This document shows, piece by piece, positions 1 to 64,000 of a stretch of DNA of 64,000 nt. Each line of letters opens with the position of its first letter. Within the stretch, counting starts at the first letter, position 1. Origin of the DNA: Gymnopus androsaceus JB14 (taxonomy: Eukaryota > Basidiomycota > Agaricomycetes > Agaricales > Omphalotaceae); the NCBI GenBank assembly GCA_009733575.1, contig ML769393.1, positions 1 to 64,000 on the forward strand, read 5' to 3'. The notes beneath the pieces were generated by a model. That model saw nothing but the letters and a program-made list of their open reading frames with translations. It ran no database searches and was not told where the DNA came from. Both the position numbers and the translations under genes were made by a program.

Positions 1-3000
1 ACATTATGCTTGTAAGATACAGTTGTATAGATGTACGGTATGGCTTGTGTACAAGTAGTTGAGGGAAATTTACTTGGAACATCTTTTGAACAACCACGTT
101 GACTTTTGACAACAATGATTAGACTTTTAAATCTTGTCATTGCCGGTCAACCATCACCCCGGGTGATGTCCGTCACCGTGGATGTAGTACTATGGGAGGC
201 TGGTTACTCGGCCACCCCTTAGTACCTGGCCATACGATACTGTACCTACAGCTGTCCACAGGGCTTGGGTTTGTCTAAAAGGGCTTTCATGTTGTAGAGT
301 AGTATACTACAAAGCTCCAAACAAGCGGTGGAGGTGCGTGAAAGCTCCTCGGAGTCATGATTGATCAGATACCGGCGCGAGATGCCGTAAAAAAGTGATT
401 TCCCAAGCCATTTTGAGACTGAATTGGCCGTATCCAATGCTCATCCTCGGGAGACGTGTGCACCATTCCAGCCACGGGCGATGTAGCTCTAATGATGCCT
501 CTGTGAGTAAGGCTTGGAGTTTCGTGACTATTTATTTGAACCGCTCTCGAAACTCCAGGCTCCGTGACCCTTTGCTCCCCATGTTCTCGTGAACCCCAGC
601 TGGCATAGCTTTCATCTTAACTTCTTAAGCACGAATGGCAATCCACACATACAAAGAAGAGCCAACGCTTGAAGACGAATGAGGTTTACAGGAGGGATAT
701 TATGTTTCGAGGTCGATTTGATTCGAGTTTCGGTCTGCAAATTGTTCCTTGTATCGGTCTTAGGTACCGTGGAGCAGCTGAGGCGAATGCCGAGAGTCCA
801 GTGTAGATGTTTTCTAGCGTGCCAAAAATGAGAAGAGAACTGCAACGACATGTCTCTAGGTCGAAAAAGCAGAATTTAGGAAGAAGGGAAGTAGAGATAG
901 CTTCTGCAGGTTTATCCTCTGGATCATGGATAACGCAATGTGCGTTTATCCTCAGTCTCACACTAATCAGTTTATTTGGCCCCTCTAGCTATGGAAATCT
1001 AGTTTGCTGCGATAATTTTCAACAAGCCTCCAAAACTGGATAGTGAACATTAATAGTAACGAACACATTTTTGTCTTTGTGTTTTCGCTCATCCCATCTA
1101 TGATTTTCAACAGCTTTTCCTTCATAGAGTTTGAAGACTGCGATGATGAGTTAGATTTGTGCTGGGTATGAAAACCAACCAAACAACAATCACCCCAATC
1201 AGATATAATCCAAAAGGTTTAATTTAATGCGAGGAAGGAGGTTGTCGAAGGTTCCCTCGACTACTAATTGATTCAAAGAGAAAAGCACTTGACAGTTGAC
1301 ACAGATAGTGCGCAATGAACAAGGTTTTATATTTGGAGGGAGGTTTTGAAAAGCCAACTAACGTACGACGACGCGCTGAACTAATTGAGGGGAAAGCAAA
1401 CACCAAAGCACGGGTCAAGTACACCGACTCAACAAACAACTTTGCGTATCCACGGTGAAACACCAAAGCATGGGTCAAGTACGCCGACTCAACAAACGAC
1501 TTTGCGTATCTCGGGAGCCTTTACGTCGCCGTGCAATGATACTCCAACTCTCAGGGATTCCCGCGAGTTACCTAACAAGCTTATACGACCGCTGCGCAAG
1601 TCACTCGAGTAGGCGTTTTTAACACACTCAGCGAAGAGCGGGCAAGGGGTAGAATCTGTTGGTAAAGCTAGGTAACACTCCGAGAAGCTTCCTCCCTAAA
1701 ACTAGACCAAGCCGACACTTGGGTCCAAGACCTTTCCTAATCAACAATGGGCTCGTCGAGGTGTGCACGTTAGGCTCCACCTGCGGTCCTAAGACTGATG
1801 TGACCTCTCTTCGAGATGAAAACCAGGAATGCTCGACTTAATAGCCGGGAAGTAGAATGAACAGCCTCAGTATTATCGAGGTTACAAGAAGGCCACCCAT
1901 TTCAAAGGTTGTAGAGGACGATGCAGACGCGTCTGAGCGTGTACGAATCACTACAGGTCCTAAGATAGAACTGCGTTTCAGGTATCAAGTCTAACTTTTC
2001 ATTCCGAGATAGAATAGCTACCCTTATATACTGAGCGAGATATATGAAAATAGGAAAATGAGAGAAACTGAGCGAGATAGGATGAAACAGAGTAAGTAAA
2101 ATAGAAAAAGATAAATAATGTCCATATATGCGTGTATACTATGGTTTTTGCCTCGACATTTTCCTGCCTTGTTCGTTTGTCTTCCTCGATTGGGTCGACT
2201 TTGGGATTTTGGTCCGAATCGACTCGAGTCATTTGCCTTTTTACAAGGCTCGCCAGTTCCTTTAGCAGAACAGCCCTCGGAAGTATTTCTATGTTTTTCC
2301 TTGCCAATGGGAGACTGGTTATTATCCCTAGTTCCGCGCGGTCTCGAGTCTAGATGCCTGGTAGCATATGGATCTCGGTAAAACACTGAGGCTCGGATAG
2401 AAATACTCCTTGGTCCTTCCGTGCTCTAGAAGTAGCTACAGCAAGTGGGTCATGTGGCCGCGTTGGACTGCCGCGGCTATCTGCCTGAGCACTTTCCAGC
2501 GAGCGTCAACTTTGAGGGCACCCGTTAGGGTACTTCCTCATCTCGGTCCACCTTGCTTCGTTTAATAAACTTGAGTGTCGTTTAGACTCCTCGGTGAGCT
2601 GATCGCGGAAGCGATGCCTCATTAAGACTTCGATCCCTTGGGTATATCCTTCAATGACCTAGCCTAGTATAACTGGTAGGTGGGCTCGTTTATCTGCCTC
2701 GGTCAGCAACTTGTTATCCAACAAGCTTGCCTCGCTACACCATACCACGCATAGGACTTTGATCGAGGCGCATTCACAAAGTTAAGTATGGTACCATTGC
2801 GCGTACCGTTACTCTGCAACCTCTTGGGTAGAATAGGTCCTTGGTAGATTTTAACTATCAGCTCGGGCTCACTATAGTTCTCTTATTGACCGTGTTTTGT
2901 TACCAACAGAACCTAGGATTATTGGTTCTGCACAGTTCTAGCCTTAGCCAAAAAATTGGCGTATCAGCGAACCACTTAAGGTAATGGTAAGGAATGATTG

Positions 3001-3876
3001 CATTTCATTCTTCTTCACCCCCCGAGTTAGTCAAGTTCAATCTTCATGTAAATTATAGCAGTGAGCAAACCGGCAACCATCGAGAAGAAGATCGAGATCG
3101 ACTCAATCTGGGTCCTCTAACTTCCCGACTCCACCCCTTCCTTTAATTAAATTTCTTTCGGTAGACTTTTTACCAAATCTGAAGACTCTACGGAATCTTG
3201 ACAATTTGGCCTAGCTGTCAAAGCTGCTCTGATCGTGAGCGCTCAAGATCCCTGGTCAGCCCTCAGGCTTTTCGTCGACACTCTCGCAGGCCGCATCCAC
3301 ATTGAATGGAATAGCATCATATTATTCCTAAACAACTAGTAGTCCTTTCCCTCCACCAGCTCAACAATATCAAACTCCCATCCTGATGCAGAGTATCCGG
3401 GTCAGTCGTACGCGTATTCAGTCAGAACTCATGATTGTCGAATTCCAGATCTGTATCTGTTAACCTTGGGACCTTACAGCAAGGGTGAGTCAGCTGATAC
3501 TACCATCACCAGCATTGAATCTTGCTGGCAGAGAATCTTGATACTAGTTCTAGTACAAGGATACTGCTTGATCAATTGTATTGGATGGGATGGTGGTGTT
3601 GTGATGACTCGGCAAGTGAGCGGCGAGCCTTGAAAGCTTGAACAATTGAATTCATCATACCATGGAGGGAGATATCAGCCTATCAGGGATGTGGAGATTG
3701 AGAGGTGAAGATGGAGGAGTTCAGAATCAGAGTTGGAGAGATGTAGAAATGCCTCTTGATTGGGTGCTGGAGTGCAGTATTGATTCAGAAGATTGGTTAG
3801 TTAGAGTCTTGTTGAAAAGCTGAGAGAACTTGGGATCATTGAAGGGATGATGGTAGGTATCACATTACTTATAGGG
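1..3876. other. Gene-poor left region, possible decayed retroelement
   Basis: No open frame here has the look of a conserved gene. On the minus strand between about 2720 and 2000, charged residue-rich reading frames continue across several stops and frame changes. This could be the relic of a retroelement gag-type frame, but I see no reverse transcriptase, protease or integrase motif that would prove it. A plus-strand stretch near 1660-1760 contains a short Arg/Pro-rich piece faintly like the end of a gypsy integrase; I give it little weight. No paired long terminal repeats were recognised. Confidence 0.25.
1391..1510. repeat. 60-bp tandem duplication (two copies)
   Basis: Two adjacent copies of a 60-bp unit. 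The block beginning CACCAAAGCA occurs at 1401 and again at 1461, followed in both by GGGTCAAGTAC, CCGACTCAACAAAC and ACTTTGCGTATC. The copies differ at only a few positions, so the duplication looks recent. No function is suggested. Confidence 0.8.
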
Positions 3877-4153
3877 CATCAGCAAAACCTGTATCGGCTG
3901 GGACCCGCTGGTAGCACTGGCTAGCACTGGCTAGCACTGGCTAGCACTGGCTAGCACTGGCTAGCACTGGCTAGCACTGGCTAGCACTGGCTAGCACTGG
4001 CTAGCACTGGCTAGCACTGGCTAGCACTGGCTAGCACTGGCTAGCACTGGTAGCACTGGCTAGCACTGGCCGGCACTAGCCGGCACATCCCAGTGCCGGC
4101 AAGCGCTTGACAGCACTTCCAGAGAGTCCCAGTCAATACAGGTTTTGCTGATG
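3877..4153. mobile_element. CATCAGC-family TIR element E1 with decamer array
   Basis: A 277-bp element bounded by inverted repeats: CATCAGCAAAACCTGTA at the left and its exact complement at the right. GGG lies directly outside both ends (3874-3876 and 4154-4156), a possible 3-bp target duplication. The inside is almost entirely a 10-bp tandem repeat plus GC-rich words such as GCCGGCACTGG. It has no coding capacity, so it is a non-autonomous element or MITE. Six related elements or ends occur in the window. The transposase superfamily is unknown. Confidence 0.8.
3911..4080. repeat. Tandem array of CTAGCACTGG (10-bp unit)
   Basis: Thirteen perfect consecutive copies of CTAGCACTGG run from 3921 to 4050, preceded by one variant copy (3911-3920) and followed by three shorter or degenerate copies. 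The array forms the body of element E1. The unit shares the CACTGG word with non-tandem parts of related elements at 55-57 kb, so the array probably grew from a word already present in the family by slippage. Confidence 0.95.
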
Positions 4154-4269
4154 GGGCTAAGGATTCTGCATCCAGAAATGGGAATAACCAACAGTATAAA
4201 TTAAGCCCGTTGTAAGCAGAAGGCACTGTACTACCCATCATATCACTTACTAGTACGACATCATCTGCA

Positions 4270-5178
4270 TCAGCAAAACCTGGGTGTACTGGACAGAGCT
4301 GGACAGCTCTGTCCAGCACTCATAGCACCCATAGCACCCATAGCAAGGTCCCCATCTGTCCAGAGCTATGGACTGCTATGGGTTGCTATAAGTTGCTATG
4401 GATTTCAGGTGAATGTCATCTGTCAGGGCAGGGATTCAATTCAAAACTGAATACATGACCACTTTTGGAATTGATTCTCTCAATTAGTTGCGAGACCATA
4501 ATAATTATAATAAAATCATATAATATTGTCATGGTCATTGTAGTAGATGTCACAGTAGCGATTCGGAAAGTACAGTGTAAATAAAACTATAGTACTGTAA
4601 ATACTAGATGGCAACACTACTGAAACTTAATTAGATATATCAAACAAAGTTGAGGGGTGCAACTTACCAATGATGTCTAAACCAAAGCGACTTGGAGCTT
4701 TGACTTGGAAAAAAAAGGAAGCTGGGGAAGGAAGGAAGGAAGGGAAGGAAGTTACAACATTGACGCATCGATGCTACAGTGGCGGCGCTTTGGAATGGAA
4801 CAGGGGTATATAAAAATGCACCCATCTCCGGCCAATCACCACATATGGTAATTATCTAAGTGGTGGATTTTGGTGGGATAGGCACCTAATTCATACCCAC
4901 AATTTGGCTGGAGCATAGAGGTGCAGTAAGCACAAAAAATCGCATATTTTGCCAACCTCTGTTCCATTCCGAAGCGCCGCCACTGTATATAGCATTAGCG
5001 GGAGAGACTGACAGCTGTCAAGATGTTGACAGCTAGGTCAAGCACTCGGTTATCTCCCAGGAGCTCATAGTAGCTCATAGCAAGCCATAGCATTTCATAG
5101 CAGCCATAGTGCTATGACCTGCTATGGCTTGCTATAGATTGCTATGGCCTCTATGGCATTGCCCAGGTTTTGCTGATG
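4270..5178. mobile_element. CATCAGC-family TIR element E2 (with nested element)
   Basis: Left end CATCAGCAAAACCTGGG at 4270; right end is its complement, ending at 5178. Next to the ends lie many copies of CATAGCA/TGCTATG words in both orientations, giving strong hairpin potential. The block CCATAGCAAGGTCCC is shared with element E3 at 20.1 kb. A second, unrelated TA-flanked element sits inside at 4777-4985, and the AT-rich middle has no open frame of note. No clear target duplication is visible. Confidence 0.7.
4777..4985. mobile_element. TA-flanked MITE (Tc1/mariner-like, Stowaway type)
   Basis: A 209-bp element starting CAGTGGCGGCGCTT and ending in the complement. The inverted repeats are about 25 bp with one mismatch (left TTTGGAATGGAAC, right complement TTCGGAATGGAAC). 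TA flanks both sides (4775-4776 and 4986-4987). TA duplication plus a CAGT start is the usual signature of Tc1/mariner-derived MITEs. It is inserted within E2, so it arrived later. Confidence 0.85.
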
Positions 5179-5811
5179 TTATCACACATGTTGTTTTAGG
5201 ACACATCAATCAACCCACACAATATTGCTCAACAAGAAAACACAAGTGCAAGCAATCCTTCTACTTATGGTTGAGTCTGGTGCAATTTTGGGTGTGGTAC
5301 AGGTTTGTGATTTTCTCAATTATAATGAAAGATACAAACCTTTCTTTGAAAGCTGTCATTTATTATTATTATTCAAGTGCTTGACCTTCATGCAGCTCCT
5401 GGTTCACCCACTGCAAATGTCAACGCCTTTCTTGGTGTATTACATATATTCAGTGCTGTAAGTCTGACTCTATTCTAACATCCAGTTTGACATGGATTAT
5501 TCAATCTGTTTTCTTTGATCTATAGGCCCTGAATCCAGTTGCTCTTGTCATCCTGATTCAAACAGGAAGCACCTATGAGCACAGTTTTCATTTGGAAGAT
5601 GTCCATCCCTAGAAATTAATTCAGCCCCAAGTGTCAGCTAAAAAATCAACCTTGTAAAAGTTTGTTAGGCCAAGGAGCTTGTGCTTTGCTTTTGTTATAC
5701 CACAGGCAGGTTCAATCAGTACAACCTCATCTGCAGCTTGTGCCATCTTTTGTAATTTATTACTCTGTTCTTACCTGTCTAAAAAATCTGGTTGAGGAGT
5801 ACATAGTACTA
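5179..5811. other. Non-coding stretch between elements
   Basis: AT-rich sequence between element E2 and the foldback element. Short frames exist but none shows domain features, splice structure or coding bias that I can support. Confidence 0.5.
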
Positions 5812-6209
5812 GACATGGGCACAAATGTTTAGGCAAATGTTAGTTGTTTCATCAAATAGCCACTGAAATTCTGGTCAGAACAAGTCTACATAGCATGCAA
5901 TTTGGTAGAGAAATGGTTGAGCTACATCTTCATCAACTTTTGACTGCATTTTGACCATTGCCCCATGCCCTAGTGGCCAAAATAGGCTCAAAAACCTCAA
6001 ATGCATTTGACATTTGCATTTTGGCATTCTGAAGGGCTACTTTGTGGCAAGAGCTTGGGGAAATGGTTCAAATGTGGTCAAAACTTGATGGGGATGTAAC
6101 TCAACCATTTCTTCATGAAATTACATAATTTTTGGACTTATTCTGACCAGAATTGCAGTGGCTATTCATCAAACAAGCAAACATTCACAAATACATTTGT
6201 GCCCATGTC
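5812..6209. mobile_element. Foldback (near-palindromic) TA-flanked MITE
   Basis: A 398-bp element beginning GACATGGGCACAAATG and ending with its complement, flanked by TA (5810-5811 and 6210-6211). The inverted repeat is not restricted to the ends: ATAGCCACTG, TTCTGGTCAGAA, GAAATGGTTGAG and CAAATGCATTTG each reappear inverted in the other half, so almost the whole element folds into one imperfect hairpin. It encodes nothing. TA duplication suggests a Tc1/mariner-type donor. Confidence 0.85.
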
Positions 6210-6211
6210 TA

Positions 6212-7492
6212 GTACATACTTGAAATTTATTTTCATTTTGGTAATTGATACATTCATATCTTAATCTGAAAGCTTGAGCTGCCAATATGCTTGGGTTTTT
6301 ATTTTGGACTTGGCTGCTCGGTGAGCTGGTCTCATAGTACTAATTTCCTTCATAGTGTCAACATGACGAGATTAAGAGACACATGTCTATAATAATTGTG
6401 CCAAGTTCGTGTTTGTTAGTTCGTCGACGCAGAGGTAGTCTCCCCTAGGCAGAACACGATACTTTACTGACGATCTGTACAATGTGTATTGTGTGTAGTC
6501 GACGCAGTTTTGGAAACAGCTCCTCCTCCCACCGGGTAAATAACATTGCTGCATGCTCGGCTGATTTCCTCGAGAAGACTACATCTCGAATGTAGTCCTC
6601 CGCCGACCAGGCCTAGAGAAACGGAAGTCGGTGAGTCATAACCATTATTTTAACGAGCAAGGTAAGCGGGTGAATCACGGAGAAACCTAGGGAAATGGTG
6701 GCTTTGTTTCTTCCAGGTCGCGAAATTTGTTGTCAATGTTTGAACGTTTAGGGGATTACTTGGGGATGACACTGAAACGTGAGATATGAACATCCAGAAA
6801 GATTTGGAAAAACCTGGCAAATAATTGCAGCAGCTCCTCCTCCCACCGCTAACCCTTAACAGCGCGGAGAATAGCTATGTATGAACCAAGGCGTCATTAA
6901 CAATGAAGATGATAACATTGCACAAAAACAGGCCATTGCGAGTAATATATAGGAGGAAATCATTGCGTAAAACATCAAAGGAAAAAGAGCAGAAAGTGCG
7001 AACGTACTATGATAGTTCTTAGGAGAATGGGTCAGACAAGGTCGAGTCAGAGTGAAAAGAAATATAATAAAAAGAGGCACGAGAAGATACGACAAGGGAG
7101 AGGATATAAAGGTCGGACCGAGTTAGGTATGTGGTCAATAGCGAAAATGAAGATAAAGATCCCTGAATGAGGAAGGGAGAGAGGTATGGTAGAGGTAGCG
7201 TTACGGAAATTGCAACGATGAATGAATGTACGAACCACCAACACCACTATCGACGACGAGGACAACAGGAATCCATTGCGTCATATATAAAACTACGCCC
7301 AAAAGCTTCCATTACTCCATCATAGCATAAAAGAAAACAGAATCATACATCCTTCAAAACTCATCCTCTGAACCAGGATCTCTCTTCTCTCAATTCCGTC
7401 AATAACAGCACCCCACGACAGAGCCACCCGCTCATTCCCTCCAGCGCTCTTCCGGATAGCGTACGTTTATGTAAAGCACCAACGGAGGGCGC
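6212..7492. other. Intergenic region downstream of rho1
   Basis: No supported gene. The motif AGCTCCTCCTCCCACCG occurs twice in the same orientation (about 6525 and 6834), which may mark a short dispersed repeat. The last part (about 7270-7492) is probably the 3' untranslated region of the minus-strand rho1 gene. Confidence 0.45.
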
Positions 7493-8639
7493 TTAGAAGA
7501 CAACACACTTGCCCTTCTTCTTGCCTGGGCGGGAAAGCAGTGCAGCACGGGTGGCATATTGGAAGACTTCACGAACACCTTCGCCAGACTTGGCTGAGCA
7601 TTCGAGGTAGTGCTTAGCATTTATCTTCTGTGCGACAGCCATACCCTGCAGAGAATGAAAATCATGAGTAAACAGTTTCTTGTGAGTACAAGGAAGGTGG
7701 AAGAAGGAAAGGTACGGAGAACGGGAATTGGCAAATTCGAACAAGCTCACCTCCTCAGGCGTTACCGGCCTTTGGCTCGTCTTTCTGAGCTCCTCGATGA
7801 CTCTTGGGTCCCGACGAAGATCCTTTTTGCAGCCAACAAGGATGATGGGCAGATTGGGGCAGAAATGCATGACCTCAGAAATCCACTGTTGGCGGGTAAG
7901 GAAGAAAATTAGTTCCCGAAGGTTGATAGACGAGAAAGCGGCTGACTTTTTCTTGTACGTTGTCAAGGGAGTCTGGACTGTCGACAGCGAAGCAGATTAA
8001 GATAACATGGGAATCTGGGTATGAAAGGGGCCTGAGACGGTCGTAGTCTTCCTGACCGGCTGTATCCCATAGGGCCAGCTCGACGTGCTTGCCGTCTACT
8101 TCAACGTCGGCGACGTAGTTCTCGAAGACGGTGGGTACGTAGACCTATTAATTAAACGAAAAATAAACATGTTAGGAACGACAAGCGCTCATGTTGGGGA
8201 ACAAGAGGGCTTGCGTGCACAATGTAGCAGAGCAGAAAACTGAAGCAATCACCTCAGGGAAAGTTCCTTTCGAAAACACAATCAAAAGACAAGTCTGCAC
8301 AGCGGTGGTTGTCCGTCACAAGTTGGTAGTGTGAGGTTGACATTTTCAATGGCAATGAGCGATACCAAAGCGTAATGCCGTCAAAATAGTATTAGGAATG
8401 TCAAGGGAGGGAAATTCAAGCATGGCCGCCCGTTGGAGAGGTGCAGAAGAATCGTCGTTTTCGCCAACGCAGACGCATTGCGAAGATGTTGAAAGAGAAT
8501 TTGGGAAAAGATAGACAAAAGGGGGAGGACAGAACAAACATTAGTCTGTGATTCGCATGGTTTCATAAAGGAAATGAAAACGAACCTTTCCGCAAGCACC
8601 ATCCCCAACGATAACGAGTTTCCTCCTAATTTCAGACAT
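7493..8639 (-). CDS. rho1: Rho1-type small GTPase
   Basis: Membrane-anchored Rho GTPase. In fungi Rho1 activates beta-1,3-glucan synthase and the protein kinase C cell-integrity pathway. Five exons read from high to low coordinates: 8639-8586, 8294-8253, 8144-7947, 7885-7751, 7645-7493, joining in frame to 193 residues, the usual Rho1 length. Visible motifs are the P-loop GDGACGKT (split by intron 1), effector loop [24 protein letters not shown], the base-recognition and Rho insert region [10 protein letters not shown], and [10 protein letters not shown]. It ends in a Lys-rich stretch and the CAAX box CVVF, so it should be prenylated. The start is set by the conserved [14 protein letters not shown]-terminus. 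No frame problem is seen. Confidence 0.95.
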
Positions 8640-9003
8640 CTTCTCAAAAAGAGAGCTATATGGAAGAAAACGTAAAAAAGAACAGGCGTAAGAAAAATTT
8701 AGTGGAGAAAGGAAACAAGTCAGACGATGGAGGTTGTAGTTGAGTTGCGCTGGTTTGTCGACGCACAACCCTTTGAGGCTGTTCTGTGACCCGGAGTCAC
8801 AGCGGCAAAATGCCGAGGTCACACGGCTGACTCATATTGAATTTTTTAAATTTCCAGTTTCTTCCTCTTTTCGTTGAATTTTATGGCCTGCGCTCACCAT
8901 TAATTCAAGACAAGATATTTCTCTCTAGAAGGCCTGCAAATCCCTGGCCCTTTGCATGATTTTTTAAACTTGGGAATCCTATCCTTTCGGCACGTTGGTT
9001 GAC
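8640..9003. promoter_or_regulatory. Probable rho1 upstream region
   Basis: Non-coding. It contains a short dyad around 8790-8815 (GTGACCC...GTCACA words on either side of GGCAAAATGCC). The region separates rho1 (minus) from the next plus-strand gene candidate, so it may serve both. No promoter element can be assigned with confidence. Confidence 0.3.
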
Positions 9004-9950
9004 ATGACGAACGGAAGCATTGACGAAACCCCTCAACTCTGTCGGTACAGGTCAAATTCGCTCTCCAATTCTGGATTATCCATCTGCAATGTGCATCCTA
9101 CAGCTTTTGAGTCATTCCTATCTCATCAAAATATTCTTCCCGGACTTTGATATGAGACCACTGAAATATCTCAGACGATCTTTGGTTACCTTGCGCATGC
9201 ACGCACCATGGCCCACAATTTTGAACTTACCAGCGGGCTCGGATGTGTCGACCAAAATCACTCAAAAAATCTGTCATCAGGATCTATCGACATGAATGAT
9301 ATCTTCTAGGAGATCCAGCTCAGGATCATGGAATGGTTCTACTGCCCACTGGCTGCTTGGCATGCAAAGTAATTATTCACCGACATCATCTGTTCTTCCT
9401 ACTTATTGCTACTTAGCATTGGACGTAAATGCTGATCAATCGAGTTTGGCAGAAACGGCAAGGGCCCAAGAACAAGCGAATAATTTGTCCTTGAAGTTGA
9501 CTAAACCTCACGCTCCAATCCCTGACGGAAGAAATCATGTTCCGAACGGAATGCGAGCCTCACTACTAACTATGGAAACAGAGATAGTAGTCTTGAGACA
9601 AGAAATAAAATGTTTTAGATGGGAGGATGTATCAGTTGGTATCCGGAGATGAAGTGCATGACTACTGAACATTGGTTTCTGCAGGCTCGACTGAACGTGG
9701 ACGCTTGAATATGACGCGCTTCTTCACGCCTCAAATGCACAGTATACTCCTCAAATCGAATTATTTCTTCAACAAACTACAGTCCAACGTAGGCTTCGGA
9801 GACGTCAATAATTCGCATGACATGCCAGAATCCTATTCGCGTCTACGACTTTCTCTTCATACAAGTCCGAAGAGCTAGTTTTTTCGACACTGGCGGGAGG
9901 AGTAATGTATATAGACACGGGAGCTCACCGTGTCTAGTCTTGCGCTGAAG
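9004..9950 (+). CDS. Possible unknown gene, frames broken
   Basis: Several adjacent pieces read like protein but sit in different frames: near 9004-9045 (starting MTNGSIDE), 9150-9300 (ending SGSIDMNDI), 9300-9370 (EIQLRIMEWFYCPLAAW), 9420-9510 (AETARAQEQANNLSLKLT) and 9690-9800 (YDALLHASNAQYTPQIELFL). Plausible intron borders (TTCTAG, TACTTAG, TTCTGCAG) lie between some of them. The simplest reading is one multi-exon gene of unknown function carrying one-base shifts; a pseudogene is equally possible. I do not recognise a family and give no function. Confidence 0.35.
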
Positions 9951-10930
9951 AATCCTTTGAAGAGAGCTTGGCTATCTTGAGATGGTGCATTTTATTTCTT
10001 CGTTCCCTTTGCTACTGCGTAGTACACCCTTGATTATGCACATGCAGCACAATACGCTGTCTCGAAAAGAAAATCCAATGGTACGCTGTCATGTCGCTCT
10101 TCTGTATTCATTATTGACTTTTCTGCACTTGGGCACAGGCTTGCTAATTTAGACTCAAGTCATATGTTGTCTGACTACGGTAAAATCTGCTAAAATATAC
10201 GAATGAATTCAAAGATCATTCACCAAAGAAGGAAGGCCGACTGCATGTAGCCTTGCTCGTGAGAGGCTCCGAGTCCGCTACCAACTCGATTTCCGCCGCG
10301 TGCGTCCCGTTCTTTTCAGCTACTGTATAAGTAAGTATCTGGGTAATTGTGATATGGTGTGATGGAATAATTCGGAGACCGGAGCTGCACTGTACTACCC
10401 AGCATTCCCGAAGTGTCTCGAATAGAGTGGCGCTGTAAAGGAGGCCGGGCATAAATAACTTGTGCGGGTCAAGTTCGCCGTGCAACCTTTAGCAGTGCTT
10501 CTTCTGCGTTGTACTGCACGTTGGTATCGGTTTTGGCACTAGCACATATTTGAATCGGTAAATTTGCACCGCATGAGAAGAGAACCATGGACATAGGAGG
10601 GAACTTCATCAAGCTTCATGCAAGTTCCGTATGGCCGCAAACGAGTTCTGTATTCTGAGAGTATTATCCGGAGATTTGAAGAGAGAAAGAGAGCATATGT
10701 ATATGCTATGTATTTGCTCCGTGAGTTCGTGAGCTCAATTGTACTGAGAAAAAAACATTGAAAATGATGGGTCACGATCGGAGTTGTCCGGCATCCGTCC
10801 CACGTTAGGTTGACGACAGTTTGCACTTTCAATTTGCTTCCTAAGCCTTCCTTCCTCCCTCTCTAACATTACGCCCTTGGACGTTGTTGCGCCTGCTGCC
10901 AGGCTGCAGCGTTAATTATCTTTTTCCACC
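9951..10930. other. Intergenic region upstream of chitin synthase
   Basis: No supported gene. A perfect 8-bp stem (AGACACGG/CCGTGTCT, about 9917-9939) near the end of the preceding candidate could be a hairpin. The last part, with pyrimidine-rich runs near 10850-10930, is the probable promoter and 5' leader of the chitin synthase gene. Confidence 0.4.
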
Positions 10931-13900
10931 ATGAATCGGCAGTCAACCATCCACCAACGCCTTGAGGCGGTTACTGACCTCTCAAAGTTATCTGGAGTTT
11001 CCGACGATGTTATTGTAGCATGCATTCGAGAACGGTTTATGGCTGATAACATCTACACAGGCATTGGAACTTCAGCCTTGGTCGCCTTGAACCCTCACAA
11101 ATACGTCACTTCCAACGCAGACAATATCCTTCAGAAATATGCTGCAGAATATCGCAATACCACCTCAGCCGAAGAGCCTCTACCGCCTCATATCTTCCAG
11201 CTGGCGAATAATGTCTATTACCACATGAAAAGGACGACCCAGGATCAGAGCTATACTTTTCAGGTGAGTCGTCCTCACACTTTCTCACTCTAAACTATTC
11301 ATCTGACAACCCTTCAGTGGTGAAACAGCCTCTGGCAAGTCAGAATCTAGAAGATTGGCCATTAAATCCATTCTCGAGCTCTCTGTATCGAGTCCTGGCA
11401 AAAAGGGTGCCAAACTCATTAACCAGGTCCCCGCTGCCGAATTTGTTCTCGAATCATTTGGCAACGCTCGCACGTTGTTCAATCCGAATGCTTCTCGTTT
11501 CGGAAAGTACACCGAGCTACAGTTCAGCGAGCGCGGTCGGCTCACAGGTCTAAAAACTCTCGAGTACTATCTCGAACGAAACCGAGTCGCGGGCGCGCCA
11601 AGTGGCGAGAGGAATTTCCACATCTTCTATTACCTTGTCGCTGGTGCCACTCCCGAGGAAAGACAGCATCTTCACCTCGCTGACAAGACGGCATACCGCT
11701 ATCTCGGTCAGCGAAATACTGCTGTGAGACCCAATGCAGCCAAGGATGATGATGCTGTCAGGTTCGACCAGCTCAAGGTCGCTCTGAAGACTATTGGTCT
11801 TTCAAAGCGACACGTAGCGCAGACCTGCCAGCTTCTCGCTGCCATCCTTCACTTGGGTAACCTCGAGTTCGTTACTGATCGTGGCCGTAACGAAGATGCT
11901 GCCGTCGTGCGTAACACCGACGTATGTGCGATTGTAGCTGATTTCCTCGGTGTCGACCCCGGAGAACTGGAGCAGTCCTTGTCCTACCGTTCGAAAATGG
12001 TCAAGAAGGAAATGTGCACTATTTTCCTCGACCCAGACGGTGCTTCTGACAACCGAGATGACCTTGCGAAGGCTCTCTACTCTCTCCTATTCTCCTGGTT
12101 GAACGAGCATATCAACCAGCGGTTATGCAAAGACGACTTTTCCACCTTCATCGGTCTGTTCGACCTCCCTGGTCCCCAGAATATGACCTCTCGCCCCAAT
12201 TCTCTCGACCAGTTCTGCATCAACTTTGCCAATGAAAGGCTGCAGCACTGGACCCAGAAACGCCTTTTCGAGGCCCACGTAAATGAATACAATGCAGAAG
12301 GAATATCACGCTTCGTTCCTTCCACCGAATATTTTGACAACACCGAGTGTGTCCGGCTTCTCCAAAACAAGCCTGGAGGTCTTATCCACATTCATGGATG
12401 ACCAAGCTCGTCGTCAGCCGAAGAAGACAAACCACACTATGGTGGAAGCCTTCCAGAAACGTTGGGGTAACCACTCTTCGTTCAAAGCTGGCGCTATCGA
12501 CCGTTCCGGTTTCCCTACCTTCACCGTTAACCATTTCAACGGTCCAGTCACTTACTCGTCCGAAAACTTCATCGAGCGGAATCAGGACGAACTCAACTCG
12601 GATTTCGTTAACCTCCTCAGAGGCGTTGAGGGTATGGAGGGCACTGGATCTATTAATCCGTTTGTCAAGGGTCTTTTCAGCGGGAAACAGATTGCTACGA
12701 TGGTCCACCCACGGAATGAAGATACTATCGTTGCTGCTCAGCAGAACGTCAAACCTATGCGAGCACCCTCAACCCGGCGAAAGGGAACTATCAAGCGGAT
12801 GTCGACTGTTAAAGAGGGTGTTGACGCAGATGACGACGATGCTGCGAACACGTCTGTATTCGCTGGAGGATCTGCCAATCCCTCCTCTTGTGTCGCGGGT
12901 GAATTCCGTGCCGCCTTGGACACCCTCTTCGAAACACTCGATGATACTCAATCTTGGCACGTCTTTTGTATCAACCCCAATGACTCACAGCTGCCAAATC
13001 AGCTTGAGGGGAGGAGTGTCAAGGGTCAAGTGAGGAGTATGGGCTTGACGGAGATTGCGAAGAGATGTGCGAATGTGTTTGAAGTGAGCATGATGCCAGA
13101 GGAATTTTGTGATAGGTACAAGGAAGGTCTCCAGCAGGCTACTGTTGTCGGTGGCGATGAGAGAGATAAGGTCGAGCATGCAAAGTCAGCCTTGGGGTTG
13201 AATGAAAATGATATTGTTCTTGGTCAACATAAGGTCGGTTTTCTTTCCTCTTTTATTTCATTTGTTCATCGCTTCTCCTAGGTCTTCCTCTCTCAAGCTG
13301 CCTTCCACCTCCTTGAAGACCAGCTTCGCTCACAAGACGTCGAGGAACAAAAGCGCAACCGTCTCCGCGATGCCGAAGCCGCGGCCGGTCTTACTGGTGG
13401 TGATCCTTACGCACCCTACGCGTACCCGCTCGCTGAAGGTGAAGCTCCTTGGTCCCCCGGTCACAACGACAACTTCAGCTCCTCGAATCAACGACTACCT
13501 CTCGTTGCAAACGCTTCACCGTTCCAGCGTGCAGATCAATATGATGAGGAATTCGGCGACGATCACTCTTTCCGTAGCGAGGACTTTGATGCTCGGAGTA
13601 GGCTCACTAGTCAACGGGACGACTCCGTTTCACATTTAGGATCAGAGTCGTACGCGCCATCGAGGAACATGTTCCAGACCACGGATAAAGCTGCCTTGAT
13701 GAACAAGGAGCCTTTGGCTGGGGAAATTCAAGAAGGCGAGACCACCGAGGTCGTCAAGGAGAGTTCAGCACGTCGCAAATGGGTCCTTCTCTGTTGGGTT
13801 CTGACGTGGTGGGTCCCAAGTCCATGCTTGAAGTGGGTCGGTCGGATGAAGCGTCTGGATGTCCGGCAGGCGTGGAGGGAAAAGCTCGCTATCAACTTGA

Positions 13901-16900
13901 TCATTTGGTTTTGTTGTGGTGTTTCGATCTTCATCATCGCTATACTCGGCAGGGTTATCTGTCCTACGGAGCATGTATTCAGCCAGGGTGAGCTGTCGTC
14001 GCATGATAGTACGGCATCACAAGTGTATACTTCTATCCGTGGAGAAGTCTTTGACTTGGGAATAGTAGCAGCTAACCACCAGCGGATCGTTAGTGTTGTC
14101 CCAACCAAATCTATCCTCAAATATGGTGGGACATCGTCGGATAATATATTCCCTGTTCAGGTATGCTCTTCGCTGTCAGTTCTTTCACTGCTTTAATTTT
14201 TTTCAACAGATTAGTGCACTTTGTGATGGCATATCGGGAACTGTGAGCCCTTACGTGGCTTTGACAACGACGAACGTTTCCGACCCCAACGCCGCGTACC
14301 ATGATTTCCTTATCAACACCAATGACTCTCGACCGGATTGGTACTTTGAGAGTATGGTCACTATGCGATACACTGCTCGCGTTGGGTTCTTGGGCTACAC
14401 CAAAAGTGAAATCTCGGATATGGCCTCGTCCGGGAAATCGGTTGGAGTCTACGATGGCTTGATATACGATGTATCCCCCTACATTTCCACTCCCCCGTCA
14501 CTCATCGCTCCTCCCGGGTTTCAAGCTCCAGGAAACACAAATACGGAGTTTATGGACCCCTCGGTTATTGATGTATTCAAGTTCAACAACGGAGGTGACA
14601 TTACCAAAAGCTTGAATGCCCTCGTTCCGAACACGATTAGTGCCGATGTTCTGGATAGGCAGAAAGTGTGTTTAAGGAATCTGTTCGTTATAGGCAAGGT
14701 CGATAACAGGCGCTCTCCGCAATGTCTATTTGCCCAGTACATCCTGCTCGCCCTGTCTATTGTCATGATCGCCGTCATTGGTTTCAAATTCCTGGCGTCG
14801 ATAAACTTTGCCTCTACTCGTGCACCAGAAGACCATGACAAGTTTGTCATTTGCCAGGTTCCTTGCTATACCGAAGGCGACGCTTCTCTACGCCGAACCA
14901 TCGACTCCCTTGCACAGATGAAATATGATGATAAGCGCAAACTGCTCGTCGTTATCTGTGATGGTATGATCGTTGGTTCTGGTAATGATCGACCCACTCC
15001 ACGTATCGTCTTGGACATCCTTGGTGCCGATCCGAACCTTGATCCTGAACCATTGAGCTTCCTTTCTCTCGGTGAGGGGGCCAAGCAACACAATATGGGC
15101 AAGATTTACTCTGGATTGTATGAGCGCGCAGGTCACGTCGTCCCGTATCTCGTAATCGTGAAAGTCGGTAAACCCAATGAACGGTCTCGTCCTGGTAACC
15201 GTGGAAAGCGCGATTCGCAGCTGATCCTTATGCACTTCTTAAATAAGGTGAGAACTGGAGTTGCTATAATACGTGCCTTTTTACACATTTTGCTGTAGGT
15301 TCACTTCAACTCGCCCATGAACCCGATGGAATTGGAGATGTACCACCAGATTAAGAACGTTATTGGAGTCAACCCTACATTCTACGAATATCTTTTCACC
15401 TGTCGATGCTGATACTACGGTTGAGCAGTACTCGGTTAACCGCTTGATTTCTGCGTGAGTTTTCAACCTTTAGCATTTCCTTTACATTAATCTTTCTCGA
15501 TAGTATGATCCACGACAAAAAATTATTGGCATGCTGTGGCGAAACGGAATTGTCGAATGCTAAGCAATCTATCATCACGATGATGCAGGCGCGTTGAAAC
15601 CGTTTTTTACCATGTCTATTCTGACCCTTCTCTTGTAGGTCTACGAGTACTTCATCTCTCATCATCTTGCCAAATCGTTTGAAAGTCTTTTCGGCACCGT
15701 CACTTGTTTGCCCGGTTGTTTCTCTTTGTATCGTCTCCGCACCCCCGACACGCACAAGCCGCTGTTCATTGCGAACCAGATTGTACAAGAGTACTCGGAG
15801 AATCGCGTCGACACCTTGCACATGAAAAATCTACTACATCTTGGAGAGGATCGTTATCTCACGACACTCCTTCTGAGGCACTTCCCTATGTTCAAGACAC
15901 AGTTTGTTCGAGATGCTCATGCTTTCACTGTTGCTCCAGACGACTGGAAGATTCTACTCTCACAGCGTCGGCGTTGGACCAACTCCACGGTACACAATCT
16001 CGGTGAAGTGGTGTTCTTGGAAAACCTGTGTGGATTCTGCTGTTTCTCCATGCGATTTGTTGTCATGATCGACCTTATTTCCACTATTATTCAACCAGTC
16101 ACTGTGGGCTATGTGAGTTTTAGCAACCGTCCGTTGGTATGCATTCACTAATGCTTCTTTTTTCCTTAGATTGTCTATCTAGTTTACTCTGTTGCCACTG
16201 ATGGCGAACAGATTCCAACTGTGTCGCTCATTATGTTAGGCGCGATCTACGCTATGCAGGCTCTTGTTTTCATCCTGAGGCGCAAGTGGGATATGATTGG
16301 CTGGATGGTTTTCTATCTCTTGGCCATTCCTGTATTCTCTCTGATTTTGCCACTTTACTCCTTCTGGAAAATGGACGACTTCTCTTGGGGTGCTACACGT
16401 TTGGTGATGGGTGAATCTGGGAAGAAACTCATCGTTCATGTAAGTATCTCATATCCCTTGTTCACCATGAGAGGATCTAATGTTGATTGCTTAGGATGAG
16501 GGTAAATTTGATCCCAAGGCTATTCCGCTCAAATCGTGGACGGACTATGTGAGTTATATCCCGGTATTCAATGTTCATCTATTTATCGACCATATCCGCA
16601 GGAAAACGAGTTGTGGGACAAGGAATCTAACCACAGTATCGGTTCTTGGGTTCCGCCCAAGAAACTTCACAATGAGGGCTATGCCGAGTCGCAAACGGCT
16701 TCTTTGTACGGTCGCGAAACATACTATGACCCTCAGCGCGCCTATTCTCCTGCTCCTTCACAGCAGATGATGATGTATCCTCCGCCAGGCTACCAATCCG
16801 GCAGAAACACACCGCAATCTCACCTCATGCCCATGAACACGGGAATGATGTACCCGCAACCTACACCATCCATCTACCAGCCAACACCCTCACGGCCAAC

Positions 16901-17141
16901 AACGAACTATCTCGACATGCCGATATCTGGAAGCCCCGATAACGTATCTTCTTCTGGAACACCTTCGGATGCGGATATCAACCGAGCCGTCGAGAATATT
17001 ATTCGTGTGGCGGACTTGAACTCGGTCACGAAGAGAGAGATCAGGAGGCAGTTGGAAGAACACTTTGGGATGGATTTGGCTTCGAGGAAAGCTGTTATTA
17101 ACGCCGCGATTGATAGATGCCTTGCGGAACAGGCGTCGTAA
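10931..17141 (+). CDS. Chitin synthase with myosin-like head (class V/VII type)
   Basis: Membrane enzyme that polymerises UDP-GlcNAc into wall chitin at growing tips. Exons: 10931-11263, 11318-13233, 13282-14160, 14210-15247, 15299-15454, 15504-15588, 15639-16112, 16170-16439, 16495-16548, 16602-17141. Order of parts: myosin-like head ([14 protein letters not shown]-loop, then HFNGPVTYS), linker, membrane segments near 13780-13980, a cytochrome-b5-like extracellular part, then the glycosyltransferase core ([33 protein letters not shown]), membrane segments, and a C-terminal DEK_C domain. The frame shifts by one base at about 11250, 12393 and 15401. Omitting one base at each gives exactly 1,914 codons, the size expected for the family. 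Intron 6 starts with GC (15589). The three shifts look like assembly errors, but a pseudogene is not excluded. Confidence 0.93.
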
Positions 17142-17873
17142 CACGCTCGTTAGACTCTTGGATTTTCAGCGTTTTTCTTATAGCTCTTTTTTCTCTCTAT
17201 GATATGCCGGATGGACCTTACCCCATTTCTTATGATATTCTATATTGGACCAACATCCCTTTAGTAACTCATCGTCGCTCTCTAACACTGTACCTTGTTC
17301 TTGGCCGGCGCCATTCTTTTGGAACGCAACGCTAGTATGTTTTCGTTTATTTTTACATCATTATTTCCAGGACATTGCATGCTTCCGTCGTTCCATCCTA
17401 GTACGCCATACATAAAATAATAGATACGCATATTTGACGATAGATTCCCCCGTATTACGTTACGTTCAGTCGGGTCTGAGATCCTGTTTAACTGTGACGA
17501 TGTAGTCTGAGATGGACGACCCTATTTCTACTTGAGCTGAATTCAGGCTCAGAATCAGAGCTGACGGTGCGCTAATCTATTCAGTTCTATTAGTAGCTTG
17601 ATCTAATGTTCATGAACAAAATTAATAGTATTCTCGGAGACTCCAAGGAGGTCAACGTTCAACGTTCAAGGCAAAGGCGATCGATGCTCAACTGGCTCCA
17701 CACCTGTCGGACATCTCGGTCGGTCTCAGACAATGAGGACGTATAAAGGTAAGCTCCGCCTTCCCAAAAGGTACATCTCCTCTTCTTACCAAGTACCAAA
17801 TCCTTGACGGTAAGTATATCCACTTGTTCTCATTAGAACCAACGAAATTGATTTCTAGTCAGCTAGCCTAATC
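17142..17873. other. Intergenic region
   Basis: Holds the 3' end of the chitin synthase transcript and the probable promoter of the next gene. Possible intron-like sequence (GTAAGTATATCC...TTTCTAG) just before 17874 suggests a spliced 5' leader for the peroxiredoxin-like gene. Nothing else recognised. Confidence 0.4.
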
Positions 17874-19560
17874 ATGACCTCCAGAATCAAGCGTAAACCA
17901 GCTCCCACATACGATCCCACCAATGAATACTGCTCTCGACCATCCACTGCCTCTACAGATCTCACATCATCCTCGATAAAGAATTCTTCCGAGTTCCCAA
18001 GTCTCAAATACCACACTCTCATCCCGGATTCTGAGCCTGAGATGCAAAACTTTAAACTGTGGCAGGCAGCAGCATTGGACCTGCATACCGCTACTGATGT
18101 ACATGTTGTCGATCCGGATAGCGACTCGGAATCAGGCTTTTTCCCAATGGCAAGGGATGTGGCGTCCGAGATCGAGGCCTGGCGAGAGTCCTCCTTGCTC
18201 GAAATGGATGAAGACGAAGAAGAACTTGACTTAGACTATGGTATTCAGGTGAACGAAACGCCCAAGTCCTCAGGCGTCACACAGGCGAACCTCTTTCAAA
18301 CAAAAGGCCGTGCACGCTCGCAGACAGTTCCCCAGTCGTCACGACAACAGTATGGTGCGCCCCCTCCCCAAAAACCGAGAGTAGATTATCTGCATCTGGC
18401 GGAACCAACTTGGCCTTTTGTCAGCCCGCATTCCTCACCACGAAGAGAAGAAGATCCTTCCCAAGACAAGCACAAGCTCAGGCCATCTCTTAGTAGATGC
18501 TCTTCTGGCTCTTCGATATCGTTTGACGCCTTTTGGGAGCAGGGAGGAGCCAAGACCGAACCCAATAGCGACACTCCACACAAGTCCTCGCCCTCATCCT
18601 CATCTACTTCCCTTCCTCCCTCATTCTCGATCGACGCTTTACCCACTGTCGCAGAAACTGCTTATGCGTCAAAACTCTCAGTCTTGACTGACGACGGAAG
18701 CTCCGTCCCCTTCCGCACGGTCGTCGAGAGCAGCCAGAATATCAAGACTATCGTATGCTTCATCCGACACTTTCTCTGCCCTCTTTGTCAAGATTACGTG
18801 CGATCCATCGCCCGTAACGTGGACCCGAACGCGCTCAAGAAAGCAGGGCTTCGATTAGTGATTATCGGAAACGGAGGATGGCAGATGATCAAAAGTTATC
18901 GACGTAAGTCCCTTTCAATTGTGACTGTCTTCATAGCTGACGTCGTTTTTGTAGGCATATTCAAGCTCCCGTACCCTATTTACACCGATCCTACCGCAGC
19001 ATTGTACACAGCACTCGGTATGACCTTGCGTACGCTTGATCCTGGGCCAAAGCCTATATCACCTTTCGTCTCTGTTCCCTTCGGATTCTTCTGCTGGTTC
19101 ATCGGATCGTCATTCAGAAACCTACGTCCGCCACCGTTCCATCCTCTCCGGTGTCTCCTTCGTTCTACGCAACGCCGTAAAAGCACGGATGCCGGTATGG
19201 AGGTACATGGGCGATAAAGCACTCCTTGGAGGTGAATTCGTCTTTAAACCATCTGGTGGGCCTGGAAAAGACATTCAATGTATCTGGGCGCATCGTATGC
19301 GATATACCACTGCGCATGAGGAGATTGGAAATGTGATGGAGAAGGCGGAAAGAGTGCAAATGAAAATGGATGTGGATGTGGATATAGGTGTGTGTTTAGA
19401 GTCAGCATGCAGTCGTAGCTCTGTGGCGCCATCGTCAATGAGTCGTATTAGCTGTTTGCTCGCTAGCGCAGAGAATATCGAGCAATTGGAGAGTGACTCG
19501 GAGGAAGACATGAACTTTGAGGTGATGAGACGGTGGTATGCTTACGAGAGGTCCTGCTGA
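17874..19560 (+). CDS. Peroxiredoxin-like (AhpC/TSA-2, PRXL2-type) protein
   Basis: Probable thioredoxin-fold oxidoreductase. Exon 1 (17874-18903) encodes a long low-complexity acidic and Ser-rich N-terminal region of about 260 residues, then the fold with the redox-type motif FIRHFLCPLCQDY. An intron at 18904-18954 is followed by PYPIYTDPTAALYTALGM and TLDPGP, typical of this family. The family's last part (ETYVRH, NAVKARMPVW, LGGEFVF, WAHRMR) is present but in another frame, so one base is gained or lost between about 19050 and 19095. The C-terminus is Ser/Glu-rich. The CPxC pair suggests redox activity; substrate unknown. The long N-terminal extension is unusual for the family. Confidence 0.75.
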
Positions 19561-20118
19561 ACGCTTGAGATGTTTGTATTCTCTTCCTGTACATTGCTGT
19601 GTATCATACCCTCCTCAAATCTTGTTGTAAAATTTCATTGTGGAAAGTCATTTCATTATCATCATTTGGAATTTATTCCTTCAAGCTTGCCTGAAGTTCA
19701 GTACCGTATCTCAACGGCCTCAATGTACCACCAATTGGTACCAAGATACGAATTTGATACCTACCTAGTTTGAGATCCTTTTACATCATAGATAACCCTG
19801 TGGTACTACGTCTATCCATTGTTAAAAATGGACTGGGCCCGGGCGTATCTCGATATTTCATCCTTGCCAAGCAAAAGTCGATGCATCTTCAAGATGATCC
19901 AAAGAATCATATACCACAACTTGAACGATCCCCCGGTGATTCTGAAGCATAGCAGTGTTATGAAGGAAGAATGTAATGTTAAGTATCCAGTCATAAGTAT
20001 GTGTTTAGTCCAATCCGGAGCAGTTGGGTCAGATTACCATCATACTTATTATATGGAGAGCTTGAGGAGTAAACCCTTGTTGGAATAAATTGAATATATG
20101 CTACTAGCCAAACAGATA
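19561..20118. other. Intergenic region, nothing recognised
   Basis: Non-coding by inspection. Contains the 3' end of the peroxiredoxin-like gene's transcript and sequence up to element E3. Short frames have no features I can support. Confidence 0.45.
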
Positions 20119-20998
20119 CATCAGCAAAACCTGGGTGTTCGCCATAGCAAGGTCCCGGATAATTCTATTTCGCAACCCTGTTGGTGTGCGACAACCCTCA
20201 AAATGACATGGGATCTCCGGTCACTCCGAATATGCGCCGTCAGTGCTTGCTTGGCGCCTATCAACCATCGCCGTCTTCCTTCGCCATGCCATGCGTTTCA
20301 GCTTTCAGTACTCTTTGGCCTGTATATCCCTCACTCTGAGCAGGTTATTCTGGGCTACAGCTACCACAACAGACTCTCAAGTTCTCACATGAATACCATC
20401 ATCAACAGGACAAATATAATAAATCAAAGCGCTCATTGAAGGTTTATAGGCAAGCTGTGAAAGTGTAGGAAGAAGGGTTGGAGTGGTCACTGCGGTGTAT
20501 GAGGGCAAAGGTACGCTGCTGTGAACTCAGGATTGTGTCATCACTCATTGTGCGAGCCATTTTCGTAGATGCAGCCATACACGACTTGGTGCATTGCCAC
20601 TGCATGCTCGTGGTTTTTCGACACTCAACGCCATCTTGGGAAAAGAAGCCGATGGTGTTTCTTGGGATCGCTCTCAATATCAGTACTTCACTTTCACTTA
20701 GTCTACACACTTCTTTTTTCCTGTATAGTCACGATGTAATTGCAAGTGACTTTACTGTGACCCGCAGAGACTCCGGTGTGACGCCCGGAGCATTGAGGGT
20801 TGTTATTTGTGAACAACCCCTCCAACAGGGTTGTTCAGTAGAATTATCCCAAGGTCCCCCTCTGTGCAGCTCTGTACAGCTCTGTACAGCAATTGATCGG
20901 GAATTGATATAGATCAGTTGCTGTACAGCTCTGTACAGAACTGTGCAGAGCTGCACAGAAGGGGACCTTGCTATGGGATCACCCAGGTTTTGCTGATG
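20119..20998. mobile_element. CATCAGC-family TIR element E3
   Basis: An 880-bp element with left end CATCAGCAAAACCTGGGTG and matching right end; TA lies outside both ends. Homology between the two arms extends inward: CCATAGCAAGGTCCC, GGATAATTCTA, CAACCCTGTTGG and ACAACCCTCAA recur inverted, so the terminal repeats are long but imperfect. The right arm holds an extra palindromic module (20851-20969). The interior carries only short frames in both strands with no family features, so it appears non-autonomous. Confidence 0.75.
20851..20969. repeat. CTGTACAG-rich palindromic module inside E3
   Basis: A near-perfect palindrome bounded by AAGGTCCCC and GGGGACCTT, with several CTGTACAG and CTGTGCAG words, and an AT-rich centre near 20905. 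It interrupts the right arm of E3 relative to the left arm. The same CTGTACAG word fills the neighbouring element E4. It can form a long cruciform. Confidence 0.8.
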
Positions 20999-21004
20999 TA
21001 GGTG

Positions 21005-21159
21005 CATCACTGGGAAAACATGGGTGTTTGCACAGGAAGAGTACCCTTTGTACAGAACTGAACAGCTCTGCGGGCCAGTGACTGTGGCTGCTGTGTATTA
21101 TATTTGGCTTCTGTACAGCACTGTACAGCGACTCACAGTTCAACCGGGTTTTCCTGATG
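21005..21159. mobile_element. Divergent short CATCAGC-family element E4
   Basis: A 155-bp element six bases from E3. Ends are CATCACTGGGAAAACATGGG at the left and the complement of CATCAGGAAAACCCGG at the right: related to, but diverged from, the main family terminus. The body contains CTGTACAGCACTGTACAG words like E3. It is non-coding. Placement as a family member rests on the similar ends and body words. Confidence 0.55.
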
Positions 21160-21452
21160 TAAAATAAAATAGAAACTTTGAAAAGTGCGTGCATCAAGCG
21201 CATCAAGACTCGGAACAATATCATTAAAATAGTAATGGGACCAGACAGGGCATTGCCCGTTACGTCTCTATCTCCAACAATAATACCATCAAATCGTCTA
21301 GACTTGAGGAAATAATTGGTCTATACCTACATCATCATGCACATTCATGCACATGATGAGGCTCGGTTAGCTTTCGAATATCACGCACAAAATTGATCTA
21401 TTTATTCGAGCACTACAAGAGCTGTATTACATCTTCTTTCATCATAACCGTC

Positions 21453-22165
21453 ATGTCCACGAAGAACTATACTCCACTTCCCTCCTACGAAGAAGCTGCA
21501 ACTAACTCGGATATCGAGCAGCAGGCAGAAAGTAGCTTGAACCATCAAAATGAGTCGGATTCGAGCACCATCTCACTGTGTAATGTGAGTAATACAAAAC
21601 GTTACCTGATAGTAACCTGGTCCATTTCACTGAGCAAGTTTATTTCATTCGTTAATAGAAGGGGGGTGAACCCTTCAAGACCATCTTCTACATTGTCGTC
21701 GCAGCTGGGTGGCAAAGCCTCCTTCTCTTTGCCCTAGGTTCCACTCTTCCTTGGGAGGATGGTATCCCAATTCCCCCTGCCGAACTTGAAGGTCTCTCAC
21801 TGAGAGCGAGATTGGCTATCACAGGCGCAATCAGCGGGACGGTAATCCTATTGCTGCTGCGTATTGTCGGTCTAGCTCGACGACCTATGGTAAAATTCAA
21901 AGAAGAAAATGTCGTCATCTTCCAATACCTGTTGGGATGTATTCTTTTGAATCCAATTGTTGGCGCGGTGTTTCTTGGAGTTGGTTTTGGGACGGCTCTT
22001 GGGCTTTCTATTCTTGGTTGCATTTGCGGGAGCATTGTCGTGCTGATTGTTGGGGCCTTTTTGACTTGGGTCATTAATCCAGACGAGTTTAGTTCAAAGT
22101 TCGCTCCTACTGCTGCTGTCCCTTTTGTCATGAGGGCCATGTTTGCCAACTATAAACAAACATAA
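21453..22165 (+). CDS. Small multi-pass membrane protein, unknown function
   Basis: Two exons (21453-21584, 21659-22165) join in frame to 212 residues. The N-terminal about 45 residues are hydrophilic (starting STKNYTPLPSYEEA; PSYEEA resembles PY-type short motifs). Four hydrophobic segments follow (about residues 52-70, 90-110, 127-150, 155-180), with basic residues (RRPMVKFK) between segments two and three. It is likely an integral membrane protein. No family was recognised. The start is the first ATG after an AT-rich leader and gives a continuous spliced frame. Confidence 0.7.
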
Positions 22166-22229
22166 TGTAATAATTAAATGAAGTACAACCTTTGAATTTA
22201 TGATCAACTTGAAGCTTACTCGCCTACAA

Positions 22230-23100
22230 TCTTTGGCTTAGGGATAACCCAAAGTTGTGCTCGGTTCCGCTAATACATAAGAACATCCATCAGCTGCATA
22301 CTGAAATGAAATAAGACTTACAAAAAAAACTCGCCGGAAACTCAATATCAAACTTGACCACATTCTCCAGCCCCTTAATATGCAGGAGATGTTTTGCATC
22401 ACGTAGGCAACTGTCTTCATCCAATGCAGCGTCGATTCCATTAGTATGATTTCAAAGGAAGAAACATAGGAAACAATGCTCACCCGCAGAGATACAATAT
22501 GCCGTCTCCTTCGTCATTACTGGATGATGCCACCTGGCTGGCTTGAAGCAATGCACTCACTAGACCTGGCAAATGAAGATACACCTGCAGCGCAAGATGA
22601 GAAGCACTGCAGAGGGAAGCCTGAGGATAGATTTCGTAGTATGTTGAGGTTGGAATGCATTTATTGCAGAAGGAATTTACGGCCTAACTTGGGAGCCTTC
22701 GAAAAAGCATAAGATAGATAGCAACCCAAAGGATTTTCTTCTCAAGAACTTAAACACCGTAATTTGAACGCAGCACGATAGCTGACGAAACAGAGGCTAG
22801 AGCTTGGGTTAGAGCTTGAAATTCAGGAATCAGGACACATTTCTGCCGCCCAGCTGAGGTCAAAGAAAAGCAAAACATCATGAAGTTACCATCATCTAAG
22901 TATCTATGAACTCCGAAGTAGGGATGCCATGGACCAAGATAAACACCCACGATGAACGTGACAAATCTAAATACGAACCAAACGCTCGCACTTAACTGAG
23001 AGTCGAGACCAAGTGGAGACGTCACCCTCATTATTGAGGATACACCTTTAAATGACATTGCCTGTGCTTTCGTTTCGCTCAGGACATGATTCAATGAAGA
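22230..23100 (-). CDS. Possible unknown gene (minus strand), structure unresolved
   Basis: On the minus strand near 22450-22330 a frame reads like real protein (DAALDEDSCLRDAKHLL then GLENVVKFDIEFPASF), followed by a plausible donor at about 22318. Upstream pieces (about 23095-22755) include an ATG and hydrophobic stretches, but I could not connect them in frame. No family recognised. It may be a short gene with assembly indels or a pseudogene. Confidence 0.3.
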
Positions 23101-23604
23101 AAAGCAGCCTGCTGGACTCGGGCAATAAGTAGTAAGTATTCTTCGAACTTTGGAAAAAGATGAGTACTAGCGCGGTATTTAGACCGGTAACCGTCCCTCT
23201 ATGAGGACCGCGAGGTTTTGCCCTGCAAACTGATCTTTGATCTTTTGCATAGAGGGCTTGGTCACTAAGCTGTGCGGTATTGTGCAGTGCTCCGTGGAGC
23301 CTGAGGCTATTAATTTATTACAGAGAGAAAACCCGAAGAGCTCGAAGGATAAGAACAGGGCCTTAGTCAGTTATCAAAGCCAGGTGATGGTTCACTGGAA
23401 GCGCAGATCAAGACGTGTTTCTCGGGCACTTATTCTGCGACTGTGCGTCGAGAGACGAACCAAGCGCAATGCGGTCTGCGGTACAAGAGAAGGCATATTT
23501 GATTTATTTAGCATACAAGTCTTTCAAGGCAACACAATCGATCAATCGGGCCCGCTCATGGACATCATCGGGTACAACGGGTACAACGGTGCTAGGCAGG
23601 GCTT

Positions 23605-23835
23605 TCAGCACTTGCATTCGCCATCCTTGCAGGAGCAGCTGTGAAGAGAGAGCAGTGATAAGGAACCATATTGCTGTTCGATGTAGAGACGAATACTTAC
23701 GAAGCACCGCAGGTGCAAGAAGGCTTGCTACAGGTTTGAGAGACTGGGATTTGAGTAGTCTATAACAACGAGTTGAGATGAATAATCAGTGCATTGCACG
23801 ACGTTAAAGAGTAAGAAACGACGCACGGAGATCAT
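23605..23835 (-). CDS. Copper-type metallothionein, 33 residues
   Basis: A tiny cysteine-rich metal-binding protein. Three exons on the minus strand: 23835-23827 (ATG plus two codons), 23759-23701 and 23638-23605; they join in frame to 33 residues. Cysteines are at residues 13, 18, 20, 24, 26, 31 and 33, giving the spacing C-x4-C-x-C-x3-C-x-C-x4-C-x-C, with seven Cys as in the short fungal copper metallothioneins. No aromatic residue is present. The second intron splits the Cys cluster. The first exon is only 9 nt, so the start is the least certain part; other first exons are possible. A TATA-like TATAAAAGG lies about 90 nt upstream of the start. Expected role: cytosolic Cu(I) buffering and detoxification. 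Confidence 0.8.
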
Positions 23836-23921
23836 CGTGATAATACAAATGGTGGTTGCAAATAGCTTGTAAATGGGTTTCAAGTTGGTGGGTTGAGAAA
23901 GAAAGTCACCCTGGTTCATGT

Positions 23922-23935
23922 CCTTTTATACGAGC
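23922..23935 (-). promoter_or_regulatory. TATA-like box upstream of metallothionein
   Basis: The minus strand reads TATAAAAGGACATG here, about 90 nt before the metallothionein start. Metallothionein genes are usually inducible and TATA-dependent, which fits. No metal-response element could be confirmed. Confidence 0.4.
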
Positions 23936-23989
23936 CCGTCCGTATCCATTAACTCGCGCATGACCACGGGTCTGTTCCGGTGCATCCAA

Positions 23990-24035
23990 AAAGTGTCTCA
24001 TGTAGATTGGTCGCATGTAGATTGGTCGTGTTCCT
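23990..24035. repeat. Short direct repeat upstream of metallothionein
   Basis: CATGTAGATTGGTCG occurs twice in tandem (about 23999 and 24014). It lies in the upstream region of the metallothionein gene, so it could be regulatory or a simple duplication. Confidence 0.5.
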
Positions 24036-24039
24036 TCGT

Positions 24040-24640
24040 GTTCTCTTCTCTCGATTATTGGAGATTAGCCGAACTTAAAAAACGCCCCGTCTACTCGACA
24101 TGTTGTTGGTGCCCAATAGTGGCGATTTTGCTATTCTCCTTGCATGGCGACTCAGCTCAACCTGTGGCAGTAAAGACTCATTAGTCAGTCTTAGAAGCAA
24201 TCCCCGTCACGTTTACTAGCCAGGAAGTAAAACAAAGTTGTGAGGTCGAGACTCGAGAGCCAGGTCGCGCCAAGTTCCGTAGCCTGGCCGCACCTTAAGC
24301 TTGTCAATTAATGACTCCCAGTTACACCCTTCAAACCCCCTCCGGTGCCCTCTTCGTCCATGAAGCTTCTCTTGGAGTATATAGTCGGCGGAGCCTTACT
24401 AGGCCCAAATAGTCGATGGTAACTGCACATGGTTCAAATTTACACTCCTGTAAGCCTATCGCCTACTGTTCATTGAACATCTTCGGGGACCAGATAACTA
24501 AGGTTGGTTAGTCAGTATCCAGCAAAGAAAAATGCGAGGAAATGAAGCATGGATCAGATACTTACACAATCCGAAACTCATCGCTCATTGGGATATTACT
24601 ATAGGTCTTCATTATCCTATGTATTGCCTCGCATTAAGCA
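24040..24640. other. Intergenic region
   Basis: Between the metallothionein promoter and the 3' end of the LARP7-like gene. No supported gene. Confidence 0.4.
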
Positions 24641-26635
24641 CTAAGAAGAAGAATCCAACCCCTTTTGCTTCATCTTCCGCTTTCTCTTTCCCTGTTTAGC
24701 ATCCTCCGGACATTCCTCTGTCGTGCCCTTCGCTGTAATCTCCGCATTAAACACTACGCTGTCTTCTCCCTCCCCATGAGCGGCCTTATCACTTCTACCG
24801 CTCCATTCTTCTGTTTCTAGCTGCCCATTATCGTTAGTCATACTCAAGTTCCGCTTCTTTGGCCTTGACGTCGTATCGATTGCCATCCGTCGAATTCCGG
24901 AGGAGCAGCACTAGCACTTGCTCTGGGATTCGCAGAGGCGGTGGAGATAGCCTTCCGTACGGCTTCCTGCCTAAGCTTCAACGGGACTTTCTCCCAGTAT
25001 ATCTTTTCTCTTGTGCCTTGGACGAGCTCCACGAAAATATTGAGCTGAGAAGAAGAAGGTGCTCCATTATCATCCAATGGCCCCTTCTGCACTAGACGAT
25101 GTTCCTCGAAATACGTTTGGAGGATGCGAGCATCAGAGGGTGAAGCGAGTCGGAGATGACAGGTATCTGTTCCTTTGGTGTAATCAATGTAATCGATACC
25201 GCTAGTATTGGCACTAGAACTCATATCCGTCGTCTCTTCTCGTCGGCCAAGTAATGCTTTAGTGAAAAGCGCACGAAGAGTGGTTTTGTTGGTTCCGGAA
25301 TGGATGTTGCGGATGAAGAGGAGACAGTTCGGAGGGTACGGAGAGGACGGGGTTAAGGGAAGCGTGCTTGTGGTTGGCAGAGAATTGGAGGAAGCAACTG
25401 GAGCAGGAGCAGGGACGGCAGCGAAATACTCTTGACCTCCATTTTCTTTTTCCTCTTCCTCATCGAATTCATTATCATCATCTCGAACTTCCTCTTCTGC
25501 TGCATGTACTCCCATTTCTTGCTGCTGCTCCTGCTCTCTGAAAACCTCATCCAAAAGCTTCTGTCTCCATGCGACGTACTCCTCCTTCAGTGAGTCCCAC
25601 TGCGCCTTGGGGAGCGAGCGAAACCCGTATTTCTGTGCTTCGTTAATGGAAATGGGATCAGCAGGTACGCTCATAGAGTCAGCTTGTACTGGCGTGGTTG
25701 TGGCCGTTGAGCAGGGTGGGTTCTTCGAGGAATGACGGTCCCAGTTCCACTTCCGACTCAAGTGAGTCACCTGCTCGATGGAAGAAAACACGACGAATGC
25801 GAAACCTTTGCATCTATGCTTTGGTTTCTTGTTGTGCAAAGGACCGTCAGCGTCAAGGTGATGCGGCGGGAAGGAAATTCGCTGTATTTTGAACTTTGAT
25901 TCTGGCGTAGAGATACTTTGAATGAACCGATAAATCCCTGCTGTAGTGCGAGAGCTTGGAGGGATGTTTTCCTATAAGGGCTCAGCTTGAGAAGCATTCA
26001 AATTCGAAGAAACTTACAATGTAGACAGTTCGTTGTGCCCAATAATCCCGCGTATACACTTCGCCTCCGGTTCCCGTTCCCTTCTTCGGACGAAGCTCAT
26101 ACATTCCTTCATCCATCTGAGAACTCGACGTTGAAGCCCAGTTGGACCACGTCGGGCCAGAAAGCACCATCCGAACTTCGATTTCGTCCTCAGCGTGCGT
26201 TCGGAGGGCTTTGACTATGCTGGCTTCCGAAGGCATTTTCGTTTTCGGTTTAAGAAATTCTTCCTTTAGAGGCGAATGTTTGAGGACGTATCTGAGAGGA
26301 AGAACTGTTCAGTGAGGTCGGGATGTGATGTTTAAACGTTTTCATGGAATCTTACATTGTCTCTCGCCGTCTGTATGCTCCTCAAGACGCCTCCGCATAT
26401 CTCCATCGGCCCATACAGCATAATCCGTCAAGGAAAGTATTATGAGGATAGCAAGATCTTCCGCAAAGGCTTGCAAGTTTTCGTCTGCTGGCGAAAGTGA
26501 AAGAGGCACCGGTGCAGAATGAGAGAAATGTGGCGGCGGAGCCAACGATGGCTCTGAATTTCGAGTGGAGGTCAGCGAGGCGGACGTCGTCGCCCTTTTG
26601 GTGCCAACTTTGCGCGGAACAAAAGCAAAGGACAT
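24641..26635 (-). CDS. LARP7-like La-motif/RRM/xRRM RNA-binding protein
   Basis: RNA-binding protein of the LARP7 group, whose members (for example Pof8 of fission yeast) bind telomerase RNA or U6/7SK-type RNAs. Order: Pro/Ser-rich start, La motif remnant (SLTDYAVWADGDMRRRLEE, then YVLKHSPL), RRM1 (RTVYIENIPPSSRTTAGIYR...CKGFAFVVF), acidic linker, and a C-terminal xRRM (NCLLFIRNIHSGTNKTTLRALF, DYIDY, then REKIYWEKVPLKLRQEA). Exons: 26635-26356, 26291-26018, 25971 onward. Exon 1 to exon 2 does not keep frame with the family (one base off near 26360). At about 24885 the frame can end (stop at 24844) or, with a one-base shift, continue into a Lys/Arg-rich tail to 24641. The xRRM is the strongest evidence. 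Confidence 0.8.
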
Positions 26636-26689
26636 GAGATATTGACGGCTAAGCTGGTCAGCGAGAGAAACCGGTAAAAATCTTTGTTG

Positions 26690-26765
26690 ATGAACTCAAA
26701 TATGATGGACCAAGGCAGGACTCAAACCTGCAACCTTTTCGTAACGACGCGCGCACAACACTGAC
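26690..26765 (-). tRNA. tRNA-like remnant (T-arm plus possible ACG loop)
   Basis: The minus strand contains a perfect T-arm, GCAGG-TTTGAGT-CCTGC (also a polymerase III B-box-like sequence). Upstream is a loop-like TTACGAA that would give anticodon ACG (Arg), and CTGTCAGTG resembling a D-arm/A-box. The acceptor ends pair only partly (CCAA with TTGG), and the spacing between anticodon loop and T-arm is too short for a normal tRNA. I read it as a degenerate tRNA or tRNA-derived piece, or a tRNA damaged by indels. Confidence 0.3.
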
Positions 26766-26839
26766 AGTATTTTGGCTACAATGTAACAGTACAAGTAACA
26801 AAGCATAAGTAACAAAGCATAATCTTCCTCCTCCTCCCC

Positions 26840-28785
26840 TCACCGACCCGGAGCACTAACAAATCTCGCCAAGTACTCTACCATCCCGCTTGTTTCCTCG
26901 CCTACTGGCCGGATCCATTCGGCTGGGAGGGAGAAACCATACTGCGAAAGGTGTTGGTAAGTTATAGGAATGGGAGAGAGAAATAAAGATGCTTGGAGAA
27001 GGGGATATCATATGTGAAGTACAGAGAACACTCACAGTTCCTGTATCCCTTAAATGAACCGCATAGCTATATTTGATTCCTGCCTTTTTGTACATCCAAG
27101 TCGATCACGTTTCCTGGTGCTCTGTGTAAAGTTCATCAGTATTGACCTTGACACGAAAGAAGGATGTCACAGAAACCCACTTATACAGCTGCTCGCACAA
27201 CGTCCCCACCCTTACCTTTGTGCCATGCACAAACCCAGTGCCTGCGCCGCGCCCGTCGCGGCCTCAAATTGATCCTCAGCGTCTCGCGGGTACTTGGTGC
27301 AGGAGTAGGAGTACGGCGGGGATACTACAAATGGGAGGATAAAGGATATTAGCAAACGCAATGTTGAATGGATAACAGTGACCCGGAAGTCAAAGAACGT
27401 TATACAAAAACGTACGCATTTGCCCATATGTCCTCAAATCCAGAAAAACTCGTAAATTTGGTAGCGTTGTGATGAAATTCGCGATATTGTTAACCTCGGG
27501 GGATTCGAATGGCCTGTGACCTGGGTACCAGTGGGAGCAAGGGTCGACAGGTGTTTTGTCTTTCGATTTTGTAGTGTTGTAAGGTAGCTCGGACTCGGTA
27601 TCAGTATCGATGTCTTCAAGATTATCCCCACCCCCAATAACATGTGCTTTCCATTTGTAGCCCTACATAGAAGGAAAAGAGTGTGATAAACGATGAGCTA
27701 CCTTTCGGAACACACGGGGCTACACTCACCCAGTTCCTACCCGTATCCAATCCCACGCACTTTGCATTTGGACCCATAACTTGCCGATTCTTATACCAAA
27801 ACCGATCTGCAATCATCCCCGGTTAGATACATCCTAGAGGATATGAAAGGAAGAGCGAACCCACCTTGCTCCCAGGTGAAAGCGTAACCATCAACGTTTG
27901 GTGTTGGAATGATATAAAAGTCCTGGCCAAAGTTAGAAGAGCAACGGTAAAGTAGAAACTTGAATAGCTTACAAACTTCTCTAGCAGCCCTTCAAGCGAT
28001 GTTACAAGGGCATGCGCGAGGTAGAGAGCCGTGGCAGTTGCAACCCACTGCAAAGTTCAAATGGTTGAGAAAGAACAAATAACAAGCCTGCGGTCGTACG
28101 TACCTCCCTTGCATGTTGAGCACCATTGATCACAAAACCCATCCTTCCTTTGCCTCCCGCATTCCTCGATAGCTTCAGCCCAAACAACTCCCGCGCCTCC
28201 GCACTATGGCCCAGTTTAATCACCGTCACTAGTTCAGGAAACGATTCCGCCAGTTCAGCAATAAACATATCAATCTCATAGTTGGGATGATAGCTTTCGT
28301 GGAATGTATTATTCGTTGGGCCAATCGTGGATAGGTTCCAATGGGTAAACGACTGTGATACTAATTTTGGAGGTGATGCATCTATCTCAGACGTCGTATA
28401 CCTTATCCCTTCAAGTTCCTTGGGCAATTTCTGCTCGGCATTCTCTGGAGAAAAGTAGATATCGACATGATTTGGTGTGAGCTGCCAGATATCGAGGTCG
28501 TGTGACTGGAATTATCCGCGATTAGCCAATCACATTTCAGTATTGGAGAAGACGATAAAGAGCGAGCATAGAACGATAGGGATAGTTAAGTGGCAAGTAT
28601 ATAAGTACCTGGGCAGCATCCAAAACGATACCTAGTGTATCCGGGTTGGAGAATCGTCGCAGTATTCCGGTAGAAGAACGCAAGTTTGAATTCGAATCCA
28701 AATTGAAAGACTGCTGATCAGCAGAAGATATACCAGTAAGCCCAGCTACCAGGGCAAGCACAAGCGTAATTGGCGAAATCCCCAT
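26840..28785 (-). CDS. ecm14: ECM14-like M14 carboxypeptidase homologue, probably inactive
   Basis: Secreted M14-fold protein. Signal peptide at the start (hydrophobic LVLALVAGLTGISSA), a propeptide-like part, then the peptidase domain. Exons: 28785-28609, 28505-28104, 28047-27973, 27922-27865, 27806-27730, 27662-27416, 27324-27216, then smaller 3' pieces to 26840. The zinc motif GAQHARE-W and PTPNVDGY are present. The third zinc ligand position reads DLRTYGQM (Arg where peptidases have His), and the catalytic Glu position reads VHLRDTGTYGF (His instead of Glu). These losses are typical of the ECM14 pseudo-enzymes linked to cell-wall organisation. Frame shifts are needed near 27215 and in GACTTGGATG near 27090. 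Confidence 0.87.
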
Positions 28786-28943
28786 TGCCTGTATCGCACG
28801 AACCTCTGAGATACGAGCTCACGATGAAGGTGAGAGAGAAAGTGGGAAGTTGAGCGCTTGGCGTTGAGTTACCGCAAACCGGACCGGGCGCTTATTTCGA
28901 CTGATCCGCTGTAATTTCCTCTTTCAACTTCAACAATCACGAA

Positions 28944-30319
28944 ATGAGCGATAGCTTCTCTGAAACCGACAGCACGTTTATTAGCACTGGGTCATTTAGC
29001 TCTACTATACCTGGAATCGGCGCTCTCTCTGGAAAGGCCATTAAACGATTTGGATCTGTTGTTGTGAAATCCGTGGATGCCATCCTCATTCGTAGACGAC
29101 TGGTTCAGATTGAGGACGTTCTCGGACAGAGATCTGATGGTATGCCCGATTCCTGTGATATTGAGGCTCTTTACAGTGATCTACTAGAGTTGGCTGCGTA
29201 CGTTAGCGTTCACCTTACTAAATTTGCTCTAATTCATATTGTATTGTGGCGTAGTCCTTCTTACAGCTTATCAGTCCGTACACGAGCGTTTCGCCTGATT
29301 ATGGGGAACATAGCAGGACTAGAGTTCAAAGCTCTTGCTGATGCTGTCGTGAACTGGGATTCCTTGTCCGAGTCTTGCGATTTGCTCAGTGATATGATTT
29401 CATGTTTACGGTTAGAAGGATGCTTGACGTGCGTGTTTTCTTTACTGAACCTTTCTGTATAGCTGACCATTGAAAAGAAATCTGGACGCGCCCGAAGCCA
29501 ATATCTTGCATGCTGCAGGAATAGATGCCTACAAGACCCGACTACCCTACACTTCATCCTCAGGATCAAGCCATTGTATCGCTTTCTTGTTGTTTGTTGC
29601 TTTATCAGTCTCGTTGAGCCAAGATTCAGGTTTCTCGAGAATACTAATGAAGCTCGACATGCTCCAGTTTATCACTGACATCCACCCTGGTATTCTCGAA
29701 CCGGGATTTCAATGGTCAAATCAGCTACTTCCGGCACAACTTGTGCTTCGTGCTTTGCTCGAAAAATTGGATTCTGATAATGACAGTTTGTATGTTACCA
29801 AGATACAGAAACTCTTGAGTGCTGATTTGCCTTCGTCGCGGAAACCGATTCACCCAAAAACTACTGAGTCGTTTCTCATGAATGCTCCCATGGTAAGCCT
29901 TGGATTGTCTAGCACTATCAAGTGAACTAATTTGAAGATCTTTCACCCTCGAATAAGATTGCGTTACTTGCCCAAAAGTTACGCAGCCTACCCTTGACAG
30001 GCTATTTCCCGACTCCCAGCCATCCCGAAGGAAACGCGACGACTGATAACCACGACTTTGGCTGTGGAGATATCATTAGTAAATTTCTGGCACCCAGCTT
30101 CATCATACGATGCAGCGGAAATCGCGACGCTCGAAATTACCCACCCGTCATAGATGAAGAACAAATTGAAGGTAAGTATTCAAAGATTTTACAGATCGCC
30201 GCATACTGACATGCCGCAGATATCATAAATGAGATATACGACACGTATCTCGTACGGGCACCAGCACTCCCGCAGGCGCCACTACAAGTTCACATCTCGG
30301 TCTCTATTGAGCACGATTA
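28944..30319 (+). CDS. Unknown protein, frames partly broken
   Basis: Starts at 28944 (SDSFSETDSTFISTG...) with a region containing KAIKRFGSVVVKSVDAILIR. An intron (29199-29265) joins in frame to SYSLSVRTRAFRLIMGNIAG and later SLSESCDLLSDMISCL. Beyond about 29430 the next coding-like piece (LQFITDIHPGILEPG, 29640-29900) lies in a different frame, so either introns are misread or one-base shifts are present. The probable end is near 30319. I do not recognise the family; helix-rich, no membrane segment. Confidence 0.5.
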
Positions 30320-32007
<1,688 letters not shown>

Positions 32008-32658
32008 GCAAGCGGCCTTTAATTGAAACCAAACCTGTTGGGTGGATTGCAGGGTGGAACGGGTAATGTGGACCATTACCATGGACAATTTTCTTCTCCT
32101 TCGATTCCGGGTTCGTTTCATATTCTGCATACCCCCCTTTCCTATATTCCCATTCACCGTGCTATTTCGTTCAGCTCTTATCCTTTTTATACGTACGTTA
32201 TACCGCAATAGCTATAAACCAACAAATTCTTTAGCTTACACTTTCCGACGTATCCACCTACTTACGATCAAAGTAGAGGTACAGGATACAATTAATACCT
32301 TTTCTCATCCCTCCACTCTCTTTGATCACGATGCTCTTCACGACACTTTGATGCTTTTCTTGACCCTGCTCGCATCCTTCATCCTTCGCACTGATCTCTT
32401 TCAAGCATCTTCATCTATCTTCATCATCAATTTATTCATCCGTCGTCGCACAGATTCATTCTTTCAATTACTCCAAGTCTCTTCATCTCTTGCTCAAGCT
32501 CTCGTTGTCGATATATATATATCCATGTACTATGTCTGTCAGTAAACTATTTTACAGTCTTCCTTTCTTCCCTATCTCTTCAATCTCACTCTGCGTATCA
32601 TCATAACCATCGAAGGCGATAAATCTTTACAGCCACTAAGTAGTTGAACAGTCTGGCT
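32008..32658. other. Convergent intergenic region
   Basis: 3' regions of the MAP kinase (plus) and the UCH gene (minus). Pyrimidine-rich, with a short (AT)n run near 32511-32521. No gene seen. Confidence 0.45.
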
Positions 32659-33644
32659 TCAGACACTGGCATGTCCGAGATACATCATGCTAAACTTGAT
32701 ACTGCTACTCTTCCCTATAAATTCTTCTCCGGCAATCCTAGCAACATCTTCAAGGAGATCAGTGCATTCACCGCGATCTACTGCAGCACTGCGACCGCCG
32801 TCAAGCTCTATCACACGTCCTGCAGTAGTACGGATAAAGCACGTATACGCCTGGTCCATACGATCATTCGTTTCTGGAAGTGGTACTTGACCTTTGTCTG
32901 CAACAGAGGCGTGAATCTCGCGAAAGATAGGCGTTTGCTCGAGGAGTCGCGATCGCTCAAGTGGTGGTTTACTTCGGCAAGCCTTGTAGAAAGTATCAAG
33001 CGGGGAGCCCTCCACTAGAGTCACGTCGGCCTAGTACAGGGGAAGTATTTGAGCGATAGAAATTATAATCTCGAAAGGACGAACATTGGCCAAACTGTGT
33101 ATGATAGCCATAGCGCCACATGCGTTATGAATCTAACTAGGACTCAGTTTAAATAATATCCAAAGAATCGTAATGCCCCTTACCGTTTGTTTCATCCAGA
33201 ACACGCTGCTATCAACGGGGTTACCCTCGCGCGCAATCTGTTCGTCCTCTTCGGCGCGCCTATAACGAGCCTCCGTCCACGGGAAAACCAGAATAACAGC
33301 TTTGACTGGTCTCGGAATCGTAGCCAGAAACTAACAATTAAATAATCGAAGCAAGAACTTAGCCAGCAGACAACGAATCTAACCAACCTCCGCGTCAAGT
33401 CCATACAGATCGTAAAACTGGTCACCAGAGCTGATGTCGAGACCGGCTTGGTTTGCCCACTATATATTGCGTGTTCTTGGTTAGCGATACGTACGTACAC
33501 CAGTTCAAGGATGACTTGCACTATTGAAAACCTACGGCCGCGCACCCATGCATACGATTAATCGGGAATTGTTTGGCGTATTAATGAAAGTTAATTACCA
33601 AAGGGTTAGATTCCAGCGGGATCCAGTCGGTATTGTCTGACATT
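32659..33644 (-). CDS. UCH-family ubiquitin C-terminal hydrolase homologue
   Basis: Cysteine-peptidase fold of the UCH (C12) family that trims small adducts from ubiquitin. Reading from 33644: N-terminal WIPLESNP, VFNSWANQAGL, FYDLYGLD, then IPRPVKAVILVFPW, the active-site region QTIHNACG (oxyanion Gln and catalytic Cys), GSPLDTFYKACRSKPPLERSRLL, EIHASVADKGQ, and the Asp site IELDGGR. The position that should hold catalytic His (family DLHFxCF) reads DQAYTCF, i.e. Ala. One extra base is needed in the AAAA run at 33600. The intron after VFNS begins GCAAGT, a GC-AG intron. With Cys kept and His lost, activity is doubtful. Confidence 0.85.
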
Positions 33645-33974
33645 TTATGTGAAAATTACTGAGAGTACTTGGAAAAAGGACGCGCGTTGCATGATGGATC
33701 TAATTAGGTCACTGGACCAACGTGAGTTATATCTGCTACACCGAAAAATCTTGAGGTTGCATTCAGAGTGACATGCCACAGTATAACATGACATGACATG
33801 AACATTCTGCACCTGCTACTTATTTCACATACTGACATGACATCTAGTATGAACATGAATTTCCAAGGGTCTGATCAAAACTTCCATAGCTTCAATGAAC
33901 TATCCCGCACCCTGGGTTGCCTTTTGTTCCGACGTACTGCGACTCCGATAGAGGAAGCAGTAATACCACCATCT

Positions 33975-35673
33975 TCACCGGCAAGGGAATCGCCAAGCTT
34001 CGTCGTCGGAATCGGAATCAGAGTCGGAGAAGCTACAGTCAAAGTCCCGAGATCCCGAGGTTGAAAGCAGTCGTGCGGAGGTAGGATGAAAAGCAACACT
34101 GCCAATAGAGTCTGGAAACGAAAGGTAAACATACGCTCATGTGGGATGCTAATAGTTTACCTTCGTGGGCGGGAAATACCAGGACCGGTGGTACGACGTC
34201 CTGCGTATTTACGCCAGGCAAAGTAGAGGATTCCGCGTCGTCAAGATTATACAGCAGTATATTTCTATCCTGTGAATGTAAGTCATGTCAGCTCACAGGG
34301 GAGGGAGGAGTTGAGACATGGGATACAGACTTGTCGTCCGACAGAAAGGTACCTCCCACTGACATCAATGTCAAATCGATGTTTCTGGTTGGTGGACTCC
34401 TTGAACCGCGATTCGTCTTCAGGGATGGAAGTAGATAGTGTAGGCGGCGAAAGCACAGGAGAGAATATCTTGACAGGTTGATCGACGTTGTATCGGATGT
34501 CCCAAGAGAAAATACGCATGTCTCGGCGAAAAGAGGCGTAAAGTAAATGGGGTTTCATGGGGTTGAATTGGAGCTGAGAAACAATCAGGGGACCGATGGA
34601 GAATAGTTATAGTTTGGACACGCACCTGCATCACACCAGCCCTCAATCCGCCGTCCAAGAACATTATTGGGACCTTTCCCTGCGACTCACTGAAGAGAGC
34701 AATGTTGGCGTGATTGGCGTTGAGGGTCCCAGCGGCGTAGATGTCTGATTCGTATGATGGACAGAACGCCAAGGCAGAGATCATACCTAGAAAGTCGGAT
34801 GGTGTAAAATAGGCATTTGGGATTGGTGCTGATACGCGCCTTTCAGACCATCCTTGCTGCTTTTACTTGGAGTAGTGGGCAGTCTAATACCCGCCCCAGG
34901 TGTAGCAATATCAAATACCTCGATAGCATCTTCGAAACCACAATACAGTCTGGTGTCTAGTCAGAAAAAATTAGGTGAAAAATCGGACAAGTAGACGTAC
35001 TGTTGCGCAGAGATATTAAAAGCCAGACTTTGCGGTGCTATGAAGCGTTCACGATGGTCAATTATAGGATATGATGCTCTGAGCTGGTACATTCAACACA
35101 AATTCACGAATCCGAATATACGAAAACTTGACTAACTCGTCCATCTAATGCATCAAAGAGTTTGACCGGAGATTCTCGTACAGAGGCAACAAAGCAGAAC
35201 GTCGCAGGATCTTGAGCCGACGCTGTTGGATACCATGCAAAGTCCACAATTGGCGCAGGCTGATGAAATTCTCGTTGTGGAGCTATGAAGTTGCCAGTTA
35301 TCACCCTGCCTAAACTCAATCAGAAGAGAATATGTACCATGGCCAGAAGCATATAGCTTTTCACTGCAATGAAGATAGACGTCAGATAGTTTTCACAAAG
35401 AAAAGAAGGAATCCCGTACGAAGTTCCCAACTGAAGCGAGCTATTTTCACATTGAGCCAGATATACAGAACCATCTGGACACCTAAACAGAAAGCATTAA
35501 ACTGGGTCCGTTGAGCATCTGCGTGGATAACGTGAGCATTCAGCGTACCATTTAGTCGTACGAGCGAAATTTTGGGCGAAATGCGGGTCTTTAGTCAACG
35601 TAAAGACTTCGTCCAGGATTGGGGGATGCGAGATATTGAATTGCGGTGGTTTCCAAGTGGAAAATTCGTCCAT
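33975..35673 (-). CDS. WRAP53/TCAB1-like WD40 protein
   Basis: Beta-propeller protein related to WRAP53 (TCAB1), which binds CAB-box scaRNAs and telomerase RNA in animals; yeast Swt21 is a relative. Several exons starting at 35673 (DEFSTWKPPQFN) and ending at 33975 after an Asp/Ser-rich tail. Characteristic pieces are CPDGSVYLAQCENSSLQL, PIVDFAWYPTASAQDPATF, ASVRESPVKLFDALDGR, LYCGFEDAIEVFDI, RLPTTPSKSSKDGLKG, NPMKPHLLYASFRRD and HRFDIDVSGRYLSVG. The GFEDxIEVFD and PTTPSKxSxDGLKG strings are diagnostic for this family rather than for generic WD40 proteins. Introns are about 50 nt. No clear frame problem. Confidence 0.85.
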
Positions 35674-35959
35674 AGTAGATTTTGAGCCTTATTTCATGAT
35701 GAGCTGATGAGTGTGGAAGTTCAAGTGTCGAGCGCTTAATATCCTGGAGGGGCGTTTAACGGACCACCTCACTCTTGTAATTATCGCTCCTCTTTGAAGT
35801 CTTTCTCAGCTCTCAACGATGTACTTTCCATGAGCCACTCCATGTGATTTGCTGGAATCCTACTGGTTCAAACTCTAGTCCTTTGGTCACCTGCTGAATG
35901 TATCAACACGGATTGGGGCTTTTCTTCTCTCTTTCTAATTTACATCCTGCTCCATATCT

Positions 35960-36767
35960 ATGCTCAGCCCAACACAAGCCAAAGTCCTTCTCTTCGTATA
36001 TGCTGAATGCGGACGGGTTACCGAGGATCAATTCCATGGTGAGTGTCATCTGTTCCGCTTCATTCGAAAAAGTGACTTGAACATGGGTCCTAGATTGGTA
36101 TGACAATGAACATGCACCCCTTCGACTCACAGTTCCTGGTTTCCTCTCTGCATCTCGATATAAAGCTCTAGACGCTCCACCGAAATCTTCTCCAAAATGG
36201 CTGGCGTTGTACGATCTAACATCCAAAGAAGTGATGCAAAGCCAGGCGTACAAGGATCTCCGCTTGAAAGCATCGGATAATGAGAGGCAGGTGGTCGGGA
36301 ACCTGGAGATGTTGAATCGCCGGGTGTACGAGTTGCTCTACTCTTCCAAGTCCGAGGCGGGTGATGGTGGAGAAAAGGCAGCCAAGTTCATGTATGTGGT
36401 CCATATGCAGGTTATGGGAAGCAAGGAAGGGACGGACCGCGCAGGACAGGAAAGTCATTTCATTGATTGGTACACATCGACCCGCATCCCTCTCCTTGTC
36501 CAGGTACCAGGGTATCTGCGCTCGCGTGTATATCGTCTCGCAGAGCATACAGAGCTTGCTGGGAGAGCTCCCACTACCAGCATCAACGAAAACACCCCAT
36601 ACAAGTTTCTTGCTATTCATGAGTGGTCCATGGATGGAGCAGTGGTTGTTGATTCCTCAGAGTTCAAGATGTGTATGACGGATGCGGAACCGTGGAAGAT
36701 GGAAGGTGAGGAGGTCGTAGCAGAGATGGAAGATAGATTGTTTGCATTGTACAAGGTCTTTGAGTAG
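35960..36767 (+). CDS. EthD-like dimeric alpha-beta barrel protein
   Basis: Two exons (35960-36038, 36094-36767) give 250 residues. The start is the ATG giving LSPTQAKVLLFVYAE; the intron falls within the family motif QFHDWYDNEHAPLRL. The fold repeats: a second half has HFIDWYTSTRIPLLVQVPGYLRSRVYRL. Such double EthD/Dabb-type proteins are common in basidiomycetes; some relatives take part in degradation or polyketide steps, but no substrate can be named here. It is convergent with the epoxide hydrolase gene, leaving only about 30 nt between stops. Confidence 0.75.
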
Positions 36768-36796
36768 AAAGTCCATACATATGTTCAATGAAGATT

Positions 36797-38418
36797 CTAG
36801 TATCCATCTCTACTTTTAACAACCGCGAATGCCGGCCCACCTTTCCCGAACATCTTTTGCAAATCCTCAACAAGCTCCTGTGGGCGTTCGTGTGCAGCGA
36901 AATGCCCTCCACGGGAATGAGCGGCAGAGACAAATGAAAGATTTCCGACGTTTTCAACCCATCTACGTGAATGAATTCACGTCGTAGATAGCAAAAGCAA
37001 GAAATACAACACATACGATCTTGGATAAATCCGCAACTCTTTCGGAAAATTCGACCAACCCATGGGTATCGTTGGTTTCTGTGACGGAGGCACCGTCCTT
37101 TCGTTCGCCTGCACAACCTCGTAGTAGATCCTCAAGGAAGCAGCAGGTCCAGCTCGGGAAAAGAGGTAGATTGAGACCCATGTAATTACTGCAAAGTTTA
37201 GTCAGAGTACGGTCTCCGAAAGGTCATATATATAACGCACTCTCGTCATCCTCCCATTCATACGCGTCTGTCCAGTTATGCATCTTTTCATATATCCATG
37301 AGAGTAAACCTACAGGGGAATCTGATAGAGAAAACCCCAACGTCTGCGGCTGGGTGGATTGCAGCACGTTGTAGCCGAAGCCTTGCTTGAGAAACCATTC
37401 ACTGCGTTCGAAACCGGCTTTTTCACCTTCAGTATAGGGTGTTAAAATGTACCGGAGGTATGTGAGGGGTCCAGGAGAGAAGATCGTGGGCGGGGAGGCT
37501 CCGGCTCTATGTTGGATGAATGGAAGTAATTCATGGGGAACAGCGGATACTCACCCAGGAAAATTCGTGTGCCATGCCTTGCTATGCTTATGTCCGATAC
37601 ACTTGAGCTATCCTGCGAGTGATCTGCAAGTTATTCAACACATAGCATGAATGAATAGATAATTTTAAACTGACATAGAATCCCCAGTCACCGCCTTGAG
37701 TGACTAGCATTCAAAGTTGATATTGGCATCATCAAGGTATTTAGACGTCCTGACCATATTCTTCATAGCCCAGCGCCAACATGAGCTTATTACAGACCTG
37801 TAGTTCAAGCAATGTAGACGCGTGGATTCCTGGATGATGCAAAACACACCTCTGCATATTGTGTTAGCCTAAATCCCTGCTTGCGTGGAGCCTCTGAAAA
37901 TCCGAAATTCGGCAGGCTTAAAGCTACTACATGGAAAGAGGGAGCGGTATTATCTTGAGTGGCTTGGTCAACAATGGAAGTATCTTCATGACTTCCAAGA
38001 AACTTCCGGGCCCTACGCTCACATTTAGTTAGAAATAGTAAGAATTCAACGCGTTCAACTCACATCCGTGAACAAACAGAAGCGGGATCGCTCCTTGTAC
38101 GCTACTCTTCTTATGAACGTAATGTATGTTCAACGTCCCAGTGTACCCATGTTCTGACACCTCTATGTCTCGTGTAAACTGTATCCCATTCAGCTGTTCG
38201 TTCAGTTTTGCTTCGACCTTGCGCCAGTTAAAGCCATTCGGATCCTTCCATCGCTCAACCAAACGCCGGAGATCTGAAAGGGGTGAGCCATACTTCCAAT
38301 CTGCGCCATCAAGCTCATCAGGATATTTTACTAAAGAGAGTTTTTCATGTAGCAGAGAGATTTTGGATTCGGGAACAGAAATGTTGAATGGTGTTTCGTT
38401 CAAGTCGGGGGAAGACAT
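36797..38418 (-). CDS. Epoxide hydrolase (alpha/beta hydrolase, EHN type)
   Basis: Hydrolase converting epoxides to diols, of the microsomal-type family with an N-terminal EHN domain ([24 protein letters not shown]). Visible: oxyanion motif HGWPGSF across an intron at about 38050, [12 protein letters not shown], nucleophile motif VTQGGDWGF, then RRIAQVY...[13 protein letters not shown], and the C-terminal [16 protein letters not shown], which supplies the catalytic His. At about 37595-37600 one extra base breaks the frame between IAQVY and GHKHSKAW. An in-frame ATG 66 nt upstream (38484) is an alternative start; the family N-terminus favours 38418. Last residues end at 36797. Confidence 0.85.
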
Positions 38419-38489
38419 GTGTTTGTATGAGCGCTTATCAACGAACGCTTGTCGGCCGACCTTGAGATGCTCGAACCACCACATAGAAA

Positions 38490-39623
38490 TCTAGCAAGAA
38501 TTTCTCGGTATGCAAAGGGAGAACGTATTATGTGAGTCTTTCCAGGGAACTATGTTTCAACCAAGCATCTCAAGTGAATTAACATGCATTCGCATGTGAG
38601 CCTCCTTTCGTCCGGCTCGGGACCTTCGGCCTCGATCCTTAGTCGTCTCACATGGGGCTCGCGAAGGAAGCAATAACGATGTCGTGCTGTCGCACTCCAT
38701 CGACAATGGATACGCGATCTGTGTTGGCTTAGGGTACAATTAAGGCAGGCTAGCATTTCAACTAGTGAAAGGTAGAAAAACGCGTACTTAAAAAGACGCG
38801 AAAAGTAAACTTGTTCAATCCTGCGGCAATGGCCGACTGCTATGACATCACTAATATTATTCATATTTACCAAAACGGGAGGTGGCGGTGACACCGTGGG
38901 AGTTGCTAATGGCACAAGCGCCCACTAGTTCCACCCTATCTTCCCGTTAGCCAGTTATTGCTTCGCTTCGCTCGCAATAATTCCTGTTTCCCGTCGATGT
39001 GTGGGCGATAATCATTAGCGTGCGTCGACACTCTGGAGTACTTGGCAAGGGATAAAAGCAGCAGTTTGGTTGCTCCGCAGCCCTTTCTGCAGTGCGAAAC
39101 TCTTCTAGCACGATATACATAATAATCCGAACCGAAGGGAGTTAAGCTCGCGCGAGATCAGTGGCTGCTAACGACACCAAAAGGCGCCGCTCGATTTTTA
39201 CCAAGTAAACTAAAACTTGACGTCCAGGAGGATTTTTTTAGCCTTATACTATCAATACCATCCTTTTTTGTCATCGGACTGTTGCCTTCAACATTTAGCG
39301 TCTCTGTCGCTTTCCGGAGATGGACAATAGAATCCAACCACAATATTGCAAAATAGGACGAATCATGCTTGAAATAAGGTCTGCATTGAACGAGGGCCAA
39401 GTTCAGGTAATGCTTCTAGAGGTACTATATCCTCGAAATTTGCCATAATCTTCTGTGTATACCTCTCGTCATTTCGGCTACTTATGCTAACTCGCGAACA
39501 CGTATTCTCCATACTTTCGGCCGCGGTTGCGCTCGGGCGGTTTCTTCTGGTATAAAGACTTCAGTTGTTGCTGGTTTCTCTTTCATTCTGTAAAAGAATT
39601 CAAGACTCGGGATTCAGTTCAGC
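38490..39623. other. Intergenic region
   Basis: Between the divergent epoxide hydrolase (minus) and isochorismatase-like (plus) genes, so it carries both promoters. Minus-strand frames near 38550-38915 are open but show no family features and no homology to the neighbour. No gene supported. Confidence 0.4.
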
Positions 39624-40652
39624 ATGCGCGCCTTCAGCTTCTTGTTACTATTACCGCTTATAGGATCCTCGCTTGCTCGCCGGGGTGCGTTCGTGGTCAT
39701 TCTTTGGATCTGTCACACACTGACCAAATTGTAATACAGGTGGCGGTAACTTCACGTTCGAGCGTCTCGACGTCAACGACACCGCACTACTCGTCATCGA
39801 CCTCCAAGTCGGATTGATTCCTCTTGTGCGCGACTACCAGCCAGATGAATTCAGGACCAACATTCTCGCTCATGCCGCTATCGGGAATGTCTTCAATCTA
39901 CCCACAGTTCTTTCTTCGACGTCCGAAACCGGTCAGTACAATACTTATCAAGATTTCAGGTTGCACAATCTGATATCTTTTCATTTTCATAGGTCCGAAT
40001 GGCCCTCTCGTCCCGGAAGTCGTCGCTATGCATCCGACTGCGCCGTACATCAAACGCCAGGGAGAGATCAATGCTTGGGACGACCCCGACTTCCGTGCAG
40101 CTGTAAGAGCAACAGGGAAAAACCAAATCGTTCTTGCCGGTATCACGACTGATGTTCGTCGCATTTTAGTTCATCTCTTTGTACCCGAACTAAGTATTTG
40201 TTTTCTGGAATAGGTTTGCGCCACCTTCCTCGCCCTGTCGCTACGCCAAGAGGGTTATACAGTGTTTGTTAACGCTGGAGCATCTGGGGCTGCATCGGCG
40301 GTCATCGCAGAAGATGCCAAGGCCCGAATGCGTGATGCAGGCGTCTATGTTGTTTCTTCATACGCTATCGTCGCTGATTTGATACGAACTTGGGCTAATA
40401 CCGAGTTTAGCACGAAAGTAGTTGGATGGGACTTTGCGTACGTCTTTTGTCCTTGCTGGTATAAGACAAGTCAAGGCTGACAATTGTTTTCCCTTTCGTT
40501 TAGGTACTGGACGTTGCGAGGTCAGATTAAAAAAACAGTTAGAAGCATACTCAATACTAATACGAACTTTTTCAGGCTTCATGGTGGATGCTCATGCAGC
40601 AGCAATTCTGAACGGAACCTTGATACCGGGCGAACTCAATGGTGGTATTTAG
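39624..40652 (+). CDS. Secreted isochorismatase-like hydrolase
   Basis: Cysteine-hydrolase fold of the isochorismatase family. Exons 39624-39684, 39740-39931, 39993-40153, 40214-40437, 40504-40520 and 40576-40652 join in frame to 243 residues. An N-terminal signal peptide (about residues 1-18, FSFLLLLPLIGSSLA) indicates secretion. Catalytic features: Asp in VIDLQVGL, Lys in YIKRQGEINAW, and Cys in GITTDVCATFLAL. Exon 5 is a microexon of 17 nt; without it the frame and the tail (GFMVDAHAAAILNGTLIPG) are lost. Substrate unknown; secreted family members occur widely in fungi. No frame problem. Confidence 0.88.
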
Positions 40653-40857
40653 ATTTAGATTTATGGCGTACGAGCAGTACAATAAATCTTACATATCTCT
40701 GATTCTCTTTTACACTTGGCATGAACAATATTATTACGGGCCCAATATTAGACAGTGTGAGCAAGCGCCGTAGTTAGCGCGCTAACGCATCTTGACCTCG
40801 ATCTTCCATGAGTCGCGCTGAATTGGTTTACATTTCACCTACTTAGGTATTCAAAAA

Positions 40858-42063
40858 ATGCTACGATTACTACTACGATCACGCCAGCGAGGTGTGAGAT
40901 ATGGTGTGTTTCTTTCGTTTACCGAGTTACGACACGCGGATATAGGAATTCATTCCTTCCAAAGTAACAACTAAAAGCATTGAAATATCGCCTCCACCGC
41001 TACCTAAACTTCCTTCCCGCCCTTCCACCTCCGGTTCAATACCTTGGCTCTCCCTTTCCGAAATTGACGAATATCTTGTACCTTTGCGGTGGCATATTCC
41101 ATGGACGTTCACTACCTCAAATTCTTTGGTTGGAAAATCAGGAAATGGCCCGGGCTGGTCGTATCATGGAAAATATAAATTCAAGACAAGGGCTGATGGG
41201 CTAAAGTTTACCGGACAGACGAGGCAGCTGTTGAGTGATGAGGGAGTAAGTGGGTACTTTTTTTTTTGTTAAACCTTGTGTTTCAATTTTATTTTTCCCG
41301 TAGATTCACGATCTCTCTGAACCTCTCTTCCGTTCGCCAAACTTTTCTTTTGTCTTCTCAGAAAGCGCTGAACAAGAAACGATGCTGTCTCTTCGAATCA
41401 AAACCGCTAACGCGTTTCTCCCTAAAGAGATTTCCAACCTCAGACCCCAGGTACCGGCCAGGGAGGATACGCGTGAGTTACTCTTTGTACATATTACTCA
41501 TGCTTCATGCTTGTGTGCAGCATTTCCTGAATCCCTCGTCGTCCCCGGACTCACAATCCGCGATATAAGATTCGCTATGCTCATTGACCAAATGTTCAAG
41601 ACCGAATACGGAACCACATTTACCTTTTCATCATCTTCCTACCCCCCTGCAGAACAAATGGTGTCCAACATCTTCCGACATGGATTCTGTCCTTGCTGTG
41701 CTCTTCCGCATGCCTTGCACCAGTGTGAGAAGAGGAAGGCGTATCCTCCGGTGAAGCCTTGTAACGTTTGTGGCGTACAGCACTGGGTGACGGATTGTGC
41801 GGTAGTGAGAAAAAAGAGGACAAACATGGAGATGGAGATGGAGAAGGGGAGTGAAGAAAGAAGAGAGCGGAGGAATCAGAAGGTTTGTGCATTTCCGAGG
41901 ATGCATATGTACTACGGACGCTAAAGCTTTGCTTGAACAGATACGAGAACAGTCTGCGGCGCGCAAAGAGAAGCGACGTGCGGAACGTCCAGCCTATAGA
42001 GTAGAAACGGGAGCGAACATGGTCCCATGGAATTCGACGTCGTCTGAGGAACGAGACAGATAG
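40858..42063 (+). CDS. Pterin-4a-carbinolamine-dehydratase-like protein with zinc-knuckle tail
   Basis: The clear part begins near 40975 (SIEISPPPLPKLPSRPS), then IPWLSLSEIDEYLVPL, HGKYKFKTRADGLKFTGQ, an intron (about 41249-41305), PNFSFVF, LSLRIKTANAFL, an intron (about 41473-41518) and GLTIRDIRFAMLIDQMF. The arrangement resembles the pterin-4a-carbinolamine dehydratase fold, here lengthened. The C-terminal part has two Cys clusters (FCPCCALPHALHQC and CNVCGVQHWVTDC) like zinc knuckles, then a charged helix. The first exon at 40858 joins only with a one-base shift, so the start is uncertain. The dehydratase assignment is tentative. Confidence 0.55.
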
Positions 42064-43345
42064 ATTCTGAACGGTCGCACTAGCATTAACATACTGGTTG
42101 ACTCTCGAATCCAAGCTGCCTGCGTTTCTTTCCTGTCGCTTGAACTACTTTAGTAACATATGGTGGGACTATGGAATAAGCTGCAGAACAATCCACCTTC
42201 GGTGACGTGACACGGAATGTACAAACGTCATTGAAGATTTACTTTCAAAAAAGTTATACTTAGGCCTGCATGCTCAGAACCGTTTGTAAACTTGAAGTTC
42301 GTATCTCATCGACCGCCTTACTCCGTGCGCGGGCACCAAAATCTTTCTGACTTGCCTATTTATCGACAGGTCCTTGACTTCATAGACAGGTGGGGCCTCG
42401 CCTACGTTTCTCCCGAGTCAGATGTCATCGAATCACATCGATCCTGCATCTCTATGTTATCTGACGGAGAGAATACAGGAGGTATTTACCAAAGGAATAT
42501 AATCAATTTTGAATCGCTTCCCTGATGTCTGATTGCACTCAAGAATAACGGAGTTGACTACTCATCCTTCCAAATCCCAGTGGGTAAATCTCTCTTGCTG
42601 TTGATATTAACATGAAGGATTAATTAATTATAAATGAAGTCGCAAGCATTTACCCATATACATATCCGGCGACTCACTTCCATCCGAATCCCAGATCGCA
42701 CCTTTCAGAGGGGGCCCTGATTGATCCTGGTGGCGGAATCTATCGCGTCTCTTGAACTTTAGCTGTCCTCCAGTACTGCGATGAAGATCAAGATGAACTC
42801 CTATGTGAGTATTGGCATTCTAGAACACTCCGGAGGAGTTTATGTTGTCGTCTAGCAGTCCAGTAGCATTAACACTGATTGCTCTGGATGCCCCGGAATC
42901 TGGATGAGACTATGGAACTCCTCGCACTTTTATAACGGCAATTGCAAGGTTGATGCTATAATCTGTATCTGTATCGAAGTATAGCATTTAATAAAAAAAT
43001 CTTTGTGCCTTGATACTTACAGACCAACGATTCCTGAACGATCCAGAAATCCTATGAGACCCAATTAGAATGAGGCTCAGTGCAAAGCAATCATACGTAT
43101 CACTTCGGGAGAAGGACTAGATCCTCTTGACATTTGATTTTTCAACTTCCCGGTAGGTGCGACGAGTCCGGGTTGATGCCCTACAGTAGTACCCATCCTT
43201 GGGAAGGAGCTCGAGCCGAGAAATGACAGAATTATTCCCTTATCAAGGTTGACATTCCCCCGGCACGCAAGGCTCGATAAATGAATATTATGAATGGTGC
43301 AAAGTGATCGAATCAAAATCAGACAGTCCATAGCCATTATAGCCT
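42064..43345. other. Intergenic stretch, no supported gene
   Basis: Open frames on both strands are short and lack recognisable motifs. A minus-strand frame at 43337-43077 could be an exon linked to the candidate at 43346-43537, but I could not join them convincingly. Confidence 0.4.
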
Positions 43346-43537
43346 TTATTCCTTACCTGCCGCCTCCCACAACGTCTGATCATGAACTTGAGATGCATCA
43401 TACGGACATTGCCATGAATCGATAGATAGATTGGTCTCCGATTTAAGAGATGAATAGGTTAGAAGTTTGACTAGGATGCTGTAGAAACATGACGTTTTCC
43501 AAATGGAGGAAGGAAGGACATTGATAAGCATCTGCAA
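43346..43537 (-). CDS. Possible exon of an unknown minus-strand gene
   Basis: A frame starting at 43537 reads LINVLPSSIWKTSCFYSILV...SWQCPYDASQVHDQTLWEAAG and is followed by a good donor (GTAAGG) at about 43354. It looks like the 5' exon of a small gene running towards 43000. No family recognised. Confidence 0.3.
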   Translation of the reverse strand: MQMLINVLPSSIWKTSCFYSILVKLLTYSSLKSETNLSIDSWQCPYDASQVHDQTLWEAAGKE

Positions 43538-44013
43538 TCCATCTATGAATCCAACGCTATTTCAGGCAGTTGAATTCCATTTCGCTGTACTAGAGCCTTA
43601 GTTTACCTCTTCCCTTACTACCGACCTTCTAGTATTCCCAGATTCCCTTCCCTCAACACCAACAATTATTTGAGCTTTCTGCCGATGCTTGCGTCAATTC
43701 CGGTCCTAGTCGAAATCCTACCGTACCTACCCTACCGTACCGCATTCGGAGCTGTCCCTGATCAAATCAATCGGAAATTGAATCTTGCGTTCATCTTGCG
43801 TTCATCACACGGAAACTCATAAAAGGCTACCGGCGGCTTATGTCACCCATGAGAAAGCATTCAGCAAACGTCTTTATATAAGAAGCGGAGTTGATCAAAC
43901 GACGTTCCCTCTTTCAGTTTCAGCCCTCACCTACTCTTGGCAATTTGACCTTCCCCGCAGACGACGAGCAGCGATTGTTAAAGTATTGGATATCAACAAA
44001 ATAATTCATCCAA

Positions 44014-46430
44014 ATGTCCGGTAGCTCGATCTACAATGTGAGCCCTCTTTCCCCTCCACGAGGTTCGTTTTTTTTGTTCGGTTTTCTAACTTTACCGAAC
44101 CACAGCATCGCAGCCTCCAACCGAGCGGTTCTTCTACTGTTGCTGCTGGGCCTCAGCACAGTATAACTCGGATTAATGACTCTTTTGAAGCTATTCGGAA
44201 TGAATTTGAAGTCCTTGTAAATGAAGTGGGCGTTGTCAGAAGCCAACGCGACGATTTCGAGGCCAAAGGTACGTTGCAGATTTTTCCACTTGCTCATCTC
44301 TCTCATATATTTTTTTCTAGTTGGTTCTCAAGTCAATGAACTGAACATCATACGCCAGTCTTTGTACGAACTGGAAGCACAGCACGGTAAAGTCCGGCAG
44401 CAATATGAAGAGGAACTCTCCCGTCTTCGTTCGGAAAACCACGCTTTACGCCAGGGAGGAGGAGGAGGAGGAATTCCTCCCAGTGCGAGTCACAGCTCAG
44501 CAACTATTGGTCCAGGTTTGGCTGGTCCAACGTCAGGCAATGGTGGCGTACCACCTTTCAATGACCCGTACTTTTCGCGCGATAGTAGGGACAGAGGTGA
44601 CCGTGACGCCAGAGAGCGAGAGCGTAACGAGAGGATTGAACGGGATAATCGTGAGCGTGACCCTATGAGAGATCGCGACAGGGATCGACCGGTAGACTCC
44701 CGGGACCCAAAAAGATTGAAAGCAGAAAGGATGAAATCCGATAGGCCAGGTCTGTCCATCTTATCTTTGTCTTTTTCTCTTTTTTCTTTTCTTATTCGCG
44801 TCCCACACAGACATTTTCAGTCCCGCCCTACCCAAACTACCGCCACCTGGCTCGTCCTCCGGACCTCCGCAGCCCTCTGGACCTGGTCAATCATCTTCCG
44901 GTCCTGGCCTCGCATCTTCTGCTTCATCTCACGGTGTTCCGATACCAAGTCATCCTCCGCCTGGACCCAGCTCCGCTGCCACCTCTCCGATGATGGACAC
45001 TCACCCTCCCGCTAGTAGCAGTAGTGGTGCCGTCGTTCCTATCAACACTCCTGGTGGCGGCTTCCCCGACGAAATTGATTTGTCGTCATTACCACCTGAA
45101 TACAAGAGAGAAGGCGCCGATTGGTTCATCATGTATAATCCTAAGGTGGAGAAGGCATTCAACATCAACTTGGTTCATACTTTGATGCATGAGAGGTACA
45201 TTTGCTTATCCCCGCATTTCGCAGCCGCTCACACAAAGCTTTTTACAGTGTAGTATGTTGTGTAAGGTTTTCGGCTGACGGCAGGTTTCTCGCCACGGGG
45301 TGTAATCGTACCGCCCAAATTTATGATGTGAAGACGGGTTTCAAGACTTGGTACGTGGCTAGCCCGTATCAAAGACAGTGTACATTAACTCAACCTCTCC
45401 CTCTTTAACAGCGTTCTAGTTGATGAGTCGGTGGGAAAATCCGGCGACTTATACATTCGAAGCGTGTGCTTCAGCCCAGATGGGAAATACCTTGCCACTG
45501 GCGCAGAGGACAAGCAAATTCGGGTACGGACTGTGCTTGCTCCTTTCGTAAGCAAACATACTGATTCACATGTCTGCAGATCTGGGACATTCAAAAAAAA
45601 CGAATCCGCAACATCTTTGACGGACATCAGCAAGAAATCTATTCTCTTGACTTTTCTCAAGACGGACGCCTTATTGTTTCTGGCTCTGGAGACAAAACCG
45701 CACGAATTTGGGACATGGTTGACGGGACATCGAAAGTCCTCACCATCAATGACCCCGATTCCTTAAATAACGACGCAGGCGTGACTTCCGTCGCCATATC
45801 GCCTAATGGGCAATTCGTTGCCGCTGGATCACTAGACACAGTCGTTCGGATATGGGATGTCACTACGGGAATGTTGGTTGAGAGACTAAGAGGACACAGG
45901 GATAGTGTGTACAGTGTGGCGTTTACCCCAGACGGGAAGGGCTTGGTCAGTGGGAGCTTGGATAAGACCTTGAAGTACTGGGATGTTGGAGCCTTGATGT
46001 CGAATGGAATCAAAGGACGGAAAGAAGGCGCGAATGGATCAATGAAGAGGGACGGGGATAAGCAAAGTCAATGTACGATGAACTTTATGGGGCACAAGGT
46101 ATACAGGAGTTCTAGTTGTATATATGGGCGGATGATGGCTAACGACCTATTTCAGGACTATGTCCTTTCCGTTGCGGTATCGCACGACGGGCACTGGGTG
46201 GTTTCGGGATCAAAGGACCGAGGAGTGCAGTTCTGGGACTCGAAGACAGCGGTTGTGCAGTCGATGTTGCAGGGACACAAAAATTCGGGTAAGCTTTGTT
46301 CTGTTGACTTACTTCCTGTCCTACTAATACCTCTCTGCTCCTAGTCATCTCAATAGATCTTAGTCCCACAGCCAATATCCTGGCGACAGGAAGCGGGGAC
46401 TGGCAAGCTCGTATATGGTCATACAATTGA
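44014..46430 (+). CDS. tup1: Tup1-type transcriptional co-repressor
   Basis: General co-repressor that acts with Ssn6 on chromatin. Nine exons (44014-44037, 44106-44268, 44321-44749, 44811-45195, 45249-45350, 45412-45523, 45580-46098, 46156-46288, 46345-46430) join exactly to 650 residues. Parts: N-terminal Tup_N coiled-coil tetramerisation helix ([19 protein letters not shown]... to [10 protein letters not shown]), a Gly/Pro stretch, an Arg/Asp-repeat region ([16 protein letters not shown]), a Pro/Ser linker, the conserved [16 protein letters not shown], then seven WD40 repeats (for example [67 protein letters not shown], and the final [13 protein letters not shown]). No frame problem. Confidence 0.95.
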
Positions 46431-47130
46431 TCTCGTGCACGACCATAACGAACTGCAGAATTATATATATTCCTATTTTGTTGTTTTCCTTGGCTAGTTA
46501 TACCCTCCTCTCCATTCCGCTCACTGTTATGATTTTTCTGCATCATTTGATGTCATGTCCTTACTTATCTTCTGGCTTCCAGATGTCACTACACTCTCCC
46601 TCGCACCTCTTTTCATCCTATTGTCGTCAATTACTCACATAACGTTTCCGTTCTTATTGCCAAACGTCCAATGTAGAACTTGTGTTGTACTTCTCATCTG
46701 CTTGTTCTCTGCCTCTCTCCGCTATCACTCTTCTTCTGTTGCCTCCTAAATCGTTTCTTTCTGCAATTACTTGACTCAACTCGTCGCTGTTATGTGCAAT
46801 AACTATTTACAAGTAATGATATATACTACTATATCTCATACACAAATTCAATGCTACTATGGTTCGGTTCAGAAAATTTATACACTGGCGAGTTCACCAA
46901 CTTGCGTCTCCGACGAAGGACGAAACAATAGATAGATAGATTAGATTACACGACTCAATCTCAGGATGTTGAACCTGAGAGAAGTCCCAATCGGAAACCG
47001 CCGGCATCATACAGAATATGCATACAAGCACAGATCAAGAACTGCAACGAATCAAGCTATAGAGAGCAATTTCAACACTTCAGTATCAAGAGGTATACTC
47101 TGCCTTTGAAAGACAAAAGAAGGTCTGGAT
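46431..47130. other. Convergent intergenic region
   Basis: 3' regions of tup1 and the minus-strand coiled-coil gene. No gene supported. Confidence 0.45.
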
Positions 47131-48526
47131 TCAGACATGGGTGGAGGAAGAGGATTGAACTGGCAGCTGGGAATCCTCCACTTTTTCCATTGCCGCGAAG
47201 AATCGAGACCATTTGTCTGTGGACATGGTATACTTTTCCTTTGCGTACTGATCAGCATGAAGATCGAAATACGCCTGTGACTGCGTAATGTTCATACCGC
47301 TCTGACGAGCGAAGTAGCGGTAGCGTAGGAAGATGGAGAGTGAGCACGTTATATGGGAGGCAACGCAAAAATCACATCTGACATCTCCATGCAAGGAAGT
47401 ACAGAGACGGCCGCGACGAGAGCATTCGTCACAGGCACGAAGTTCATCAACCAGAAGAGGCCAGAGGGTGTCTCCATCAGCCCAGGAGTTGAATGCGACA
47501 TTTGGACTAAATGCCTTCTGGAACAACTGCTTTTGAGTGGAGGGACGATCCGCGTCGACTTTACGAACTTGGGATACACGTGATGAAGAAGGATCCAGGA
47601 GTGTAACCTTTCGTTTATTCTGTCGACTTTGTTGGCCTGGTACTTCTTTATGCTTCATGATGTGCAATGGGTCCTCGGCTATCTGTGCGAAGTTTTCCTG
47701 TAAAGTACTCCAGTTCCCGCGTAATCGATCTATGGTACTTCTCAGCTATTCGAGAAAAAATTAGAGAAGACAGTGGTACAGGCAGAGTGAAGGATTCTCC
47801 CTTACCTCAGAGTTAATTTTCTCCAAGTTTTCTATTTTCTCTACCTGCTGACCAGCTTCTACTTCTGTCGCGCAGCATCTGCTTTTATTTTATCTGCCTC
47901 CTGCTTCATTGTGGTATTCTCTATAGCCATTTTCTCTGTTTCCTCTTTATATTTAGCGTTTAGTGCCTTCATCGTATGTAGTTCGTCTTTGAACTTTTTG
48001 TCCTTCTCCATGAGGATCTTCTTGGTCTGGCGTCTGCCCTCTTTGCCTGTTCCTTTAAATCCTCGTTTTCCTTTGTCAGACCAGCGACTGCATCATCTGA
48101 CAAGTGCAGTGTTTGTGAGCCTTCGATGAATGTTCTAGTATAGCTGGGGACCTTTGATTCGATAGGTAAGAATCGTTTTGCAATAGAGATAGCCTTACTT
48201 ACATCCTTTGGCACCTTTCGATGGAGTTGATTTTCTTCATTGGCCTTGAGTAGCGTATCTCTTTCCTGTGATAGATGCTCTTTCTCCCGCTAGAAGAAGT
48301 ACTTATTAGTAGATGTCCGTACACTAGCCAGTGGTGACCCTCGCAAATTGAAGCATCTCCGTGTGAGTACGACCGTACTTACCTGTAACTCCTTCACTTG
48401 GCTCCGTGTCTGGGTGAGGGTGTTGAAAAGCGTCTCGATTATGCCAGGCGCAAGTTCCGGGTCGTTCAGTAGTGCAGCCATCGTAGTACTAATCGACTCA
48501 TTAAAGGTGGCACGGTTAACATCCAT
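47131..48526 (-). CDS. Coiled-coil protein with Cys-rich (C-x2-C) cluster, unknown function
   Basis: Starts at 48526 (DVNRATFNESIST). Exons 48526-48383, 48289-48203, about 48130-47806 and about 47745-47131. The middle is a long charged coiled coil (REKEHLSQERDTLLKANEEN, later ILMEKDKKFKDELHTMKAL). The last exon carries CDECSRRGRLC...CDFCVASHITC, a zinc-binding-like cluster typical of many lineage-specific Agaricomycete proteins, and ends in a Gln/Ser-rich tail. Two one-base losses are needed to keep the coiled coil in one frame (about 48025 and 47876). The transposon begins 142 bp upstream of the start codon, so its promoter is probably altered. Function unknown. Confidence 0.6.
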
Positions 48527-48660
48527 AATAACTTTGGGGGAAATATTCTGTGAGTAGTGTGAGGTCAAATTCGAGAATCAACAAACACGCAGTTTTTAAG
48601 TTTCGGACTCAATTCGTACTTCAATGATTGACAATGTCGGCCAACGTCACATGTAATCTA

Positions 48661-48668
48661 TCTTTATC
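48661..48668. repeat. Left 8-bp target-site duplication TCTTTATC
   Basis: TCTTTATC directly precedes the terminal repeat CAAGGGGGT of the large transposon; an identical copy follows the right end at 54896-54903. Confidence 0.92.
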
Positions 48669-48710
48669 CAAGGGGGTACCGGGATTTCGGGCCGTTACAC
48701 TCTGGTGGGT

Positions 48711-48730
48711 GGGTGGTTGGGCTCGCCAGG
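48711..48730 (+). repeat. Left subterminal repeat of the transposon
   Basis: GGGTGGTTGGGCTCG, matched in the same orientation by GGGTGGTTGGCCTCG at 54821 near the right end; both are followed by an AAATTTT-rich run. Direct subterminal copies are candidates for transposase binding. Confidence 0.55.
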
Positions 48731-49064
48731 CCACTAAATTTTTTTTTCAACCAATTATAATGGAGCCTTCAGAGGCCTCCAAACTTTCCAAAAAAGTGTT
48801 TTTACAATGCAGGATACTAACCCAACATTCTTCGGCCTTCAAAGAGCGTGTCAGCATCCATTTTGACCTGTGTCATTACTTTTGACACATACTCTGATGC
48901 GCCCAAGATGCGCCATGCAGTCCAAACTTGGTACTAGCTTATAATACTTCTTGAATAATAACAGCTATTGTACATAGTAGTGTTTATACAGTTTACACTT
49001 CTTCTATGAGTGACTGCGCGATTCGATCGTAGAGTAGTTAACCGGAAGCAAATGCGAGTCAAAT

Positions 49065-52000
49065 ATGACCCAACGTCTCCAACAAAACAACCACCAGCAA
49101 CTGCAAGCAAACATCCCGAGCATGATAGACTCTGATAGCGAGCTACCTGATGCTTCTACTGTAAGTCATATACTGAAGTAGTAATCTAAGAAAAGCTCAC
49201 CCGATAGTAGATCCCAGTCATAAACGGAAAGGCCAAGTGTCCGCGATGTGATACAGACATGGCGGTTGGGACTTCTGGCGTTCAAAACATGTATAAGACC
49301 CACATCGACACCGCCAAATGTGTAGCCGAGAGAAAAAAGCAGAAATCCAAGAAGAAACAGCCGAGCATCTTTGGGTTTCTGAAAAAAAAACCAAAAGACA
49401 TACCAACTTCAGTATCAGCTCCCCTTCCTATTGCATCCACTAGCGGGATCTCAGCTACAACATCAACATCTCCATTGCACCCTGTGCCAAAGCTTCCCTC
49501 AAATCCTGCGCCAGAATCGAATATTACATCTCCAAATACCCCTGTCAGACCTGTGCCGACATTCTTGCAGGACTTACATGCGAATATGACCTGTCTTTCC
49601 CTGGATGTGCCAGAGAGCACCGATTTCGATGTGTTGGCTGGTTTCTGTAATCCAGAGCTGTGTGTTGCACCCGATGTTCCTCCAGACGAGCTCTGGGAGC
49701 AAGGCGTAAACCATGTGATGCATGTGTTTCAAGGGAAAAGTGAAGAGGAGATGGAGAGCTTGGTGCGGAGAGGGTCTAAAGGCATCGAAGCGTTCTATCG
49801 CTTTGCAAGATACTTTGTTGAGGAGCGAGGACTGAATGAGGTTATGTTTGAGTCAGCAATAGAGAGGCTAAACAAGGCGATGAGTCCCTGGTGAGTGATA
49901 ATTGACAATCTAGTTAAACATTCCTAATGTTGTCGATTTGAAGGCTCACTGAAGTAGAGAGGCCTAGACATATATCCCTACCCAAAAATTACCTCGATCC
50001 CCCTACAGAGTCTCACCGTGACACATCCCCGCTTCCAGATATTATTGATATCACCTCCGAGAGCCCACCTACATCTATTCAATCCATCCGTTACTCCCAA
50101 TCGCACCATATCCAACAATGTCGAGGGTATACTGTGACTCTTCCTACCGGATTGTCAGCGTATCTTCTGTATCCATTTGCGCTTCATCATTACCAGAATC
50201 TCCCTTGGACTTTCGTTGTCGAAAAGGATCAAGAAATCATTTTACATGCGCACGAATGTCGGTGGAAGAAATTGGCACCAGGATTGACAGCTTGCGCTGC
50301 ATGCAAAAGTCTGGAAGATAATCACACGTTGATGGGCATTGTAGAGCGAATGAAAAACGGGACACGCCCAAATACGAACTACATGTACAATGGCCACCAG
50401 CATATGGTAACCCGAATACAGCAGATGGATCGCCAGCTCAATACCTTGAAGCTCCGTATTACCAATGATTCTCGTCTATTGCATGGTCGTGCGGTGGCTC
50501 TAGATGATCACAAACGATTACTACGCGTGTTCCGCGATGGGAAATTGGAGAACCTTGACCGGTTCTTACGAGTTGGGATGAAGAGAGGACTGGGAGTCAA
50601 AGGTTTAATCTCTCTATATGAACGAGCTGAAGCAGGCCTGTACCATCCAAAGTCGTATGAGAAGGAGGATTACCTGCGAGGGATTGTGTATTGGCGAATG
50701 GGCGGTGTCAGGATGGCAGAATTTGCTCACCGTGCTAATGGAATGCCTGGTATCTCCACCATTCGAGCAAACTCCACCGTTGCAACCATTATCCCTTCCC
50801 CCGCAACACCCTTACTCTCTGAAATTGTTTCCAATGCCAAAACTGTTCTTGAAGTAGACGTTATAGCAAGTCCGGAAGAGACTACGATCCACCAAGTCTT
50901 CATGCTTGACGAGATTGCAACTGAGCAGCGAATCCGATATGATGACCAGACAAATCACTTCCTAGGCGTGTGTCGAGAGCATGCAGGAAACGTAACCCTG
51001 GAGTTCAACGATGTGGATGATGTTGAACAGCTTTACAAAAGTCTTGATGATGGGGATGTTCATCATGCGACAGAGGTATGTTCTCACACTGTCAATGTTC
51101 CTTCAGTCTTAATAGTACCATATATTTAGGCCACTATCGGAGCAATAGGAATCCTTTCCGGCAATAAACGACTTTATAATGCTCGTCCCATCCTTGTCTC
51201 AGGAACTTGCAAGCGCGAAACTGGCCTTCAACAAGCCAAAGTCATCAAAACGGGTCTGGATGCACTGAATAGTCTCCAGCCTAGGATTTGTCTTCGAACG
51301 GTATCAATTGCTTCTGACGGAGAAGCAAAGCGGGGAAAAGCATTCGAAACACTGACGTTCAAGCATGAGCTTACGCCCGAGTCGAATATATACCCGCTAT
51401 TATCTCCGTTGAAGTATTTGAATCTCTTAGTTGGTGATGATGACCTTACTTGCGACAAAGACTTTCGACACATTCTCAAACGAACTCGTGATCTCCTTCT
51501 CCGTGCCCGGGGTATGAATATCCTGGATGTCCACATCACACCGAGCATCCTAAAGTCACATCTTCGTGAAGCCGGCCATACAGATGTGCATATCGAGTCA
51601 CTTTTCAAACCTAGTGATAAACAAGATGTTCCAACAGCCTACCAGCTTTTACGTGACCTCTGGGCACTTCCTTCTAGTTCCAGCACAAGCCCTCGTGTCC
51701 AGGCTGAACGGAAAGCGATAAAGCTAATCGGAACCCTTTTCTACGAGTATCTTGTACTTCCCTATATCAGTGTCGAGCTTTCACTTTCAGAGCAATTGCA
51801 GCATCTGAGCTCGGCTGCTTTCCTCTCCCTGGTACTTTATCGTTGCTCTGGCAAAGACTTTATTCCAACGCTTCTGTATCAGGACATTCAGATCTTGATC
51901 AAGAATGCCCTTTTCTGCGTTGCCAAAGGAAAGATCGACATACCTAATGGCCTTTTCTGGCTTGCACTCCTTGGAACCGATAGACTTGAACAGCTGTTTG

Positions 52001-54755
52001 GAATCCTTCGTTCCATCATCGGCAATGATTGTAATGTCGACATCCTGCAGCTGGTTCATCGACTCACTGGTACCACCGAACTCTCCAACATTTTGGCAGA
52101 GCATCCAGAATGGGACCGAACGCCCAGACGTCTTCGTTTACCTGCCGTTGATAGGCAGGGTAAAGAGATCTTGGGTTCGAGTATTGACCATGTCTCCCCT
52201 GCTACCTGGAAAGGAGATGTGCGAACCTCCGTAGTGTCATTGCTGAACTGCTGGAAGGTTGCACGTTCCAGGGTTGAAACCGTGTTCCCAGATCTGAAAC
52301 CGCTCTTTGCGTCACTTGACACAGAGTCTCGTTCCGTGGATACTCTTCGTCCCAAGGGTGAGCTGCTCATTGGTCGTCGTTTACCTTCGGATGACAATGA
52401 GGATGACGATGCTGATCCTGTGGCTCTGGCAACTGGTACAGAGTCTGCAACGTCTTCAAAGACCTTCGATGTGTTTGGAGAAAACTCCGGTATCCGTGAC
52501 CTAGAGGATACTATTGCCGAAGAAGTTGCAGAAAGCACCTCAGAGTCTGTCAACAAATTCACCACGAAGATTCTAGACAACGGGAAACTAATAAACAAAT
52601 CCCGATTTCTGTCGCAGTTTGTGCGCAAACGCAAATATGACCCTAGCTCAACCGACCGTTTGCGACGAGTGCAACAAATGAGTCGCTTTTCAACGGACAA
52701 AGCCAATGGCTCCTCTTCTGTCATCATCGACAATTCTGCGGTTTACGGTGACCAGCTGCTATTGCTCAGTGAGCCTGTCGCCTCAATATTATCTTGCGAA
52801 GGGCAACTGTTCCTTTGCATTGGTGATATTACTGGAATTCAGATGGGAAGAACATCGGTTGAGCAAATCGACACAGACACTCTTCTCGAAGAAGGCGTTA
52901 CAGTTGAATTTCAGCTTACTCACCTGGAACCTGCCACTTCCGACGACGATCCAAGCAGCGAGAACGACTGGTGCTCATCCTACAACTCGGACCTCACCCC
53001 AGCCTTGTTTACTGTTCCCGGACACCTTGTACAAGCTGTGAATCCGGTAATTTCGGTACCAGTCAATCGTGCACAGAAAACATCTTACCTGTTTGAAAGT
53101 GCGGTCTTGGTTGCTCTAGCTCAAGAGCTTCTCCATCGTCTTGCTGCCTTCGATGGATCCAGAACTCTCAAGATACCGCATATTAAGCGGTCTTCTCACT
53201 TCCCTTATCTGACCACGAAAGGTAAATGGCAAATTTTTTCGCTGCAACTTGGAGCTGCTGACCTTTCTATTACTATAGGTGAAGCGGCTTTTCTATGTGA
53301 ACACGATGGTGTTGGCCGGAACGATGTCAATGGGGGTGTACTTTGTTCATCCTGTATAAATCCATCAGTTCAACTCGACATCTCGAAACCACAGTCCATT
53401 CTCACTCACATGGGAGCTCATATCCTCCATGGCACTACCCCTCGATCTACTGAGCCATGCGGATTCTGCTTGTCCCCCTTCCCTCAATGTTTGTTCTATC
53501 TCACACGGACTAATCAGATTAGTAGCAGCTCACGCGGCTGCCTTGTATTCAAGTCCATTGGGAAGATCAGCTACGCAGCTGCAGCCAAGTCAACTCAGGC
53601 CAATCCATGCAGTAACGTACCCATTCGGTGCCCTGTCTGCACTCAGATCGACCCAAACTCTCCCGCAATCTGGCGGTATAATGCAGAAGAGCATTTCAAG
53701 ATTCGTCACCCGAATATCAACCGCGCGAGCTATATGAACCTATGGGAGATATCTAATAGTGAGCGTGAAGCACTGGCAGTAGTATACCGCAGCCGACAGA
53801 AACAACCGTCTCGTCGTGGTCGAAAAAAGAGACAGCTAGAGCGTGGGCCAATTCCTATATCTGAAGCTCATTCTTCACGCATGATGCACAGGTGAGTTTG
53901 TCAAAACATTGTATTTTGCATCCAGTTATTGAAGTGCTCTATGTAATAGAATAACAGATCTCGAAACTGGACGCAGGTCAGGAGATCGATGCGACGATGA
54001 AGCAGATGATGGAGACGATGAGGTAGATGAAGGAGATGACAATGAAGAGGTAGACGAAGGAGACGACAACGAAGAGGATGGCAATGATGATGATGGAGAT
54101 AAAGCGGAGCTGGAACCGCAACCAGAAAGGGAGGATAGCAATTTGGACAGCGCCACTTGGAAGCTGTGGTCGGAAAAAAGCTTCGAGGAGATGGGAGTAG
54201 ATGATGAGGATGATATAGAACTCAGCTCGGGTGTTTTCCATCATCATCCTCCTGCCAATTCACCATCACCGATCCTTCAAACAGTTTCCTTACCCAGACC
54301 ATCTACTGCTGCATTGTCAAGTCCTCCCGAATCACTCAAAGACCCTTTCCCAATTGTATCCGACTCACATATACCCATTCCGGACCCTCGTGAACGACCA
54401 GAAGAAGCCTTGATAGATGGAAGTATACCAGCAGATTCTGGCGGTGTGGTTCAAACGGCACGAAGATCAGGTAGAGTGAGAAAGCGGACAGTGATAGATG
54501 CACTCTCCGAGTGCACTTGTGGTAATGTGGTATCAGTCGAGGATAGAGATGATGAACAAGGTGCAGAATGTACAAGACCTGGATGCGAGACCGTTTGGGT
54601 GAGTTGTTCTTTGCTATTCAAGTGTTATTGACTTACTGGATATCTCTCAGTATCACCGAAATTGTGTCGGACTTGATGCATTTGTACCCAAGCGGTGGAT
54701 TTGCGACGCTTGTAAAGCTTCTGAGAAACGGGAAGGGAAGCGGAGACGGATTTAG
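49065..54755 (+). CDS. P-element/THAP9-like transposase with PHD finger, 1,807 residues
   Basis: Exons 49065-49160, 49211-49890, 49944-51075, 51130-53891, 53950-54598 and 54651-54755 sum exactly to 1,808 codons. Parts: BED-like finger at about residues 42-69 (CPRC...H-x5-C) then a Lys-rich nuclear signal; a Ser/Pro linker; a core with three acidic sites: D581 in FMLDEIATEQRIRYD, D699 in SIASDGEAKRG, and D920/E923 in TDRLEQLFGILR. The last repeats the D-x-x-E-x-x-F arrangement of P-element transposases, and the 220 residues between sites two and three could hold the inserted domain of that family. Downstream are Cys/His clusters (EHDGVGRNDVNGGVLCSSC; CPVCTQI...H-x4-H), an AT-hook-like RRGRKKR, a Glu/Asp-rich tract and a C-terminal C4HC3 PHD finger (CTCG...C-x4-C...YHRNC...WICDAC). 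Core homology is inferred from motifs, not from a search. Confidence 0.85.
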
Positions 54756-54783
54756 CGTCAGCAGTGACGGTGACTGCTTACAT

Positions 54784-54813
54784 ATGTCACGCTGTAACTC
54801 ATATGTGACATCA
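54784..54813. repeat. Subterminal palindrome near right end of the transposon
   Basis: ATGTCAC at 54784 and GTGACAT at 54805 form a dyad separated by a short AT-rich spacer, between the transposase stop codon and the right subterminal repeat. Possible protein-binding site; no left-end counterpart inside the element. Confidence 0.4.
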
Positions 54814-54820
54814 CGTAGTT

Positions 54821-54840
54821 GGGTGGTTGGCCTCGAAAGG
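54821..54840 (+). repeat. Right subterminal repeat of the transposon
   Basis: GGGTGGTTGGCCTCG, counterpart of 48711, 65 bp from the right terminus (42 bp at the left). Confidence 0.55.
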
Positions 54841-54895
54841 TCCTTAAAATATTTTTCGGCTTCGTGTAATTAAATATTTTTTTCGGACCCCCTTG

Positions 54896-54903
54896 TCTTT
54901 ATC
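54896..54903. repeat. Right 8-bp target-site duplication TCTTTATC
   Basis: Exact copy of 48661-48668 immediately after the right terminal repeat ACCCCCTTG. Confidence 0.92.
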
Positions 54904-55024
54904 CCTTCCTAAAAGCGAATGTAGCAGTCCCGCAAAAGCTTTTTTTTGTACATGATATTAGTCAAATCTGTCATTCGCGTGTCTTCAAGTTATCTGGAGT
55001 CTGGACGATTAGGCTTTGGGGCTG

Positions 55025-55127
55025 CATCAGCAAAACCTGTATTGACTGGGACCCTCTGGGAGTGCTTGCCGGCACTGCCGAGTCCTGTCCAGTGCCGGCG
55101 AGCGCTTGCCAGCGCTCCCAGAGGATG
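55025..55127. mobile_element. Truncated CATCAGC-family left end
   Basis: CATCAGCAAAACCTGTATTG opens a GC-rich piece with GCCGGCACTG and CCAGTGCCGGC words as in E1, but no matching right terminus follows; the sequence changes to the duplicated nitrate-reductase upstream region near 55127. It is a broken copy. Confidence 0.6.
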
Positions 55128-56060
55128 TTATGGATCAACGTGCTCCACCTTCAGTTCATCTTATAAGCACCTTCGCTCCCAACTGGAGCTCAAGAAGTGA
55201 TGGCATAAGCTTCAAGAAGATCGGACCTTGATGCTTAGGCTACTTACAAAGAGAACTGGGTTCCGCCGTTACGGCGTACACCTGCACATCAGCAAAACAT
55301 GATGCGGTCAGTCCCAAGCCAGTCCTTGCAAGTGCTGGACAGCGCTTCCAGCGCCCCAGTCCTTCAGGGTCTAGATGCACTGGTCGGTGCTGGCCAGAAC
55401 TTCCAGAAGCTTCCAGAGGCCTCAAAATTACCTTATTTGGAAATAATAAAGAGATGTCATACGATCTTATATTTTTGACAGCACTGGCAAGCGCTGGTTG
55501 GTTCTGGCCAGTGCTGGGAGCTCTGGGAGTGCTGGGAATTTTAAGTGTTGCTGTTGGAATTAAAATCCAAAATACAGGTTTTGCTGATGTGCCCACCAAG
55601 TTGAACACACACCTTCTATGCAGCCAGGAGGTGTTTTGACCCTTATAGACCCTTATCTAGCCTCGTAGTCAGTAGTATTCAGGTAGTAACACTTTCCACC
55701 TATAAATATTCAAACGTGCTCTATTAAACTTTGCTTGAAACCTTCACCTTCCCCCCTCATATCTCTATTATTAACTGTGTAGCCAAGTATGTAGCTGGAT
55801 GATTTGACCTCCATCCCTGGTGTCCTACCTTGGTGAAATCTCCTCCTGCCTCAGAAAATCATTTGGGATTGAGTGAGAGCAGTGAGTACGCAAGGTTCAA
55901 TGAAGGGACCCCCCTCGGACGACATGACAAGAGGCTGACCGGGAAGGTGATTCTGCTCAAAGCGCTGTTTACACTTTTATTCCCCTTTCCCTTTCCCTTT
56001 CCCGCTTCCCTCCGCCCATCTTACCTGGCCAAAAGCTTGCTACTATCAAACCGGAATCAG
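55128..56060 (+). pseudogene. Partial duplicate of nitrate reductase upstream region and 5' exon
   Basis: Matches 56972-57610 in order: the GAGCTCAAGAA-TGATGGC block, the TGAACACACA/CTTCTAT block, CCTCGTAGTCA, then coding pieces NHLGxSESSEYAxFxEGTP and LTGK followed by the same intron start (GTGATTCTG). The start codon is lost and the copy ends within the intron. Element E5 is inserted in this copy but not in the intact one. No product is expected. Confidence 0.75.
55287..55589. mobile_element. CATCAGC-family TIR element E5
   Basis: A 303-bp element with left end CATCAGCAAAACATGATG and right end the complement of CATCAGCAAAACCTGTATT. The body has CCAGTGCTGG, AGCGCTTCCAGCGC and similar palindromic words. 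The right half is clearly homologous to that of E6 (CCTTATTT, AAATAATAAAGAGATG, GCTGGGAATTTTAA). It is absent from the paired position in the duplicated copy (about 57149), so an empty site exists for comparison. Confidence 0.8.
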
Positions 56061-56184
56061 ACAAATATCTGCTCGGTTAATTGGCTTAATGAACGCATCT
56101 GGGTTGTTTAGATTTGGGGCCGGTGACAAACAAGCATCAGCAACATGTATGTGGCTGGACAGTGATCCAGCGCTCCAGGACATA

Positions 56185-56433
56185 CAGTGACGTGCAAATC
56201 AAATACACCCCGATTTGGAAGTCCTTACGTCACTGGCCCAGAAACCTTGCTTCCTTGTTCCGCTGCTCAGAATTAACCAATCTTGAGGTTTTGAAGAGCT
56301 CATATCACCACATATAACTATTTAGAGTGAACTAGACATGCTATACAGTGTGTAGCGTATAAAAAATGTCCAAGAAAAGTTTAAGCGCCGAGTTTCCAAA
56401 TTAGGAGGTGTGGATTTGATTTGCGCATCACTG
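56185..56433. mobile_element. TA-flanked MITE (CAGTGA termini), nested in E6
   Basis: Ends CAGTGACGTGCAAATCAAAT and the complement of CAGTGATGCGCAAATCAAAT, with further pairing of TTTGGAA; 249 bp. TA flanks at 56183-56184 and 56434-56435. A Tc1/mariner-type MITE by TA duplication and CAGT ends. Non-coding. Confidence 0.85.
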
Positions 56434-56435
56434 TA

Positions 56436-56831
56436 CTTGCTATGGGAAAAAGTAACCGGAATTGCACTTATGCAGCTATTGCTCCAGCAAAATGAAGTAT
56501 TGCCTTGGGTTAAAGGTACCTGCTCAACATTTTGAGAAGTCCTCTCAACCCTCAATAACAAGAATAGCCTATAGGTCACCTTATATATTTTACCCTGTAA
56601 AATTAGCTTAAATTTCTGTAAAACTCCCAAAGTAGTGATTTTTCTGCCAAAATGAGCATAATATAGTGAGGATAATAGTCCAAATTGGGACTCCAGATGA
56701 GTACTATGATGAGATGGGATATACTAGAGTGTACTATAGTAATCTTGGCCAGGTGGCCTAACACAAAGCTGTAGGTAGTGTGATTATATAGACTAAATAT
56801 ATAATTTCCAGTTACTTTTTCCCATAGTGAG
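56436..56831. mobile_element. Second TA-flanked MITE (CTATGGGAAAAAGTAAC termini), nested in E6
   Basis: Left end CTTGCTATGGGAAAAAGTAA, right end the complement of CTCACTATGGGAAAAAGTAA, continuing as C(C/T)GGAA. The left TA (56434-56435) is shared with the preceding element and the right TA is 56832-56833. 396 bp, AT-rich, non-coding. It inserted exactly at the TA duplicated by its neighbour, or the reverse. Confidence 0.8.
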
Positions 56832-57314
56832 TAGATGGACCGGCCGAGCTCCCAGAGGCTTCAAAATTGCCTTATTTAGAAATTAAAAAGAAATGACCTA
56901 CTAGTTTATTTTTGGCTCGGCACTGGCCAGCGCTGGGAATTTTAAAATGCAAAATACAAGTTCTGCTGATGCCCAACGTTCACAGCTCATGAGCACCGGT
57001 ACCTTTGGCACCTTGGCTTCCAAGAAAAAAATAGAGCTCAAGAAATGATGGCGCGAGCTTCAAGAAGATTGGATTATCCTAGGCTTGTACTTACTTTTGT
57101 GGCAGCCGAAAAACTAGCTTCCGAAACTAGTCTGCCATTACGCCCGCACCTTGAACACACATCTTCTATCACACATCTTCTATGGAGCCAGTAAGCAACT
57201 CGACCCTTATCTAACCTCGTAGTCAATGTTCAGGTGATATTGCTTTCCGCCTATATATTCAGTGCATCTATTGAACTCGGCTCGAACCCTTCCCCCCTTG
57301 TTCTCTACGTAACC

Positions 57315-60300
57315 ATGAATGGTGTGCAGCTTGACGACTCGACTTCCATCCCCTCTGCAGCAGACAGTGGGGTCGTAAATCCTATCTTGGCGGATTTTCC
57401 ACCCGTCCCAAAAAATCATTTGGGATCGAGTGAGAGCAGCGAGTACGCGACGTTCGATGAAGGGACCCCCGACGATTGGGTGAAAAGAGACAAAAGGCTT
57501 GTTAAGCTGACCGGGAAGGTGATTCTGTTCAAAGCACTGCTTATACTTTTCTTTCACTTTCACTTTCCTGCTCATCTTAAAAGCTACTCGCTACTATTCT
57601 CTCTCCTCCTCGGTCTAGTATTTCTTTGGCACGGCTATATTAACGTCAGCCATGACTTTATAGCATCCCCACAACGTGGAATCACCGTTATCTCTTCTCT
57701 TTCCCAAGGGTTTCTCACACCACAGAATCTGTTTTTTGTGAGGAGTCATGGGGCCGTACCAGACGTAGTAAAATCTGTTTCAATTACAGATTCTTGGTCG
57801 TTGAATGTCTGTGGGTAAGTTCTGAATATAATTTGCCACATCATGGAAAAGCTAATGCACTCTTTTTGATTTATAGAATGGTTCGCTATCCAACAACATT
57901 CACAATTGCGGAACTGAAAGCTCACTTCGAAGTGGTGACAATCCCTATCACATTGGTCTGCGCTGGAAGTGAGTGACATTGTCTCTTGGCTCTCCAATTG
58001 CGACGCATATGAAAAGACTTGAATCCCTCCAGATCGTCGCCGAGAGCAAAACGTTGTACAGAAAGGGCTCGGATTCAACTGGGGCGCCGGAGGTATCAGC
58101 ACTGCACTCTGGACGGGGGTATATCTTGCTGATATCCTCGAGCACGTCCAACCGTGCTCACAAACTCTTCTTGACGACCAGAGTGCTGCAACGATTTTGC
58201 GCCCGAAACATGTCATATTCGAAGGTGCCGACGACACCCTACCTCAAGGACCTTACGGCACATCTCAGCCTTTGTCATGGGCTCGAGACAGAGAAAAGGG
58301 TATCTTGGTGTGCTGGGCAATGAATGGGGAGCCGTTGGAGCCCGATCACGGGTTTCCTTTGAGGGTAGTTGTACCCGGGAGGATTGGTGGAAGGAGCGTG
58401 GTAAGTCCTCCTCAGTCAAATGAAGCATGGATTAAAACTTTCTTGAATAGAAATGGTTGCGCAAGGTTGAAATTTCGCATCAAGAGTCTCAGCATTATTT
58501 GCATGTAAGACCACTTTTAGAGAAGAGTTCATTCGCTAAATTTTCTTTCTAGTTCTTTGTACGTGTGACTCGCGATACGTAGCAACTCTCATCTAAGTTG
58601 GCCTTACGCTCACTTATCCCTTGATTATCTTCCACAGGACAATAAACTCCTTCCAACACAAGTAACCCCCGCACAAGCCAGCAAAGAAGATCACTGGTGG
58701 CGCGATACACGGTACATTATACAAGATTTGAATGTGAATTCTGCTTATAGCCCGTCCAGCGCATGATGAAGTTCTGTCTGCCATTTGTGATCCAACTGTA
58801 CAAGAAGACGATGAGCAATATCACATTCGCGGATACGCGTATTCCGGTGGCGGAAGACGAGTGACTAGAGTCGAGATCTCTCTGGACTGAAGGCGAGACC
58901 TGGCTTTTGGCCGATATTGAATAGTCCGTTCATCGATTTTTGTGCTAGTATAGAACGAACGCTTCTGATACTTTTTTCAGCCCGGAAGACATTTATCATC
59001 AACGTTCATCAACGTTCCTCGGCCATTACGGAAAATTTGTCCTCACTCAACGTGCTTCGGATGAGTGTTTCTGTTGGTGCTTTTGGACCTTTAAAGCAAG
59101 GATCCTTGACCTCCGTAAGAGTCACTCCATTCAAGCTAGAGCAATGGACGAGAGTTTAGCGTTGCAGTCCAGGGATATGGTAAGAGATCCCATGTACAGA
59201 TGGACGTTCTCTCATTTTCGATTTAATGCACGTAGTACTGGAGCTGCATGGGGATGATGAAGTCCGTAACATGCTTTAAGTTCTGGTCTGATTCTCACAG
59301 TTTTCTCTACAGTAACTGGTACTTTCGCATTGCCATCCATAAGCTCCCGGACGGGAGCCTCCTTTTCGAGCACCCTACCATGCCAGGAACCCAGCCTGGT
59401 GGGTGGATGCAGCGAATGAAGAATTCGGGTCAAGATATCCTTCGGCCGGATTTTCAACTCGAAAAAAAATCTTCAAACAATACTGCAGCATGCAGTCCGG
59501 CGAAGAACGAACAAGGACCTAAGATGGTTAACGATGATGTTGCGGCCTCTATCGGAGAGGAGGAGCTCAATACGACTGATCGAGCGCGGTTTGTCGTGAA
59601 TGGTCAAGGTACTAACATTTGTCTACCCACCAATGTCTTAGGCTGACCATGAATTAAGTTTTCGATGCAAGTGAATATCTGGACGATCATCCCGGTGGTG
59701 CCTCTGCAATCACCTCAATACGAGGACAAGACGTCACGGAGGATTTGTAGGCTTAAGGTCGTTATCGTTGTTGCGTATACTTTACTAATTTAAATGTTGT
59801 AGTCTGGCTATCCATTCTCCAGAGACCGTAAAAAACTATCGCAGTTAGTTGATACTGTACTCGGAATAAGACGTAATGAGACTAAACTAGCAGTGATACA
59901 GCTACCACGATTGCCAAATTCATCCAGACTGTCCCATCCGAAAAGGTCGTAGCAAAGGAAGCTGCTACGAATTCTCTATCAACCACGTCATGGATGAAAG
60001 TCAAGCTTGCTTCAATCCAAAAAATTTCACCTGATACTAGAATATATCGTTTCACACTACCATCCGAAGACCAACTTCTTCCTTTGGCAAGCTGTCTCAT
60101 ACCTTCACCGAGACAAATATTCATGATTGCTCTGTAGATGCCAGGTCAACACATTTACGTCCGGCTGCCAAGCTTCGAGTACACCAGCTCTTTTACAGAG
60201 GGTCAAATTCATGGTATTACAACTAATGACAAAGCAACTCGCGATTCAGTTCAATCTGATGCCATGCTACTTGTACAACGTGCTTACACCCCGATCTCAC

Positions 60301-61168
60301 CCATAAATGCGGTCGGATATATGGATCTGCTGGTGAAGATCTATTTGCCATGCGAAGGTTTTCCGTACGGGGGGAAAATGTCCTGCGTGAGTCAGGTCTA
60401 CAGTGTTGTTTCCATGAGTATGCCATTGAATTCTCATATCCAGATGCTTCAATGCGTTGAAGATCGGGGATTTAGTGGAGATCAAAGGGTCCACTGGGGT
60501 CTTTTATCATGCTCAATGGCAACAATTGTAGATGGAAAGACGTGCAGTGGGCTGTAAGGGAGGTTGGTATGATTTGTGGAGGAAGTGGTAAGGCCAAGAT
60601 ATGTCTTGATCGATTGGCATTTAATACTGACGACCGTCTTTAGGAATTACCCGATCTTGCAGATTTTGAGGGTTATTCTTGAGGATGATCAGTCAAACGT
60701 TCGCGTTAGGATGATAGATGCAAACAAGCGGGAGGAAGATATACGTGAATCTACATTGACAGCTATGGTGACTTATTCTTACCCTTTCATCCCGATATAT
60801 AGTCTGTCGCAAAGAGCTGGAAGATTTACAATCAGCACACTCGGAGCGGTTTAAATTACAATATACGCTAAGTGAGTGTTGACCTATAGGGCGAAGGTCT
60901 TGAAATGATTTCTTTATTCTTTCAGCTTCACCCTCTGCCAGCTGGATCCACTCCGCGGGCCACGCAAATGACCTAATCCAAGAATTTCTTCCATTTTCTG
61001 GGAGCAAAAAGAGTCTTTGGTCTTGATGTGCGGACCTGATGGAATGGTGAAAACATGCAAATTGGAACTTGTAAGTGAATCTGCTCGATTAACCCACTAG
61101 TGATTGACTGCTTTGTCGTATTCTAGATGAAATTGGGCTGGAACGCTTCGCAGCTGGTGGTGTTCTGA
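57315..61168 (+). CDS. niaD: Nitrate reductase (Mo-pterin, cytochrome b5, FAD)
   Basis: Cytosolic enzyme reducing nitrate to nitrite with NAD(P)H. Order: N-terminal ESSEYATFDEGTP, LTGK, GFLTPQNLFFVRSHG, Mo-pterin Cys in ITLVCAGNRRREQN, KGLGFNWGAGGISTALW, AYSGGGRRVTRVEISL, CFCWCFWTF, GMMNNWYFRI; heme domain with both His ligands (EYLDDHPGG, LAIHSPETVKNY); FAD/NAD part (MPGQHIYVRLP, FPYGGKMS, MICGGSGITPILQ, CGPDGMVKTCK) and terminal LGWNASQLVVF. Introns are about 50 nt apart from the first (about 155 nt). One-base shifts are needed near 57706, 58890, 58922, 60493 and 61017. All cofactor sites are preserved, so either assembly indels or very recent inactivation. No nitrite reductase or nitrate transporter is seen in the window. 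Confidence 0.9.
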
Positions 61169-61449
61169 GTTGTTAGATGTTTTTTGCTTAGATTGCACTT
61201 GCGATCCACAGCTTTGACCGTACCAAAAAGGAAAGCATTTATCGGCGTCAGTTTGGCGCCAATAGTCTTAGCATGTTTAATACCACTGTACCTTCCCATA
61301 GTAAACATATCTTTATTGTACAAGCCTTGATTGAGAGATACCGCACGTAGCAGTGAAAGGGTAACTACCAAATATCAATCCTACATATATAGAGTACATA
61401 GCAAATCGTTACAATATACAAGTTGGAAGATTCTGATTCTTTGTGAAGC
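61169..61449. other. Convergent intergenic region
   Basis: Short 3'-to-3' gap between nitrate reductase and the next minus-strand gene. Nothing recognised. Confidence 0.4.
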
Positions 61450-62796
61450 TCACCACCATGAAGATCGCCCCTTCTCTTTCGCCATCTCTTTGCCATCGAA
61501 TTCCACAACCTCAAATGCCCCATCCGAGTCTCCATCAGCACTCACTACGTCAAAATCATGCTCATCGACACTTAACCTCATCTCCTCAATCACCTCCTCC
61601 CTATCTTCCTCAGTCAGAACAAGCACTCCATCGTCCTCCTCTATAACCTGTGCATTTCCGCCGATATGCAACTCAGGCGTTGCATTAAGTTGCTCCGCAG
61701 ATTTTATTTCCTCTGCCAAAGACCGCCGTCTCTGTACGTCTCTTTCCTCCGGAACTGCTTCCGAATTTTGATTCCGCGAGGCCAACATTGTGAGTTCCTG
61801 AAGCGGTGCAACCAAATTCAAAGCCTCGTTCACGCCCTCTATTGCTTTCAGGTCCTGCAACAACTCCGAGATATTTTCTTGTTTTTTACAAGACGCGTCT
61901 TTCCTTGTTCCCGTCTCGCTCTCCTCAGATTCTTCAGGAGGATTTGGCCGGGTCAACCCGTTGGAGTTAGCAAGATGCTCCCCAAAGCGATGTAAAGTCT
62001 CTTTAGAGTCTTGAAGGAATGAATCAGCGCGATGACCGTGGAGACGTGTACCACTACCAGACACCTCTCCCGGTGCTCCAGACACTGGCTTCATCGTCTT
62101 TTCTATGTTAGAATCAGTAAGTAAAGCATTTGGAAATATGTTGAAGGCATTAGACTTACTCATGCTCTTGGTTTTGAGATCCAGCTGCGATTCCAAGTCT
62201 TCTACGCGTTTCATCACACCCACTAGGGCATTGAGGATGTCGCGTTTCGATGTTCGTGGTGACTGGAGCACGGAGTGAGCTAGTGATGTACCAGCATCCG
62301 TCTGGAGGTGGAAATCCGGATCGAGTGCCAAATTGTCGAGGTTGGTGTAGGATAAATGGTGATCCGGTATAGCCTGGCGAGGGAAAGAATCAATGGAATG
62401 ACAGCGTTCAGTTACAGGGAAGAGGCAGACCTTAGCTAGTAACTCTATGTTTCTCCTCCTATCAACTCCCCCTCTCCTCATCTCCCATGAATCATCCTCG
62501 CTTTCGGGGCTGGGCTTTTCATATCGAGAGGTCGACCCGAATGTCGACCGTTCCTGCGGGATTTCGCCTAGTTGAACGTTCTTTAACCACTCTTGCACAG
62601 AATCCCGTGTTTGCTGGGGAGATTTGCGCTTGGCCTCTTTCTCCGTTTTCGAGTCCGTACTCACTTTTTCGTTTTGGGTAGCCGAGATCTCCCTCGACCA
62701 CTGTTGCAGAGTAGGAGAAACAGCAGAAGGATCGAAAGTAAGAGAAGGAATATTCTCCGATAGTGGTGGCCCGGGAGTCGGGTAAGACAAGTCCAT
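61450..62796 (-). CDS. Unknown acidic coiled-coil-containing protein
   Basis: A continuous minus-strand frame from 62796 (DLSYPTPGPPLSENIPSL) to 61450 with two probable in-frame introns: 62431-62375 (GTCTGCC...CGCCAG) and about 62159-62103 (GTAAGTC...ACATAG). Removing them gives about 410 residues. Ser/Pro and charged N-terminal half, a short coiled coil (ILNALVGVMKRVEDLESQLDLKTKSM), and a strongly acidic C-terminal part (EEDREEVIEEMRLSVDEHDFDVV). No membrane segment, signal peptide or known domain. Confidence 0.65.
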   Translation of the reverse strand: MDLSYPTPGPPLSENIPSLTFDPSAVSPTLQQWSREISATQNEKVSTDSKTEKEAKRKSPQQTRDSVQEWLKNVQLGEIPQERSTFGSTSRYEKPSPESEDDSWEMRRGGVDRRRNIELLAKVCLFPVTERCHSIDSFPRQAIPDHHLSYTNLDNLALDPDFHLQTDAGTSLAHSVLQSPRTSKRDILNALVGVMKRVEDLESQLDLKTKSMSKSNAFNIFPNALLTDSNIEKTMKPVSGAPGEVSGSGTRLHGHRADSFLQDSKETLHRFGEHLANSNGLTRPNPPEESEESETGTRKDASCKKQENISELLQDLKAIEGVNEALNLVAPLQELTMLASRNQNSEAVPEERDVQRRRSLAEEIKSAEQLNATPELHIGGNAQVIEEDDGVLVLTEEDREEVIEEMRLSVDEHDFDVVSADGDSDGAFEVVEFDGKEMAKEKGRSSWW

Positions 62797-63262
62797 TAGA
62801 GTAGAGTCGATGGAAGCGGGGCAACTATTACAAAAGGTCAGTTCACTAGTAGTGAGATTGAAGGATAACCCGTTTACCCACAGGAGCTACCTGAGAGACA
62901 AGAACCGAACGCCTAGTAGAGATGGAGGATGAAGTGTCCAATTACAGCAATGAACAGTGAACACAATCGTTCGAATTTTGGAACCACAATGACAACTCTC
63001 CGGCTTGTGCGAAGTATTCGCCACGTCTCTCCGGTTCCAGTGTGGACAATTATTTGGTGCCTCAACGTTGTTAAAGTGCCGATCTATGCAAAAGGCATTG
63101 AAGGAGAAAGAGAAGCCACAGGAAGCCACGCCACACCACGAGACATCATACATCCAGTCAATTCTTTATGAGCGCTAATTTCGTCTTCGATCCCGACGCG
63201 TGTTTGACTACCGAAGGAACGGTACAAACTCCACGTTCAGAAAAAGAAACAGCTAACAACTA

Positions 63263-64000
63263 CTACGCAAGTATCCCCAGCTCAATCATTTTCAACGCTC
63301 CTCCAACCTGCATCGTCTCATCAACACCTCCATTTGTCGTCACATACGCGATACCCTTCTCACTTTCCGTTCTCCCAAATTGCACTGAAGTAGCCGCCCT
63401 CAGCTCCGTACTATTCACATTCCCAGCTAACACTGTCACATTCCCCGTAACCGCGTCAATCCTGACAACCTCATTCGAGCCGAATACAGCCTGGAAGACA
63501 TTACCCTCGTCGTCCAAGGTGAAATCATCCATAATCAAGTCAGAGGCAAGAACTTCCGTCTCACCGACTGCAGCACCAGTATCGTCAATTGGTACACGAG
63601 CAAGAAGAGCCCGGGCTGTGTTGGAGAAGTACAAGTATTTCGTAGCGGTACCGTTGGTGGTAGGAGGTTGGAAGACATGCACTCCATTAACACCTATGGC
63701 TTCAATTCCACTGGTCCCGTTGACTCCATTGGTAAGAGTCAAATTAACAGCGACATAGTGTACCCCCGTATCGACCTGAAGAAGGCTGACAACCCCCGCA
63801 AAACTATCTGCGACATATATTAGCCCTTCCTCCTTCGAGAACAGGCAGAGCCCATTCAAAAGGCCTCCTTCAGGGAAGTCTGCTGTTTTGGTGACGTTTA
63901 TCGAATACGGGAATTGCGCCATGTCGACGTGAAATATGGAGAAGGATCCCGGGGTGGAGGAAAGGGTGGCCCAAGAGAAGTTTCCTGCCACGACGTAGAA
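63263..64000 (-). CDS. SMP-30/lactonase-like beta-propeller protein, 5' end beyond window
   Basis: Minus-strand frame open to the right window edge, so the N-terminus is missing; the stop is at 63263. Propeller-like repeats are visible: GLCLFSKEEGLIYVADSFAGVVSLLQVDTG, YLYFSNTARALLARVPID, DDFTLDDEGNVFQAVFGSNEVVRIDAVTG, KGIAYVTTNGG. Many N-x-T/S sites suggest secretion. This pattern is common in fungal secreted gluconolactonase/SMP-30-like proteins; enzymatic activity cannot be judged from this part. Confidence 0.75.
   Translation of the reverse strand, partial: FYVVAGNFSWATLSSTPGSFSIFHVDMAQFPYSINVTKTADFPEGGLLNGLCLFSKEEGLIYVADSFAGVVSLLQVDTGVHYVAVNLTLTNGVNGTSGIEAIGVNGVHVFQPPTTNGTATKYLYFSNTARALLARVPIDDTGAAVGETEVLASDLIMDDFTLDDEGNVFQAVFGSNEVVRIDAVTGNVTVLAGNVNSTELRAATSVQFGRTESEKGIAYVTTNGGVDETMQVGGALKMIELGILA

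Follow-up and report, generated by a model that had tools for sequence, protein, structure and literature searches.

A coding-intact, probably P-superfamily transposon in Gymnopus androsaceus and short elements with similar ends

Transposons of the P superfamily make 8-bp target-site duplications (TSDs). A THAP zinc finger at the N-terminus marks the Drosophila-type P element; in the Drosophila enzyme an insertion domain binds GTP, and about 220 residues follow the catalytic glutamate. The Drosophila P element (PDB 6p5a/6pe2) and human and zebrafish THAP9 share with the element described here the 8-bp TSD and a DDE triad in an RNase H core. The superfamily signature, as cited here, consists of an RNase H-like core with an aspartate in beta 1, another in or just after beta 4 and a glutamate in the alpha-4 helix, together with a [C/D](2)H motif that immediately follows beta 5; the THAP finger is absent from this signature (PMC8230255). 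P elements are already known in basidiomycetes, namely in rust fungi. The 2011 rust genome paper reported P-1_PSt at a time when Dikarya had no known P elements; in Melampsora larici-populina it describes intact ones with 8-bp TSDs, which our element has as well (PMC3164196). These rust elements (Repbase P-1_PSt, P-1_MLP and P-2_MLP; non-autonomous P-N1/N2_MLP) are likewise from basidiomycetes and were compared by description only. The literature listings that were searched gave no description of the Agaricomycete lineage treated here.

The window, a 64,000-nucleotide stretch of contig C11 in the genome of Gymnopus androsaceus JB14 (83.3 Mb in 934 contigs), very probably contains a cut-and-paste DNA transposon, full-length and with an intact coding gene, that belongs to the P superfamily or its closest sister and comes from a lineage present in many Agaricomycetes. 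This reading is based on the ends of the element, the 8-bp duplications, the empty sites of short elements with such ends, the open gene, the conservation of its DDE and D(2)H positions and the modelled core. The element is possibly still mobile.

The first-pass annotation had described a perfect 8-bp duplication, terminal inverted repeats (TIRs) and direct subterminal repeats, and all three were recovered: TCTTTATC is exact at both flanks, the 9-bp CAAGGGGGT is exact at both ends, and GGTGGTTGG occurs twice within the element, in direct orientation and inside subterminal repeats about 46 bp long (Table 1). This direct orientation differs from Drosophila P. CAAGGGGGT was found twice in the window, at the two element termini, against 0.39 occurrences expected, and two or more were present in 6 of 100 shuffles. 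The left subterminal repeat is a candidate transposase-binding site. Beyond the element, about 0.4 kb to its right, begins a repeat of about 300 bp (55287-55590) that sits among inverted repeats at 55014-55600 and recurs at about 40 other genomic places, 74-89% identical (40 of 313 candidates scored).

Table 1. Features of the element, in window coordinates.
Feature	Position	Strand	Remarks
Whole element, 6,227 bp	48669..54895	+	TSD, TIR, ends common to 29 other places
Left TSD TCTTTATC	48661..48668	.	identical to 54896-54903
Right TSD TCTTTATC	54896..54903	.	identical to left TSD
Left TIR CAAGGGGGT, 9 bp	48669..48677	+	exact
Right TIR CAAGGGGGT, 9 bp	54887..54895	-	exact
Inner inverted block TTACAC, left	48695..48700	+	element positions 27-32
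Inner inverted block TTACAC, right	54864..54869	-	also positions 27-32 from its end
Left subterminal direct repeat	48705..48750	+	GGTGGTTGG at 48712
Right subterminal direct repeat	54814..54859	+	GGTGGTTGG at 54822
Exon 1	49065..49160	+	splice reading
Exon 2	49211..49890	+	splice reading; contains BED-like zinc finger
BED-like zinc finger, C-x2-C-x-H-x-C, residues 42-69, exon 2	49238-49321	+	motif reading
Exon 3	49944..51075	+	splice reading; first catalytic Asp D581 at 50908-50910
Exon 4	51130..53221	+	splice reading; D699 at 51316-51318, D747-x2-H750 at 51460-51471, D920/E923 at 51979-51990
Barrel-like domain, exon 4, residues around 1178-1268	52753-53025	+	
Exon 5	53279..53891	+	splice reading; Cys/His-rich region
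Exon 6	53950..54598	+	splice reading; acidic linker, first part of PHD-like finger (from 54512)
Exon 7	54651..54755	+	splice reading; second part of PHD-like finger (to 54713), stop

Between the ends lies a spliced gene (49065 to 54755) that reads as a single open frame of 1,788 codons with six GT-AG introns, or 1,793 codons with another acceptor. The unbroken frame announced in the first-pass annotation therefore stands, and its length of 1,808 codons does not, the splice reading being 20 codons shorter. Introns 3 and 4 are the same in the NCBI partial model (P0001, 1,100 aa), and the exon structure beyond these two is a splice prediction from sequence. BT96DRAFT_850041, a partial protein of G. 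androsaceus JB14, is a 100% match to the gene.

The encoded protein differs from the transposases of Drosophila P and THAP9 at its N-terminus, where it carries a BED-like finger. Its first 389 residues gave no Pfam match at E ≤ 1, THAP included, and by this measure the element is not a THAP-bearing, Drosophila-type P element. After the catalytic glutamate there are 865 residues, which include the barrel-like domain and a PHD-like finger beginning at residue 1726, again unlike Drosophila P. Both finger names are motif readings, and the PHD match of the C-terminal finger in Pfam lies below the cut-off (E 0.091). The N-terminal finger pattern was seen in two of 126 proteins and the PHD-like pattern in another count of 2/126, many of the others being fragments that stop short of those ends.

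The first and last 82 bp or so of the element recur, in part or whole, at no fewer than 29 other places in the genome (at least 20 found by the left end and at least 24 by the right, taken as a union). Both ends could be fixed at 21 of these places, the other eight being left out for an end that was missing, eroded or partly matched. Perfect and mutually different 8-bp duplications flank 18 of the 21 (for one of them, C128, the duplication served to choose the right end from two candidates that differ by one base in position); two elements have one mismatch in the duplication and one has three. With 18 perfect and different duplications among 21 elements, the agreement exceeds chance, which would give any single one of them roughly one time in 65,000 (4^8). 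The first-pass annotation had suggested a search for other copies with the same ends and different duplications, and similar ends with different duplications do recur. Most of these elements are about 390 bp long and 90-99% alike, and the 1,121-bp element on C117 is a separate type. The TTACAC block of the left end is present in most of them. Their ends are 77-94% identical to those of the window element in pieces of at least 50 bases, and the likeness is confined to the ends, the interiors giving no match to it. Because the interiors differ, the window transposase need not have moved the short elements, and the enzyme that did so may be an unseen relative. For ends of this kind, the short elements prove the terminal structure and the rule of 8-bp duplication.

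One of the elements of about 390 bp, on C220, holds a nested 3.9-kb transposon (about 105851-109770; L078 about 469-4388) with the TIR TGGTAGTGGCCA and the 7-bp duplication AATATAT. The nested transposon has a 280-aa, coiled-coil-like open reading frame and one of 680 aa with DLNESAFGILRR; it gave no Pfam match above the cut-off, and 56 genome stretches match it, itself counted. It is possibly another unnamed fungal transposon family.

For the empty sites, the two flanks of an element were fused around a single 8-bp site and the genome was searched with the join. Of 22 elements, the one in the window counted, 17 gave a match that spans the junction: C93, C108, C383, C682, C261b, C154, C195b, C228, C622, C5, C220, C136 (over 112 bp), C19, C45 (over 116 bp), C35, C141 and C9. 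The best matches of 14 are 92-99% identical and within 3 bp of the join in length; the fit is looser for C35 (87%, 6 bp shorter), C141 (92%, 7 bp shorter) and C9 (87%, 15 bp longer). The short elements had inserted into repeated DNA, and the empty sites are further copies of that DNA, in the case of C682 a tandem array. No empty site was seen for C472, C44, C128 and C117 among the 40 scored of several hundred candidates per search, nor for the window insertion, all three of whose candidates were scored: two are its own flanks, and the third, on C831, copies part of the left flank (97%) and ends 44 bp before the junction. The first-pass annotation had suggested looking for empty sites in sister strains; within this genome they were seen for short elements with such ends and not for the window insertion.

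This last result bears on whether the element is an immobile single relic of the same kind, whose gene owes its intactness to chance or to use by the host. Such a state, which is compatible with a P-type origin, would also fit the single full-length copy found in 83 Mb and the nearest protein relative in the same genome, which is 45% identical with stops inside. The perfect TSD and TIR, the seven open exons and the retention of every catalytic residue speak against it, and we regard it as a real, if minor, possibility.

The motifs DEI, SDGE and DRLEQLF, put forward earlier as a DDE-type core, have their acidic residues D581, D699 and D920/E923 at the residue numbers given then. By predicted secondary structure and conservation, the three acidic residues lie in beta 1, in or just after beta 4 and in the alpha-4 helix of a predicted RNase H-like core, and D747-x2-H750, kept in 120 of 120 aligned rows, directly follows a strand (residues 355-358 of P0001) and corresponds to the [C/D](2)H motif after beta 5. 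The overall core fold, as modelled, is likewise that of the P superfamily. Structure prediction had been suggested as a check, and the best solved-structure match of the model is indeed the P element transposase (score 18.2, E 7e-12), which supports a predicted P-transposase-like RNase H fold. Support for P kinship at the level of sequence is weak. Of 26 members, 13 match PF21787, the N-terminal part of the P-type RNase H, with E ≤ 1 (4e-4 at best), and among nine tabulated members six match over about 27-46 residues, all under the curated cut-off, and three do not; exon 3 of the window reaches E 0.19. When the sequences of solved structures were searched with a profile, no transposase appeared up to E 10.

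These subthreshold matches would suit a KDZ-type element, or one from another unnamed fungal superfamily that is like P in fold alone. In the available part of a study from 2025 on fungal transposons carrying TET/JBP genes, where the term P superfamily is absent, the fungal KDZ elements (Kyakuja, Dileera, Zisupton) have 7- or 8-bp TSDs, 8 bp in Zisupton and Dileera, and Kyakuja has CA..TG ends (PMC12730594). We nevertheless consider this very unlikely, as the fold match to P covers residues 106-570 of P0001 and so extends past the RNase H core. Pfam holds a KDZ model, and none of 26 members matched it at E ≤ 1; a distant member could still escape the profile. A hAT-superfamily element, which would also give 8-bp TSDs and has an insertion domain that splits its RNase H core, is scarcely credible, since P transposase far outscores Hermes (7.3, E 1e-2) and a hAT match in Pfam, below the cut-off, was found in one of 26 members.

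The transposase would bind the subterminal GGTGGTTGG repeats, probably through the N-terminal zinc finger, and pair both element ends. A metal site formed by D581, D699 and E923 would excise the element. The enzyme would then join it to a target whose two strands are cut with an 8-bp stagger, and host repair would turn this stagger into the 8-bp duplication. The elements of about 390 bp with the same outer 82 bp are probably non-autonomous passengers of this transposase or that of a close relative. Defined ends, a coding-intact gene, and short elements with matching empty sites in the genome make an excision assay directly feasible.

Neither the catalytic core nor the 8-bp rule departs from what is usual in the P superfamily; what is new is the architecture around the core. 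We know of no P element with a BED-like finger and a C-terminal chromatin-reading module. It is conceivable, but doubtful, that an Agaricomycete P-type clade replaced THAP by the BED-like finger and gained a Tudor/BAH-like barrel and a PHD-like finger that steer insertion to marked chromatin, a bold guess because it relies on weak fold matches and a finger motif. Structural work on P transposases gains a distant comparison outside animals.

At least 351 related proteins, the window's own included, were found at E ≤ 1e-3, a large set for which a reading as P-type transposases is now available. The 120 relatives listed have no Pfam domain, and those with names are hypothetical proteins of mushrooms, as the first-pass annotation had expected. 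Relatives in the G. androsaceus genome have 50 stops in their matched stretches (34 TGA, 11 TAA, 5 TAG), and the window copy has none. This bias is expected if methylated CGA codons decay, which suggests, without proof, that the relatives were silenced by methylation. A divergent relative on C91 (L050:835-3954) has an open frame of 1,040 aa in which DEI is changed to DGF and SDGE to SDGD, and named relatives are found in Lenzites, Ceratobasidium and Tulasnella.
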